Origin: a virus
Virus record (IMG/VR): IMGVR_UViG_3300023284_001318
Span: 1-64,000 of that record
Reading direction: 5' to 3' (one strand)
Length of the DNA stretch: 64,000 bases
The notes under the pieces are model-generated. The model was not told where the DNA came from. It made no database searches and saw only the letters and a program-made list of their open reading frames with translations. Shown in pieces: positions 1 to 64,000 of the stretch (its first letter is position 1; every line of letters begins with the position of its first letter). The translations under genes were made by a program, and so were the position numbers.

Positions 1-53
1 GTGTTGATGATGTGAAAGAAATGTTGGATTTCTATAGACTTCGGCCTTTGTAA
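1..53 (+). CDS. C-terminal end of an upstream gene (partial)
   Basis: Frame 3 is open from the window edge to a TAA at 51-53 and encodes the end VDDVKEMLDFYRLRPL. It lies 23 bases upstream of the primase-helicase start on the same strand, so it is probably the tail of the preceding gene in the same operon. Too little is visible to assign a function. Confidence 0.45.
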   Translation, partial: VDDVKEMLDFYRLRPL

Positions 54-76
54 AGCTACTGACTGTTGAGGCGGGG

Positions 77-2575
77 ATGGCGGACGATAAGCGGGACTCG
101 GCTCCATATGCGGATATCTATAGCCACTTTATTGACATGATTGAGCTATTACCAGACCACAGGCAACACCTAAAGACCAAACGTGGTTTTACCGATGAGA
201 CCATTGACCGCTGCCGCTTTCGATCATGTGGCCCCCACCTTGAGCCAGCCTTGTTAGCTGTTAAAGACAAGTTTGACCTTCAGCGCACCAAAGAAGCGGG
301 CCTGGTGGACGACCTTGGACCTACCAAGAAGCTATTAAGTGAAAATATTCTTATTCCATATTTTAACTCTTCTGGCCAAGTTACCTATATCCGCCCCCAC
401 AAAGATGCCCTACATGGTCTCAAGATGCCCGTCTACTGCCCAGGGTCCTTGCAGTCTTTCACTATCCTAGCAGAGTCTGAATTCAAGGCTGCTGCTTGTT
501 TTCAGTGGGGCTTCTCCGCCATAGGTATTGCTGGGGTATCGGCTGCGAGTGGTAAGAATTACTCCTTGCTTACTGACACCCTCAAATCCCACGATGTTAC
601 CTCAGTTTGCGTGGTGTTTGATAATGAGGTCAAGGATAACCCAGCCTATCCGCTCTATAAGCCCCATTATTGGGATCGATGGGACACCCAGCTCTATGCC
701 TACCTAATGGCGACGAAACTCAGAGAAGATGGATATGAGACCACTATTGGGATCCTACCTGTTGCCTGGATGCAGAATGGCAAGATAGACCTGGACGGCG
801 CTCTTGCCATGGGTAAATCTCGTCAGGACATGGCTATCGAGGTACTACGGGAGCGATACGAGCCGACTAAATACCTTAAGACGTTGCCGCAAGATGCTGC
901 AGGGCTCATTCAGAGGCGATTAATCAAGTCACAAATTGGGACAACTATTAATGATTTTGGATCACGCTATTGGGTGCAACGGCAAAAGAAAGATGGAACA
1001 TTTATCAATACGCCGATAACGAATTTCACAATGGCAATCGAAAATAATATTTTTGATGCTAAGAAGGTTTGTACCCGTGAGATAAATCTTGCCAATAACG
1101 TAGGAGGGGGGATCTCCAGGGCATTGTTTAAAGGGGAGGATCTGAATCACCCTGTCAATTTTAAGAAAAGATGCTTTCAATTGGGCAATTATCAGTTCAA
1201 AGGAACGGCCCATGATTTAGAGTCGATAATCGAGTACGAGACAGCTAGGGAAATAGGCAAGGCTGTATATCGACCCGACCATTGCGGGTGGGTCAAAGAA
1301 GCTGGCTTGTACTTATTTCGCAACGGGGGGCTGGATCCACAGGGTAATCGTCTTGAATGTGACTCAGAGGGGGTAGTCTGGCGTGGGCTGACGGGCTGGC
1401 AGGCTGTCCAATTTCATCAGGGGGATAGTGAGGGTAGTGGGGATATTCCGAGCTTATCTAAGGTGAATATGGACCCATGCGGGCTGATTGATCTGATGGA
1501 GGAGAATTACTCGGGTAATATGGAGATTCGCCTAGCGTGTGCGTGGGTAATTGCCTCCTTTTTTGCCCATCATTTGTCGCAAATCTTTAGTAATACATTT
1601 CCTCTGTTATTTATTACCGGCCAACTTCAATCGGGCAAGACGACTCTCTGTGAGTGGCTTTCCGCGATGGCCGGACTCACTACTCGGGGCTACTCGTTCT
1701 CGGTCGGTACTGAGGTTGGCCTGGAGCGTGGGTCCTTCTATTATTCTTCCCTACCCTTCTGGCTAGATGAATATCGTAACTCAGATAAGAATAAGGGCAA
1801 GGAGTCTTTCTTCCGATCCGCCTATGACCGACAAATGGGGCTCAAGGGGGTTAGGCAGGACTTTGGGGTCCGGGGCGGGTCTATCCGGGCAGCTATCATG
1901 GTATCTGGGCAAGACACCCCGACCGACCTTGCTCTGCAAACGCGGTTTATCACAATTAGACTAAAGAAAAAGCGTAGCGGGGTGAATTTTGATAAGTTGC
2001 AGGCCATGAGGGCTGAGATGAGTGGGATATTGCCGGGGCTAGTTAATAAGTTTTATCGAAAATATCCCGATATAGTCATTGCGGTCAAGAAAATGCGGGG
2101 GCATTTAAGTGGGCAAGGTGTGGATGATAGGACCTCGGTGACTTATGCGATTGTGATGGGCCTATACGATCAAATAGTCAGAGAGAATCACCGGGATTTT
2201 TTTGATTTTGTCGTTGGACACGGAAAAGCTAGTTATGAGGAGAAAGAAGTAGATAAACCAACTCACCAGTTTTTACTCGGACTCCAAGAATTGAAAGATA
2301 AGATTTATCACACTTCAGTCAGGGCTGTCTCGGGGTGCCTGGCGATTTATTTTCAGGGGGCGTATGGCGCGTATCAAACACTGAAAAGGCAACAGGGGCA
2401 GGAGGTGACCTGGAAGCGGACTACGTTGCTAGAGGAGTTTGCAGAGCAAGACTGTTTTGTTGAAAAAGCCCGGAGCGTTAGAGTGGGTGGCCATAATGTC
2501 AGATGCTTGATACTTGATCCACATCAGGATGAGCTGGTGATGGATATTTATGATGCGGCGAAGGAGGAAGAGTGA
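77..2575 (+). CDS. TOPRIM primase / helicase fusion protein
   Basis: An 832-residue replication protein. The N-terminal third has a TOPRIM-like region: an acidic strand (ILAESEFKAAA, about residue 130) and a second one, VVFDNE, near residue 180. The C-terminal half is a P-loop ATPase with Walker A ITGQLQSGKTTL at about 515 and Walker B FWLDEYRN at about 561. This matches phage and plasmid primase-helicases that unwind DNA and lay primers at the fork. I see no zinc-binding domain at the N-terminus. The start ATG follows GAGGCGG. The last codons (KEEE) encode the AAGGAGGA Shine-Dalgarno of the next gene and are duplicated 199 bp downstream. Confidence is good for primase/helicase and lower for the exact family. 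Confidence 0.8.
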   Translation: MADDKRDSAPYADIYSHFIDMIELLPDHRQHLKTKRGFTDETIDRCRFRSCGPHLEPALLAVKDKFDLQRTKEAGLVDDLGPTKKLLSENILIPYFNSSGQVTYIRPHKDALHGLKMPVYCPGSLQSFTILAESEFKAAACFQWGFSAIGIAGVSAASGKNYSLLTDTLKSHDVTSVCVVFDNEVKDNPAYPLYKPHYWDRWDTQLYAYLMATKLREDGYETTIGILPVAWMQNGKIDLDGALAMGKSRQDMAIEVLRERYEPTKYLKTLPQDAAGLIQRRLIKSQIGTTINDFGSRYWVQRQKKDGTFINTPITNFTMAIENNIFDAKKVCTREINLANNVGGGISRALFKGEDLNHPVNFKKRCFQLGNYQFKGTAHDLESIIEYETAREIGKAVYRPDHCGWVKEAGLYLFRNGGLDPQGNRLECDSEGVVWRGLTGWQAVQFHQGDSEGSGDIPSLSKVNMDPCGLIDLMEENYSGNMEIRLACAWVIASFFAHHLSQIFSNTFPLLFITGQLQSGKTTLCEWLSAMAGLTTRGYSFSVGTEVGLERGSFYYSSLPFWLDEYRNSDKNKGKESFFRSAYDRQMGLKGVRQDFGVRGGSIRAAIMVSGQDTPTDLALQTRFITIRLKKKRSGVNFDKLQAMRAEMSGILPGLVNKFYRKYPDIVIAVKKMRGHLSGQGVDDRTSVTYAIVMGLYDQIVRENHRDFFDFVVGHGKASYEEKEVDKPTHQFLLGLQELKDKIYHTSVRAVSGCLAIYFQGAYGAYQTLKRQQGQEVTWKRTTLLEEFAEQDCFVEKARSVRVGGHNVRCLILDPHQDELVMDIYDAAKEEE

Positions 2576-2770
2576 AATGAATGTGGACAATTTATTACTC
2601 ATTTTTATCATGACTTGTAGCGTAAGTGGGCTAGTACTCGCTTACGCAGCAGCAAACTGGGCCGTATTCTCCTGGATCATAAACTCAATGTTTTGGTGTA
2701 TTGCTTGGTATGTAAAATGACAACAATAATCCTCAAAAATGGATATTTATGATGCGGCGAAGGAGGAAGA
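2540..2770 (+). repeat. 32-bp exact direct repeat flanking a small gene
   Basis: Positions 2540-2571 and 2739-2770 are identical. The first copy is the 3' end of the primase gene (MDIYDAAKEEE) and contains its downstream Shine-Dalgarno AAGGAGGA. The second copy sits after the 47-residue membrane peptide gene and supplies the Shine-Dalgarno of the gene at 2774. The repeat therefore brackets one small gene exactly. Confidence 0.95.
2577..2720 (+). CDS. 47-residue single-pass membrane peptide
   Basis: ATG at 2577, a few bases after the Shine-Dalgarno carried by the primase tail; stop TGA at 2718-2720. The product begins MNVDNLLLIFIMTCSVSGLV and is hydrophobic nearly throughout, with Trp-rich C-terminal residues. 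Its role is unknown. It lies inside the pair of 32-bp direct repeats, which suggests it was inserted as a unit. Confidence 0.6.
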   Translation: MNVDNLLLIFIMTCSVSGLVLAYAAANWAVFSWIINSMFWCIAWYVK

Positions 2771-2773
2771 ATA

Positions 2774-2995
2774 GTGCGACGCCGAGTGTATATTCCCTTT
2801 CAATCGGAAAAAGTACACTATGAACGAAAATGCAGCGAATGCCGAAAGGTTATTCCAGGAGGAACCGTATCCTTTGCTTCTCGTATTGGACCCAAAGTTT
2901 TAAAGGTTGTTTGTAGCGAAGATTGTAGATTAGATTTCGACCAACGATATTGGGAGAATATAGCCGATGCCCACGATAAAACTCAAAATGGGTGA
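2774..2995 (+). CDS. Small zinc-ribbon-like protein
   Basis: GTG start right after the second 32-bp repeat, whose AAGGAGGA serves as ribosome binding site. The 73-residue protein has a CSEC pair near residue 21 and a later C-S-E-D-C pair, the pattern of a treble-clef/zinc-ribbon (MYM/TRASH-like). The function is unknown. Its 3' end overlaps the next start by 29 bp. Confidence 0.6.
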   Translation: MRRRVYIPFQSEKVHYERKCSECRKVIPGGTVSFASRIGPKVLKVVCSEDCRLDFDQRYWENIADAHDKTQNG

Positions 2996-3338
2996 TAGTC
3001 AGATAGTATCCCTTGATGCCGTCCATGGCAAAATAGGCGCTGTCCCTTTTAAATGCTGGGACAAGGACGGATCCGAAGCCTTCAGGGCAAAAATTCTCAA
3101 GCGCAATGCCTCAAACGCCTCTTATTATGTCCTTGGTCCTGTGGTTAAAGGCCTTATTGGTCGATTAGAAAGGGGCGGCAAGCACGGTGCTAAAACTAGG
3201 CGACGAATGACTGAAGGTGGTCGGAAAGGTGGGGAGAAAAAGGGTTGGCGGAAGTATTATTCACAGGTGAACATACCTCAGTCACTACAGGGGGCGCAGT
3301 CGCGTAGGGCGGCGAGGTCTCACAGGGCGTCAAAGTGA
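2967..3338 (+). CDS. Hypothetical basic protein
   Basis: 123 residues. The N-terminal half (MPTIKLKMGDSQIVSLDAVH) looks like a small beta domain; the C-terminal half is very basic, with repeated Arg/Lys/Gly, so nucleic-acid contact is possible but unproven. It overlaps the preceding gene by 29 bp. I do not recognise a family. Confidence 0.55.
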   Translation: MPTIKLKMGDSQIVSLDAVHGKIGAVPFKCWDKDGSEAFRAKILKRNASNASYYVLGPVVKGLIGRLERGGKHGAKTRRRMTEGGRKGGEKKGWRKYYSQVNIPQSLQGAQSRRAARSHRASK

Positions 3339-3475
3339 GACTTTAAGCTCTTGAGGATGAGGGAGAGGAACTATAGTAGGCGTGTGAATGGAGGCGATAT
3401 AGTAGGAGCTAGAAGTACCGTCTTAGGCGGTGGCTCCCGTCGTCTCCTTTGACCCGATAAACTGAGGACATAAAA
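3339..3475 (+). other. Structured intergenic region before the HNH gene
   Basis: 137 bp with no gene. AGGGAGA (3360-3366) can pair with TCTCCTT (3443-3449), enclosing a hairpin GGAGC...GCTCC (3405-3409/3433-3437) with an inner ACCG/CGGT stem. TATAGTAGG occurs twice inside (3373-3381 and 3398-3406). The 3' side reads TTGACCCGATAAACTGAGG, which resembles the left edge of the element at 4030. It could be a leader RNA or the remains of a homing-element flank. Confidence 0.45.
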
Positions 3476-4015
3476 ATGAAGAATCGTTACGAAGTGTTAG
3501 AAAATCGTATTGTAATTTATCTCGGAAAAAGATCCAAAGACATTTTAGAGACTATTATAGACTTACAAGATCTTTCGATTGTTTCAACACTAAAAGGATA
3601 TTGGTGGGCGCATCCACGGACCACGGGAAACTATTATGTCCGTGGTTTATTTGGTGATATTAGCGTGAGCATTCACCGTTTAGTTATGAATCCACCCAAT
3701 ACTATGGAAGTAGATCATCGTGACGGAAACAGTTTGGATAACAGACGATTAAATCTCAGGATTTGTACTCATCAACAAAACGGGTGGAACTCTCCTAAGA
3801 AAGGAAAGCTATGGTCATTACGTGGAGTTAGCTATGACTCTAGAAACAAAAAATGGCAAGCAAGAATTGAACATAACAAGCGATCATATTCACTAGGAAG
3901 TTTTGAGACAGCAGAAGAAGCTGCAAGAGCCTACGATAAAGCTGCCTTAAAATTAAGACCCGATTTTGCAAGACTGAATTTTGAGAATACGGCATGTCAA
4001 GAGATAACCAAATAA
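3476..4015 (+). CDS. HNH homing endonuclease with AP2 DNA-binding domain
   Basis: 179 residues. The central HNH motif is [26 protein letters not shown] (split: [14 protein letters not shown] then [10 protein letters not shown]), at about 78-103. The C-terminus is an AP2 domain ([16 protein letters not shown], then [20 protein letters not shown]). Proteins of this type nick or cut DNA to spread themselves. The gene is bounded on both sides by structured non-coding DNA (3339-3475 and 4030-4136) and is richer in AT than its neighbours, consistent with a mobile insertion. A paralogue lies at 37898. Confidence 0.88.
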
Positions 4016-4029
4016 GTTGATTATATCTT

Positions 4030-4136
4030 GACCCGCTGAAAAAGGTGAGCCGGAACGTCTAAAAACGTCGGTGACGACCGGAATTGATCGGAGGTTCGAC
4101 TCCTCCCGCCTGCCGAGATATCGCGGCCAGCGGGTC
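4030..4136 (+). ncRNA. Structured RNA element A (GACCCGC family)
   Basis: Closing stem GACCCGCTG (4030-4038) pairs perfectly over 9 bp with CAGCGGGTC (4128-4136). Inside is a T-arm-like hairpin GGAGG-TTCGACT-CCTCC (4090-4106) and a CGTC-ggt-GACG hairpin. The flanks (CTTGACCCGCTG on the left, GCGGGTCAGRATAA on the right) recur at 55403 and 56267. It sits between the HNH stop and the next start, so it is probably a 5' leader RNA. A degenerate tRNA is possible because of the T-arm, but no D-arm or matching 5' acceptor is present. Confidence 0.6.
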
Positions 4137-4148
4137 AGAATAAATAAT

Positions 4149-4313
4149 ATGAGTGATTATACAGATATGATTGACGAAGGGTGTCTTTGTCAAGTTTGTG
4201 GGGAATACACCGGAGATGAGGATGGACACGGAGAGGGTGTCCGAGTCACTTGCGAGCCTTGTAAGTTTGAATCATCAAGAGGCGACGCAATCCGCAAAGG
4301 GGTGAAGCCATGA
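4149..4313 (+). CDS. Small double-CxxC zinc-ribbon protein
   Basis: 54 residues starting MSDYTDMIDEG at ATG 4149, just after element A. The frame is open further upstream, but that part overlaps the RNA element, so the internal ATG is preferred. Cys pairs CLCQVC and CEPC are spaced like a zinc ribbon. Unknown function; it overlaps the next gene by 4 bp (ATGA). Confidence 0.6.
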   Translation: MSDYTDMIDEGCLCQVCGEYTGDEDGHGEGVRVTCEPCKFESSRGDAIRKGVKP

Positions 4314-4588
4314 CCGACCTGAGAAACATTGCGAAGAAAACCGCCAGTAATCTATCCTTTAGTGCTGTCCACAACGTAACTGTGTTTCAGGCAGACAAGG
4401 ATATCGCCTTCCTCCTCAATGCCGTGGTGGAGGAAAGGGCTAAGCGACTGGAAGTAGAATTTTACCAATTTGACTACCGCGATTCAGATAAATCGGATGA
4501 GCGTTATAAGTGGACTGACAACGACTGGCACACCCAGGCCCTCCGCGAGCTGGACTTGGAGGGCGTGTGGCCGGGGAAGGAGAAATAA
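4310..4588 (+). CDS. Hypothetical acidic protein
   Basis: 92 residues, ATGA overlap with the gene before. The sequence DIAFLLNAVVEERAKRLEVE suggests a helical segment; nothing more specific can be read. Its 3' end (GVWPGKEK) encodes the first copy of a boundary motif, GTGTGGCCGGGGAAGGAG, which recurs three more times downstream and carries the Shine-Dalgarno. Confidence 0.6.
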   Translation: MTDLRNIAKKTASNLSFSAVHNVTVFQADKDIAFLLNAVVEERAKRLEVEFYQFDYRDSDKSDERYKWTDNDWHTQALRELDLEGVWPGKEK

Positions 4589-4591
4589 GAA

Positions 4592-4675
4592 ATGCTTACC
4601 TTAGCAATATTTACATTAATTCTAATTCTCATCGGGATTGCTTGGTGGAGTTTGTGGCTAGTATGTGGCCGGTGA
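4592..4675 (+). CDS. 27-residue membrane peptide
   Basis: ATG 4592, TGA 4673-4675. The product MLTLAIFTLILILIGIAWWS plus a short tail is a single hydrophobic helix. It lies between copies 1 and 2 of the GTGTGGCCGG boundary repeat and uses GGAG of copy 1 as ribosome binding site. Confidence 0.5.
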   Translation: MLTLAIFTLILILIGIAWWSLWLVCGR

Positions 4676-4685
4676 AGGAGAAAAC

Positions 4686-4931
4686 ATGAGCAAGAATGAC
4701 AATCAAGATTTATTGGATCTATGTACGTTGAACCAGCTAGAAGAACATTCTGTTGGTACAGAGGAGGATGAAGCGGAATGGAAACAGGCTATCGCGCATA
4801 GCAAACAACGGGTAATGCACCGGATTAGAGCTGGCTTACCGCCAGTCAATCCGAGTATGGCGCAGGAGCATCGCGAACGGAATCATGTTCCCGATTGCAC
4901 AGACCCGGATTGTATCTGTTGTGGCCGGTGA
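4686..4931 (+). CDS. Small protein with C-terminal cysteine cluster
   Basis: 81 residues from ATG 4686, chosen because GTGAAGGAG lies 5-13 bases upstream; a GTG at 4665 would start inside that site. The N-terminal part is acidic and helical; the C-terminus (CTDPDCICCGR) looks metal-binding. The stop region forms copy 3 of the local boundary repeat. Function unknown. Confidence 0.55.
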   Translation: MSKNDNQDLLDLCTLNQLEEHSVGTEEDEAEWKQAIAHSKQRVMHRIRAGLPPVNPSMAQEHRERNHVPDCTDPDCICCGR

Positions 4932-4945
4932 AGGGAAAAAGTTAA

Positions 4946-5023
4946 ATGGATTTTCTGCTTGGCTTTGTTTTAGGTTTCGGTATTTGTTGGATATTAGCTT
5001 GTGTATTGTTTTTGCGGAATTGA
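4946..5023 (+). CDS. 25-residue membrane peptide
   Basis: ATG 4946 to TGA 5021-5023 encodes MDFLLGFVLGFGICWILACV and a short tail, one transmembrane helix. It is placed between copies 3 and 4 of the boundary repeat and has GAAGGG upstream. Too short for a family assignment. Confidence 0.45.
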   Translation: MDFLLGFVLGFGICWILACVLFLRN

Positions 5024-5066
5024 GGTTGGTGAAGTAGGGCGTGTGGTCGGTGAAGGAAGGTGAGTG

Positions 5067-5555
5067 ATGACAATATCAGGTGAGCATGAATTGACCAGAA
5101 GATTAGAATTAGAGAGGGAAGTCGAGCGACTTAACGCCCAAATAGAAACCATTGGCAGCGAAGGTGACCCAATGATGATTGAACTTCGCCATCAGAAGGC
5201 CGAAGTGGAGAGGTTGGACGGTCAGCTCAAGGCTAAACACAAACTGCTGGCCGATCATGTTAATGAAGTCGAGCGGCTGAAGGCTGAGAATGAGAAGTTG
5301 CAAGTCCAACTAGCCGGTTGCAGCGTAGCCGCTCTCGGTGGGACAAATAATATCGCTAAACAGGGAGATTTTGGATGGTCGGCATCCTATCAAGATGTGG
5401 TTAATTTATATGCTAGGAAAGACAAACTCTGCGAGGCGTTAGAGAAGGCTCGTACATACTTAGAAGAGCGAGGCATAAGACACAGGGATCAGGTGGGTCG
5501 CCTGGAGGTATTGCCAATGATCGATGAAGCCCTCAAGGATTCAAAAGGAGGATAG
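5067..5555 (+). CDS. Coiled-coil protein
   Basis: 162 residues. A long heptad-rich segment runs from about residue 5 to 80 (LELEREVERLNAQIE, AEVERLDGQLKAKHKLL, EVERLKAENEKLQ). The C-terminus is another helix. GAAGGAAGG upstream fits ATG 5067. Probably an oligomeric accessory protein; function unknown. Confidence 0.6.
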   Translation: MTISGEHELTRRLELEREVERLNAQIETIGSEGDPMMIELRHQKAEVERLDGQLKAKHKLLADHVNEVERLKAENEKLQVQLAGCSVAALGGTNNIAKQGDFGWSASYQDVVNLYARKDKLCEALEKARTYLEERGIRHRDQVGRLEVLPMIDEALKDSKGG

Positions 5556-5559
5556 AATA

Positions 5560-5769
5560 ATGAAATCTTTATTTTTGTGGATTGGCCTGTTAATCTTAGT
5601 GGTTTTTTTTCTCTCTGCCTGCTCTCAAGGCTGGTCGAATCGTCATACTAAAATCACGGCTTATGGCATGTATGCCGTTCATCCGATGTATGGCGTATTA
5701 GGGCTGGGGTGGATTGATTACGAGAGAGAACCGGGGGGCGAAGAAGATGAAGTTGATTCGAGTAACTGA
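5560..5769 (+). CDS. Small phage lipoprotein
   Basis: 69 residues beginning MKSLFLWIGLLILVVFFLSAC. The LSAC lipobox predicts signal peptidase II cleavage and lipidation at about Cys21, implying a Gram-negative-type export route. AAAGGAGGA precedes ATG 5560; an earlier in-frame start lies inside the previous gene and is rejected. The role is unknown; superinfection exclusion is a common job for phage lipoproteins but is only a guess here. Confidence 0.65.
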   Translation: MKSLFLWIGLLILVVFFLSACSQGWSNRHTKITAYGMYAVHPMYGVLGLGWIDYEREPGGEEDEVDSSN

Positions 5770-5971
5770 TACACAGGGCCGGGTGTGGCATATTAACCGT
5801 GATTGGGTCTTGCGTATTTCTAAAGAGAAAAAGGGAACATTGATAGAGTTTGCCCTTCTTGCCAATGGTTGGACAGGCGATTCTGTAATGACTATGTATG
5901 TTAAAGAATCCGTGGGGTATGTTAAGGCCAGATTAAACGAGAATGATATGCCAATGGGGCGGGAACATTAA
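5747..5971 (+). CDS. Hypothetical small beta-rich protein
   Basis: 74 residues, MKLIRVTDTQGRVWHINRDW at the start, overlapping the lipoprotein gene by 23 bp. The pattern resembles small phage proteins with a KRIVV/VTD-type beta fold. ATG 5747 is preferred over the upstream open frame because it gives a protein-like N-terminus. Confidence 0.5.
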   Translation: MKLIRVTDTQGRVWHINRDWVLRISKEKKGTLIEFALLANGWTGDSVMTMYVKESVGYVKARLNENDMPMGREH

Positions 5972-6231
5972 TGGATTTAGATATCCTCACCTACCCAAAA
6001 GACCTAATCCCCGAGGGCGTCTCCGCTGACCTCTGGCTACGCTATCTCAAGGGCGTTAGAGCTTGGGATGATCTCTACACTCAAGGCCAACGCTGCCCAG
6101 GCAATCCAGACGGTATAAGGTGCCGCTGTCAACTTCCTAAAGAGCAAATCTGCCTCGTATGGGTCAGGATCGCCGAGATAGCCGAGCAGATTGGCGGGTG
6201 GACGGCGACGCATGTGGGGGGGGTGGGTTAG
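5971..6231 (+). CDS. Hypothetical protein
   Basis: 86 residues overlapping the previous stop by 1 bp. There are three Cys in CPGNPDGIRCRC and one further on, possibly metal-binding. It ends in a Gly/Val tail encoded by a G-rich run. No family recognised. Confidence 0.5.
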   Translation: MDLDILTYPKDLIPEGVSADLWLRYLKGVRAWDDLYTQGQRCPGNPDGIRCRCQLPKEQICLVWVRIAEIAEQIGGWTATHVGGVG

Positions 6232-6243
6232 AAAAGTGAAGCT

Positions 6244-6453
6244 ATGAAAAAATGTCCTTTTTGTAGTGAAAAGATAAGATTTTGGCAAACTAACGGCTGG
6301 GGTCCGTGTAGTCCTTCTTCTATTCCTTCTCATATCAAGATGGAAAATCCTGCCAAATACCACTGGGGGTGTTACAAAAAAGTATTTGCATTAACAGGAT
6401 GGACGTGTGAAATTGTAATTAAAGGAACTAAGAGAAGAATTAGTATTAGATGA
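6244..6453 (+). CDS. Zinc-finger protein
   Basis: 69 residues, MKKCPFCSEKIRFWQ with a CPFC knuckle and a later HWGC. It closes the rightward block and is convergent with the leftward gene 6446-7042, overlapping it by 8 bp at the 3' ends. Confidence 0.55.
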   Translation: MKKCPFCSEKIRFWQTNGWGPCSPSSIPSHIKMENPAKYHWGCYKKVFALTGWTCEIVIKGTKRRISIR

Positions 6454-7042
6454 AAGAATTTATACATTTTGTATACATATCTTGGCATCCCTTGAGTAAT
6501 ATTGGTCGATTAATTTCCATGTCCCTACCTATCCACTTATACCACCATACTTTGAATCCAGTTAGTTTATACCAGAAGTTAGGTGCGGTTTGTGGGGGCA
6601 TCCATGTATTTCCTCTCTTCCTATTCTCCATTAAACCGAGAGGACTACATGTATGAATGACTTCAGAATAAATCTTTATCAATCGACGATCACGCTCTTC
6701 AATGCGACGATTAAACTCAGCGGTTTCTTCATCGTCCTTATTTAATTTCCACGGTCCTAGAATCGCTTCATTGGCTTCCCACCAATCCTCTATTTGCTTA
6801 CCATCCAAATAATATTCAACGTTGTTTGGGCATTTACACCCGCAGCACCATAAACAAGACTCTTTTTCGCACCAACAAAAAGGATGAATAAGGAAAATAT
6901 CACTCTCAAAGGTTGCACCATATTTCTCTGTCCATTCTCCCGTCTTTGGACATTTTATAGATATTTCTCTAAGAACTCTATCAAGCGTAGTATCGTGTTT
7001 ATTTTTACCAAACATTCCAGTTGGAACAATTATTTTTATCAT
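6446..7042 (-). CDS. Cys-rich hypothetical protein, last gene of the minus operon
   Basis: 198 residues. A dense cysteine/tryptophan cluster (CWCEKESCLWCCGCKC) around residues 57-72 suggests metal binding. The C-terminal part is aromatic-rich. It is the promoter-distal gene of the leftward operon running from 10.5 kb. I do not recognise the family. Confidence 0.6.
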   Translation of the reverse strand: MIKIIVPTGMFGKNKHDTTLDRVLREISIKCPKTGEWTEKYGATFESDIFLIHPFCWCEKESCLWCCGCKCPNNVEYYLDGKQIEDWWEANEAILGPWKLNKDDEETAEFNRRIEERDRRLIKIYSEVIHTCSPLGLMENRKRGNTWMPPQTAPNFWYKLTGFKVWWYKWIGRDMEINRPILLKGCQDMYTKCINSFI

Positions 7043-7055
7043 TGCTTCCCCTTCT

Positions 7056-7562
7056 TTATTTCTCCTTGACTACTTTAAAAGCAGCACGGCAGATTGCAAG
7101 AGGAGCGGTAGGGGCTCTTCCTACGCCCATGGATTTACCATTTACATAACAAAAACTTACATCCCATTCTTGACTACTCCATTGAATGACTAAAAGATTG
7201 CGATTCCCCATTCTGCGTATTGCTTCTATAATTTCCCAAGCAGCGGAGATGGAGATGGAGTAATACCCTAGCGGTACAAAACAATATCGGTGATGACCGT
7301 GTACCCAATTCCCCTGTCGCCTTCTTTCGAATATTTCACGCTGTTTTATTGATATGCCTAGCTGTTGCTCATCATGTTTATCTCTGAATTCATGTTCCCG
7401 CATACTATCACAGCAACATTTCGAGAACAGAAACAGCTTGTCATGGTAGGCGAATTTATCGCTAGGATGGAGGTCGATTTCTTTAACCATCGAACCAAAC
7501 ACTCTTTCAGCCATCAGCTTATCCATCTCTCTGCCTGCTGGTATTTTGTCTATATCAATCAT
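7056..7562 (-). CDS. Phage ABA-sandwich-type protein (longer paralogue)
   Basis: 168 residues. The start IPAGREMDKLMAERVFG and end PLAICRAAFKVV match the layout of a widespread small phage family: an N-terminal AGxEMDxLVAExV segment, a central ISAAW helix and a C-terminal PxAICRAAL helix. Function unknown. The gene at 62803 is a shorter paralogue without the roughly 45-residue insert seen here. The 5' side has a G7 tract as part of its ribosome binding site. Confidence 0.65.
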   Translation of the reverse strand: MIDIDKIPAGREMDKLMAERVFGSMVKEIDLHPSDKFAYHDKLFLFSKCCCDSMREHEFRDKHDEQQLGISIKQREIFERRRQGNWVHGHHRYCFVPLGYYSISISAAWEIIEAIRRMGNRNLLVIQWSSQEWDVSFCYVNGKSMGVGRAPTAPLAICRAAFKVVKEK

Positions 7563-7876
7563 AATCCCCCCCTCCTCTTCCCCTGATGCGCTTGCCTAGC
7601 ACACGGTATGCACAGCAATCTCAACACCCCTGCCCCTTGATACTCGTTAATCTCTACCTCTATATCTCTACTATGAACGTGATATGGCCGGGCGATAATC
7701 CCGCAGCCTTCACAGATCCCCCTGGTCCTGGCCATGACCTCCTGCACTATGGCCGCCGGCGGCTTGAGAAGCTGGTGGACCCTCTGCCGAGTCACCCCCA
7801 GCCTTTGTCCTATCTCCCCTAACGTGAGGCCCTCTAGGGTGAGCTGGAGGGCTATGAGTCTGTCGTGTGGTGTCAT
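7559..7876 (-). CDS. HTH protein with HNH-like zinc module
   Basis: 105 residues. Residues 1-40 form a helix-turn-helix (LEGLTLGEIGQRLGVTRQRV), like a sigma-region-4/LuxR type. The rest has CEGC...HVHSRD...CIPC...H, the cysteine-histidine layout of an HNH/treble-clef module. It could be a DNA-binding regulator or a small nuclease. It overlaps the next gene by 4 bp. Confidence 0.6.
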   Translation of the reverse strand: MTPHDRLIALQLTLEGLTLGEIGQRLGVTRQRVHQLLKPPAAIVQEVMARTRGICEGCGIIARPYHVHSRDIEVEINEYQGAGVLRLLCIPCARQAHQGKRRGGL

Positions 7877-8070
7877 TCCTCCCCCCCCACTTGCGGCAGT
7901 TTCCGCTCTTTTGACAAATCAATTTCTACTGATTTCCCCGTCTTTTGGTCAATCACTTCAAAATGATCGGCTGTACTCTCTTCGTGTTGAATATCCCAAG
8001 CTAATTGAGCCGCTTTTCTGGGTGTCTCGGCATACAAATCAATTTCCCATATAACGCGATAGTCGTTCAT
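7873..8070 (-). CDS. Hypothetical small protein
   Basis: 65 residues with an alternating hydrophobic start (MNDYRVIWEIDLYAETPRKA) resembling small phage proteins with a beta-alpha-beta fold. It overlaps both neighbours by 4 bp, so translation is probably coupled. Confidence 0.55.
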   Translation of the reverse strand: MNDYRVIWEIDLYAETPRKAAQLAWDIQHEESTADHFEVIDQKTGKSVEIDLSKERKLPQVGGEE

Positions 8071-8303
8071 GTCTTTTCTCCTTCTACCCTTTCGCCTTTA
8101 ACCTTGGCAATAAGGGTTTCAATGTCTAACTCAAGATAAACTGCGTTCGGGTCTTCAAACTCTCCAACATGTAGATTCAACATCCTCCCCGCTTTTTCTA
8201 ACTTCTCCAGCAACTCCCCCGCCGCCTCGTGGAGGGGGCAGAGTTCAACCGTGTACCTCTCGGACCCAGGTTCAAGATGTAAACCACATTTCTCGCATTC
8301 CAT
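8067..8303 (-). CDS. Small protein with N-terminal zinc knuckle
   Basis: 78 residues, MECEKCGLHLEPG..., then CPLHEAAGELLEKLEKAGRM. The CxxC...CxxH layout is a likely zinc site followed by a helix. A G6 run lies in the leader just before the start. Confidence 0.55.
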   Translation of the reverse strand: MECEKCGLHLEPGSERYTVELCPLHEAAGELLEKLEKAGRMLNLHVGEFEDPNAVYLELDIETLIAKVKGERVEGEKT

Positions 8304-8413
8304 AATCCCCCCTTATCCCTAACGCCTAGCCCACACGACCGGGGGCCGGGAGCGTTGCCCCGGAGGGCGGGCTCGTGAGCTCGCCCCAGGTCCCCGGAGG
8401 TCCGGGAGGGGGG
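8304..8413 (-). other. GC-rich intergenic stretch
   Basis: 110 bp, far richer in G+C than the neighbours and without an open frame. On the minus strand AGCCCGC can pair with GTGGGCT, and inside it CCGGGGC/GCTCCCGG-type stems are possible. The right edge (TAGGGATAAGGGGGG) resembles the tail of the GACCCGC elements only loosely. It may be a leader structure or a terminator-like barrier. Confidence 0.35.
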
Positions 8414-8815
8414 TTACTCACCAAAGTAAAAGCATTGAGCATAACGGACAACAATCGCCTCATCTTCTCGGTTGAGAGGGTATTTTGTCCAGGGAGTACC
8501 CCAATCTTGGTGCTCGATGCTGGCTGTTTCGGGTTGCGCCCATTTGTCAAGCTCCCCCACTATTCGACAAGCAGGTCCGCCGGTACAGAGCAAAATATTG
8601 TATTCTGCGGTCTCAGTATCTCTATCGCCTGGACTATGCCAATCAGACCTTACCTCAACACTGAGGGGATCTTCTTGGATAATTTGATAAGCGTCATCTC
8701 TCGCGTTATCATCCTCACCTGCTAAATCAAGAGCCGCGATCATCTCTTTAATTGATTCAAGCTGTGCCCTTGCCTGATTCTCACTATGAAATTCATCCTT
8801 TTGCTTTGCAATCAT
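8414..8815 (-). CDS. Hypothetical phage protein
   Basis: 133 residues from MIAKQKDEFHSENQARAQ. The open frame extends 21 codons further upstream, but that part is Gly/Arg-rich, so the ATG at 8815 is preferred. The pattern (helical N-terminus, then EYNILLCTGGPACRIVGELD and a C-terminal YPLNREDEAIVVRYAQCFYFGE split as two segments) resembles a conserved phage family of unknown function. Confidence 0.6.
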   Translation of the reverse strand: MIAKQKDEFHSENQARAQLESIKEMIAALDLAGEDDNARDDAYQIIQEDPLSVEVRSDWHSPGDRDTETAEYNILLCTGGPACRIVGELDKWAQPETASIEHQDWGTPWTKYPLNREDEAIVVRYAQCFYFGE

Positions 8816-8855
8816 CTTTGCCCCCCCCGCCCCCGTGGGCCGTTGGTCGCTGCGC

Positions 8856-8966
8856 CTATCCCCTTCTCCCCATGTCATCGAATAGCCCCCCTATGATAAT
8901 GCTCACCACCAGCGCCGCCACAAACCACCAGATGAAAACCACAGCCCAGAATGTAATTTCTTGCAT
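8856..8966 (-). CDS. 36-residue membrane peptide
   Basis: Minus-strand ATG at 8964-8966, stop TAG at 8856-8858. Product MQEITFWAVVFIWWFVAALV and a tail forms a single transmembrane helix. A G7 run just upstream may act as ribosome binding site. Confidence 0.5.
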   Translation of the reverse strand: MQEITFWAVVFIWWFVAALVVSIIIGGLFDDMGRRG

Positions 8967-8976
8967 GATGCCCCCC

Positions 8977-9246
8977 CTAAATTAGTGTTTCAATAAATAA
9001 ACTTGAGCCATTGATTGATTTAAGAAAAGCGCTGCATTGATTTGTGCAATAGTGAAGTTCGACTTGATTGTTTTCACCTAAACATTTTGGGCATGGCATA
9101 TAGCGCCACCCTAACGTCGAATACCCATTTTTGATATATTCGAGATATTCTCCTGACACAAAAAACTCAATGCAACACTCGGGGATATTGCTATGCCTCC
9201 CAAATGCCCAAGTATATTCAATCAATTGATATTGAGCAGGGCTCAT
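8977..9246 (-). CDS. Hypothetical Cys-containing protein
   Basis: 89 residues. CCIEFF and CPKCLGENNQVELHYCTNQC point to a metal-binding domain. GGAAGGGGA lies upstream of the ATG. It overlaps the next gene by 4 bp. Confidence 0.55.
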   Translation of the reverse strand: MSPAQYQLIEYTWAFGRHSNIPECCIEFFVSGEYLEYIKNGYSTLGWRYMPCPKCLGENNQVELHYCTNQCSAFLKSINGSSLFIETLI

Positions 9247-9521
9247 TTCCCCTTCCTCGCCTTCTTGCTCACTTTATCAATCTCGATTACCTTTCCGCTT
9301 TCCCCGGTCACGGGGAGCGGAACGATCAAATGGAGGCGGTTGTCGATCACCATGAACTTATTAACCGTCGCTCCGAATTGGAGGCGATAGATTCTTGGCT
9401 CAGTGGCCACGGACGCTATCGCCGGCCACCGCTGTAGGATCTCTCCAGCTATCCACCAACATACCGCACCAATAATAATACTAATTAGGATAGAAGCGAC
9501 TACAATTTTAAGTTTGCTCAT
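9243..9521 (-). CDS. Membrane-anchored hypothetical protein
   Basis: 92 residues. Residues 5-27 (KIVVASILISIIIGAVCWWI) form a transmembrane anchor or signal; the remainder is a soluble domain with a basic tail. The function is unknown. Confidence 0.55.
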   Translation of the reverse strand: MSKLKIVVASILISIIIGAVCWWIAGEILQRWPAIASVATEPRIYRLQFGATVNKFMVIDNRLHLIVPLPVTGESGKVIEIDKVSKKARKGK

Positions 9522-9522
9522 T

Positions 9523-9696
9523 TTACCCCCTTCCTGTACCCTTGCCCCTTGCCTTATCGTCGATCTTGGGGCAAGTATGACCCTTAATCCGCGATGTTAT
9601 TCGTGAAACATACAGAGAGGCAATTTCCCTTAAGATCTTTTGTTCATCTGACCTGTTCTGATTATTTTCCTCTTCAACCATCTTCTGTTTATTCAT
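9523..9696 (-). CDS. 57-residue basic protein in a repeat-flanked cassette
   Basis: Minus-strand ATG at 9694-9696, stop TAA at 9523-9525. Sequence starts MNKQKMVEEENNQNRSDEQK and ends in a Lys/Gly/Arg tail. The tail is encoded by the downstream copy of a 34-bp repeat whose other copy lies just upstream of the gene. Confidence 0.5.
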   Translation of the reverse strand: MNKQKMVEEENNQNRSDEQKILREIASLYVSRITSRIKGHTCPKIDDKARGKGTGRG

Positions 9697-9738
9697 TTTT
9701 CCTTCCCCTTCCTATACCCTTGCCCCTTGCCTTATCGT
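9527..9738 (-). repeat. 34-bp direct repeat flanking the 57-residue gene
   Basis: 9527-9560 and 9705-9738 differ at a single position. Read on the minus strand, each copy ends in GGAAGGGG, which lies before a start codon. The first copy in transcription order follows the DUF2786-like gene; the second codes for the end of the inserted gene and precedes the gene at 9521. Confidence 0.9.
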
Positions 9739-9766
9739 TAAGCTTGAGCGATCCTCGTGAGCCGTT

Positions 9767-10519
9767 TTATGTCAATTTGCCCTGTGATCCGCCGATCCTG
9801 CCGGTTGACCTGTTTAGTGACACGTCCGCGCCAAACCGGCTTCCTCGGTTGTAACCATTGGACCCCGAGGTCCTGGTGCTCCCTCCGATGCCGCCAGCAG
9901 ACCCCTTGCAAGTTGCCTTGATAAAGGCGTCTACCTCCTGCTTGGCAGTCTGAATAATGACCAGGGCTCGTTTGTCCCCGTTTAGCTCGGCCATCTCCTC
10001 TGCCTTCTTGTGGGGAGCCTGAAGGCGATTGGCTAGACTGGCAATGGCCCCATCAATAAACCCCTTCCTGAAGCCGTCGATATTCTCCCCCGCCCTGCCG
10101 GCCCTGGAATACTGCCGGTTCATTTCCGCCGTGATAGTCCTTACGAGGTATCCATATAGGTAGGCACAGACTTGCCGGTCTGAGGTCCGTCTGACAAACC
10201 AGATATTGTTTGATCCGCTACTAACAAGGGTCCGACAGAAATTAGCCCTTGCTACATATCCCGCAAGGAACTCTTGCCACGGTATGCGGCGGTGAGTCCG
10301 CTTGATACCTAGCTCCCCGAGGTCAATCTTCTCTTTGTCTATCGGCTCCTTGACTTCAAACTCGTAAAACTCAACGTCGGACATCTCAAGTTTGTGGCGG
10401 AGAAGCAACTCGGAAATCTTCTCCGCAAAGGCCTCTGCCTCTTGCATTGATCCGATAGCAGCGGCGCTTTCCTGATGGGATATTAGCTTTTTGAGTTTGT
10501 CCATTATGGGATCAGTCAT
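9767..10519 (-). CDS. DUF2786-like phage protein, first gene of the minus operon
   Basis: 250 residues. The N-terminal helical part (MDKLKKLISHQESAAAIGSM, EAEAFAEKISELLLRHKLEM) matches DUF2786, a domain common in phages and plasmids. A middle part includes YLYGYLVRTITAEMN and FRKGFIDGAIASLANRL. The C-terminus is Gly/Ser-rich. Biochemical function is unknown. AAGGAGAAA precedes the ATG, and a consensus promoter lies about 30-50 bp upstream. Confidence 0.75.
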   Translation of the reverse strand: MTDPIMDKLKKLISHQESAAAIGSMQEAEAFAEKISELLLRHKLEMSDVEFYEFEVKEPIDKEKIDLGELGIKRTHRRIPWQEFLAGYVARANFCRTLVSSGSNNIWFVRRTSDRQVCAYLYGYLVRTITAEMNRQYSRAGRAGENIDGFRKGFIDGAIASLANRLQAPHKKAEEMAELNGDKRALVIIQTAKQEVDAFIKATCKGSAGGIGGSTRTSGSNGYNRGSRFGADVSLNRSTGRIGGSQGKLT

Positions 10520-10543
10520 AAGATTTCTCCTTTCTCCCTATCC

Positions 10544-10572
10544 TTATACTCTCTTTCCATTTTACTTGTCAA
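10544..10572 (-). promoter_or_regulatory. Promoter of the minus operon
   Basis: On the minus strand TTGACA (10572-10567) is followed after 17 bp by GTATAA (10549-10544), a near-consensus sigma-70 promoter. The -35 continues as TTGACAAG, the same extension seen at 10767, 12791, 27723 and 53689. It drives the operon starting at 10519. Confidence 0.75.
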
Positions 10573-10851
10573 GCGAAAAGAGCAGTTTATTTTAGGGGTA
10601 GGGGAGTAATCTCAAGGTTGCGCGCGGTCAAGCCTGGCACGGGTTTGCGGCATGACATAGATGGAATCTATAGCAAGTAAATGAGTATAGATAGAATAGT
10701 CGTCATATATAGGGGTAAAATAAATACCTGGAGATGGAGATAAATCACCTGAGATGAAAATAAAGCTTGACAAGTCAAATGGGCTGTGCTACTAGATAAT
10801 GATAGGGCCGTAAGACCTGACCGGAAGGCAGGGAGGCTATAAGGGGAAGAT
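10573..10851 (+). promoter_or_regulatory. Divergent control region with rightward promoter candidate
   Basis: This gap separates the leftward and rightward transcripts. TTGACAAG at 10767 gives a -35; 17 bp later TACTAG, or the overlapping TAGATAAT, may act as the -10. Upstream are two tandem imperfect copies of ACCTGAGATGRARATAAA-type sequence (about 10727-10764), possible operator sites. No open frame is evident. Confidence 0.45.
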
Positions 10852-11052
10852 ATGAAAGTATGCGAGAATTGCGGGATAGAGATTGACGGGAAGGATGGGG
10901 ATAATCTTTGCCACGTGTGCGAAGCGGCAGAAGATAAAAAAACCCTTGCACGACAAAGGGCGAAAAATCGCCGGCGTGAGCATGATGCCATAATGCGAGA
11001 TTGTGGCCTAGTCAAAGTACGCGGCGCTCTTGGTGGGACATATTGGGAATAG
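10852..11052 (+). CDS. Zinc-finger protein
   Basis: 66 residues, MKVCENCGIEIDGKDGDNLC with a CENC...CHVC zinc site and then a basic helix (RQRAKNRRREHDAI). A DNA- or RNA-binding early protein is plausible. GGGGAAGAT lies upstream of the ATG. Confidence 0.6.
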   Translation: MKVCENCGIEIDGKDGDNLCHVCEAAEDKKTLARQRAKNRRREHDAIMRDCGLVKVRGALGGTYWE

Positions 11053-11061
11053 GGGGCAATT

Positions 11062-11223
11062 ATGATCTGCGCCGACTGCGGTCAAGATATTATCATCATT
11101 GCCGACCCAGGCCAGTTACTTGAGACAGAGCACGACTGCCCTATGGCGGCGATTGACGAGGATGTATGGCTAATTGGTGTCACGGTGTTTGAGGCCAAGC
11201 GGTTAAGGAAGGGGGAGAAATGA
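11062..11223 (+). CDS. Small CxxC protein
   Basis: 53 residues, ATG 11062, TGA 11221-11223. MICADCGQDIIIIADPGQLL has one CxxC pair and a later DC. It overlaps the next start by 4 bp (ATGA). Confidence 0.5.
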   Translation: MICADCGQDIIIIADPGQLLETEHDCPMAAIDEDVWLIGVTVFEAKRLRKGEK

Positions 11224-11465
11224 AACATACTGAGGGACCGTGGAAAGTAAATAGCGCGAATTAGATAGTTAACCTCAACGGAAGTATGGTAATTGCTAAT
11301 CCATATCATACTCACGGGAATGTGGAAGCCAGCGCCCGTCTAATCGCGGCGGCTCCGGAGTTGCTGGAGGCTTGCAAAGCATTGCTAGATGAGCATTCAG
11401 ATTGTAAGGGATGTGAGTCAAGCGCTTTTGCTATGGACATAATTGCTAAAGCAGAAGGGAGGTGA
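11220..11465 (+). pseudogene. Conserved phage gene interrupted by an in-frame TAG
   Basis: The frame from ATG 11220 reads MKHTEGPWKVNSAN, then TAG (11262-11264), then continues in the same frame IVNLNGSMVIANPYHTHG ... SARLIAAAPELLEACKALL and ends at TGA 11463-11465. The two parts together match a very common phage protein type that starts HTxGPWxV and contains ARLIAAAPELLEA. TAG is used as a normal stop elsewhere here (for example 28527-28529, 38402-38404), so this is either a broken gene, leaky readthrough or a host suppressor dependence. Confidence 0.7.
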
Positions 11466-11505
11466 TCATCATGTGGCCAGAATAAAGTGGCCTAGCATAG
11501 CAAGT

Positions 11506-11542
11506 AACAAGGGCCTCGGGGTCAATACCTCGGGGCCTTGTT
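11506..11542 (+). promoter_or_regulatory. Hairpin upstream of the HTH gene
   Basis: AACAAGG (11506-11512) pairs with CCTTGTT (11536-11542), extended by CC/GG with a one-base bulge. There is no U-tract, so it is probably not an intrinsic terminator. It lies in the 122-bp gap before the start at 11588. Confidence 0.4.
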
Positions 11543-11587
11543 GCACTTGGTGCAGGTTGTTGCGTGGGGAGCAAAATAAGGTAAGAT

Positions 11588-12001
11588 GTGGTGAAGATGG
11601 ATAATGATAGAGCGTTTTTCCTAATACCTGAAGCCGCACGATATTTGGGCCGGAGTGAGTCTACTATCAAGAAGTGGATTCAAACGGGGAGGGCTATTGC
11701 TTCCTTGTATGTTGTTAATGGTCATCGGGTCCGACGTGTCCTGAAGTCTAATGAAGTTGATAGGCTACTCCGGCTTGAGATACCAGATGAAGGCCAATAT
11801 CCTGATAGCTTCCCTCAGAGATGGTGGAATAGACGTAAAGGTGATGGGGCTAAAGGATCTGCTACTCGTATGCGGACCCTTGCACGTCGGAAGGCGGAGG
11901 CAGCTGCTCGGGCAGCGCACCAGGATCAAGACACCAAGCCCCCAGCCTGTCTCCCCTGCCTCAACGGTCAATGCACGACGCACAACCCACCAAAGGATTG
12001 A
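11588..12001 (+). CDS. Helix-turn-helix DNA-binding protein (excisionase/MerR-like)
   Basis: 137 residues. FLIPEAARYLGRSESTIKKW (residues 11-30) is a winged HTH of the excisionase/MerR type, followed by a beta-wing with the GHRVRR motif. The C-terminal half is basic with a Cys pair (CLPCLNGQC). The start is GTG 11588 or ATG 11597; no strong ribosome binding site decides. It borders the AT-rich gap and could regulate or initiate there. Confidence 0.65.
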   Translation: MVKMDNDRAFFLIPEAARYLGRSESTIKKWIQTGRAIASLYVVNGHRVRRVLKSNEVDRLLRLEIPDEGQYPDSFPQRWWNRRKGDGAKGSATRMRTLARRKAEAAARAAHQDQDTKPPACLPCLNGQCTTHNPPKD

Positions 12002-12201
12002 CACCGCGCACCAGGGGCCAACGGTCCATATTCCTTAATCATTCCACACAGTTAGGGGCACTATGCTTGCATCCCACAAGGCAGCGAGCGCAGGGCGTGG
12101 CACATCGAACCCCAACGCTTGACCAGGGAACCCCGTCGCGTGGCCGCGAGACCCCGGCCTTTAAATCTCGCATGAAGGGGTCGTATATAGTCGCATAGCT
12201 C

Positions 12202-12790
<589 letters not shown>

Positions 12791-12819
12791 TTGACAAGCG
12801 TAGGGGCCGTGAGTAAGGT
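12791..12819 (+). promoter_or_regulatory. Promoter before the second HTH gene
   Basis: TTGACA (12791-12796), 17-bp spacer, TAAGGT (12814-12819). The -35 again continues AAG. It lies about 40 bp upstream of the start at 12860. Confidence 0.55.
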
Positions 12820-12859
12820 AACGAGTAGGGGAGCACGGGATGTGAGTAAGGAGATAAAT

Positions 12860-13174
12860 ATGAAAACACAATGGATAGATGGAATGTACACCACAACGCA
12901 AATAGCTGATTTTATGGGGGTTTCTCAGGGAACAGTGGGCAAGTGGGTGCAAAAGGGGGGGTTGGTACCTACGGCCGTGGTGGACGGCGCAGGGGCTAAA
13001 CACAACCCGATATTGATAAAAATGGGAGCAGGGGGAGCCAGGGGACTAAAATACTTATTCTCCAAGGAGAACACGAAGATGTTTTTACGAGGCCGTTGGA
13101 TAGCGGGGCAAAGTTGGGGGGACGGGAGGCGAAGGCAGCCGGGGGATGAGTTGCCCCAGGTCTTGAGGATATGA
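12860..13174 (+). CDS. Excisionase-like HTH protein
   Basis: 104 residues from ATG 12860, with AAGGAGAT 5-12 bp upstream; the frame upstream overlaps the promoter and is not used. Residues 9-33 (GMYTTTQIADFMGVSQGTVG) form an HTH of the excisionase/MerR type. The remainder includes LFSKENTKMFL and a basic tail. Probably a transcription regulator or replication accessory. Confidence 0.65.
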   Translation: MKTQWIDGMYTTTQIADFMGVSQGTVGKWVQKGGLVPTAVVDGAGAKHNPILIKMGAGGARGLKYLFSKENTKMFLRGRWIAGQSWGDGRRRQPGDELPQVLRI

Positions 13175-13184
13175 GAGGAAGATT

Positions 13185-13427
13185 ATGAAGAAACACAAAG
13201 ACAAACCTCAGAAAGACCTACCCTCCATTGGAACAGGGCCAATTAAACAGTGTTGGGAAGGAGGAACCGCGCATACTTTTAACGTAATGCCGGGAGAAAT
13301 TTATTACAAAGATAACAATGTTCAAAGACCTAGTTTTGCGCTTGGATATCGCATGTTACTTTGTGCTTGCGGGGAGACAAAAGAAATAATTGCCGAGGAC
13401 CGTGGTTGGTTTACGTTAGCAAAATGA
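13185..13427 (+). CDS. Hypothetical small protein
   Basis: 80 residues. Lys-rich start, then a central segment and a CAC pair near residue 60. GAGGAAG lies upstream of the ATG. Function unknown. Confidence 0.5.
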   Translation: MKKHKDKPQKDLPSIGTGPIKQCWEGGTAHTFNVMPGEIYYKDNNVQRPSFALGYRMLLCACGETKEIIAEDRGWFTLAK

Positions 13428-13463
13428 GTATGGAAGGGACGAGTTACCCGAGGTGCTGAGGAT

Positions 13464-15395
13464 ATGACCTGGACAATAATCCAGGGTGACGCGAGGAGGA
13501 TACCGCTCGGGGATGAGACGGTGCAGTGTGTGGTGACCTCGCCCCCTTTCTGGGGACTCCGCGACTACGGACTCCCGCCGTCCGTCTGGGGCGGTGAGGA
13601 CCATGAGCATGAGTGGGGAGAATGGCAAGAAAGTCACGACGAAAGAGAAGCCAAACAACATGGCAAATCTCGCACTACGAACAGATTTTATAACGACGAA
13701 TCACGGAGATTTGATGGCAACCACCAGAAACACACTGCTGGCTCTTTCTGCCCCTGCGGTGCCTGGCTCGGGGTGCTCGGGCTGGAGCCGACGATTGAGA
13801 TGTATGTGGAACATATGGTCCAGATTTTCCGTGAGGTGAGAAGGGTGTTGCGGAAGGATGGGACGGTTTGGATGAATTTGGGGGATAGTTACTGGAACGG
13901 CGGCGGTGAAAAACGTGATGGTGGGCACGGTTTTGTTGATGGTGGCAAGATAAAGCTAGAAAAGGCAAAAGGAAGTGTTCTGCAGCGGGAATCATATTCT
14001 CCCGGCCTCAAACCCAAAGACCTCTGCGGTATCCCCTGGCGCGTAGCCCTGGCCCTGCAACAGCCTTACCATTGTGGACCTATTAAACATGAGAAAGATC
14101 GTGCATGGCTCGCGGCCTTCCTTGATGGTGAAGGGACGATTGGAATTAAGCGCGATGCTGGAAGGAATCATGGGAGTCAAAACAAATGTCAACCTGGCTA
14201 TTCAGTCTTTGTTTCGGCTGGGAATCAGGACCGAGCTTTACTCGATTACTGTGTATCTATTACGGGTTACGGAAAGGTCAACCTGAAGGATCGCCCTTCT
14301 ATCGATAAGCGGGGCATTAGAAGTCGAAGGGACTATTTCGGGTGGTGGATTAGCGCAACCCAGGCTGTTGCTGTACTTCGAGATGTCTACCCTTTTTTGA
14401 TTGCTAAGCGGCGCCAGGCGATACTTGCTTATACTTTGGACATATCGAATAAAGCTGGTCGATCAATGCGCGGCAATAAGGCCCTACCTTCAAGTGAACA
14501 GGAAAAAAGAGAACGACTGAAAGTTCTCTGTAATGCCTGCAACCAGCGCCAGCCTGTTGATGTGCCGACATGGTCAGTCGAGCCGCCGTCTAACTATGAG
14601 CCAGGATGGTATCTCAGGAGCGACATAATTTGGAGCAAGCCCAACCCCATGCCCGAGAGCGTGACTGATAGGCCGACACGTAGCCATGAGTATGTGTTTT
14701 TGCTGACTAAGGCGGCGAGTTATTACTACGATGCCAATGCGGTGAAAGAGGAGCAAGCAGAAAGTATGCTTCGACGTACAGATGAAAGGCCGCCAGATAA
14801 GAAATATAACTTTATTCCAAGCGGTGGACAGCGGATTTTATCCAATGGCCGCAACCTCCGCTCCGTCTGGAATATTGCAACCCAGCCCTTTCCCCTCGCA
14901 CATTTCGCCACCTTCCCCCAGGCCCTAGTCGAGCCCTGCATAAAGGCCGGGACATCCGAGAAAGGCTGCTGTGCTGAGTGCGGGGGGCCGTGGGAAAGAT
15001 TAACTGAAAAGAAGTCTATTACACCAAAGGATTATGAAGGCAAATGGTCAGAAACGGATCCGCAATCGTCTGGGAGAAGGATGCTGGCTAATGTCCGGGC
15101 CCGCAGAGAGTCGGGCGAGGACCACGACAATCCATTTCCGGCGGCCACAACCCTCGGTTGGCAACCCACCTGCAAATGCCCAGGACTTGATGGAGACCAT
15201 CCTGGCAGTGATGTTGCTGATCCTGATAACTGGCCTACTCAACCCTGCCTGGTCCTCGACCCCTTCTCCGGCAGCGGCACCGTCGGCGTGGTCTGCCTCA
15301 AGTTAGGCCGCTCATTCGTGGGCATAGAGCTCAAGAAGGAATACACAACGATGGCAAACAAGAGAGTTTTTAATAGCGGGAGTTTATTGGCATGA
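13464..15395 (+). CDS. DNA methyltransferase (beta class) with inserted LAGLIDADG domain
   Basis: 643 residues. The N-terminus carries the catalytic motif TSPPFWGLRDYG (about residue 25) and the C-terminus the AdoMet-binding motif VLDPFSGSGTVG (about 597), the order of beta-class N4-cytosine/N6-adenine methyltransferases. A target loop with CAECGGPW...CKCPG zinc ligands lies near 500-580. Residues about 200-380 interrupt the usual GIPWRVALALQ ... GWYLRSDIIWSKPNPMPES core and contain AWLAAFLDGEGTIGI, a LAGLIDADG homing-endonuclease motif. No intein splice motifs (N-terminal Cys/Ser block, C-terminal His-Asn) are seen at the borders. It may protect phage DNA from host restriction. Confidence 0.85.
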   Translation: MTWTIIQGDARRIPLGDETVQCVVTSPPFWGLRDYGLPPSVWGGEDHEHEWGEWQESHDEREAKQHGKSRTTNRFYNDESRRFDGNHQKHTAGSFCPCGAWLGVLGLEPTIEMYVEHMVQIFREVRRVLRKDGTVWMNLGDSYWNGGGEKRDGGHGFVDGGKIKLEKAKGSVLQRESYSPGLKPKDLCGIPWRVALALQQPYHCGPIKHEKDRAWLAAFLDGEGTIGIKRDAGRNHGSQNKCQPGYSVFVSAGNQDRALLDYCVSITGYGKVNLKDRPSIDKRGIRSRRDYFGWWISATQAVAVLRDVYPFLIAKRRQAILAYTLDISNKAGRSMRGNKALPSSEQEKRERLKVLCNACNQRQPVDVPTWSVEPPSNYEPGWYLRSDIIWSKPNPMPESVTDRPTRSHEYVFLLTKAASYYYDANAVKEEQAESMLRRTDERPPDKKYNFIPSGGQRILSNGRNLRSVWNIATQPFPLAHFATFPQALVEPCIKAGTSEKGCCAECGGPWERLTEKKSITPKDYEGKWSETDPQSSGRRMLANVRARRESGEDHDNPFPAATTLGWQPTCKCPGLDGDHPGSDVADPDNWPTQPCLVLDPFSGSGTVGVVCLKLGRSFVGIELKKEYTTMANKRVFNSGSLLA

Positions 15396-16003
15396 GAACC
15401 CCCTTCCAACTTCACCTAGAATTCGACATCCTGGCCGCGCTCAAGGCCTACGCTGCAGAGCAACGGGTGTCGGTCACAAGAGTAATTGCCGAATGCCTTT
15501 GCCAATTCCTCGGCCTCAAGGGCCTACTGGATCCAGTGCTCAAGGCAGCGGTCGAGGAGCGCATACAGCGCACGGCTGGCCGGCCCATGGATCCAGATAA
15601 GAAGGCCAAGAGGGAAGCCCTGGCTGCAGAGGAGCAAGCCAGGGTGTACGCTGCCGCGGGAGTAGACCCGCGGGCCGCGGAGGCGGGGGTGACTGAGCCT
15701 GGACCCCTGGAAGGCGAAGAGCGTAACGATGTATTTGAGGGAAGTGGTGACCATATCCCCGAGACTCAACCAGACGACGACGAGACGTTTGGTGTGGTGC
15801 CGGATGATATGCCCTTACCCGAAGACCGTGTACCAGACACCCCTCCCGGCCCGCCGATATTCAAGCCAAGTAATCTGGACCCGCCACCAGATCAGGTAGA
15901 TAAAATAATCAATAAATCTACCTCTTCGCCAAGCAAAATCTGCCTACGTTGCATGGAGGTGGTGGGGAAGTGTCAATGTGAGGAAGGACCCGATGAAGGA
16001 TAA
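15392..16003 (+). CDS. Ribbon-helix-helix-like protein with acidic linker and zinc tail
   Basis: 203 residues. The start (FQLHLEFDILAALKAYAAEQ, then RVSVTRVIAECL) looks like a ribbon-helix-helix DNA-binding domain. The middle is long, acidic and Pro-rich, probably disordered. The end CLRCMEVVGKCQC is a Cys cluster. The final 18 codons recur, diverged, at 16879-16932. It overlaps the methyltransferase by 4 bp. Confidence 0.55.
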   Translation: MRTPFQLHLEFDILAALKAYAAEQRVSVTRVIAECLCQFLGLKGLLDPVLKAAVEERIQRTAGRPMDPDKKAKREALAAEEQARVYAAAGVDPRAAEAGVTEPGPLEGEERNDVFEGSGDHIPETQPDDDETFGVVPDDMPLPEDRVPDTPPGPPIFKPSNLDPPPDQVDKIINKSTSSPSKICLRCMEVVGKCQCEEGPDEG

Positions 16004-16021
16004 ATATTAGGAGGATACATA

Positions 16022-16339
16022 ATGGCTAAAGTATTTAGGCAGGGAGATTTGTTGTTTATTAAAATGCAGAGAAAACCCCAGAATCAAGGTCGTAAGCAAG
16101 ACAACCCGATACTCTTAGAGGGGGAAGCAACGGGACACGCACATAAATTAACAGGCGATGGCGAGATTTATGAACCTGATCTAGGGAGTCGTTTAAAGCT
16201 GGTTTGGGTTAATACAAAGGCACTGGTGGTTCACGAAGAGCACGGTCCAATTGCTTTAGATAAAGGGTGGTGGGAAGTTCGGAGACAAAGAGAATTTGAT
16301 GGCCAGCAGACGAACAATTATAGATACGTCACTGATTAA
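16022..16339 (+). CDS. Conserved phage protein (QGD...GEATGHAH type)
   Basis: 105 residues: FRQGDLLFIKM, EGEATGHAHKL and HGPIALDKGWWEVRRQREFD. This motif order is familiar from a conserved pair of phage/plasmid genes of unknown function, where the partner resembles the next gene. AGGAGG lies upstream. Confidence 0.6.
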   Translation: MAKVFRQGDLLFIKMQRKPQNQGRKQDNPILLEGEATGHAHKLTGDGEIYEPDLGSRLKLVWVNTKALVVHEEHGPIALDKGWWEVRRQREFDGQQTNNYRYVTD

Positions 16340-16868
16340 AGACCTTTTGTATTCTCGTACAGAGAATGCTGAATATAGACTAGCGAAGGTTATAGATGTC
16401 TATGTTTTATGGCGTAAGCCTCTCGGTACCACAAAGTCATGGAAGATAATAATGGATCAACGTGTTCACGTCTTAGAGGGATATTGTAGGAATCATACTC
16501 TGAATAATTTGATTGAATTTAAAGATTATCCATTTGGCGACGCTGTAGTAGCGATAAAATTGGCAGAGAAGTGGAGATTGCTTCCCCGTGATGTAGTCAG
16601 GGCGAAAAATCAAGATTTGCGCCAACGTGCTCTTAAAGAAGTCGGCGCTGACCGTTTTTTGCAATCCGTAAAAGCCAGAGTTGTTCACAAGGATCGATTT
16701 GGCAAATTAGTTACTTTCCAGAGGTTGAGTTTCGTTCAGGTAGTAGACCCATCCACAAATAAAATTTATATGCTGCAAGTTCCTAATGAAGTAAAAAAAG
16801 CGAAAGAAGCCGTAGCGTGGACTTTTGGTATGGACGAAAGTCAATACGAGCCAGAATATGAAAGCTAA
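16299..16868 (+). CDS. DUF6745-like C-terminal-domain protein
   Basis: 189 residues from ATG 16299, overlapping its partner by 41 bp. The end (MLQVPNEVKKAKEAVAWTFG) resembles the C-terminal motif of a conserved family that accompanies the QGD...GHAH protein. Biochemical role unknown. This gene pair lies between the two copies of the CMEVV boundary sequence. Confidence 0.55.
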   Translation: MASRRTIIDTSLIKDLLYSRTENAEYRLAKVIDVYVLWRKPLGTTKSWKIIMDQRVHVLEGYCRNHTLNNLIEFKDYPFGDAVVAIKLAEKWRLLPRDVVRAKNQDLRQRALKEVGADRFLQSVKARVVHKDRFGKLVTFQRLSFVQVVDPSTNKIYMLQVPNEVKKAKEAVAWTFGMDESQYEPEYES

Positions 16869-16932
16869 AGAGTTTGAGTGCATGGAGGTGGTGGCTAAGT
16901 GCGAGTGCGCCGAGGGGCCGGAGGAGGGGTGA
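16858..16932 (+). CDS. 24-residue Cys peptide, copy of an upstream gene tail
   Basis: ATG 16858 to TGA 16930-16932 encodes MKAKEFECMEVVAKCECAEG and four more residues. It matches the tail CMEVVGKCQCEEGPDEG of the gene ending at 16003. The nucleotide match begins exactly at TGCATGGAGGTGGTGG (15950 and 16879). It may be a free-standing zinc tail or only a duplication scar that supplies GGAGGAGGGG as ribosome binding site for 16938. Confidence 0.45.
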   Translation: MKAKEFECMEVVAKCECAEGPEEG

Positions 16933-16937
16933 GGCCC

Positions 16938-17129
16938 ATGGTTAAACTCGAACACCCTACTCACGGTCCTTTTTACGTTGATGCTTCACAGGTAGCAATG
17001 GTTAGGCAGCATGGGCCAGAAGGAGATTTGGTTACAGTGATTTATTTAAAGAACACCAATAACGGTACTTCTGAAGTCCTCGGCACCGTCCACGAGGTAA
17101 TGGATAAGTTGGGATTGAAGCATGAGTGA
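16938..17129 (+). CDS. Hypothetical small protein
   Basis: 63 residues, MVKLEHPTHGPFYVDASQVA onward, beta-rich, with a helical end (VHEVMDKLGL). The start follows GGAGGAGGGG. Similar small proteins with a KLxxPxGxxxVxxxxV start are common in phages; function unknown. Confidence 0.55.
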   Translation: MVKLEHPTHGPFYVDASQVAMVRQHGPEGDLVTVIYLKNTNNGTSEVLGTVHEVMDKLGLKHE

Positions 17130-17136
17130 GGGATAA

Positions 17137-17439
17137 ATGAAAAAAATGAAAGATTGGAAAGTAAGGGTTGAACCTTATTTCGGAGGGGGGGGGTTTGAGA
17201 TTTACACTTGCCCTGATTGTGGCGAAGAGACGCAGTATCCAATGATTCATGTGTTAAAAACCCATTGCCTCCCGAGCACCCCCAAGCAAGTCGTCATGAC
17301 CGTAGACCCATTTAATTCAGGCAAAGGGTTCGCAGACGACTGCGCCCACGACTACAAGCGACTGCAGAAGAACGGTGACAGGATTTTTTACGCTTGTGAG
17401 CATTGTGGGGCTACGAAGGTGGGGAGAGAGGAGGAGTGA
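17137..17439 (+). CDS. Zinc-ribbon protein
   Basis: 100 residues with two Cys pairs (CPDCG and CEHCG) and His residues in between (HVLKTHC). Its stop codon TGA (17437-17439) lies inside the first unit of the 35-bp array. Confidence 0.6.
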   Translation: MKKMKDWKVRVEPYFGGGGFEIYTCPDCGEETQYPMIHVLKTHCLPSTPKQVVMTVDPFNSGKGFADDCAHDYKRLQKNGDRIFYACEHCGATKVGREEE

Positions 17440-17823
17440 GCCGCGCAGCCAGATTTTGCAAAGAGGTGGAGCGAGCCACGATAGCGGATTTGACAACTGC
17501 TGTGAGCGAGCCAAAAGGACGGATTATTCATCACATTTGAGCGAGCCATAGTCGCCGATTTAACACATTGTGGGAGCGAGCCAAAGAACATGATTGCTCA
17601 GAAGAATAGAGCGAGCCAGAGGCACAGGTTGTTCACCCCCATAGAGCGAGCCATGATATACGATTTTACACTATGTCAGAGCGAGCCATATATCAGGATT
17701 TTACAAGGTTGCGGAGCGAGCCCAGATGAGCGATTTTGCACACGAGGGGAGCGAGCCAAAATCATTGATCTAACACCATCAAAGAGCGAGCCATTATTAA
17801 CGATTTTACAGTACAATCGAGCG
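17434..17823. repeat. 35-bp-period array of two alternating conserved blocks
   Basis: Eleven complete units start at 17434, 17469, 17504, 17539, 17574, 17609, 17644, 17679, 17714, 17749 and 17784, each exactly 35 bp; a truncated twelfth starts at 17819. Each unit is GAGCGAGCCA, 8 variable bases, GATTTTACA, 8 variable bases. In the second block G1, T3, C8 and A9 are invariant in all eleven units; A2 and T4 hold in ten. The two 8-base spacers show no conservation. Because 35 is not a multiple of 3, the frame shifts every unit, so it is not coding. The array fills the 400-bp gap between two zinc-ribbon genes. Confidence 0.97.
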
Positions 17824-17838
17824 TAAACGAGGTAAATA

Positions 17839-18108
17839 GTGGGCACCATTAAAAATCGCCGCCGCAAAACCAAGTGGGATCGGACTGAGACCGAGATGCA
17901 GGGGGCTCGGGACCAGACAGTCCACTTGCTAGAAAGAATCTCGGGTGTTGAGAATGCTATCGTGCGACTGCATGGGGTGAGGTGTTCATGTGGGGGTAAG
18001 GAGGTAGTGGATGTAATAGGGACGAGATTTGATGGTGATTATAGATTTGGCGAAACTCGTTGTTTCTACTGCCATAGATTGCTTAAAGCGTATGGGGTAA
18101 CGGTATGA
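17839..18108 (+). CDS. Zinc-ribbon protein downstream of the array
   Basis: 89 residues, GTG start 12 bases after the truncated last repeat, with GAGGT upstream. Helical basic N-terminus (KNRRRKTKWDRTETEMQGAR) and Cys pairs CSCGG and CFYCH. A DNA-binding partner of the array is conceivable but unsupported. Confidence 0.55.
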   Translation: MGTIKNRRRKTKWDRTETEMQGARDQTVHLLERISGVENAIVRLHGVRCSCGGKEVVDVIGTRFDGDYRFGETRCFYCHRLLKAYGVTV

Positions 18109-18284
18109 GAAAGATTATTCATTATACAGTTAAGAGAGAGACAGAATTGCTTTCCAAAATATCGAAACTTCGTTTCGTGTTGAAATTATTAAGAACCCAT
18201 CACCTTGGTACAACTTTGACTATCAAAGGGTCAGAACACGACAATATAATAAAACAAGTAGATGAAGTTCTCGAAATTACTTGA
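18105..18284 (+). CDS. 59-residue hypothetical protein
   Basis: ATGA overlap with the preceding gene, stop TGA 18282-18284. MRKIIHYTVKRETELLSKIS is basic and helical. It is bracketed by two related GCGTATGGRGT segments (18088 and 18286). Confidence 0.45.
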   Translation: MRKIIHYTVKRETELLSKISKLRFVLKLLRTHHLGTTLTIKGSEHDNIIKQVDEVLEIT

Positions 18285-18302
18285 GGCGTATGGAGTGAGG
18301 GG

Positions 18303-18431
18303 ATGATCGCCTACCTCCTCGACGTTATCGACGTAACCATCAAGGGTTTTATTGGGGTGAGTATCTTGATAGTGGTATCGGTGCTTGTGTTTTGGTTGAG
18401 GTGGGAGTGGGGGAGGAAAGATAAGGGATAA
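18303..18431 (+). CDS. 42-residue membrane peptide
   Basis: ATG 18303 to TAA 18429-18431. MIAYLLDVIDVTIKGFIGVS continues into ILIVVSVLVFWL, one transmembrane helix followed by a basic tail. The tail codons are part of the 22-bp repeat that recurs at 18710. Confidence 0.5.
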   Translation: MIAYLLDVIDVTIKGFIGVSILIVVSVLVFWLRWEWGRKDKG

Positions 18432-18731
18432 GGTGTAGTCTTAACAAAGAAGAACGAAGGAGACATAATTATGGTACCGAAATACTTTAATAATCTGTCG
18501 GAATTTCGAGTTTTGATAACAAAACATAATTGTAAGGAGGTGATTTTATCTTTAGATGATTTTAATTTTCTTTATGAACGCGCTGAACCGAATACTAAGG
18601 GGCCTGGTCGTATGTTAAGGATAACAAATAATAACTATGAAATTGTTGAAGTAAGAACATCGGGGCCTTTAGATACGATTATTGGAAGTTTAGATTTGAC
18701 TAAGGATTTGGTGGGAGTGGGGGAGGAAAGA
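18400..18731 (+). repeat. 22-bp direct repeat flanking the 91-residue gene
   Basis: 18400-18421 and 18710-18731 are identical and G-rich (GGGGGAGGAAAG core). The first copy is read as RWEWGRK, the second as VGVGEER: different frames, so the duplication is of DNA, not of a protein motif. Each copy precedes a gene start. Confidence 0.9.
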
Positions 18732-18746
18732 CAGAGGGTGAGATAG
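18471..18746 (+). CDS. Hypothetical protein
   Basis: 91 residues, ATG 18471 preceded by GAAGGAG. VPKYFNNLSEFRVLITKHNC... No domain recognised. Its C-terminal codons overlap the second copy of the 22-bp repeat. Confidence 0.5.
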   Translation: MVPKYFNNLSEFRVLITKHNCKEVILSLDDFNFLYERAEPNTKGPGRMLRITNNNYEIVEVRTSGPLDTIIGSLDLTKDLVGVGEERQRVR

Positions 18747-18775
18747 GGCAATACTAATTGAACGAAGGAGGGTTT

Positions 18776-19156
18776 ATGCTCGCAATTGTAATGGTCGCAT
18801 TTTTAAATTGTGCTTCAGTGACCGGACCCCAATTTATTCCCGGAATGCTATTAACGACTACATATCAATATTCATCCACTGTAGAGACCTTGCTTTATCG
18901 CAACTTCAAACACGAATATCGAGGATGGCTTTTGGTTAATACTGGTTTTTTTGTAACTCATACCGGGGGTGGAATTATAGGGACAGGACAACGTTGGGAT
19001 AGTGGATGGTATGCTCAATGTGAAACTAGCCCAAGGTCCGTTTTTAATGGATATTTGCCTAAGATTTATAAATGGGAACAATTTGAAAATACAGATCCAC
19101 CAGAAGGAATGATAGAATGGATTAAGGAAGTTGGATTAAACAAATTGTTAAATTGA
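18776..19156 (+). CDS. Phage lipoprotein
   Basis: 126 residues from ATG 18776 with GAAGGAGGG upstream. MLAIVMVAFLNCASVTGPQF carries an LNCAS lipobox with the modified Cys at about 12, an unusually short signal. The rest is a Thr/Gly-rich domain. Function unknown; it lies two genes before the O-antigen-ligase-like gene. Confidence 0.6.
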   Translation: MLAIVMVAFLNCASVTGPQFIPGMLLTTTYQYSSTVETLLYRNFKHEYRGWLLVNTGFFVTHTGGGIIGTGQRWDSGWYAQCETSPRSVFNGYLPKIYKWEQFENTDPPEGMIEWIKEVGLNKLLN

Positions 19157-19159
19157 TGG

Positions 19160-19468
19160 ATGGACGACCGGGATCTGGCTTATTTATTTAGTTTTCACGT
19201 TCCTCAACCCGACACAATTGAGAACGTCGATCCTTCGTACTACGTTCCTACACCTTCTCATAGACATAAATGGAGAAGGCGAAAGTGGTATTTGGAAACA
19301 GAAAAGAGATGTTATTTTCATTGGATGTTTAGAAACCGCCGGCATTATTGCTATGCGACCTATGTTTTTGTGATCAAATACCAAACATGGAGTTACGCTA
19401 CGCCCAGGAGTATCATGGTGGAATTGAAGAAGTTTCCAGGATGGTATGAGGGAGAAAAGTCCTCGTGA
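19160..19468 (+). CDS. Aromatic-rich hypothetical protein
   Basis: 102 residues rich in Tyr, Trp, His and Arg (HKWRRRKWYLETEKRCYFHW). No signal or transmembrane helix is obvious. It overlaps the next gene by 4 bp. Confidence 0.5.
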   Translation: MDDRDLAYLFSFHVPQPDTIENVDPSYYVPTPSHRHKWRRRKWYLETEKRCYFHWMFRNRRHYCYATYVFVIKYQTWSYATPRSIMVELKKFPGWYEGEKSS

Positions 19469-19800
19469 AAAAGTGGATACTCATCGTTTTTCTCTGGTAT
19501 ATCTTCGTTGACAACACGCCCTGGATTCAAGACCCAGAGAAGAAAATTGTTTGGATATTGAAGCCGGGATGGTCTACGGAGGGTGATTGTTGGGATGTGA
19601 AAACTCGATTGTTTGAAAGATACGCCTACGACCCCGTTATAGTGAATAGGAAGTATATGTGTATTGATATGGATTATGAAAACCCGCCACCGCTTGAGTT
19701 GTCATCAGAAGAAATAGTTGGTCGATTACGATCGCAACTAGGAGACCTGATCAAACAATTAAGAATGATGCCCCAAAATGCCCTAACGACGCCAAAATGA
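19465..19800 (+). CDS. Exported small protein
   Basis: 111 residues from GTG 19465. KKWILIVFLWYIFVDN is a signal peptide or anchor; two Cys (GDCWD, MCID) could form a disulphide outside the cytoplasm. It overlaps the membrane protein at 19797 by 4 bp and may work with it. Confidence 0.55.
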   Translation: MKKWILIVFLWYIFVDNTPWIQDPEKKIVWILKPGWSTEGDCWDVKTRLFERYAYDPVIVNRKYMCIDMDYENPPPLELSSEEIVGRLRSQLGDLIKQLRMMPQNALTTPK

Positions 19801-20954
19801 TTCTTATTGCCCTTGCCGCGCTAACTCCCTTTATTTTTATCCCCGGTCTTCAAGATCCGTCTGGATTGCCAAAGACTCTTTATTTATCGTTGCTGGCTAT
19901 TGTAGCAGTGATGTTGCTGTTAAAAAAAGAAGTACCGCTTCTTGATATGTCTCGACCTATTATGCCCTGGTCTCTAGTTGTTTTTATTGGAGCGATATTC
20001 TTGTCTGCTTTTTGGTCCATCAATCCTCACCTTTTTCTTTCTCAACTATCTCTGGACTTATCGGGCATTGCGCTGTTTATTTATGTAGCGAATTGTCTGA
20101 AGTCTAAGGACTTGCCCATGGCTGTAATGATTCTCTGTGTAATGGGTTTTTTGATAGCGTTGAGTGTTTTTATAGGAATACAGATAGATCCGCGAGTATC
20201 GGGGCCTGGTTGGAGTGTGGTGAATGAGAAGTTCTTTACTTTGTTGTTGGGGGGGTTAGTGCCGTTGGCGATTGGTTTTATTCGATTTTCTCGTGTTGAT
20301 ATACATCTTTTTGTCGGTAGTTTTTCGTTAGTTTCTATGATCGCTTACGTTATTTTATTTTCTTCCCTTGCAACGTATTTTGCAATAGGAATTGTTGCAA
20401 TGGTCTGGGTTTTTCGGTTTGTATGGAATTTAAAAGAGGGAGACATTACGGTGTTTAGGGCGTCATTGGGTCTTGTTGTATTTCTGTCGATTATAGTTAC
20501 GAGTATCTATTTCAACCCCAGGATTAATCTAAATAATATGCAAGAACGCATTTCATGGTGGCAAGAAAGTCAGTCTATGCTTGTTGAAAGCAACTTCCTG
20601 GGTGTCGGTCGAGGACAATGGCAAACACGATCCCACAAAAGATCCCCTATTCATGGAGATGCACGGCATGGTTGGCGACCTGAACATGCTCATAATGATA
20701 TTATGGAGATTGTAGGAGAGTTGGGTCCTATAGGACTGGGATCACTCGGGGCCTTTTTCTTTATGACATTATTACTTCGCACTGGTCGAATGGGATTCTG
20801 GCTGAAATTGTCCCTGGGGATATTTTTGCTTGAAGGATTATTCTGGTCTTTACTTCATTATGCGATTTTTGTGCCGTTTATCTGGATGATAGCTGGAATG
20901 ATTTGGGTGGATAGGAAGGAAGAAGAAGAGGTCTATAACGGGGCGGGGTATTGA
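19797..20954 (+). CDS. O-antigen ligase / polymerase-like membrane protein
   Basis: 385 residues with about ten transmembrane helices and a periplasmic loop near residues 265-305: NFLGVGRGQWQTRSHKRSPI, then HAHNDIMEIVGELGPIGLG. The GxGxG...HxHNDxxExxxExGxxG pattern is the signature of the O-antigen ligase (WaaL)/Wzy superfamily. In a phage such a protein could remodel host surface polysaccharide and block superinfection; this is inference. Coupled by 4-bp overlaps to its neighbours. Confidence 0.8.
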   Translation: MILIALAALTPFIFIPGLQDPSGLPKTLYLSLLAIVAVMLLLKKEVPLLDMSRPIMPWSLVVFIGAIFLSAFWSINPHLFLSQLSLDLSGIALFIYVANCLKSKDLPMAVMILCVMGFLIALSVFIGIQIDPRVSGPGWSVVNEKFFTLLLGGLVPLAIGFIRFSRVDIHLFVGSFSLVSMIAYVILFSSLATYFAIGIVAMVWVFRFVWNLKEGDITVFRASLGLVVFLSIIVTSIYFNPRINLNNMQERISWWQESQSMLVESNFLGVGRGQWQTRSHKRSPIHGDARHGWRPEHAHNDIMEIVGELGPIGLGSLGAFFFMTLLLRTGRMGFWLKLSLGIFLLEGLFWSLLHYAIFVPFIWMIAGMIWVDRKEEEEVYNGAGY

Positions 20955-21235
20955 TGGAAAAGGATAGATTGGCTACCCCAAAAGATATTGAAGAAGTCGT
21001 GAGGAAAACTTTTGATCGAATTACGTGGGATTCGAGTGTTTGTATGGGACAACCCCGTATTAAAAATACTCGGATCACTACGAATTTTATTTATAGACTT
21101 AGCATTGATCGTTGGTCCATCGTTGCTATTAAAGAGTCGTACCCAGATATAACTACCGAAGATATAGCACAGGCTACTGTGTTTGAGCATTGCGATTTAC
21201 CAAGAAGTTTGAAAGATTGGGGGCTTCTTGGATAA
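20954..21235 (+). CDS. DUF433-like protein
   Basis: 94 residues. CMGQPRIKNTRITTNFIYRL and SYPDITTEDIAQATVF match DUF433 (GxPxIKGTRI ... YPxLTxEDI), a small HTH family often acting as antitoxin. No cognate toxin is visible next to it. It sits between the O-antigen-ligase-like and TPR genes. Confidence 0.7.
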   Translation: MEKDRLATPKDIEEVVRKTFDRITWDSSVCMGQPRIKNTRITTNFIYRLSIDRWSIVAIKESYPDITTEDIAQATVFEHCDLPRSLKDWGLLG

Positions 21236-21620
21236 ACTACTATTCATCTTTTTAGCTGTACTCATCTTCCTCACCCTCTTCAACACCCTGCGTCTGTGGG
21301 GCAACCACCTATTTTCAAAAGGCCGTGTCGTAGAAGCCTTAGTACTTGAACCCTATAATTATCTCTATCATTTTGCCGCTGGGACCGCCTTGCTGCAATC
21401 CAAACAAAGCGGTCTGGCTGTGAAGCATTTAGAGAGGGCTGTCAGCCTCAATCCTAGTTATACAGATGCCTTAAACAACCTTGCCGTTGCCCTAATTATC
21501 GAGAAAAGATACGATGAGGCTCGCAAGGTATTAGCCGCTTTAAAACGCAAGGATGCAAAGGATGGGTATGGTAGGCAGAATTTAGAGGTGTTGGAGAAGA
21601 TGATGAGAAAGGAGCGATAG
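21228..21620 (+). CDS. Membrane-anchored TPR protein
   Basis: 130 residues from TTG 21228, overlapping the gene before. One N-terminal transmembrane helix (LLFIFLAVLIFLTLF), then TPR repeats (HFAAGTALLQSKQSGLAVKH, LNNLAVALIIEKRYDEARKV). O-antigen-ligase-like proteins are frequently followed by, or fused to, TPR domains, so the two probably work together at the inner membrane. Confidence 0.7.
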   Translation: MDKLLFIFLAVLIFLTLFNTLRLWGNHLFSKGRVVEALVLEPYNYLYHFAAGTALLQSKQSGLAVKHLERAVSLNPSYTDALNNLAVALIIEKRYDEARKVLAALKRKDAKDGYGRQNLEVLEKMMRKER

Positions 21621-21621
21621 A

Positions 21622-21825
21622 ATGGGAACACTTGGAGATCAATTACCAGAAGAACAAGCTAGGGTCAGAGAGATCCTTGGTCACTATAAAGCTGTTGGGC
21701 CTCCTGGAAAGTTTGGTGCAGCAATAATTGAACAGGTGTTACAGAGGGCCGATAAAGCAGTTATCGGTGGCGATATCGTAGCCATGCTTGCATCATATAA
21801 GGAACTGAAAGAAATCGAGGATTGA
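21622..21825 (+). CDS. Small helical hypothetical protein
   Basis: 67 residues, MGTLGDQLPEEQARVREILG onward; entirely helical. AGGAGCG lies upstream of the ATG. Function unknown. It begins the run of small genes before terminase. Confidence 0.5.
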   Translation: MGTLGDQLPEEQARVREILGHYKAVGPPGKFGAAIIEQVLQRADKAVIGGDIVAMLASYKELKEIED

Positions 21826-21826
21826 G

Positions 21827-22123
21827 ATGTTTGCTGAATGGCTTTGTGGTACCTGCTATCCGAGGATCGTTAAGGGTACCTACGGCAAGGTCATTATCCA
21901 TGGATTGAATTTTCATAAATTAGGATTTAAAGAAGCAAGAAAGAATCTTACTTTAGAAAGTGAGGCGAAGAAATGGCAGGAGAAAAAGATAGCAAAGAGC
22001 CCCGAGACGAGACTGGAGAAGGGCAGCCCCGGGACGACCCCGACACGGGGCAGCCCCGAGACGAGACCGGCGACTGGCGCAAAGGTGGGAACGGAGATGG
22101 GAAAGAAACCGGCGGACCCGTAG
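21827..22123 (+). CDS. Hypothetical protein overlapping the next gene
   Basis: 98 residues. The first 45 look like a folded domain (MFAEWLCGTCYPRIVKGTYG). The last 50 overlap the start of the gene at 21973 in another frame and are Pro/Gly/Thr-rich, encoded by a GC-rich GCAGCCCCGRGACGA repeat. Confidence 0.4.
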   Translation: MFAEWLCGTCYPRIVKGTYGKVIIHGLNFHKLGFKEARKNLTLESEAKKWQEKKIAKSPETRLEKGSPGTTPTRGSPETRPATGAKVGTEMGKKPADP

Positions 22124-22311
22124 GCATGAAGGTAGGGGTAGAGCCCCCTGGGGTAGTGCGGGTTAAGTTTGATCGGCCCATAGAGACCATGATTCTGCAG
22201 CCCTTAGAAGCTTTAATGCTTTGCCAGGTCTTGCTTCAAAATACCATTATGTGTGCTAACGTGAAACCACCTCCAAAGGATAAGGGTAGGATAATATTGC
22301 CTTCTGGATAG
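21973..22311 (+). CDS. Hypothetical protein with repetitive N-terminus
   Basis: 112 residues. The N-terminus is a low-complexity acidic repeat (EPRDETGEGQPRDDPDTG). The C-terminal half (VVRVKFDRPIETMILQPLEA) looks like a real conserved domain. It overlaps the preceding gene by 151 bp, which is long; either one start is further downstream or the overlap is genuine. Confidence 0.45.
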   Translation: MAGEKDSKEPRDETGEGQPRDDPDTGQPRDETGDWRKGGNGDGKETGGPVGMKVGVEPPGVVRVKFDRPIETMILQPLEALMLCQVLLQNTIMCANVKPPPKDKGRIILPSG

Positions 22312-22332
22312 GTTTGTAGGACAATACTCCCC

Positions 22333-22689
22333 ATGCCTTGGCCCCCAGATACACCAGCTCCTCAACTTAGTCCGAAGTTACTGACTAGGGAGGATGTAAG
22401 AGAAAGAATCAATTCTGTCTTGGTAAAAGGATTCAGTCTTCAGGAATTGATTTTCTCCGATAAGCCCGAAGATATAGAAAAGCGTCGATGGCTCTTTGAG
22501 AATTATCCTGAAGAAATTCGTACTCAGATAGCTTGGTTTTTTAAGTACCTCGACCGCGCCATGCCGGCTCGTATTATACACGAGTCAGGGGGTAGTTCTC
22601 GTAAACGAATTACACCGGAGGACATCGAAGGGTTAAATTTGACTCCGGAGCAATTAAAGAAGTTGGCGGGGATAAAGGAGATAGAGTGA
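22333..22689 (+). CDS. Hypothetical protein, possible small terminase candidate
   Basis: 118 residues, helical, with an ending ITPEDIEGLNLTPEQLKKLA. Small terminase subunits usually lie just upstream of the large one, and this is one of several candidates, but I see no clear HTH. Low specificity. Confidence 0.45.
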   Translation: MPWPPDTPAPQLSPKLLTREDVRERINSVLVKGFSLQELIFSDKPEDIEKRRWLFENYPEEIRTQIAWFFKYLDRAMPARIIHESGGSSRKRITPEDIEGLNLTPEQLKKLAGIKEIE

Positions 22690-22955
22690 GTGAGCGAGTA
22701 AAAATCAAGGTTAATAATTTGTGTGAGATGAACGAGTTGCTCAATGCATATAATTGGCCTGCTGAGATGTTTCTTCCCAATAAGGTTTTTGAATTAATAA
22801 ATTTTCGTTCGCAATCTACTGCTCGTGGACTTGATATGGCAACCGGGGTTCCTTTTGTTTGGTTTTCTGGTACTAAACTTAGGCCCTCTAAGCGTACTAA
22901 GAATATTGGGATTGTTGATCTTTCTGACGCTGAGGTGATAGATGCCCCTCCTTAA
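22686..22955 (+). CDS. Hypothetical protein
   Basis: 89 residues from GTG 22686 (GTGA overlap). SERVKIKVNNLCEMNELLNA onward; mixed alpha/beta. No family recognised. Confidence 0.5.
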   Translation: MSERVKIKVNNLCEMNELLNAYNWPAEMFLPNKVFELINFRSQSTARGLDMATGVPFVWFSGTKLRPSKRTKNIGIVDLSDAEVIDAPP

Positions 22956-23127
22956 AGGTACACGCTTCAGAGTTAAGACCACAAGAAGCGGTAAACGAAT
23001 TCGCCTTGCTTTCAAAGGTGGCAAGGTGATTGAGGCAAAGAACATAGACTCAGGAGCTACTCATACTCCGCGAGAGTTTAGGGCCGACCGTAGGCGGCGC
23101 AAAAGAAAAATCCGATCAAGGAGGTAA
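22942..23127 (+). CDS. Small basic protein
   Basis: 61 residues ending in an Arg/Lys-rich tail (FRADRRRRKRKIRSRR). Beta-rich start (MPLLKGTRFRVKTTRSGKRI). Likely nucleic-acid-binding. It overlaps the gene before by 14 bp. Confidence 0.5.
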   Translation: MPLLKGTRFRVKTTRSGKRIRLAFKGGKVIEAKNIDSGATHTPREFRADRRRRKRKIRSRR

Positions 23128-23129
23128 TC

Positions 23130-23228
23130 ATGCCGTTTGATAAACACAAAGGCAAAGAGCGAAGACAAAAAATGCGGGAGCATAAGAGAAAACTCAAGAA
23201 CAAAAGAAGGGTGAGATCGGAGCGATAA
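23130..23228 (+). CDS. 32-residue highly basic peptide
   Basis: ATG 23130 with AAGGAGG upstream, TAA 23226-23228. MPFDKHKGKERRQKMREHKR and a further basic stretch: over half of all residues are Lys or Arg. Possibly DNA-binding; such peptides can accompany packaging. Confidence 0.5.
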   Translation: MPFDKHKGKERRQKMREHKRKLKNKRRVRSER

Positions 23229-23229
23229 C

Positions 23230-23469
23230 ATGACCCCCGCTATTACCATTATTGTCGCTATCCTTGGTCTTCTCTCTGCGGTCACCCTTCTTGCCTCAGC
23301 CTTCTTGTTTCTGTATGCCGCAAGAGAGTTCAGAAGGATCCTCGACTGGCTCCGTGAGTTTACTAAGATGTATCTTGGGGTGGAGATTGAGGCGGGGAAA
23401 AAAGAACCTGGTGAGGGGTTTGTGAAGTATGAAAAAATGTGGGACGAAGAGAAGGATGGAAGAGGTTAG
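23230..23469 (+). CDS. Small membrane protein
   Basis: 79 residues. One N-terminal transmembrane segment (ITIIVAILGLLSAVTLLASA) and a charged helical cytoplasmic tail. Type resembles phage-encoded single-pass proteins near terminase genes; function unknown. Confidence 0.55.
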   Translation: MTPAITIIVAILGLLSAVTLLASAFLFLYAAREFRRILDWLREFTKMYLGVEIEAGKKEPGEGFVKYEKMWDEEKDGRG

Positions 23470-23581
23470 AGGGTGTGCCGCTGGCTCTTATCGTTTTAGT
23501 GGGTTTATTACTTTGCGGCAATGGGTTGCGGCATATGACCGGACAACGAAAAAGACTTGGGAGAAACGTGATGCTAAGTAG
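23456..23581 (+). CDS. 41-residue protein coupled to terminase
   Basis: ATG 23456, TAG 23579-23581; the stop overlaps the terminase GTG. MEEVRGCAAGSYRFSGFITL and a basic tail resemble an AP2/integrase-arm type beta strand pattern (SYRFSGF...LRQWVAAYD...KKTWEKRD). It is too small to be a complete domain. Confidence 0.45.
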   Translation: MEEVRGCAAGSYRFSGFITLRQWVAAYDRTTKKTWEKRDAK

Positions 23582-25350
23582 TGCCTGAACTTACCGACAA
23601 TATTCTCAATTCTGAAGAGACCCTCTCTGCTGCCAAGCGCCTTTATTATCGTAGTTGGCGTGGCATCGCTGATTTTTTTCAACAACAATTAAAGATAACG
23701 ACTAAGAGTGTTGGGGTTGAAGCTAAAATTCCCTTTATACCAAACCCTGTTCAACTCCCTGTTCTTAAAGATGATATTGAGCAACTTCGGACTCGCGGCT
23801 ATATCCGTGATCTGATTGCCAAGTGTAGACAACCAGGTGGATCTACTCATGCTTCGGGCTGGGTTTGGAATCGTGTGTCTTTGTTCGATGGTATCTATGC
23901 CTTTATCGTAGCGCAGGATTTAGGTACCGTTAAGCGGATTTATTCCATGCACGATGTCTTTTGGAAGAACATGGGAGAGGATATTCGACCTCCCCTTAAG
24001 TCTTATTCGACAGGTTCTGAAATGGTTTTAGGGGAACCTGGAGATAGAGATACCGGGCTTGATTCAAGGTTTTTAGTGGGAGAGGCCAAGAATATCCATT
24101 TAGGGGTTGGGAGAACGATACACTGTCTTCATATGTCGGAAATTTGTCGGTATCCGAGTTCCGATCCAATTAAAGAATCCCTGATACCTGCCTGTTCCGA
24201 TGCTAAAGGAACTGTGAGGATTATCGAATCTACGGCTCATTTTGGGGGTGGTGCCGATTGGTTTCATTATCAATGTGATAAAGCGATAGCCGATAAGAAG
24301 AAGGGGAGGAACAGCGAATATCATTTCCATTTTCTCGAATGGTGGAGACTGCCTGAATATTCAGACCCCTTAGAGAAAGGTGAGAAGTTAAAATTCAATG
24401 TTGATGAAAGAGCGATTATTAAACAGCATAATCTTACACCGGAAAATATTAAATGGCGAAGAAGGAAACTTGACGAACTTGAGGGAGACATCAATTCATT
24501 CTATTTAAGTTATCCGATGGATTATGAGGAGATGTGGATTACTAAGGAGAGTTCCGCTTTTTCACAAGAACGTCTCAAGGAACTTCACGCCATGCTCAAA
24601 CCCCCGATTAAAAGATTTCGTATTGAAGAAGGACAGATGTACGAACATGACCAGGGGGAATTAGAGGTCTGGACATTACCTCAACCAGGAAAAATCTATG
24701 ATGTTGGAGCCGATGTTGGGGGTGGGCACAGCGATGGTGATTGGTCAGTTGCGGAAGTTATAGAACGAGGAACGAATATCCAAGTTGCGGAATATAGGGC
24801 GCGTATTCTTCCGTGTGATTTTACACCGATCTTAGCAAAAATTGGACATTTTTATAACAATGCACAACTCGGTCCTGAGGTTAATAATTTCGGATTAGAA
24901 GTGATTGTTGAACTTAATAAGACTTATCCGAATATCTATTTGTGGAGGAAACAGGATAAGTTAGTGCCGAAAATGACTGGGGACCTGGGGTGGGATACTC
25001 AATATCAAAGTAAACTTATTATGGTTGGATTAGCTAATAAAAGGATTTACCATAGACAGGTGCAGATTTTCTCAAAGGTCCTTTGGGACGAACTTCATTA
25101 TTTTGGCCGCGACTATACGGACACAGGTAGAATAACCTACAGAGCTATAACGGGGCACGACGATACGGCGATGGCATGGATGATAGCTTTGAAGATATCC
25201 GATGATGAATGTTTTGGGGAGGCGTCCCAAGATATAGCCCCTGCACCCAAGGTACAATCTAGGGATCCTGCCACCTATGACTCAACTTGGAAAGATGTGT
25301 TGAACGGAAAATCGAATTATGAGAATATTACTGGTTCGTGGTCAGACTGA
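23581..25350 (+). CDS. terL: Terminase large subunit
   Basis: 589 residues from GTG 23581. The ATPase domain has a variant Walker A KCRQPGGST (about 81) and a Walker B-like CLHMSEI (about 182). The RNase H-like nuclease has DVGADVGGGHSDGD (about 374) as its first acidic motif and a late GHDDTAMAW (about 524) as another. It cuts concatemeric DNA and drives it into the prohead. Position directly upstream of portal supports this. The Walker A departs from the usual GxxxxGK[ST], as in several phage terminases. Confidence 0.85.
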   Translation: MPELTDNILNSEETLSAAKRLYYRSWRGIADFFQQQLKITTKSVGVEAKIPFIPNPVQLPVLKDDIEQLRTRGYIRDLIAKCRQPGGSTHASGWVWNRVSLFDGIYAFIVAQDLGTVKRIYSMHDVFWKNMGEDIRPPLKSYSTGSEMVLGEPGDRDTGLDSRFLVGEAKNIHLGVGRTIHCLHMSEICRYPSSDPIKESLIPACSDAKGTVRIIESTAHFGGGADWFHYQCDKAIADKKKGRNSEYHFHFLEWWRLPEYSDPLEKGEKLKFNVDERAIIKQHNLTPENIKWRRRKLDELEGDINSFYLSYPMDYEEMWITKESSAFSQERLKELHAMLKPPIKRFRIEEGQMYEHDQGELEVWTLPQPGKIYDVGADVGGGHSDGDWSVAEVIERGTNIQVAEYRARILPCDFTPILAKIGHFYNNAQLGPEVNNFGLEVIVELNKTYPNIYLWRKQDKLVPKMTGDLGWDTQYQSKLIMVGLANKRIYHRQVQIFSKVLWDELHYFGRDYTDTGRITYRAITGHDDTAMAWMIALKISDDECFGEASQDIAPAPKVQSRDPATYDSTWKDVLNGKSNYENITGSWSD

Positions 25351-25362
25351 AAAGGAGCAAAT

Positions 25363-25953
25363 ATGGAAGAGAAGAAGAACGAAGTCGGCAGTAAAACTGC
25401 CGGTGGAACAGACACGCCTAATCATGTAACAGAGGAGGAGAAGGGTACTCGCCTCCTCGACCGTGCCTTTGCTGTAATCCGAGAACACATTGATCGTGGT
25501 CATACTTTCACCTACTCTCAAATGGATATAGGCATCGAGATGTCCCTCCCTGTGCTCCCAAAACCAGAACAGGCATTATTTAAGGAAATCGCAAGGACTC
25601 ATAGTGTCCCGCTATGGCAGGCAAATTGGGCACAATTCAGAAGGAGCCATGAGCAGGGAATGGCCTTTAACCTCTTTTTAGACCCAGGTTGGCGTTCCGG
25701 GGATCTCTATGGATTATCCCCTGAAGTCTGTGAGGAATGCGGGAAGACCTTTACCCCAGAGCGATTTAAATCTAAGTTATGCTCAAATAAATGTGGGGCT
25801 GAAGTAGAGCGGAAAAGGCTCGGTTTGCCAACGATAGCGGAGCAATTAAAGACGTTGGAGACAGAGAAGAGTCAGGAACAACGGGTGCAAGAGGAAGATC
25901 AAGCGATGCTAGGGCAGAAGAAAGAAGGGCCGATTGCTTCGCCTGTAGTGTAA
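25363..25953 (+). CDS. Zinc-finger hypothetical protein between terminase and portal
   Basis: 196 residues. Helical N-terminus, then a treble-clef-like site (CEECGKTFTPERFKSKLCSN, followed by KCG) around 125-146, then a Glu/Gln-rich tail. AAAGGAGC precedes the ATG. May assist packaging; function not known. Confidence 0.55.
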   Translation: MEEKKNEVGSKTAGGTDTPNHVTEEEKGTRLLDRAFAVIREHIDRGHTFTYSQMDIGIEMSLPVLPKPEQALFKEIARTHSVPLWQANWAQFRRSHEQGMAFNLFLDPGWRSGDLYGLSPEVCEECGKTFTPERFKSKLCSNKCGAEVERKRLGLPTIAEQLKTLETEKSQEQRVQEEDQAMLGQKKEGPIASPVV

Positions 25954-25962
25954 GGAAGAAGG

Positions 25963-27717
25963 ATGCCAGTCCCCTACCAATCGGAAGAACGGCTGATCCA
26001 GTTCCTAGATTCGCTCAAAGAAGAGAGTTCCGGCAAGGCCGACCTCGACAAACGGTTTCCAGCTAATATTGATTTAGACCGTGGAAAAAGCTGGAAAGGT
26101 AACGAGGACCCTCTCTTTTTATTTAATATTATCGAAAGCGCCCTCGAAGATTTCACTGGAAAATTATCAGAATCCCGCCCTAAAATCTCTGTGCTTCCCA
26201 ACCGAGATGGTCTCGATGATGCTGCAGAATTACTTGACAGCTCCATATCAAGTATCTGGGATCGCAACGAAGTGGAGTATAAGACTGAGCGGTTAGCTAA
26301 GTTTATGGCAATAGCCGGAGTAGCCTTCGTTGGAACCCCCTTTAATCGGTCTTTAATGAATGGTGTAGGGGACGTTGATTTCGTAGTTAAAGACCCTCGT
26401 ATGTGCGGCGTGGATATCGGGGTCATGGAAACCGATAAGGTAGACCGGGGCGAGTATCTTATTATTGAAGACTTTGTGCCTCTTGATTCTCAAAAATTCT
26501 TATATCCAGGCCGAGCTTCCGAAATGAAACCAGATGAGCGAATTTCTGGTTTTGCTACCACTCCTGCTAAAAGTGCCGGACATATCCTTCGTGCAGCCTA
26601 TCAGCGATTTACCAAGGGCCGAGATGCAGAAAAAAGGTCGGCAATTCCGAAAGCGATTATCGAAGAAATTTATGTCCAGGATAGAAGGAAGTCCATGGAG
26701 GATCATGGGGTAGTGCCGATAGTGCAGGGTATTACTAAGCCAGCCAAGAAGGGCTTGCCGTTTCCTGGAGGCCGGCGGATTATTCGCCAAGGGGATTTAA
26801 TCCTTGAAGATTCATTCAATCCTTATTTTGATGGACTCTTTCCAATGGATATGGTTTCGGGAAAGATAGACCTTGAGACAGTCTGGGGTCCCGACGTAGT
26901 GCAGGGGATAAAAAGGCTTCAAGAAGCTATTAATAGGATCGGAGACGCTGTTGTACGAGTGACTGTTTTGAATAGCGTTGTGCGGGTTATCATGGATCAG
27001 GATGCCGTTAGCCCAGGGGAGCGCAACAAAATCTCTAATCAAGTTGGTCAATTCATAGAGAAGCGATTTGGCCGTACCCTTGAGTTCAATGTCCCGGCTG
27101 TGCTGCCGAGGGATGTTTTTGACCTTGTCCATCAATTAATCGCCATGGCTCGTGAGAAAGTAGGGGTGATTAGAAACCCGGCAATGAAGGACTTGCCTTC
27201 AATTGTTACCGGGCCTGCTATTGAGGGGTTGCAGTTAATGGTAGAGACACCAATCAGGACGGCGGCACGTAGAATAGAGGCGCTGTATCAGAGAGTTGGG
27301 CAGAAGTTCATATCCCGCATTTTTCAATTTTATACCTCTGATCGTCTTCTTCAAAGAATTGGGCCAAACAAGAAATGGATAAACTTTGAGTTTGTCAGGC
27401 GTAGCCTTATTATTGATCCGAAAACAGGAGCGCCGCGTACTGAGGAAGATATTCGCAAGGCGTATCAGGATTTTTACTTCGCCGTTGAGCCCGGTAGTTC
27501 GTTGGCCATTACTCGGGTACAAAGGGTAATGAGCGCAGCTTTCTTTGTGGAAAACGGCTGGTTACATCCTCGTGAAGTGCTTAAAGAGGCTGGTTATGCG
27601 AATCCAGATGAGAAATTAAAAGAGGCACAAGAGGCTGTTCAAAGTGGATTAATTAATCTTCGTGACGGCAAGAAGGGTAACGGGGCTGGTGCATCGTTTC
27701 CAGGGGGACAGTTATAA
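25963..27717 (+). CDS. Portal protein
   Basis: 584 residues. Size, position after terminase, and the helical C-terminal half (VETPIRTAARRIEALYQRVG) fit a portal of the podovirus type. The N-terminal part contains LFNIIESALEDFTGKLSESR, like the wing region of portals. It forms the dodecameric ring at the packaging vertex. No membrane segment. Confidence 0.75.
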   Translation: MPVPYQSEERLIQFLDSLKEESSGKADLDKRFPANIDLDRGKSWKGNEDPLFLFNIIESALEDFTGKLSESRPKISVLPNRDGLDDAAELLDSSISSIWDRNEVEYKTERLAKFMAIAGVAFVGTPFNRSLMNGVGDVDFVVKDPRMCGVDIGVMETDKVDRGEYLIIEDFVPLDSQKFLYPGRASEMKPDERISGFATTPAKSAGHILRAAYQRFTKGRDAEKRSAIPKAIIEEIYVQDRRKSMEDHGVVPIVQGITKPAKKGLPFPGGRRIIRQGDLILEDSFNPYFDGLFPMDMVSGKIDLETVWGPDVVQGIKRLQEAINRIGDAVVRVTVLNSVVRVIMDQDAVSPGERNKISNQVGQFIEKRFGRTLEFNVPAVLPRDVFDLVHQLIAMAREKVGVIRNPAMKDLPSIVTGPAIEGLQLMVETPIRTAARRIEALYQRVGQKFISRIFQFYTSDRLLQRIGPNKKWINFEFVRRSLIIDPKTGAPRTEEDIRKAYQDFYFAVEPGSSLAITRVQRVMSAAFFVENGWLHPREVLKEAGYANPDEKLKEAQEAVQSGLINLRDGKKGNGAGASFPGGQL

Positions 27718-27722
27718 TAGTC

Positions 27723-27751
27723 TTGACAAGCGGATTTCAGGTATCTAGGAT
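27723..27751 (+). promoter_or_regulatory. Strong sigma-70-type promoter after the portal gene
   Basis: TTGACA (27723-27728), 17-bp spacer, TAGGAT (27746-27751). It starts 6 bp after the portal stop. The -35 continues AAG as in the other promoters of this phage. Confidence 0.75.
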
Positions 27752-27757
27752 AGTTTT

Positions 27758-27852
27758 GAAGAGGTAGATTGCAAGTAGGCTGCGTTTTGCAGAGCGCAGT
27801 CGTGGGAATTGGAGCGACTCGGGAAGAAACTCTTGGGTCGCTCCTTTTTTTT
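27758..27852 (+). ncRNA. Candidate ~95-nt small RNA
   Basis: Between the promoter at 27723 and a terminator at 27811-27852 lies a stretch without an open frame. It contains a hairpin CTGCG-ttttgcagag-CGCAG (27780-27799) and then the terminator stem. Promoter, structure and terminator together define a short transcript of about 95 nt. Alternatively the terminator serves the upstream packaging transcript and the promoter reads through to the head genes. Confidence 0.5.
27811..27852 (+). terminator. Intrinsic terminator
   Basis: GGAGCGAC (27811-27818) pairs with GTCGCTCC (27837-27844), followed by eight T. A textbook rho-independent terminator. Confidence 0.85.
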
Positions 27853-27904
27853 GGGGACAGGGGGTTCTAATCCCGAGTTAGGGTTCCCTGGCCCTGGAGA
27901 TTGA

Positions 27905-28369
27905 ATGGCAATACCAGGACAACCAGCAGGACCAGGACAACCCGGACAAGCAGGACAACCAGGCCCCGGACAGGGTGGTGATCTTGCGAGCAAAATGACT
28001 ATCCTTGCGGGAACGGGATTTAAAGACTTCTTCGACATTATCATTAAGGCTCAAGCGGCGGGTATTGATATATCTCAGTTCATGTCTCAACCAGGCCTCC
28101 CTAAACTACTCATGGGTGTGGGACTAAAGAACGCTGCGAATAGCGAGAATCTACTCAAGCCATTAATGGAATCTTTCGACCCTCCTCCACAACAAGATCA
28201 AATCGACCCTCAACAAATTCAGGCTGCAATGCAGATGTTAAGCGCAAGGCTTGGGCCTGGGCTTCAAGGCGTACAGCCTCCCACGGGCGGTCCGCCGGCG
28301 TTGGGAGGGCCTCCCGGATTAGGGGCGCCAGGTGGCGGAGCAGGAATTCAACCCCAAGGAATAGTTTAA
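27905..28369 (+). CDS. Gly/Pro/Gln-rich virion-associated protein
   Basis: 154 residues. The ends are low-complexity (QPAGPGQPGQAGQPGPGQGG at the start); the middle is helical (ILAGTGFKDFFDIIIKAQAA). It lies between portal and scaffold, where head accessory genes are usual. Exact role unknown. Confidence 0.55.
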   Translation: MAIPGQPAGPGQPGQAGQPGPGQGGDLASKMTILAGTGFKDFFDIIIKAQAAGIDISQFMSQPGLPKLLMGVGLKNAANSENLLKPLMESFDPPPQQDQIDPQQIQAAMQMLSARLGPGLQGVQPPTGGPPALGGPPGLGAPGGGAGIQPQGIV

Positions 28370-28388
28370 AAATCAAGGAGGAAAGAAA

Positions 28389-28529
28389 ATGGCCAAGGAT
28401 CTTTTAGGAAAACGGAGCGGCAAAGTGGCAGGACTCATGCGTCCCGATGGGATTACCAACTTCGTCGGGAGTAAGAAAAGCTCAAGTCATCTTGTGAAGA
28501 AACCCCGTAAGGTTCGTTCCCCGAGGTAG
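28389..28529 (+). CDS. 46-residue basic protein
   Basis: ATG 28389 after AAGGAGG, stop TAG 28527-28529. MAKDLLGKRSGKVAGLMRPD onward and a Lys/Arg/Ser tail. Conserved-looking and basic; may bind DNA or the scaffold. Confidence 0.5.
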   Translation: MAKDLLGKRSGKVAGLMRPDGITNFVGSKKSSSHLVKKPRKVRSPR

Positions 28530-28531
28530 AT

Positions 28532-28900
28532 TTGGCACAACACGGATTTCCAGGATCGCCTGGGTTGCCCTCTGCGGGGCCGCCCATACCCTTTGACCCT
28601 CGGGGAGTAGGGGGTCCGCCCCAAGGGCTTCCGCCTTCGGTCGGTCCGCCCCCTGGTCTGTTTGGTATTATATCTCAACTAGCGGCCAGAGAGAGGCCAA
28701 ACACATTGGACAAAATGAGGCAAGTTGTGGACCTGCTTGAAGAGGTCAGAGAACTTGACCCCAAAATAGCTAGTGTAGCGTCCATGATGATCCACCTAGC
28801 GAGGAATGGCCGTAGTGGCCTATCAGACTTTGAGAGCGACTCACCAGGAAAATTCCCTGAAGGAAAACTAGGGGCCGGTGGGGTCGTAGGGGGAGTATGA
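28532..28900 (+). CDS. Pro-rich head-region protein
   Basis: 122 residues from TTG 28532. Gly/Pro-rich first 45 residues, then a helical segment (LFGIISQLAARERPNTLDKM, RQVVDLLEEVREL). It resembles the protein at 27905 in layout, perhaps an old duplication. Confidence 0.5.
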   Translation: MAQHGFPGSPGLPSAGPPIPFDPRGVGGPPQGLPPSVGPPPGLFGIISQLAARERPNTLDKMRQVVDLLEEVRELDPKIASVASMMIHLARNGRSGLSDFESDSPGKFPEGKLGAGGVVGGV

Positions 28901-29040
28901 GGATAAGGCGTTCGGGAGCAGTTCAAAGTATGAACCAAGCGGTACCCGAGACAGATGGGCGAGGACCAAGTTTGCTTGCGCCAGTAAGCAGTTCTCAATT
29001 TTTCAAAAAGGAGTTGAGACCAACTGTTCGGGAGTTTTAA
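28897..29040 (+). CDS. 47-residue hypothetical protein
   Basis: ATGA overlap with the preceding stop, TAA 29038-29040. MRIRRSGAVQSMNQAVPETD onward; ends FFKKELRPTVREF. Translational coupling supports it, but no family is recognised. Confidence 0.4.
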   Translation: MRIRRSGAVQSMNQAVPETDGRGPSLLAPVSSSQFFKKELRPTVREF

Positions 29041-29072
29041 ATAGACCAACCTAGAACGGAGTCGAGACCAAC
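29010..29072 (+). repeat. Short direct repeat before the scaffold gene
   Basis: GGAGTTGAGACCAAC (29010-29024) and GGAGTCGAGACCAAC (29058-29072) differ at one base; a partial copy AGACCAACC lies between them at 29043. The second copy is 13 bp before the scaffold start and abuts AAGGAG. Confidence 0.7.
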
Positions 29073-29085
29073 CAAGGAGAAAGAT

Positions 29086-29985
29086 ATGCCGCCAGATGCA
29101 ATTCAGCCAGGACAAAAAGTAGATACACCGCCTGTAGGGGTGCAGCCCGTAGTCGAGGAGCCAAAATGGCTTGCTGCGATTGGTGATGAGGCTATGCGGG
29201 AAGAGGCTAAAAAAGCGTATATGCTCAACGAAGACTACACCAAGAAGACACAAGGACTAGCCGAGAAAGAAAAGGTTTGGGGCGAGGAGCGTACCAAATA
29301 CCAGGACATCGAGAAGAACTACAACACGATGAACGCCTGGTACCAGGGCGAATATCTGCCATTTCATTCACGCCTTACGCCCAAGTGGAAAGAGGTAGAT
29401 GCTTATCTCAAGGGAGAGGGGGCTCTACCTGCGAATGGCGCTCCGACTGCTCCTACGAATCCGCAGGACCCCTTTGATGGCTACGATCTTCTTTCTGGAG
29501 CCGAACAAGCTAATAAAATGGCTGAGCATCTGAAAACAACTTATTTCGATCCAAGACTTCAGGAGATAACACAGCAACGAGATCAATTTTATGCACAGAA
29601 GGAACAGGGGTGGGCTGGCTTTGTTCAGCGTTACAACGCTATCAATAACGACGCTATTCAAATAGCTTTGAAGGAACACAAAGCTGGTAGGGATTTTCCA
29701 ATTCAGCAATATGTCGAAGAGCAACTCAAGATTTACAACGGGCAAGTAGACGCTCCGGCCCTGGCGTTTCAGAAAGTAACCGGGGATCATCGGCAAAAAG
29801 ACTTGGAAAAGCAATGGTACGAGCAGGGAAAGAAAGACAGAGAACAGGAATACTTGAATCAGCAGCAGAATCCCGGCGCTTTATTGAATTCTACTGTTCC
29901 TATTTTTAAACAGCAGCCCAAAACTCGTGATGAGATTAACGCTATTTCTCAAAAGGTAGCTCAGGAAAAGAATATAGCTTGGTGA
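29086..29985 (+). CDS. Scaffolding protein
   Basis: 299 residues, highly charged, mostly helical and coiled-coil with Gln/Glu-rich stretches and Pro-rich linkers, directly upstream of the capsid gene: the standard profile of a phage scaffold. It would direct capsid assembly and leave before or during packaging. The basic C-terminal tail (KTRDEINAISQKVAQEKN) could contact the capsid. Confidence 0.7.
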   Translation: MPPDAIQPGQKVDTPPVGVQPVVEEPKWLAAIGDEAMREEAKKAYMLNEDYTKKTQGLAEKEKVWGEERTKYQDIEKNYNTMNAWYQGEYLPFHSRLTPKWKEVDAYLKGEGALPANGAPTAPTNPQDPFDGYDLLSGAEQANKMAEHLKTTYFDPRLQEITQQRDQFYAQKEQGWAGFVQRYNAINNDAIQIALKEHKAGRDFPIQQYVEEQLKIYNGQVDAPALAFQKVTGDHRQKDLEKQWYEQGKKDREQEYLNQQQNPGALLNSTVPIFKQQPKTRDEINAISQKVAQEKNIAW

Positions 29986-29988
29986 GTG

Positions 29989-30045
29989 TCAGCGGATAGG
30001 GAAGGCTAACCGACAAGCGGGGTGTCCGCGCCCCGTTTCCGCTGA
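29989..30045 (+). promoter_or_regulatory. Structured leader of the capsid gene
   Basis: TCAGCGGA (29989-29996) pairs perfectly with TCCGCTGA (30038-30045), enclosing CGGGG (30018-30022)/CCCCG (30031-30035). No U-tract follows, so it is more likely a transcript-stabilising or processing structure that sets capsid expression apart from scaffold. Confidence 0.6.
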
Positions 30046-30096
30046 TTGTAAATGCGGTAAACCCTATGCGGGGGGAGTAAGAAATGAGGAAAGACG

Positions 30097-31065
30097 ATGG
30101 CAGGCACTCCTCCGACAATAACGGAAACTTTAAACAATGTTGGTACCTCGACACTTGAAGCGAGACTTCCCGGATTAGTTGATGCGGTCTACAATTCTAA
30201 CCCATTAACTCAAACCTTACTGGCAGAAAATAGAATCACCCTGGATGGTGGACGCGATGTTCGCCAGAGAATCATCTATGCCAAAAAGCCCCACGGTTGG
30301 TACCGGGGGTTCGATACTCTAGGAACAGATCAGAAGCAGACCCGCACTGAGATCATCCTCCAATGGCGTTTGCACGAAACGCATATTTCTCTGTCTGGCG
30401 AAGACCTGATTAAAAACTCAGGGGGTAGGGCTATTTCTGATTTGGTGCATGACGAGATGGACGAGGCCGAGATGACCTCTGCCGATCAGTTGGGTACGGA
30501 GATTTTTAATTCTGGTGGCGATGCAGCAAAAATCATTGGACTTCGGGCGGCGGTTGATAACGGTGATCTGGTTGCGAGCTACGGTGGGATTACTCGGGGT
30601 AGTACGGCAGAGACTCCGGGTCTAGCGGTTAGCGGTAACGTGACTACGACTGCGATTACTTTCAATTTGGCCGATATGAATACCCAGTTTCAAAATGCCG
30701 TGGTGGCTAAGGAAAAGCCTAATCTCATTGTGACTACTCAGGCAATCTGGAACAAATGGTGGGAGCGTGCCCAGCCGGCACAGCGGTTTGGAGAGAAGGA
30801 TGGTAATCGGCCCGTGAAGGTTGGATTTCCGCAGATTGAGTTCAACGGAGCGGGAGTTATGGTGGACTCGCACTGTCCGACTTCTAGCGTGTATTTCCTG
30901 AATACCAAGTGGATCAAGATGGTCATGCACAAAGATCGTATGTTCGCCTTATCGGGGTGGATGTTTCCAAGTAACCAAGATAGTGCTATCCAGAGAATTT
31001 ACCTTGCGATGGTTTTGATGGTTACCAACCCGAGACTTCAGAATCTCGCTACGAACGTATCGTAG
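30097..31065 (+). CDS. Major capsid protein
   Basis: 322 residues, right after the scaffold. Mixed alpha/beta with a long helix-like segment (AISDLVHDEMDEAEMTSADQ), QARF-type surface loops and a late PNLIVTTQAIWNKWW strand-turn typical of HK97-fold capsids. Strong ribosome binding site (GAGGAAAGACG). Function assigned by position, size and fold-like pattern. Confidence 0.75.
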   Translation: MAGTPPTITETLNNVGTSTLEARLPGLVDAVYNSNPLTQTLLAENRITLDGGRDVRQRIIYAKKPHGWYRGFDTLGTDQKQTRTEIILQWRLHETHISLSGEDLIKNSGGRAISDLVHDEMDEAEMTSADQLGTEIFNSGGDAAKIIGLRAAVDNGDLVASYGGITRGSTAETPGLAVSGNVTTTAITFNLADMNTQFQNAVVAKEKPNLIVTTQAIWNKWWERAQPAQRFGEKDGNRPVKVGFPQIEFNGAGVMVDSHCPTSSVYFLNTKWIKMVMHKDRMFALSGWMFPSNQDSAIQRIYLAMVLMVTNPRLQNLATNVS

Positions 31066-31080
31066 TAACGAAAGGGGAAT

Positions 31081-31491
31081 TTGTTGGTGAACCAACTTCC
31101 CAAGAAAAATAATCAGCTCCCTCCTTCTCTTCAATGGCTTATGCCCAAGAAAGGGAAGGAGGGAATGAAGCGTGTTGCGAATGATTCAACATTGTTTGTT
31201 CAGATTGAGCATCAAATAGACAGGCGAGTTCCGTGTTTGGCGATTGCTCGAATGTGTATTCATGCAGCACAAGACGGGAGGTTTGGCAATATTTGTGTTT
31301 TGAGGGGCGTTACTCATAGGCATAATTTTAGAGTAATGGATCTTATGAAACGCTATAAAGTATGGAGCGGTCAGTCGCTAACTGGCTTCAAGATGCGACC
31401 TGACTGTTGGTTTGATACTAGGAAAAAATTCTGGGTCGTTGGAGCGAAGCCTAACCCACAAGCAAAAGTTCTCACTGCCGTAAACCAATGA
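31081..31491 (+). CDS. Hypothetical protein between capsid and decoration genes
   Basis: 136 residues from TTG 31081 (GTG 31087 is an alternative). Basic, with several Cys; MKRVANDSTLFVQIEHQIDR begins the likely core. No family recognised. Confidence 0.5.
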   Translation: MLVNQLPKKNNQLPPSLQWLMPKKGKEGMKRVANDSTLFVQIEHQIDRRVPCLAIARMCIHAAQDGRFGNICVLRGVTHRHNFRVMDLMKRYKVWSGQSLTGFKMRPDCWFDTRKKFWVVGAKPNPQAKVLTAVNQ

Positions 31492-31519
31492 GCGGTTGTT
31501 TTGAGAAAGGAGAAATGAA

Positions 31520-32290
31520 ATGGCTCTAAGAACAGTTGATGCAGTTTTGAGTTTGGGTCATCTTTTGCCCCTCGCACAGGAGGACCTCAAGACTACTACT
31601 GATTCTCCCTCAATTAAGTTGGGAACTATTAGTATGGTTTCTGATGCTTTTGGTATGTTGAGGATTTTCCGTTATGTTCGACTCCTACAGTCTGGAGGCA
31701 TGACAGAAGGGCAACTTTGTGCCCGTGTGGGTATTGTGACCGATACGATCACAGCGGCTTCGGGAGAAGTCAATGATACTACCAATGCGGCTGCGACTGG
31801 TATTTTTACCTCCGGTGATGAGGTGGGTAAAATCTTCCAGGTTAACGTCGCTGGTGCGGCTGCCCCGGAGGGTGAGAGCGCCCTGATTGTCAGCAACGAT
31901 GCCGATCAGTTGACCTTTCATGCAGACTATCCTCTGTCTACCGCAGTGGCCTCCGGTGATACTTTCAGCGATTGGTCGATTGCCCAATATGATGACGCTG
32001 TTGCTGGAGACGAACGGAGTGATATCGGCGGGATTGTTATGGGTAATTTTTCCGCCAAGGACTATGGATGGGCGCAACAGTATGGGTTCCATCCGTCTGC
32101 TGAGATTGCTGCCGCTAGTGATGCTCCTACCGCTAGTGCGGCGGGTGTGCCTGATGCTGCCAGTTTACAGGTCCGAGGGTCTGAGACCAACGAAGAGTTT
32201 CTTGGTTATTTTCCGATGGCTACATCGACTACTGCAGTAGCGGCGGCATTCGTTATTGACGTTTGGCATCAGAGTGAAATAATCGACTAG
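31520..32290 (+). CDS. Structural head protein
   Basis: 256 residues, Ala/Thr/Asp-rich, beta-rich (EGQLCARVGIVTDTITAASG, GESALIVSNDADQLTFHADY). Composition and position point to a capsid decoration or accessory head protein. Confidence 0.6.
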   Translation: MALRTVDAVLSLGHLLPLAQEDLKTTTDSPSIKLGTISMVSDAFGMLRIFRYVRLLQSGGMTEGQLCARVGIVTDTITAASGEVNDTTNAAATGIFTSGDEVGKIFQVNVAGAAAPEGESALIVSNDADQLTFHADYPLSTAVASGDTFSDWSIAQYDDAVAGDERSDIGGIVMGNFSAKDYGWAQQYGFHPSAEIAAASDAPTASAAGVPDAASLQVRGSETNEEFLGYFPMATSTTAVAAAFVIDVWHQSEIID

Positions 32291-32300
32291 AGGAGACCTA

Positions 32301-32651
32301 ATGAAACGATTTCTAAAATTCATCTTACCGCTAGTCTTTATTGCAGTCATGGCTGTTCCCGCCTGGCCGGCGGCCCTGACATTATCGGAGATTAATCGGG
32401 GTACGTTGGGGCCGCTACGAGTGCAGACGGGCTTTGCGACTACGGCCTCTGCGGATACATTGGCGTTCCCATTTAAGAATGTTCTTTATGTGGGAATGGT
32501 TCCGAGGGTAGCTGCATCAACGGATGATATCCCGTTGGTTTGGTATAGCATTAGTGGTACCACTATTACTATTTATGTCAGTGGTGATGTTAGTGATGGT
32601 GATGCTACGGATGTCAGTGTTCGGATAGATTATTTTATCATCGGGTTCTAA
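32301..32651 (+). CDS. Exported protein within the head operon
   Basis: 116 residues. MKRFLKFILPLVFIAVMAVP followed by AWPAA is a classic Sec signal peptide with a probable cut after AWPA. The mature part is a small beta domain. Signal peptides are unexpected in a virion-assembly block; similar genes at 33539 and 39102 share this trait. Confidence 0.65.
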   Translation: MKRFLKFILPLVFIAVMAVPAWPAALTLSEINRGTLGPLRVQTGFATTASADTLAFPFKNVLYVGMVPRVAASTDDIPLVWYSISGTTITIYVSGDVSDGDATDVSVRIDYFIIGF

Positions 32652-32677
32652 CGCCAAGATTGCCCGAGGTCACATAA

Positions 32678-32716
32678 GGGGCGGGGTAAGGGAATCCTTG
32701 CCACGCCCCTTTTTTA
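32678..32716 (+). terminator. Intrinsic terminator
   Basis: GGGGCG (32678-32683) pairs with CGCCCC (32704-32709), extended through GG.TAAGG/CCTTGCC with one mismatch, then six T. It ends the capsid-region transcript. Confidence 0.85.
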
Positions 32717-32729
32717 TTAGGAGGAGAAA

Positions 32730-32942
32730 ATGGAAGAGAATGTTGAAAGGATTGTTGTATCTTATAACTTAGTTCCCGGAACTCGCAGAGCTAATAACTG
32801 TACTTTCTGTGGTCGTTCGGGAATGGTGTCTAATTATGTAGCTGGTGTATATGTAGTTCAGCTTTGTGAACGATGTACCCAGAATCCTCCCGGAGCGGTC
32901 AAAGTTACCGAAGAAAAACCAGAGACTAAGAAGAAGAAATAA
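32730..32942 (+). CDS. Zinc-finger protein
   Basis: 70 residues. CTFCGRSG and CERCTQ form a two-CxxC zinc site; the tail is Lys-rich. AGGAGGAG precedes the ATG, just after the terminator. Confidence 0.6.
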   Translation: MEENVERIVVSYNLVPGTRRANNCTFCGRSGMVSNYVAGVYVVQLCERCTQNPPGAVKVTEEKPETKKKK

Positions 32943-32984
32943 TTCAGTCGGTAGTCGAAAGGTTTAAATTAGCGGAGGTATAAA

Positions 32985-33524
32985 GTGGCGAAAACAGATA
33001 TTTCTCTAAAGGAAGCGCATAATGTTGCCGGGGAATTAGCGCGGCAAACTCGACTATATCTAAAGCTCGAAGAGATCCTTGGGATAGCTTTGCAGGCCGA
33101 ATCTGATAAAGAATCTCTTTTAAAAGAGATTGAAACATTACGGACTAATAGAAATAAGGTTAAGGTTGAGTCCGAAAAGTATGTTGGTGAAATTAAAACT
33201 GAGATAAGAAAGATTGAGGCAGAGTTGGGTGATCTTAAAGCGGTAGGTGAGGTACACAGGAAAGAACGTTTAGAGGTTGCCGCTAAGGATAATAAGTTCC
33301 TAACTGATAAAGCAGGGTCTATGCGCAGAGAAGTTGACGGACTTGTTAAGGAGCGTGACGATATTTTTGCGGAACTTCCTGTAGTCAGAACGGAGGTTGA
33401 TGCTGAAATCAGGAAACATAGGACTTTAGCAGAGCGTGAAAAGAAGAAACTTGATGATGAATTGTCTGATTCTCAGAATAAACTCAGGGTGTTTAAGACA
33501 AATATTGCAGGGGTGCATGATTAG
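32985..33524 (+). CDS. Coiled-coil protein
   Basis: 179 residues from GTG 32985. Nearly all helical, with heptads (KESLLKEIETLRTNRNKVKV, VGEIKTEIRKIEAELGDLKA). Could be a tail or internal virion scaffold. Function unknown. Confidence 0.6.
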   Translation: MAKTDISLKEAHNVAGELARQTRLYLKLEEILGIALQAESDKESLLKEIETLRTNRNKVKVESEKYVGEIKTEIRKIEAELGDLKAVGEVHRKERLEVAAKDNKFLTDKAGSMRREVDGLVKERDDIFAELPVVRTEVDAEIRKHRTLAEREKKKLDDELSDSQNKLRVFKTNIAGVHD

Positions 33525-33538
33525 GAGAAGGAAAGAAA

Positions 33539-33862
33539 GTGGTTATAAGGACAATGAAAATATCAACATTGATTCTAGCGTTTTTGTTGCTGGCTATCCC
33601 CGCCTGGGGTGCGCCACCCGTTCTTACTTGGACAGATGTCTCGACACTAGAGGACGGCTTTGCAATTGAGCAAAACGGTCCTGGAGGATGGGTAGAGATA
33701 GGTAGGGTTGGGCCTAATGCTGAGACCTATACTGATAACGCCTCTCCAGATGAGGGCTGTTACCGAGTCGGGTCATTCATAACTCTTAGCGGAGTGGATG
33801 TGTTTAGCGTATATAGCAACAAAGCCTGCAAGATTAACGGGGTTGTTCTTTTGGTGCAGTAA
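33539..33862 (+). CDS. Exported fibronectin-III-like protein
   Basis: 107 residues from GTG 33539 (AGGAGAAGG upstream) or ATG 33554. Signal peptide LILAFLLLAIPAWGAPP, then a domain ending in the pattern SPDEGCYRVGSFITLSGVDV, like a fibronectin type III fold. A disulphide is possible between two Cys. Confidence 0.6.
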   Translation: MVIRTMKISTLILAFLLLAIPAWGAPPVLTWTDVSTLEDGFAIEQNGPGGWVEIGRVGPNAETYTDNASPDEGCYRVGSFITLSGVDVFSVYSNKACKINGVVLLVQ

Positions 33863-33871
33863 GGAAGAGAG

Positions 33872-34276
33872 ATGGCCCTTGCCCTTCGCAAAGCAACGAT
33901 AATGGGATTCCACAGTGTGGCTTATTTTACAACCCCCGATGGGATTGGTGATCGGGTAGTTGTCTCGTCAGAACAATATAAAAGGGTTCAACAAGTTGCC
34001 TCTTCTATTCGCCCTAGAGGAAATTCTAGGATAATTGGAGCAGCAACATTAGCCTTTTACGATACTTCTGACGGGTTTCTCCAACCTGGCGATTATACTC
34101 TTGCCGGTGATTCTTTAGTAATACAACGAGAGTTTACGCCAAGAAGTAGGGGCCGAATGTTTTGGTTAGATAGGAGTGAATGGAGCGGTAATCCAGATAA
34201 TCCAAGGACGCTTAGAGCCAACACGATAACGGTGAATGGAGAACCTATTGTAGTTAAGAACGGAGTGCTTCAGTAA
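33872..34276 (+). CDS. Tail-region structural protein
   Basis: 134 residues, beta-rich (FYDTSDGFLQPGDYTLAGDS). It overlaps the next gene by 1 bp and belongs to the tailspike block. Confidence 0.5.
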   Translation: MALALRKATIMGFHSVAYFTTPDGIGDRVVVSSEQYKRVQQVASSIRPRGNSRIIGAATLAFYDTSDGFLQPGDYTLAGDSLVIQREFTPRSRGRMFWLDRSEWSGNPDNPRTLRANTITVNGEPIVVKNGVLQ

Positions 34277-35007
34277 TGGCTTTCTCTTTTGATGTAGGGC
34301 CACATTTCAATATTGCCGGCCCTAATATTACTTCTGTAGCCGTTACAAGCGTGGTGGTGTCAGCTGGCGCAAGTGCTGTATTCGCCGGTCTTGATTGGAA
34401 TAACCCTACTGAGCTTACCCCTTCGTCTGTTCAATGGGATGTTGCAGGTGTAGATGAAGCACTTGCACCACAGATTACGTCGGCCTTTGAAGGAACATCA
34501 GACTATCAAACTGCGATCTATGGTCGCCTGGCTCCTAAGTCTGGTACTCTAACTATGACGGCCACTTGGAGCTCACAGATTGCTAGAGCATTTATGGGCG
34601 TGATGGGAGTGTCTGGAGGATCAACTTCTTCGCTGTCTAAGACGACAAGCGAAAACGATGGTCAAAGCGAGGGTCAAAACGAACCCAAGATTGACATTAC
34701 AACTCAGGTAAATGCCTCTGTGATTCTCGCCAATTTTGGTCATAGACACGATGCTCTAAGTTCGCCGGATGTAGGAACAGAGTTTTACGACCACGATGCA
34801 ACCGATAACGATGCTCATGCGGGATCATACCTAGAGAAAGCAACATTAGGAGCGCAGACAATGGCCTGGACGCTAGGGACTGCACCGAGTGATGCTAGAT
34901 GGGTGGCCACGGCTATTGAGTATGAGATTCTTGTTCCCATTCAGACATTAGCACCAACACAATCACAGATGAACTCAGGCGGCATGGTTGGAAGGGTTTA
35001 TATATAA
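34276..35007 (+). CDS. Tail-region structural protein
   Basis: 243 residues, beta-rich and low in charge (SVAVTSVVVSAGASAVFAGL), in a one-base overlap chain with both neighbours. Likely a virion surface protein or baseplate-like adaptor for the tailspike. Confidence 0.55.
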   Translation: MAFSFDVGPHFNIAGPNITSVAVTSVVVSAGASAVFAGLDWNNPTELTPSSVQWDVAGVDEALAPQITSAFEGTSDYQTAIYGRLAPKSGTLTMTATWSSQIARAFMGVMGVSGGSTSSLSKTTSENDGQSEGQNEPKIDITTQVNASVILANFGHRHDALSSPDVGTEFYDHDATDNDAHAGSYLEKATLGAQTMAWTLGTAPSDARWVATAIEYEILVPIQTLAPTQSQMNSGGMVGRVYI

Positions 35008-36707
35008 TGGCAGCAACCCTACCCACAAGTGACGTAGATGTATCCCTACCGTGGACTCTAGGAAGTCCACCGGGGTCGGTCATCAACGTAGATGCCGACC
35101 ATGGAGCTAATTTTCAGACTGCTATTAATAACGTCAGTCCTGGGGATGAGATTGAGTTGACTGCGGGTCAGACGTACACGGGGACATTTGCTATCGAAGA
35201 CACCACAGCAGACGGAACAGACTGGATCATTATTCGCACCAGTGCCCACGCTTCTCTGCCGGCTTTGGGAGACTCAAGGGTCCATCCGTCTGATGCCTCA
35301 AACATGGCAAAGATTGAAACCAACTCTATTGGGAGTACCCCGCTTTTTAGAGTTGATCTTGCCGCAAAAAAGGTTCGCTTTGTTGGAATAGAGTTTTCAA
35401 ACACCAACACAGGTACTACTGATCGTGGGAGCCAACTGCTGATAGTTGGTAGAAATAGTGGCGGCGGTAGTCCAACTCTGGAGAGCGACTTGGCTGATGG
35501 GATTATCGTTGATCGGTGTTACATGCACGGAACTACCGTGGGAAGTCAACGAGAAGGGATACTTGTCAACGCTAAAAACTTTGCCGTTATTCACTCTTAC
35601 ATTGACGACATACACGACAACAAAGGAGTTGGAAATGACGTTCAATGTGTGTTCCTGAACTTGGGCAGTGGCCCTCATCTAATTGATAACAACGAACTAC
35701 GGGGCAGTGATGAGCCAATTATGATGGGTGACAATCCCGTGTTAAGTGGTACAGCGTGGAAGATTCCTTCTAATGCGACCATAACCAGAAACTATATACA
35801 CATTCCCACGGATGCTTATTTTGATACATTTCGCGCCAAGAATCTTATGGAGTTCAAAGACTGCTTTCAGGTTTTAGTCGAAGGAAACTGGTTTGAGCGA
35901 ATGAGTGATGTTGCCGCTCAAGACGGTTCTATTGTATTGCCTGGTAGTACGCGGGGTGATGGGGATAGAACCGACGATATTACTATTCGATATAATGTTT
36001 TTGAGAACGCCCATAAGGGGCCAAAATTCAATCCAGCAGACTCCAACACTTCAATCCTTCGTATGGATTTTCACGATAATTTACTTATCGGAATACGAGA
36101 TTATCACTTCTCGATTAGTGCTGGAGGGACTGGAAGCGTAAACGAGGACTACAATATTACTCATAACACCTGCATGGGGGTAGGTGCTGGTGACATGCTT
36201 AATCGTGTTCTCTTTTGGCTCTCTTTAGTTGCTGCAAACGATGGTTTCATTTTCATGGATAATATTTGTCAAGATAAGTCAACGGCTGGTGCAAACGAAG
36301 GAATGTGGATGAGTGGTAAACAGTCCGGCTTTGACTCATTTAGCAACGCTACAAGCGGAACAAGCGAAGTGAACAATAACATCATAATAGATAGTCGCGG
36401 CGCTGTTGTGTGGGAGAACAACACAAACTTTGGCGACAGGGCAGATTTTGGTCATAGGCTTATTCAGATTGCTGCGGTCAATTTCGCAGGTGGCTCCACG
36501 CCTGCCACCGTAGCAGACCATGCACTCACAGCAGGAAGTCAATACTCATCTACCGGAGCAGATCCAGCCACAGATGGCAAAGACATGGGCGCGGACATTG
36601 CGACTCTACTTACAAAGATAGACGGAGCAAAGAGCGGCGTGTGGGCGGCTACTATTGTTGTCCTCACCGAAGCAGACCTGGAGCCTTTGAGAGGGGTAAT
36701 AGGGTAG
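35007..36707 (+). CDS. Right-handed beta-helix tailspike
   Basis: 566 residues. After a short N-terminus the sequence runs through repeated short strands with Asn/Asp turns (VINVDADHGANFQTAINNVS, GIIVDRCYMHGTTVGSQREG, NATITRNYIHIPTDAYFDTF), the hallmark of pectate-lyase-like beta-helices. Such proteins bind and cut surface polysaccharide during adsorption. Catalytic residues cannot be fixed by eye. Confidence 0.75.
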   Translation: MAATLPTSDVDVSLPWTLGSPPGSVINVDADHGANFQTAINNVSPGDEIELTAGQTYTGTFAIEDTTADGTDWIIIRTSAHASLPALGDSRVHPSDASNMAKIETNSIGSTPLFRVDLAAKKVRFVGIEFSNTNTGTTDRGSQLLIVGRNSGGGSPTLESDLADGIIVDRCYMHGTTVGSQREGILVNAKNFAVIHSYIDDIHDNKGVGNDVQCVFLNLGSGPHLIDNNELRGSDEPIMMGDNPVLSGTAWKIPSNATITRNYIHIPTDAYFDTFRAKNLMEFKDCFQVLVEGNWFERMSDVAAQDGSIVLPGSTRGDGDRTDDITIRYNVFENAHKGPKFNPADSNTSILRMDFHDNLLIGIRDYHFSISAGGTGSVNEDYNITHNTCMGVGAGDMLNRVLFWLSLVAANDGFIFMDNICQDKSTAGANEGMWMSGKQSGFDSFSNATSGTSEVNNNIIIDSRGAVVWENNTNFGDRADFGHRLIQIAAVNFAGGSTPATVADHALTAGSQYSSTGADPATDGKDMGADIATLLTKIDGAKSGVWAATIVVLTEADLEPLRGVIG

Positions 36708-36710
36708 TCA

Positions 36711-36917
36711 ATGAGTTATGTGAGGCCCACTGATCCGATCTTAGATGGCTGGTATATAATACGTGAAGAGATAGGCAAGTTAAACTTATATCAGATGCCA
36801 TGTAAGTGTGGCGGACCAATCGAGTTGACTAGAGAACAGGTAACAAAACTAAGAGATATTTTCACTGAATATTTAGAGGATTCTCAAAACATAGAGCAAT
36901 TGAAACATGGCAATTGA
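36711..36917 (+). CDS. Hypothetical small protein
   Basis: 68 residues with one CKC pair (MPCKCGGPIELTREQVTKLR) and a helical tail ending QLKHGN. Its last 11 bp overlap the next start in the sequence ATGGCAATTGA, which is nearly repeated at the end of the next gene. Confidence 0.5.
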   Translation: MSYVRPTDPILDGWYIIREEIGKLNLYQMPCKCGGPIELTREQVTKLRDIFTEYLEDSQNIEQLKHGN

Positions 36918-37065
36918 ACACAGCTTAATGACACACGTTCACAATATTGTAATAATATTAGCATCTCTCGTCTTGACGGGGATTCTTTTTAGTCTAGTAC
37001 GAGATATAATTCAATCATTAAGACAACAATGGAAATGGAAACATGGCGAGTGAACACAATTTAAT
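36903..37065 (+). repeat. 27-bp imperfect direct repeat across two gene junctions
   Basis: 36903-36929 and 37039-37065 match at 23 of 27 positions. Each copy spans an 11-bp gene overlap, the end of one gene and the start of the next, and the two copies exactly bracket the membrane peptide gene. Confidence 0.85.
36907..37053 (+). CDS. 48-residue membrane peptide in a repeat-flanked cassette
   Basis: ATG 36907, TGA 37051-37053. MAIEHSLMTHVHNIVIILAS and LVLTGILFSLV form one transmembrane helix; the end is KWKHGE. Both the gene before and this gene end KHG(N/E), and both this gene and the next begin MA(I/S)EH(S/N)L. Confidence 0.6.
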   Translation: MAIEHSLMTHVHNIVIILASLVLTGILFSLVRDIIQSLRQQWKWKHGE

Positions 37066-37354
37066 CAATCACCGCCCTTGGTGGCACAGGACTAATAGGG
37101 TACAACGTAATCCCTTTGATCCAGTTGAGCTAACTCAACATCTGGAATGGTGTAGAACTTGTAAGATGGACGTGGATGTCCAGGTTGAAGCTGCAAATGC
37201 TGGAGGCGTAGATGTTTATAGGAAGCGGTGTAAGAGATGTGGGGGTGTGATGCAGCATGGAATAGCTAGAAGATTCGTAACGGCAGAAAATAAAAAACCG
37301 TTACCAAGAAAAGCGTGGGAATTTATTAAACAATTAGGAAGAGATAGGAGGTAA
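37043..37354 (+). CDS. Zinc-ribbon protein
   Basis: 103 residues, with CRTCKMDVD and CKRCGGVMQH about 25 residues apart. Starts inside the end of the previous gene (11-bp overlap). Function unknown. Confidence 0.55.
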   Translation: MASEHNLINHRPWWHRTNRVQRNPFDPVELTQHLEWCRTCKMDVDVQVEAANAGGVDVYRKRCKRCGGVMQHGIARRFVTAENKKPLPRKAWEFIKQLGRDRR

Positions 37355-37360
37355 GGTCAA

Positions 37361-37828
37361 ATGGGTAAATATTCGTTGGATGCAAAGGATCACACAACAC
37401 ATGCTTCAAGTATTTTTCCTGCATGTGCAATAGTAATGGCAGCGGGTGAAGCTGCAGAGATAGTAGAGATGATAATGAGCGGATCTGGAGTTACGGCGGC
37501 GGCTGATACTCAGCATGACGCTAGAGGCACGCACTCTACCAATGCGGGTGCTGGTACAAGCACGGCTCAGACAGCTAATCTGTGGGATGACAGATCGGCG
37601 GCATCAAACGCAGTAGGCTCTGTGTTGTATACCGCAGTGCCTACAACTGTTGACACCGTTCATGATGTGACCTTTGGGTTTAACCAGCGTGGTGGCATGA
37701 GATGGGCTGTTCCTCGCGGAGAGGGAATCAGGGTCAACGGTGATGACGCGAAACTTGCCTACCGCTGGTCGGTTCTATCGGTCGCCGCCGGTAAGGTGAA
37801 CGGAAATATACATTGGTGGGAACCGTGA
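37361..37828 (+). CDS. Tail-region structural protein
   Basis: 155 residues, Ala/Gly/Thr-rich (STNAGAGTSTAQTANLWDDR), with an ending SVLSVAAGKVNGNIHWWEP. Composition suits a virion surface protein. Confidence 0.5.
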   Translation: MGKYSLDAKDHTTHASSIFPACAIVMAAGEAAEIVEMIMSGSGVTAAADTQHDARGTHSTNAGAGTSTAQTANLWDDRSAASNAVGSVLYTAVPTTVDTVHDVTFGFNQRGGMRWAVPRGEGIRVNGDDAKLAYRWSVLSVAAGKVNGNIHWWEP

Positions 37829-37897
37829 TTTAGCTGTAGCTATTGCTATTGGTGGGGGTATGTGTTATATTATACTGAAATTCATAGGAGGTGTAAT

Positions 37898-38404
37898 ATG
37901 GCACGAGTTCCTGTTGGTCAAAAAGAGTGGGTTTTTAAAGAGTGGGTTTATGTTGATGAGAGAGATCTTTCACTATTATCAAGATTCAAATGGTATCTGA
38001 TGAAAGGGCCGTGGGCTTCATATGCTACAACAAAAATTAAGGGCAAAACGATTTATATGCACCGCTTTTTGCTTAAAGCCCCAAAAAGAAAGCAGGTAGA
38101 TCACATTAATGGTAATGGTCTAGATAACCGACGGTCTAATTTAAGACTTGCGACCGTGTCTGAACAGGCCGCTAATTCCAAGTCCAAAAAGAAAAGGGCG
38201 CCGGTTTGTTCCTCATATAAGGGAGTTAGTTGGCACAACACAAAGACTGGCGGTTGCTGGCGGGCTGAACTGGAACAGAAAACAAAGGGCAAGCGTAAGC
38301 GATATATCAAGTATGCTTCCACACAGGAACAAGCAGCCTTGCTATACAACGCGCTGGCCCTAGAACACTTTGGTGTATTTGCTAAGGTAAACGAGATAAC
38401 ATAG
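37898..38404 (+). CDS. HNH-AP2 homing endonuclease
   Basis: 168 residues from ATG 37898 with AGGAGGTG upstream (the open frame upstream lacks a binding site). HNH motif VDHINGNGLDNRRSNLRLAT near residue 63 and AP2 domain SSYKGVSWHNTKTGGCWRAE near 105. Paralogous to 3476-4015. It sits between two structural genes with almost no spacing, like a mobile intergenic insertion. Confidence 0.88.
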   Translation: MARVPVGQKEWVFKEWVYVDERDLSLLSRFKWYLMKGPWASYATTKIKGKTIYMHRFLLKAPKRKQVDHINGNGLDNRRSNLRLATVSEQAANSKSKKKRAPVCSSYKGVSWHNTKTGGCWRAELEQKTKGKRKRYIKYASTQEQAALLYNALALEHFGVFAKVNEIT

Positions 38405-38405
38405 T

Positions 38406-39074
38406 GTGGCTGATCTTATTAAAAGGGTGCCATTTGAGCGCCCATCGTTACCGCAAACCGCGCCTCTGGGCAAAGTTCCTCTTGGTCTACTTGAGGTCTC
38501 TGGTTTCTATGCAGCCTGGTCTTCACAAGCTCAATCATTCGTTGCAACACAAAGATATAGAGGTTTTAGTGAGTGGCTTACACAACCTGATAATACTCCA
38601 ATTGAGTGGTGGGGGTTCCTTATTAAGGAGGCTCTTTCTGCCCGCCATGTTTCTATCAAGCAACTTGCTAATTCGTTTAGGAGCAGAGATAGAGACAAGC
38701 TATCGTTATATCAACATCTTACTCAACCTGATTTTGCTTGGGTCTCAGAAGCACTCGGCCTCAACTTTGATGTCACTATTGCAGTTGGAGCACGTCAACA
38801 GTTACTTGACTCGGTTAGGGCTCAAGATAAAAAGCCGGATTATAACCAGCTACTCTATCATCACAAAAGTTTTGCAGTATTATTTACTAAACCCGCAGAC
38901 ATCGTTGGCGCGCTTCAACAACTTACTGGTTCATTCAGGACAACCCTGGAGGGTGTTAAATTAGATGTGCGAGGTTATCAATGGGGGCAGGAAATATCAT
39001 ATATTGTACCATTAGAGCTTACAGGGAACTTATTCCAGGGCATGACTCAATATCGAGATTCAAGACGAAGATAA
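38406..39074 (+). CDS. Structural-region protein of unknown function
   Basis: 222 residues from GTG 38406, one base after the HNH stop. Mixed alpha/beta (SIKQLANSFRSRDRDKLSLY). No ribosome binding site is obvious; translation may depend on the HNH gene upstream or on readthrough from it. Confidence 0.5.
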   Translation: MADLIKRVPFERPSLPQTAPLGKVPLGLLEVSGFYAAWSSQAQSFVATQRYRGFSEWLTQPDNTPIEWWGFLIKEALSARHVSIKQLANSFRSRDRDKLSLYQHLTQPDFAWVSEALGLNFDVTIAVGARQQLLDSVRAQDKKPDYNQLLYHHKSFAVLFTKPADIVGALQQLTGSFRTTLEGVKLDVRGYQWGQEISYIVPLELTGNLFQGMTQYRDSRRR

Positions 39075-39101
39075 CAAGGCGAAGATAATAAGGAGAAATC
39101 T

Positions 39102-39452
39102 ATGAAATACTTTAAGTGCTTACTATTAATCCTCTTCCTGCTCACCCCACTCGGAGTCCTTGCTGAAGAGTCAGGGACACTTGCAACTGCTAAACTTGGG
39201 ACAGGAACCGATAGTGCGAGCACGAATTGCTGTGATATTACAAGGATTATTGCCCATATCATCATAGACGATACGGCAACCGTGCAGATGGGCTGTAGTC
39301 TTGCTTCCCATGGCGGTAATTATGTTGACTTTGGTAGCGGTGAAACATCAACTACCATTGTTGAGACAACTTTTCCCTGCACTAATATTCAAAGTGATGT
39401 AACTGCTCATACGGCGGGGGAAGTAAACGTACACTTTAAGGTCATTCATTAG
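39102..39452 (+). CDS. Exported small protein
   Basis: 116 residues. Signal peptide MKYFKCLLLILFLLTPLGVL with cut after AEE; the mature part has CC, C and C that could form disulphides. AAGGAGAAA upstream. Third exported protein within the tail operon. Confidence 0.6.
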   Translation: MKYFKCLLLILFLLTPLGVLAEESGTLATAKLGTGTDSASTNCCDITRIIAHIIIDDTATVQMGCSLASHGGNYVDFGSGETSTTIVETTFPCTNIQSDVTAHTAGEVNVHFKVIH

Positions 39453-39460
39453 GGGGGATT

Positions 39461-39823
39461 ATGGCGCATTGGATAGACTATCTCATAGACCTCGTAAAAA
39501 ATTCTCAGGTTGATACCAACCAATCGTCGGTGAACACGGCCCTTACTGTGACCCGTGCTGCTGTGGCAGGTAGGCATCATGTGGTTGTTACGTGTGATGC
39601 TTCTTATTCTTCTAGCTCTGCTTCGGGAGAACTTACAATTCTTTTTGGCACGACTATTATAGCGAGGAAAGACATACATGGGGCGGGAGCTATCTCATTC
39701 GGGATTTTTGGTCATCAAAATCCGACCGTGAACCAACTGGTTGAAGCTCAACTTGCTGCGGGCGGATCTGGAGTAACGGGAAGTATCACGTTCACAACAT
39801 ATTCAACGGGGCCTTCGGCGTGA
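39461..39823 (+). CDS. Tail-region structural protein
   Basis: 120 residues, beta-rich (HHVVVTCDASYSSSSASGEL). A GGGGGG tract upstream of ATG. Its 3' end overlaps the antisense HNH gene by 76 bp. Confidence 0.5.
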   Translation: MAHWIDYLIDLVKNSQVDTNQSSVNTALTVTRAAVAGRHHVVVTCDASYSSSSASGELTILFGTTIIARKDIHGAGAISFGIFGHQNPTVNQLVEAQLAAGGSGVTGSITFTTYSTGPSA

Positions 39824-40470
39824 GTATTCCGTTTATGTGGACAGATTTTATAATATGCTTTTGCAGCATTGCAATTATGACAAAGGACCTGAAGACCTGG
39901 AGGATATTCGTTTGCTTTTAACCAAACATAAAGACGAAATCCTCCGCGATGTGGGGAGAATACCATTGCTTGCTTACGTCCGCCGCCATTTATATGATCT
40001 AAACAGAGGAATTCGTGCGTTGTTTCATTGCAGCAATTACATCTCCATCCTCCGTAAGCTAAAATTGCAGCTTCGCGTAGTCGTAATCGTTGTTCTCTGT
40101 TTCTTTGTTTTTCGTAATCTGGATTTTTTAAAAGAAATCGTACGCGAGCCTTTCTTCTTTGTGTTTTTATACGGTCTGGGTTGTTTTTTCTCCATTCTTT
40201 GGTCATTAGTTTACCTCGTTCAGATTCTCTATAAATTTTCGCTTTCTGGGGATATCGTTCTCTATATCTTTTTGATGCTTCTCGCATCCATTGTTTTACT
40301 TTTTCGGGATGTCTTTTCTGATATCGTTTTACTTTCTCTCGCATCTTTTCTGGATATTTTAACCAATGTTTACGGTCAGATTCACGTACTCGTTCAGGAT
40401 GTTTTTGACGGTATCTTCGGGTTCTTTCCCGTTGGCTTTCTCTTGCTTTTATTGGGTCTTTGTATGGCAT
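39748..40470 (-). CDS. Antisense HNH endonuclease
   Basis: 240 residues on the strand opposite to all neighbours. The N-terminal half holds repeated charged helices (RYRQKHPERVRESDRKHWLK, YPEKMREKVKRYQKRHPEKV). The C-terminal half is a zinc HNH domain (CNCC...CLDHINGGGRKQ...CHNCNAAK). Its own promoter lies at 40603-40632. The C-terminus runs into the tail of the facing gene. Best read as a selfish endonuclease inserted between tail genes. Confidence 0.82.
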   Translation of the reverse strand: MPYKDPIKARESQRERTRRYRQKHPERVRESDRKHWLKYPEKMREKVKRYQKRHPEKVKQWMREASKRYRERYPQKAKIYRESERGKLMTKEWRKNNPDRIKTQRRKARVRFLLKNPDYEKQRNREQRLRLREAAILAYGGWRCNCCNETTHEFLCLDHINGGGRKQAMVFSPHRGGFRLYVWLKANEYPPGLQVLCHNCNAAKAYYKICPHKRNTHAEGPVEYVVNVILPVTPDPPAAS

Positions 40471-40591
40471 TATTTTCTTTTCTTATTCCACCACGCACTC
40501 TTGCACCTCGGACATATTCGTACCTCCGGTTGTTTAGGATACCATCTGTGATTACAGCGAAGACATTTAAGATAAGGGATATTAATTCTCA

Positions 40592-40632
40592 TATACTTTG
40601 CAGTATACCGCAAAGTATATTAGTTTGTCAAG
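40592..40632 (-). promoter_or_regulatory. Promoter with operator-like palindrome for the antisense HNH gene
   Basis: On the minus strand TTGACA (40632-40627), 18-bp spacer, TATACT (40608-40603). An 11-bp perfect inverted repeat, ATATACTTTGC/GCAAAGTATAT (40592-40602/40611-40621), with an 8-bp centre covers the -10 and spacer, a good place for a repressor. It could also form a hairpin in the opposite transcript. Confidence 0.65.
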
Positions 40633-40641
40633 GAGCCTAAA

Positions 40642-41568
40642 TTGTCAAATTTCGATGATTCTGTGACTCGAATCCAGGATTTGCTTGGGAACTTCGCGAG
40701 CGCAACCGATGCAGTTGTGGGCCGTTTATATAATAGTAGGCACCGGAATTTATTAGAAAGCCACGAATGGTCTCGTAAAAAGGGCGAGATTATCCTTGCC
40801 CTAGTGGCAGAGGAAAATAGCGGGACGTTCTTGGTAACTAATGCCAGTTCCACGGCCACTATCACGGGTGGAAGTCTTGGGGATGCCGATGTTGGGAAAT
40901 ACATTCGTTTTGGTAGTGATAACGATATGTATGTGGTGAAGAGCCGGTCTGGGAGTGATGTGACTCTAGGTGATTTCAACGGGACTACCATAAATTATCA
41001 GGGAACTACAGCTACCGCCGCGACCTATGTGATGTTTACCAGATGGTATTCTTTGGGGACGGCCATTGAATCTATCGTAAGCGTTTTTCACACAAACAAA
41101 ATCCACGAAAGAGACCTTGAATTCCTAGATGGACTTGACCCCAGGCGACAATCAACGAGCGATACGCCATTGTATTTTGCTCGTGGTCCTAGGGATCAGA
41201 GTGGCACTAACGACCTTGTGCAGATTGAGTTCTGGCCGAGGGCTAGTTCAACGATTGCCGTGACTGTGGGAATACTCAAGGGGCATACAGATCTGTCCGG
41301 GACTTCGAACCCCATTGTGCCTTCTGGAATCGTAGAGTGGGCGGCGGCGGTCGATGGGTGCTATTTTCTTTTTAGTAAGACGAAGGAACAGAAATGGCTT
41401 CAACTAGCTGGTACTTATAACGGGGAATTGGCAAAGACTAGAGAGCAAGAAATTGCTCTCGATAATAAAAAGTTCGGTCAGTCCTCAGCCATAAAAGATA
41501 TACATGGCGGTGTAGGATTGGCACACACTGATTTTGCTGTGGACCATGATGTTGGTTTTCATCATTAA
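40642..41568 (+). CDS. Head-tail connector / tail tubular-type protein
   Basis: 308 residues from TTG 40642 with AAGGAG upstream. Helical start (SVTRIQDLLGNFASATDAVV), beta-rich centre, then a helical end (KTKEQKWLQLAGTYNGELAK). The layout resembles podovirus head-tail connector (tail tubular A/gp4-type) proteins. Confidence 0.6.
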   Translation: MSNFDDSVTRIQDLLGNFASATDAVVGRLYNSRHRNLLESHEWSRKKGEIILALVAEENSGTFLVTNASSTATITGGSLGDADVGKYIRFGSDNDMYVVKSRSGSDVTLGDFNGTTINYQGTTATAATYVMFTRWYSLGTAIESIVSVFHTNKIHERDLEFLDGLDPRRQSTSDTPLYFARGPRDQSGTNDLVQIEFWPRASSTIAVTVGILKGHTDLSGTSNPIVPSGIVEWAAAVDGCYFLFSKTKEQKWLQLAGTYNGELAKTREQEIALDNKKFGQSSAIKDIHGGVGLAHTDFAVDHDVGFHH

Positions 41569-41579
41569 ACGAGGCACCT

Positions 41580-42863
41580 ATGGCAGCATTTGCAGGCATA
41601 GATAAAGCAGTCCCCGCCGCCGGCGACGCACTAGGTCTCGGGGATGACGAGATAAGGGCATTAAAGCTCTTTTGGCAGGAAGTGTTCGGCATTCCTGACG
41701 CCACAACCATTACCAACGAGGCCATGAATATCGCCGCTGATGGCGGTATTGTAATCAACGATACCGCTGCGGATATTGATTTCCGCGTCGAGGGCGATAA
41801 TAACGCCAATATGATTGTGGTGGATGCGGGGCAAGATGCTATCTCATTCGGCGGGGCCAATGTGGATGGGGCGGCGCATACGTTTAATAACTTGCAGCAA
41901 AGGACCTTTATTACTTCGGTTGGTGCTCAGATCCATATTCCAGCATCACAAACAACTGACTTCGACAACGCCAATGGAACTATTGCCATAGGGGCTAATG
42001 TATTCTTTGGTATCCCAACCACGACCAATGCTAATGCGACCTTAACGATAACCGCTCATGCCAATGTTTATATCGAGGGCATTCCCTTGGATAGTACCAA
42101 CGTCACGGCCACCACGGGGTACGCCCTGTTTATTGACGCAGGACCATCGAGGATAGATGGCGTGTTGTTCATGGATGAAAATGCCAATGCCAACATGGCT
42201 ACGGTGGGTATCACCATGCACAACGGCACTGCCACCGATGAGTTCTTTGCCGTCAAGGGCACCAATGTAGCTCACGGCGTTACCGGAACAACCGAGACCG
42301 ACACGTTCTTCCTTATGAAACCAATTAACGCTAATGGCGGAATAAGGGTTTTGGGGTTTGAAGACGCTGGGGTCAGCGGCATGATACTAAACGGGGACGC
42401 AGCGGCTCCTGTGACAACTACCGCTACTACCACGGCTGGGGTCATTCGAATAATTGCGGGAACGGGGGGCTCGGGGCTCGGGGACACAGATGCCGGTATA
42501 ACCCTTGAGGACATAGATGGTACGCTTTTTATGATTAGGGGCAACGGCGATCTGCATGGTGTAGATACGTCTATCTCGGCCTTTGATGAATATGATGACG
42601 TTATGCTTTGTCGTGCTTATGACCTGAGGCGTAGCACCGAGGGTCTTATTAAGGATAAATGGGATGAGTGGGTGACCTATAATGAGGAAACCCTACAAGA
42701 GGCGGGTATCATTGGTCATTATGAGAAAGGCAAAGAAAGGCCGTTGATAAACTTTTCTCAACTTACCCGCCTACACACTGGCGCAATCTGGCAGCTTGGT
42801 AAAAAGATGATGGCTATGGAACAAAAACTACTAGCACTAGAAACTGGTGCACAGGTGCTATAG
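41580..42863 (+). CDS. Tail fibre-like structural protein
   Basis: 427 residues, rich in Ala, Asn, Gly and Thr with repeated beta segments (ADIDFRVEGDNNANMIVVDA). The C-terminal helical end (KKMMAMEQKLLALETGAQVL) follows a chaperone-like stretch (CRAYDLRRSTEGLIKDKWDE). Typical of fibre/appendage proteins. Confidence 0.6.
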   Translation: MAAFAGIDKAVPAAGDALGLGDDEIRALKLFWQEVFGIPDATTITNEAMNIAADGGIVINDTAADIDFRVEGDNNANMIVVDAGQDAISFGGANVDGAAHTFNNLQQRTFITSVGAQIHIPASQTTDFDNANGTIAIGANVFFGIPTTTNANATLTITAHANVYIEGIPLDSTNVTATTGYALFIDAGPSRIDGVLFMDENANANMATVGITMHNGTATDEFFAVKGTNVAHGVTGTTETDTFFLMKPINANGGIRVLGFEDAGVSGMILNGDAAAPVTTTATTTAGVIRIIAGTGGSGLGDTDAGITLEDIDGTLFMIRGNGDLHGVDTSISAFDEYDDVMLCRAYDLRRSTEGLIKDKWDEWVTYNEETLQEAGIIGHYEKGKERPLINFSQLTRLHTGAIWQLGKKMMAMEQKLLALETGAQVL

Positions 42864-42875
42864 GAGGCCAAGTAA

Positions 42876-43112
42876 ATGGCAAAGAAAATTGTACTTACTA
42901 ATTCCCACGCAACGATTCCGGCTGCAACCGAATACACGCTGGTGGGGTTGTCGATTAATTACGAGTCGGGCACATCGGTAGTTATCTTAAAGGATGACAA
43001 TCTAAGGGGATTCTCGGTAAAGATAAACTCTGTACCCGCTACTACACAGGAGCAAGCCATCTTAGCCCTTATTAACAACGGGGTACTGGCCGGCACAATA
43101 GGGAACGCATGA
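42876..43112 (+). CDS. Small tail-region protein
   Basis: 78 residues, beta-rich, MAKKIVLTNSHATIPAATEY onward. GGAGGCC precedes ATG. Overlaps the next start (ATGA). Confidence 0.5.
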   Translation: MAKKIVLTNSHATIPAATEYTLVGLSINYESGTSVVILKDDNLRGFSVKINSVPATTQEQAILALINNGVLAGTIGNA

Positions 43113-43240
43113 TTTCAGTAGAGGAATATTCCAACTTGATTTTTACCTTGACTCTAAGGGCTATGAAAGCGGAGGCCAGAGTTAAGGAATTAGAAGAGGA
43201 AAAGAAAGCGCAACAGGAAGCTAAGAAAGATCCAAAGTAA
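43109..43240 (+). CDS. 43-residue helical peptide
   Basis: ATGA overlap, stop TAA 43238-43240 immediately followed by the next ATG. MISVEEYSNLIFTLTLRAMK, then a long Glu/Lys-rich co-linear helix. Likely a small coiled-coil partner of the neighbouring tail protein. Confidence 0.5.
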   Translation: MISVEEYSNLIFTLTLRAMKAEARVKELEEEKKAQQEAKKDPK

Positions 43241-44806
43241 ATGGCCACCGGCGACATAATCATACCCGTCAATGTACCGATGGGCGGAGAGCGGGGGGAC
43301 ATTCCTGAGCATCAATTAGATGCTAATTTCTTCCGATTCCTTCAGAACTTCCATCTTGATACTAAGGGCCTCCTGACCCTCAGGGATGGCTATGAGCCTT
43401 TAGCTGCCACGGGACCCGCCGAAAGAGTGCAGGGGCTTGCCCATTTTATTAATGAAAACGGAGCCAATAGGACCGTAGCATCCGGGCCAACAAAACTACA
43501 GACTTACGATGGTACATCTTGGACTGACAGAACGGGTCCTACGGTGATGACAGCATCAACACTACAGTTATCGCGTTTTCAGGTATTTGCAGAGGCGGGT
43601 GCTTACACAATTATTCATGTGAACGAGAAAGATGTAGTTCAAACAGGTGATGGCAGTGGCGTTTTTGCCAATCTGGGGGGAACTCCTCCTACGTTATCAG
43701 TTGATGTAGCTGCAGCGGCAAATAGGGTCCTTTTATTAAAGGGGCCGGATAATATCAGAATTAGCGATTTTAATAATTCTGCAGTTTGGCCAACTCTATT
43801 GTCTGTTAGGTTAGTAGATACGGGAGATGTCAAGTTTGGCATGAAGAGGCTGGGCAAGCTCAATGCCGTAGTGATTTACGGTGATAGTTCTCAGACTCTA
43901 GCCAGGGCTCAGAGCGGCAGCTTCCCGTTTCGGTTCGATACTATCGACGAGAAGCCTGGGCCTATATCCAAAATGGTGGTGGTTGGTGACGGCAATATTC
44001 ACTACTATTTAGGTGTTGACGGTATTGTATATAAATTCGATGGAGTAAATGTCGTGGCTTGGCATCGTGGTATGCAGGATTTTGTCAGCAGTAACCTTAA
44101 CTTTGATAATCGTAGAATGAGTCACGGGGTTTTGATTCGTCGATACCGCCTTATCTTTTGGTTCTTTCCCAGGGGGGCAGCTACGGCACCCAATGCCGGG
44201 GTGTATTTGGATATTGATCGAAGGTCTATGGGTAGGCTGGTGTTTGGAGAAATAACCGCTTCCTCACAATGGCAGACTGTATCTCTCATCACTTGGGCTA
44301 ACGCACAGGGTAGTTGGGCGAGTAACCCGTACTCCACATGGGATTCACTTGGGGGGCCTGCTAATCAGAACGAGATGCTTGGGGATTCGGCTGGTCAGGT
44401 CCATGCCCTTGGGTCCGGCACAGGTGGGGATGACGGAGCGGAGATAGAAGGAATATTCGAGTTTCCATTAAGACCATGGGCTGGTCCAGACAAGAATTTT
44501 ATTCCACTAGAGTTCGAGAGTTACTTCGGCAAGACAGTCAACTCGACCACCATTACTCCGGCTACCAGGGTGGGAGATACCCTGATGGCGACACCCTCTT
44601 TGGTGAATCAAAGCACCTTTGATATTACGACCGATCAGAGAAACTCAATAGATTTGGCAAGCGCCACGGGTGGTGAGGGCAAGAGATTCATGTCGCTCAG
44701 ACATACCGTTACGACCTTGAATGAAGGCGGGAACGTGAAGTTCAAAGGCGGGATATTGTCGGGAACTGGCACGGAGGTTTCGGGTGGGCCTACGGGGGTG
44801 AATTAA
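43241..44806 (+). CDS. Large tail / DNA stabilisation-type protein
   Basis: 521 residues, beta-rich with repeats that look like beta-propeller blades (YDGTSWTDRTGP, GDGNIHYYLGVDGIVYKFDG, GVYLDIDRRSMGRLVFGEIT). Size and position fit the podovirus tail plug/stabilisation protein class (P22 gp10 or T7 gp12 type). Confidence 0.6.
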   Translation: MATGDIIIPVNVPMGGERGDIPEHQLDANFFRFLQNFHLDTKGLLTLRDGYEPLAATGPAERVQGLAHFINENGANRTVASGPTKLQTYDGTSWTDRTGPTVMTASTLQLSRFQVFAEAGAYTIIHVNEKDVVQTGDGSGVFANLGGTPPTLSVDVAAAANRVLLLKGPDNIRISDFNNSAVWPTLLSVRLVDTGDVKFGMKRLGKLNAVVIYGDSSQTLARAQSGSFPFRFDTIDEKPGPISKMVVVGDGNIHYYLGVDGIVYKFDGVNVVAWHRGMQDFVSSNLNFDNRRMSHGVLIRRYRLIFWFFPRGAATAPNAGVYLDIDRRSMGRLVFGEITASSQWQTVSLITWANAQGSWASNPYSTWDSLGGPANQNEMLGDSAGQVHALGSGTGGDDGAEIEGIFEFPLRPWAGPDKNFIPLEFESYFGKTVNSTTITPATRVGDTLMATPSLVNQSTFDITTDQRNSIDLASATGGEGKRFMSLRHTVTTLNEGGNVKFKGGILSGTGTEVSGGPTGVN

Positions 44807-44807
44807 C

Positions 44808-45329
44808 GTGCCTGACCAAAGGGGAATTGTTAGAGTCCTCGTGCAACCTTCGTTGCCCGACTTCGACATCATCCCGCCGATGCTGAACGGGTTATCGGAG
44901 CGGGAGATGCTGCAGTCAAGGATCGTTCAGTTAGAGCAAAAGATTGACCAGATTATGTCGTATCTGGCATTGCAGCAACAAACGGCGGATTATGGATACG
45001 ATGTACTCGGTAAAAGAATCAACGAATTTGATGTAACGGCTGGTATCAGGGATTTCGTAACGGTGACTACTACAGCTCACACCGCCGATGATGATGGTGT
45101 GATCCTGGTAGACGACGATACTGCGGCGGCAACCGTAACCGTTACACTACCGGCGGCGGAGTTTGCCAGGGGGTTTATTTATCACATTAAGAAACTCGGC
45201 ACGACCGCCAATGTGGTTGTAGACGGTAACGGCTCAGAGACTATTGATGATGCGACAACGGCAACTTTAACGGCCCAGTATGAATCAATAATGATTGTTT
45301 GCGACGGCTCAAACTGGCACATAATCTGA
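44808..45329 (+). CDS. Tail fibre C-terminal-domain protein
   Basis: 173 residues from GTG 44808. A helical segment (EREMLQSRIVQLEQKIDQIM) precedes a beta domain that ends LTAQYESIMIVCDGSNWHII, a motif common at the ends of phage tail fibre proteins. Overlaps the next start by 1 bp. Confidence 0.65.
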   Translation: MPDQRGIVRVLVQPSLPDFDIIPPMLNGLSEREMLQSRIVQLEQKIDQIMSYLALQQQTADYGYDVLGKRINEFDVTAGIRDFVTVTTTAHTADDDGVILVDDDTAAATVTVTLPAAEFARGFIYHIKKLGTTANVVVDGNGSETIDDATTATLTAQYESIMIVCDGSNWHII

Positions 45330-45886
45330 TGGCCTATAAACCAAGCGGCGATACTCTAACTATTCATGGGCGAACCTCGCAGTATGTGGTCGGAGGATTC
45401 GCAGAGACGTTTTCTGTCTCGGGTGATTTTTCGGCCATTGCACTTACCACGGGGTTTATGTTGGTTGATCTTTCAGACACTACCAATTGGCCTCATACAA
45501 ATACGGGTCATATAGTCATCGACTATATAATACTAGAGGCCGAGCCAACCACTACCTTTCGCGGATCAATTGAGCTTGGGTATCTGAAAAATGTTGACGG
45601 CACAGACGGCGATTTTGTTGAAATTAATGGATTTGATTTTACGCAGAAATCAGACGTATTGCTTGAGGCGATTGATTTTGGGTCTCATGGTCTGCATTGT
45701 ATCGACGCTCATCACTTTGGTCTGACTACCGTCAATAGCACTATCTTTCAGACGGACGTAGACATAGAAGGAGTAGACGGTAATACCAGTTATTCATCGG
45801 GGGCTGGCGATTTGGTGTTGTTGGTTACTCGAACGGCAGGGACCGTGGACGTGGAAGTTACTATTGGATATGAGACGGTAGCATGA
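45329..45886 (+). CDS. Tail-region structural protein
   Basis: 185 residues from ATG 45329 (TGATG overlap); upstream in-frame codons lie in the previous gene. Beta-rich (RTSQYVVGGFAETFSVSGDF). Function unknown. Confidence 0.5.
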   Translation: MAYKPSGDTLTIHGRTSQYVVGGFAETFSVSGDFSAIALTTGFMLVDLSDTTNWPHTNTGHIVIDYIILEAEPTTTFRGSIELGYLKNVDGTDGDFVEINGFDFTQKSDVLLEAIDFGSHGLHCIDAHHFGLTTVNSTIFQTDVDIEGVDGNTSYSSGAGDLVLLVTRTAGTVDVEVTIGYETVA

Positions 45887-45898
45887 GGACGTAGATAA

Positions 45899-46462
45899 AT
45901 GCCCGAAGGACCCCCACTCTTAGACCAAGCCGTTACTCCTGCGCAGCCCCTTAATGGGCATGACACAGAGCCCGTTGAGGCTTATCCGGCGGGGGATTAT
46001 TCCGTGGTGAAGCTGATGAATACGGATGACCTTTGCCGAAGTCTGTTTCCCAAGTTTGTGGAAAGAGCCACCGGATTCATAGACAGGATGGGTGTCACAA
46101 CGGATAAGGTCTGGTTGGGCCAGGTCCTTTATAATGCTTTTGCTACGCGGTCGCCGCATGTATTGATGCTGGTGGCGTTAGATAAAGACAGCAAGATGGT
46201 GGCACACGCGATTGTGCTGCCTGAGATTCAGGGTACGGAAGGATGGATCGCGCAGGTCTTGCAGCTAGAGAAAGACCACGACATACACGATGATGAGATA
46301 TTTAAAGTAGGGCATGAAGTTATGGAAAAATGGACCAAGGATCTAGGGATGTCCAAGATGTTTAATCAGACAAATAAGGTTGCGAGGGCAAGATATTTTG
46401 AGAGATTCGGGTATGAAATCAAACGCTGGATCAGCGTGAAGGATTTGAATAAGGAGGAATAG
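45899..46462 (+). CDS. GNAT-like acetyltransferase-fold protein
   Basis: 187 residues. Central strand MLVALDKDSKMVAHAIVLPE and C-terminal ARARYFERFGYEIKRW resemble the GNAT fold (acetyl-CoA-binding core and final strand). Similar proteins occur among podovirus virion genes; enzymatic activity is not certain. Confidence 0.55.
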   Translation: MPEGPPLLDQAVTPAQPLNGHDTEPVEAYPAGDYSVVKLMNTDDLCRSLFPKFVERATGFIDRMGVTTDKVWLGQVLYNAFATRSPHVLMLVALDKDSKMVAHAIVLPEIQGTEGWIAQVLQLEKDHDIHDDEIFKVGHEVMEKWTKDLGMSKMFNQTNKVARARYFERFGYEIKRWISVKDLNKEE

Positions 46463-46465
46463 CCA

Positions 46466-47788
46466 ATGAGTCTTGGTGGAGGAAGTAGCGGAAGTAGTCA
46501 GAGCACAACCCAACAGACAATTGCGCCCGAATTAGCTCCGTTGTTCGCTCAGACAGGAAGCCAGCTCCAGCGCCTTCAGGGCTTCTCCCCGTTTAACTTC
46601 CAAGGCCCCTTTCCCGGCTTCTTCCCACAGGCGGGAGGGCAACAACCCGGTGGTCAGCCCCAGGTAGCTCAAATCCCCGGCCTTGGTACCCCGACCTTTG
46701 TGCCGGCTGGGTTGGGCACGCAGATTCCTGGTTTAGCGGCCCCTGCTGTTTTCACTGATGATGATCTACGCAGGCTAAGTGCCTTAACCAGTACAGGATC
46801 GCTCGGTGAAGGTGAGCCTGACGCTCTAACTCCAACTCAAAGAGCAGAACGCGATGCTCTGTTGGCGAAACAGCAACAAAGCCAGGCCGGCGGAGGAGGT
46901 GGTGGTGCTGGTGCAGCAGGTTTTGGAGGAGTTGGTACTGGAGGCTTGGGGGGAGTTGGTACTGGAGGCTTGGGGGGAGGTGGAGCAAGCGGTCTTCCCG
47001 GCACTCCGCTCGATGAGTTCCTCTTTCCACGACCACAGCAAATTCCTGGCTTTACCCCTAGTCAATTCGATGTTCTTGGTCAGCAACAACAAAGGGCTTT
47101 TGGGCCACAGATAACACCTCAGGAGCAACAAGCTCAGAATCTAGCCGGCGGATTTGGACAATTGCGCTTCCCGGAAGCCTCCGCCCTTGGTCTTTCTCAG
47201 AATTTTGGCGGCCTAAGGTTTCCAGAACTCTTAGGCTTAGGACAAATTGGGCAATTTGCCGGTGGAGAGATTGGACAATCGCCCGCAACTCTTGCCGCTA
47301 TGGCGGCGGTTCGAGGGCCTGTTCTAAACGATTTAGCTCTAGCTGGTCTAGGCAACTCAGGTGCCGTGGGAACGGAGCTGGCGGGCGCGTTCGCGCCCAT
47401 TCTAGCCCAAGAGTTGCAAATCAGAGCGGGAGTCATCCCGCAACTCTTAGGTCTTGGTCAGCAACTCCGAGGAGGGGATGTTAGTGCGGCAAACCTACAG
47501 TCTCAGATTGGTGAGAGACTAAGAGCGGGGGATGTGGCAGGGGCTAATCTCCTTGCCCAGCAGGGGCAGGTCCTGGACCTGAGAGAGAGTAGGCGGCTCG
47601 GGGAGCTTGGGGCCACAGCGGAGCAGCAGCGGACGCTACAGCAACAACAGCAAGAAGCTATTTTTAACGATTTCTTGAGAAGACAGGGGATCGGATCGTC
47701 TTTAACGACGGGTCTTTTGGGCGGATTTCCTGCAGGACTCGGTGCTGGGGCAGTGACAACGACCGAGGGTGGAGGAGCGAGTAAATAA
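46466..47788 (+). CDS. Gly/Gln-rich internal virion protein
   Basis: 440 residues. Start MSLGGGSSGSSQSTTQQTIA; long Gly-rich tandem stretch around residues 140-175 (GVGTGGLGG repeats); Gln/Leu-rich helices afterwards. Starts like SGSS...TTQQT...P are typical of phage proteins preceding the ejection proteins. Probably enters the cell with the DNA. Confidence 0.55.
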   Translation: MSLGGGSSGSSQSTTQQTIAPELAPLFAQTGSQLQRLQGFSPFNFQGPFPGFFPQAGGQQPGGQPQVAQIPGLGTPTFVPAGLGTQIPGLAAPAVFTDDDLRRLSALTSTGSLGEGEPDALTPTQRAERDALLAKQQQSQAGGGGGGAGAAGFGGVGTGGLGGVGTGGLGGGGASGLPGTPLDEFLFPRPQQIPGFTPSQFDVLGQQQQRAFGPQITPQEQQAQNLAGGFGQLRFPEASALGLSQNFGGLRFPELLGLGQIGQFAGGEIGQSPATLAAMAAVRGPVLNDLALAGLGNSGAVGTELAGAFAPILAQELQIRAGVIPQLLGLGQQLRGGDVSAANLQSQIGERLRAGDVAGANLLAQQGQVLDLRESRRLGELGATAEQQRTLQQQQQEAIFNDFLRRQGIGSSLTTGLLGGFPAGLGAGAVTTTEGGGASK

Positions 47789-48525
47789 TGAGCGAAAGAT
47801 TACTTCCGATATTGGGGACCGTCTTAGGAACTGCTGCTGGGACGGCAATTGGACAGCCGCAGCTTGGGGCTGTTGCTGGTGGTGCACTCGGAGGTTTGGG
47901 GGGAGGAGCTATTAAGGGTAACCCTCTGCAGGGCCTAGCGAGCGGGGCCATTGGTGGTGCTGGAAGCGCCATAGGGTCTCAGTTCTTAGGGCCGTTGCTC
48001 GGTAAGGGGTTGGGGAAGGTGTTGCCGGAGTTGTCTGATGAGGCTATAGGGCAGGCTGTGTTCGCCGGAGAAGAAGGGGTGGGGGATATCTTCTCAGCAG
48101 GATTGCCCCCCCGTTTGAGCGGCTTTGACGCAACGTCCGCCTTAACTCAGAGTCCATTTGCCGAAGGAATAGGAGCAGGAGTCGGGATAAAGACTGGGCA
48201 GATAACAGGAGCAACGGGACTACCTGGGCTTGCTGGCCCACTTGTGGAAGAAAGATTAGCTCTTGGTCCCGCTCAAGGCACCGGATTGTTAGGCTTTTCT
48301 AGCAATCAGATTGGTCGTGGGGTCGGAGGTTTAATTGGCGGCGGCCTTGCTGGTACCGTAGCGAGTCAATTAATTCAAGGTGGCGGTCCTCAGCCCGTGG
48401 CGCCCCCCAGCCTACCGGCCAATATAGGACCTCGCCCAGCGGCACCCCCTAATTTACAACAATTTGTGGTTAGAACAGGTGGCGGACTTCCCCAGACCTT
48501 AGAAGAATTGCTTCGGAGACGCTAG
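47788..48525 (+). CDS. Gly/Ala-rich, membrane-active internal virion protein
   Basis: 245 residues with glycine-zipper segments (ILGTVLGTAAGTAIGQPQLG, VAGGALGGLGGGAIKGN). Such zippers suit proteins that form a channel through the host envelope during DNA ejection. Confidence 0.55.
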   Translation: MSERLLPILGTVLGTAAGTAIGQPQLGAVAGGALGGLGGGAIKGNPLQGLASGAIGGAGSAIGSQFLGPLLGKGLGKVLPELSDEAIGQAVFAGEEGVGDIFSAGLPPRLSGFDATSALTQSPFAEGIGAGVGIKTGQITGATGLPGLAGPLVEERLALGPAQGTGLLGFSSNQIGRGVGGLIGGGLAGTVASQLIQGGGPQPVAPPSLPANIGPRPAAPPNLQQFVVRTGGGLPQTLEELLRRR

Positions 48526-49785
48526 ATGGACCAGATTGCACAGGCCTTTAGTTCAACGGCTCAAGGAGTCCCAGGCACTGCGCAGCCCATAACAGGCCAG
48601 GAGCTGCTTTTAAGGGCTTTAGGGGCCATAACTAACCCCCAGAGAGCCATAAACGTCCCTGATACGACCCTGGGGCGGCTATCCGGTCTTTTGTCCAGGG
48701 GGGTAGGCGGGATAGCTGGTGCCAAGGCCGAGGACCTACAGAGGCTGAGATTGGATCCGGTGGCTAGGCAACAGGGGTTGCAGCAATCTGCTATTGAGGC
48801 TTTTAGGGCCATACCGACCACACAGCAAGCCCCAATTCAGGGGGGCGAGGGGATTCTTGCTCAAACCACTCCCCGTGGGGTTAAAACCTTAGAGCCTGGA
48901 CCCGTTACGGGGACTATTCCGAAACCTATTAGAAGTGTTGCTGGTGCTTTGAGAAGGTCCGGTGATCCGAATGCTCTATTAGGTGGGGGGCTTCCTTTAA
49001 TAAAGGCCCTTGTGGGTGAGCCACCGGAGCAATTTACACTAGGAAAAGAAGGCAGGCGGTTCGAGGTCGGTCCCGATGGTCAACCCGTGGTGATAGCAGA
49101 GGGGGCACCAGGGGAACCGAAGAAACTCGGGGGTGTGGGGGAAAAGATTGAAGCGATTCTTCAAGCAAGAGGGTTCAAGCGTTTTTCGGATGTACCGACA
49201 AATAAAGAGCGTGAAGAAATAAGAGTCCAGGCACGAAATGAAGTTCGTGCTGACCGACTTGCAGAAGCTAGAGAAAAGGGGTTGGCTGAGGCAGGATTAG
49301 GGATTCTTACAGAAGCTCAGACAGGAAGATTCCTTGCTAAAGAGCAAGTTATTGGGCGTATTGATAAAGTTATCGAGATATTGCGAGTAGACTTCGCTGG
49401 AGGAGGGACATTCTCAAATGCTGTCCGTGAGGCAATTATCAGGAATAATACGGTTGCTTCAGTTCTCGATGCTCAATTAATTCCTCTTTCGGCAGTTACT
49501 CCTGGGGAAGAAAAACGAGTTGCTGCTTACAATTTAGCATTAACGGAACTTCGAAGTTTAGTAAACGAATCTCGACCTAGTGACTTTGATGCGAAACGAG
49601 CACTTAGGGCTTTGGGTGAAGGAGGGTTGCTTACAAATCCAAAGAGAAGACTCACCCAGCTCCTTACAACGAGAAAAGCACTTGCACAAGAATTCAACAG
49701 AAGCTTGAAAGCGTTTCGTAATCGAACCGTCGAAAGTTTTACATCTATACCCTTGTTAAAGAATCCAGATTTAATTATAGAGTAA
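48526..49785 (+). CDS. Internal virion / ejection protein
   Basis: 419 residues; Gly/Pro-rich first half and helical second half (LTEAQTGRFLAKEQVIGRID). Position before the 686-residue gene fits a DNA-ejection protein set. Base composition becomes more AT-rich from about 49.2 kb on. Confidence 0.5.
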   Translation: MDQIAQAFSSTAQGVPGTAQPITGQELLLRALGAITNPQRAINVPDTTLGRLSGLLSRGVGGIAGAKAEDLQRLRLDPVARQQGLQQSAIEAFRAIPTTQQAPIQGGEGILAQTTPRGVKTLEPGPVTGTIPKPIRSVAGALRRSGDPNALLGGGLPLIKALVGEPPEQFTLGKEGRRFEVGPDGQPVVIAEGAPGEPKKLGGVGEKIEAILQARGFKRFSDVPTNKEREEIRVQARNEVRADRLAEAREKGLAEAGLGILTEAQTGRFLAKEQVIGRIDKVIEILRVDFAGGGTFSNAVREAIIRNNTVASVLDAQLIPLSAVTPGEEKRVAAYNLALTELRSLVNESRPSDFDAKRALRALGEGGLLTNPKRRLTQLLTTRKALAQEFNRSLKAFRNRTVESFTSIPLLKNPDLIIE

Positions 49786-49786
49786 A

Positions 49787-51847
49787 ATGCCGACATTTAA
49801 GAACAGAAAAACTGGACGGTCCATTGAGATTTCAGAAGCTGAACGTCCATTATTACAGAAAATGATTGATTCAGGCGAGATCCAAACAGTTGATGATTAT
49901 GTTATAAGCCGACAACTTCAGGCTGGGCAGCCACGCACTGACCCTGCAGTAGAAAAAGAACAGATTCAGGGGTTTGTTAATGCTTTGCCGGGTCTTATCG
50001 GCGGCATTAGTGGGCCTGCACTTTTAGGTCGTGGTATCGGGGCTGCAGCTAGTTTTTTGCCGAAAGTTCTACAAAAGATAGGCACTGGGCTTTCACAAAG
50101 AGTTATTGCTTCTGGTATCGGTGGCGCTATCGGCGAAGAAGTAGGTGCCAGGTTTCAAGGCAGAGAACCAGAGACTAAAAGAGTTATCGGTGAACAGGTA
50201 ACGGGGGAGTTGGTGGGGGCAGGATTGGTTGGGCTTGCGAAAAAGTCCCTTGGTCCTTTTGCCGGATCAGCAAAGGTCGAAGACCTTCCATTTATTAAAG
50301 GGGCACGAGAAGCTGGAATCACTGTACGACCAGCGCAAGTATCACGTTCGTTCATACTTCAGGTACTTGATAATATCGCAGAAGGAGCGCCCTCTTCTGG
50401 AAGAATAATAATAGAGAGCCAACAAGCACAGCAATCTTTTATCAATAGAATTGGCGGTGAGTTTGCTGAACAGTTTGGGAAGAAAGTAGATCCAGATATT
50501 GCGGGTAATGTTATTCAAGGGGCAATTCAAGGTCGGGCAGATACTTTTCAATCAGTGATATCCGGTTTGTATAAACGGGTAGACAATGAAATGATGAGAG
50601 CAGCTAGAGAGAAGGTTGCAAAGGAAGGTCCTGGTGCATTTAAACCTGGTGTTGCAGAAACAATCGAGACCACAGCTAGGGATTTAGGCACTGAAGGGAT
50701 CGCAGCGGGTATTCAGCCGCCTGTTTCTCCTCCCGTATTGTTTACCGCCGCTGGTCAACCAATGCAACAATCTACCGCGTTATCGAATTTAATAAGGCGT
50801 ATTGGCGCAGGGGAAGCGAACGCCGAAGAGATTGCTTCAGCGGGGTTTGGGGTTGACTTGAGACCGGCAAAACAGATTGCATTACAGAGCCTACGAAGAA
50901 GACCTGTTTCTTTAACACCCTCTAAGACAGGAACAGATATTGCTTCTCAGATTTTAGATGAAGCAGACTTCGTTACTTTTTCTCAGGGAGCAGCGTTGAG
51001 ATCAGATTTACTTGCTCTAACGCGAGGAAGAGAGGGATTAACGTCCAGTTCGCTTTCAGGGAGAATTGCCAGTTCTGTTGATAATTCGTTAGAAGAGGCT
51101 GGCAAATCCTTAAATCCAGAGGCCTTTCAATTATGGAGAACGGCTAATGCTCTACATAGAAATGGAGTTGAAGGATTTAGGAATCCATTTATTCGTGGGA
51201 TTCTGCAGAAAAATCCTGAAGTAGTTGCTAGGGCAACCTTCAAGCCTGGAAACATTACTGACATCCGACGACTAAGAAGAGCTGCAGGAGCCGAGGCGTT
51301 TCAAAGCTATAGTGGTCCTGCTATGGATATACTTTTCAAAAGAGCATCAGATGCAAATCAGAATATTAGTGGGAAGGGCTTATTAAAAGCAATCAATGTT
51401 TTCGGAGACCCGACATTGAGAGAATCGTTTGGACATGGGACGCTATCTGAACTCAAAAAATTTGCTAGAACGGCAACAATCCTTCAAGAAGGAAAAGAAA
51501 CGAATATCGGGAAAGTATTGGTGCAACTTAAAACTGCTGGATTGATAGTAAATTTAGCCAGACGTGGACAAAGGCTTGTTTCATCAACTTTTCTGATTGC
51601 ACCACGAGTATTAGCAAAGATGTTTACTAATCCAAAAACAGCTAAGTTTTTAACAGAAGGATTCGGTATAGACGCCAACACTCCCAAAGGAATTAAGTTT
51701 GCTGCCAAATTAATCGATGAGGCAACTCGTGCAGGGGCCAAGATTGCTGTTACGGGGACAGTAGAAGGAGGAAGGCAGTTACTACAAGCAGGGAGACAAA
51801 AAATCGAAGAGACTTTCAGCGAAGGGCTGCCTGCGTTCTCTCGCTAA
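49787..51847 (+). CDS. Large internal virion protein
   Basis: 686 residues. N-terminal part with a loop/zipper segment (LIGGISGPALLGRGIGAAAS), then long helical regions. No lytic transglycosylase or protease motif was found by eye. Likely the large ejection protein that spans the envelope. Confidence 0.55.
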   Translation: MPTFKNRKTGRSIEISEAERPLLQKMIDSGEIQTVDDYVISRQLQAGQPRTDPAVEKEQIQGFVNALPGLIGGISGPALLGRGIGAAASFLPKVLQKIGTGLSQRVIASGIGGAIGEEVGARFQGREPETKRVIGEQVTGELVGAGLVGLAKKSLGPFAGSAKVEDLPFIKGAREAGITVRPAQVSRSFILQVLDNIAEGAPSSGRIIIESQQAQQSFINRIGGEFAEQFGKKVDPDIAGNVIQGAIQGRADTFQSVISGLYKRVDNEMMRAAREKVAKEGPGAFKPGVAETIETTARDLGTEGIAAGIQPPVSPPVLFTAAGQPMQQSTALSNLIRRIGAGEANAEEIASAGFGVDLRPAKQIALQSLRRRPVSLTPSKTGTDIASQILDEADFVTFSQGAALRSDLLALTRGREGLTSSSLSGRIASSVDNSLEEAGKSLNPEAFQLWRTANALHRNGVEGFRNPFIRGILQKNPEVVARATFKPGNITDIRRLRRAAGAEAFQSYSGPAMDILFKRASDANQNISGKGLLKAINVFGDPTLRESFGHGTLSELKKFARTATILQEGKETNIGKVLVQLKTAGLIVNLARRGQRLVSSTFLIAPRVLAKMFTNPKTAKFLTEGFGIDANTPKGIKFAAKLIDEATRAGAKIAVTGTVEGGRQLLQAGRQKIEETFSEGLPAFSR

Positions 51848-51859
51848 CTCAGTGAACAT

Positions 51860-64000: not shown

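What the first reader, a model, noticed from the sequence alone, without database searches (positions are those of the whole stretch)
17434..17823. 35-bp array with two alternating conserved blocks and random 8-nt spacers
Eleven units have a period of exactly 35 bp with no indels. GAGCGAGCCA and GATTTTACA alternate, 18 and 17 bp apart, while the 16 intervening bases per unit are unrelated between units. Ordinary tandem duplication would make spacers similar, so selection must hold only the two blocks and the spacing. That suggests a protein array with a bipartite site, or an origin or centromere; spacer diversity with fixed length also recalls acquired-spacer arrays, though the blocks are too short for CRISPR and no Cas genes are present.
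Basis: seen in the sequence. Interest (0 to 1): 0.92.

Follow-up and report, generated by a model that had tools for sequence, protein, structure and literature searches.

The report
Phage guide-RNA array lacking its protein
A complete phage genome carries an array of tiny paired guide sequences of the recently discovered TIGR type, but not the Tas protein that normally uses them, so the phage probably borrows that protein from another element in the cell.

Summary
Eleven units of exactly 35 bp (GAGCGAGCCA-N8-GATTTTACA-N8) lie at 17434-17818 in a non-coding gap, followed by a truncated GAGCG at 17819-17823. The spacers are as unrelated as chance predicts. [quoted passage not shown] Faure et al. 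2025, PMC12045711). Many other viral contigs have the same kind of array, nearly always touching a gene for a TasA-like Nop protein whose family matches solved TasR (E 3e-26) and TasH (2e-15). The published Salicola phage CGphi29 array has an edge repeat one base different. The unusual point: this record has an exact 144-bp terminal repeat, so it is complete, yet it encodes no Tas protein (hhalign controls 99.9%, best own ORF 2.7%). An array-first survey found five more Tas-less arrays among roughly 115 contigs, all on contigs not shown complete. The repeats show no decay. A test of 1,657 spacer pairs found no self- or relative-targeting above controls. Best reading: an orphan TIGR array whose tigRNAs act in trans with another element's Tas. 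Array identity is about 0.95; the in-trans role (about 0.55) is inferred.

The parts
17434..17823 (+). TIGR dual-repeat array: 11 tigRNA units of 35 bp plus a truncated terminal edge repeat
   Evidence: same architecture next to Tas genes in other phages
17434..17443 (+). first edge repeat (GAGTGAGCCG, two differences from consensus); its TGA at 17437-17439 is the stop codon of the upstream ORF
17444..17451 (+). spacer A of unit 1; further A spacers every 35 bp to 17794-17801
17452..17460 (+). loop repeat of unit 1 (GATTTTGCA); further loop repeats every 35 bp to 17802-17810
17461..17468 (+). spacer B of unit 1; further B spacers every 35 bp to 17811-17818
17819..17823 (+). terminal truncated edge repeat GAGCG, as described for published TIGR arrays; no terminator-like site follows
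17137..17439 (+). upstream 100-aa ORF with zinc-ribbon-like cysteines, probably co-transcribed with the array; not Tas-like
17839..18108 (+). downstream 89-aa ORF with paired cysteines; not Tas-like

Best explanation
The array is a TIGR (tandem interspaced guide RNA) array. It is probably transcribed on the + strand from the operon that runs through it. If a Tas protein is present, the transcript would be cut in the edge repeats into about 35-nt tigRNAs (half edge, 8-nt spacer A, loop repeat, 8-nt spacer B, half edge). A Nop-domain Tas dimer would hold each tigRNA by the GA and CA boxes of its repeats, and spacers A and B would pair with opposite strands of one 16-18-bp DNA target. Shown here: the array architecture, its identity with arrays beside Tas genes, and the absence of a detectable Tas gene from this complete genome. 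Inferred: transcription, processing, targeting, and that the Tas protein is supplied in trans by a prophage, co-infecting phage or host (my estimate for the in-trans part alone is 0.55). The confidence given is for identity and guide mechanism.
For: Array identity: unit order, 8-10-nt repeats, 8-nt spacers and truncated terminal edge match the published description. The published Salicola phage CGphi29 array is AAGCGAGCCA-N8-AAGACAACCA-N8, an edge one base different from this one (its Tas gene). In nearly all of 73 parsed arrays the repeats begin GA and end CA, with 8-nt spacers. In the Tas-positive records examined the array lies 0-867 nt from the gene and on the same strand. The partner family matches solved TasR 9mty (3e-26), TasH 21kl (2e-15) and IS621. 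Edge positions 3-8 and 4-7 covary (G-C, T-A, A-T; C-G, T-A), comparable to the covarying edge pair in the TasR structure. Absence of Tas: exact 144-bp terminal repeat; no hit by family profile, Nop or Transposase_20; hhalign controls 99.9% against at most 2.7% for 101 ORFs. Not decaying: 12 of 17 repeat deviations fall in the three middle loop bases (Fisher p 1e-7); edge agreement 97% against a Tas-positive median of 94%.
Against: No RNA, processing or binding data. No terminator-like or convincing promoter-like site at the array. No host is known, so a Tas donor cannot be named. Spacers gave no recognisable target in this genome, its 7.4-kb relative or 2.07 Mb of related contigs. A very recent loss of tas would look the same as use in trans. 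The placement of arrays beside tas was measured on a set partly collected by searching for Tas.
Confidence: 0.88

Rival explanations
1. Relic: the phage recently lost its tas gene and the array is now unused.
For: In Tas-positive phages the gene adjoins the array; orphans are a small minority.
Against: No decay signature: no indels, boxes intact, edges at 97%, variation limited to the middle of the loop. Five other Tas-less arrays are known. No tas remnant in six frames.
Confidence: 0.2
2. The phage encodes its own partner: a Tas or unrelated tigRNA-binding protein too divergent to detect by sequence.
For: Many proteins in this genome have no family match.
Against: The array repeats are nearly identical to those served by readily detected TasA proteins, and hhalign detects even TasH and the Microcystis phage protein at 99.9%. 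Flanking proteins are small and cysteine-rich.
Confidence: 0.15
3. DNA-level element: iterons of a replication origin, a partition site or a protein-binding array.
For: Non-coding, regular period, conserved blocks; the GAGC repeats superficially resemble Rep-binding elements (own knowledge).
Against: Other phages have the same array beside tas, on the same strand. The edge blocks covary as RNA pairs. The 35-bp period places successive blocks 1.6-1.7 helical turns apart, off-phase. A separate repeat array beside the replication region is a better origin candidate.
Confidence: 0.03
4. A CRISPR-like array with acquired spacers of 24-26 nt.
For: Variable spacers of fixed length.
Against: Two alternating repeats of 9-10 nt and 8-nt spacers do not fit CRISPR. 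No adaptation protein is known for TIGR. No protospacer excess was found.
Confidence: 0.01

Closest known systems
TIGR-TasH locus of Salicola phage CGphi29 (SpTIGR; PMC12045711; HQ634153)
   Same: Edge repeat differs by 1 of 10 bases; 8-nt A and B spacers; alternating edge and loop repeats; tailed phage.
   Different: CGphi29 has 36-nt units, loop AAGACAACCA, its tas gene next to the array, and a hairpin with a T run after it. This phage has 35-nt units, a 9-nt loop, no tas and no terminator-like site.
TasA-type TIGR loci of IMG/VR contigs L009 and L008
   Same: Identical edge GAGCGAGCCA, 35-nt period, loops GATTGAACA and GATTGAGCA, 8-nt spacers unrelated to the window's.
   Different: Both carry a TasA-like gene between or beside the arrays; the window phage does not.
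Tas-less arrays in contigs G052/L106, G068/L246, G076/L278, L257 and L264
   Same: TIGR array inside the contig with no Tas gene detected in the record.
   Different: Those contigs are not shown to be complete; this record is. Their loop repeats differ.
Virus-borne mini-CRISPR arrays and RNA anti-CRISPRs (PMC11656645, PMC10651486)
   Same: Works-like comparison: guide units carried by a virus without the effector, using or blocking an effector encoded elsewhere.
   Different: Different RNA and effector families; not a member. Mini-arrays mostly target related viruses; no such targeting was found here.

Membership tests
TIGR dual-repeat array | Two distinct alternating 8-12-nt repeats separated by short spacers of constant length | tested here: met
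   10-nt and 9-nt repeats, 8-nt spacers, 11 units; published arrays mostly have 9-nt spacers, SpTIGR has 8
TIGR dual-repeat array | Spacers vary between units and between loci | tested here: met
   Identity at chance level; different spacers in L008 and L009
TIGR dual-repeat array | Box C/D-like motifs shared by edge and loop repeats | tested here: met
   Both repeats start GA (one loop reads GG) and end CA (edges of units 1 and 9 end CG and CC); the same GA...CA boxes are found across the clade
TIGR dual-repeat array | Array ends with a truncated edge repeat and a rho-independent terminator | tested here: inconclusive
   Truncated edge GAGCG present; no terminator-like site on the + strand
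TIGR dual-repeat array | Transcribed and processed to about 36-nt tigRNAs | not testable with these tools
   No RNA data
TIGR-Tas system (array plus Tas protein) | Nop-domain Tas gene at the locus | tested here: not met
   No Tas in the complete record; so an orphan TIGR array is claimed, not a complete TIGR-Tas system
TIGR-Tas system (array plus Tas protein) | Tandem-spacer DNA targeting | not testable with these tools
   Needs biochemistry; no target recognised
CRISPR array | Single 25-36-nt repeat with spacers of similar size and cas genes | tested here: not met
   Repeats are 9-10 nt and alternate; cas genes were not searched for exhaustively, none seen
Replication iterons | Bound by an initiator protein at an origin | not testable with these tools
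   Considered less likely because of the association with tas elsewhere

The most novel reading that the evidence does not exclude
Orphan TIGR arrays are a recurrent phage strategy: guide-only cassettes that load onto a Tas protein made by a host, prophage or rival phage and redirect or jam it, a TIGR counterpart of virus-borne mini-CRISPR arrays and RNA anti-CRISPRs.
Probability: 0.4. Interest if true: 0.85.

Novelty: new variant of a known kind. Interest (0 to 1): 0.62.

Why it matters
TIGR-Tas was described in 2025 by searching outward from the proteins, which cannot find arrays that lack one. An array in a complete genome without its protein separates guide supply from effector supply. It gives a simple test of whether tigRNAs work in trans between elements, which bears on the open question of what phage TIGR systems are for.

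Tried and rejected
Self- and cross-targeting: 1,657 spacer pairs from TIGR arrays were tested against 2.07 Mb of TIGR phage contigs, using the geometry implied by the published C-5 rule (spacer B next to the reverse complement of A, gap 0-2). There were 4 exact hits, against 4-6 in control geometries and shuffled partners; self-hits also did not exceed controls. The one near match in the window (unit 11, 1 mismatch) lies inside the array and is the loop repeat resembling the complement of spacer B. The close relative L097 does not reach the array locus and has no target within 3 mismatches. A search for the exact edge plus GATTTTACA found no other IMG/VR contig. A search for relatives by the primase found none. 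The one genome-collection hit was a Chloroflexi MAG contig (L098) with its own tas. A comparison of orphan contigs G000 and G052 found no shared protein that could replace Tas. No Rfam match. Several automatically parsed arrays were unreliable and left out of the counts.

Full report
What is there. The window shows 11 units of exactly 35 bp at 17434-17818, each an edge repeat GAGCGAGCCA, 8 variable bases, a loop repeat GATTTTACA (GATT and CA nearly fixed, middle bases variable) and 8 more variable bases, then a truncated edge GAGCG at 17819-17823. With up to 3 mismatches the bipartite 27-mer occurs 11 times, all here, against 0.01 expected. Spacers are as different from each other as chance predicts. 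The array fills the gap between a 100-aa ORF, whose stop codon lies inside the first repeat, and an 89-aa ORF starting at 17839.

What it is. A pattern search of IMG/VR found the same array in two other phage contigs with entirely different spacers, flanking a gene with an IS110-like helix-hairpin-helix. [quoted passage not shown] Homologue searches brought 86 further Tas loci. Arrays parsed from 73 loci have 34-36-nt units, 8-nt spacers and, in nearly all, repeats that start GA and end CA (the parser assumed 8-nt spacers and preferred GA...CA ends, but the same layout can be read directly). The Tas alignment matches solved TasR (9mty, 3e-26), TasH (21kl, 2e-15), IS621 and ISCro4, and Pfam Transposase_20 for three of the five members scanned, with a sub-threshold match for a fourth. 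Among isolated phages it finds Salicola phage CGphi29, the published TasH phage, and Microcystis phage Mvi-JY20. The CGphi29 array reads AAGCGAGCCA-N8-AAGACAACCA-N8, so its edge differs from the window's by one base.

Pairing. In edge-type repeats across the clade, positions 3-8 are mostly G-C, T-A or A-T and positions 4-7 mainly C-G or T-A (loop-type repeats were not fully separated in that count). This resembles the covarying edge pair that joins the two ends of a processed tigRNA in the TasR structure. The window's first edge has T-G at positions 4-7, a wobble.

The missing protein. The record that holds the window is 65,083 bp with an exact 144-bp direct terminal repeat, so it is taken as a complete, circularly assembled genome of 64,939 bp. 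No Tas gene is in it: direct search, six-frame profile search, a wider 148-member profile, Pfam Nop and Transposase_20 and hhalign, in which the Salicola and Microcystis proteins score 99.9% and the best of 101 own ORFs 2.7%. In the Tas-positive loci examined the array lies 0-867 nt from tas and on the same strand (two loci there have a mis-assigned array strand).

How common this is. Contigs without a detected tas whose array lies more than 2.4 kb from both ends are G052/L106 (34 kb), G068/L246 (89 kb), G076/L278 (50 kb), L257 (13 kb) and L264 (11 kb). None of these five has a terminal repeat, so only the window's record is shown complete. Orphan arrays therefore seem to be a few per cent; this is an estimate from a partly truncated sample.

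Is it still in use? Repeat deviations in the window concentrate in the three middle loop bases (12 of 33 cells against 5 of 176 elsewhere, p 1e-7), the part that made no clear sequence-specific contacts in TasR. Edge agreement is 97%, against a median of 94% in 20 Tas-positive arrays; loop agreement is 86% against 91%. There are no indels. This argues against long decay but cannot exclude recent loss.

Targets. The published C-5 rule and 8-nt 3' overhang imply that one target strand reads spacer B followed by the reverse complement of spacer A, with gap 0-2. That geometry is my deduction. With it, 1,657 spacer pairs gave 4 exact hits in 2.07 Mb of related contigs, against 4-6 in controls, and no excess of self-hits. 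So TIGR spacers of this clade do not, at up to one mismatch, detectably target their own genomes or the sampled relatives. The true targets remain unknown.

Interpretation. The array is a TIGR array (about 0.95). As the genome is complete and lacks Tas, the simplest functional reading is that its tigRNAs are used by a Tas protein from another element, as virus-borne mini-CRISPR arrays use host effectors or as RNA anti-CRISPRs block them; this is analogy and inference (about 0.55). Loss of tas (0.2) and an undetected own partner (0.15) remain. In the held literature the main TIGR paper and a review do not mention orphan arrays, and few other papers mention TIGR at all.

Novelty and limits. The array is a new member of a known kind; the Tas-less state in a complete genome is a new variant.

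Noticed in passing
G000 record 64237-64710 (just beyond the window; L096 1238-1711): A second, unrelated non-coding array: 12 copies of a TGAAGTCGAG-like block, 38-48 bp apart, separated by in-register pentamers NNNTG (54 of 74 end in TG; other registers 0-9; p about 5e-46). It lies just before a VRR-NUC-like ORF near the replication genes; not found in 350 other loci. Possible origin or an unknown repeat system.
   Followed up: partly
record ends, window 1-144 and G000 64940-65083: Exact 144-bp direct terminal repeat: the record is a complete genome of 64,939 bp.
   Followed up: yes
19797-20954 and 21228-21620: An O-antigen-ligase/polymerase-like membrane protein followed by a TPR-like protein, an unusual pair in a phage (judged from sequence only).
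   Followed up: no
13464-15395: A DNA methyltransferase with an HNH-endonuclease family match at residues 209-361 between its methyltransferase parts, which may be an intein or homing insert.
   Followed up: no
L264 2700-5110 and L278 locus 9441-10209: TIGR arrays broken into sub-arrays with small ORFs between them, on contigs without a detected tas.
   Followed up: partly
L246 2965-3250 (reverse strand): Four-unit Tas-less TIGR array whose units 1 and 3 share spacer A (TTAATGTT) but not spacer B, flanked on both sides by similar AT-rich sequence with TATAAT-like motifs; hints at how units are exchanged.
   Followed up: no
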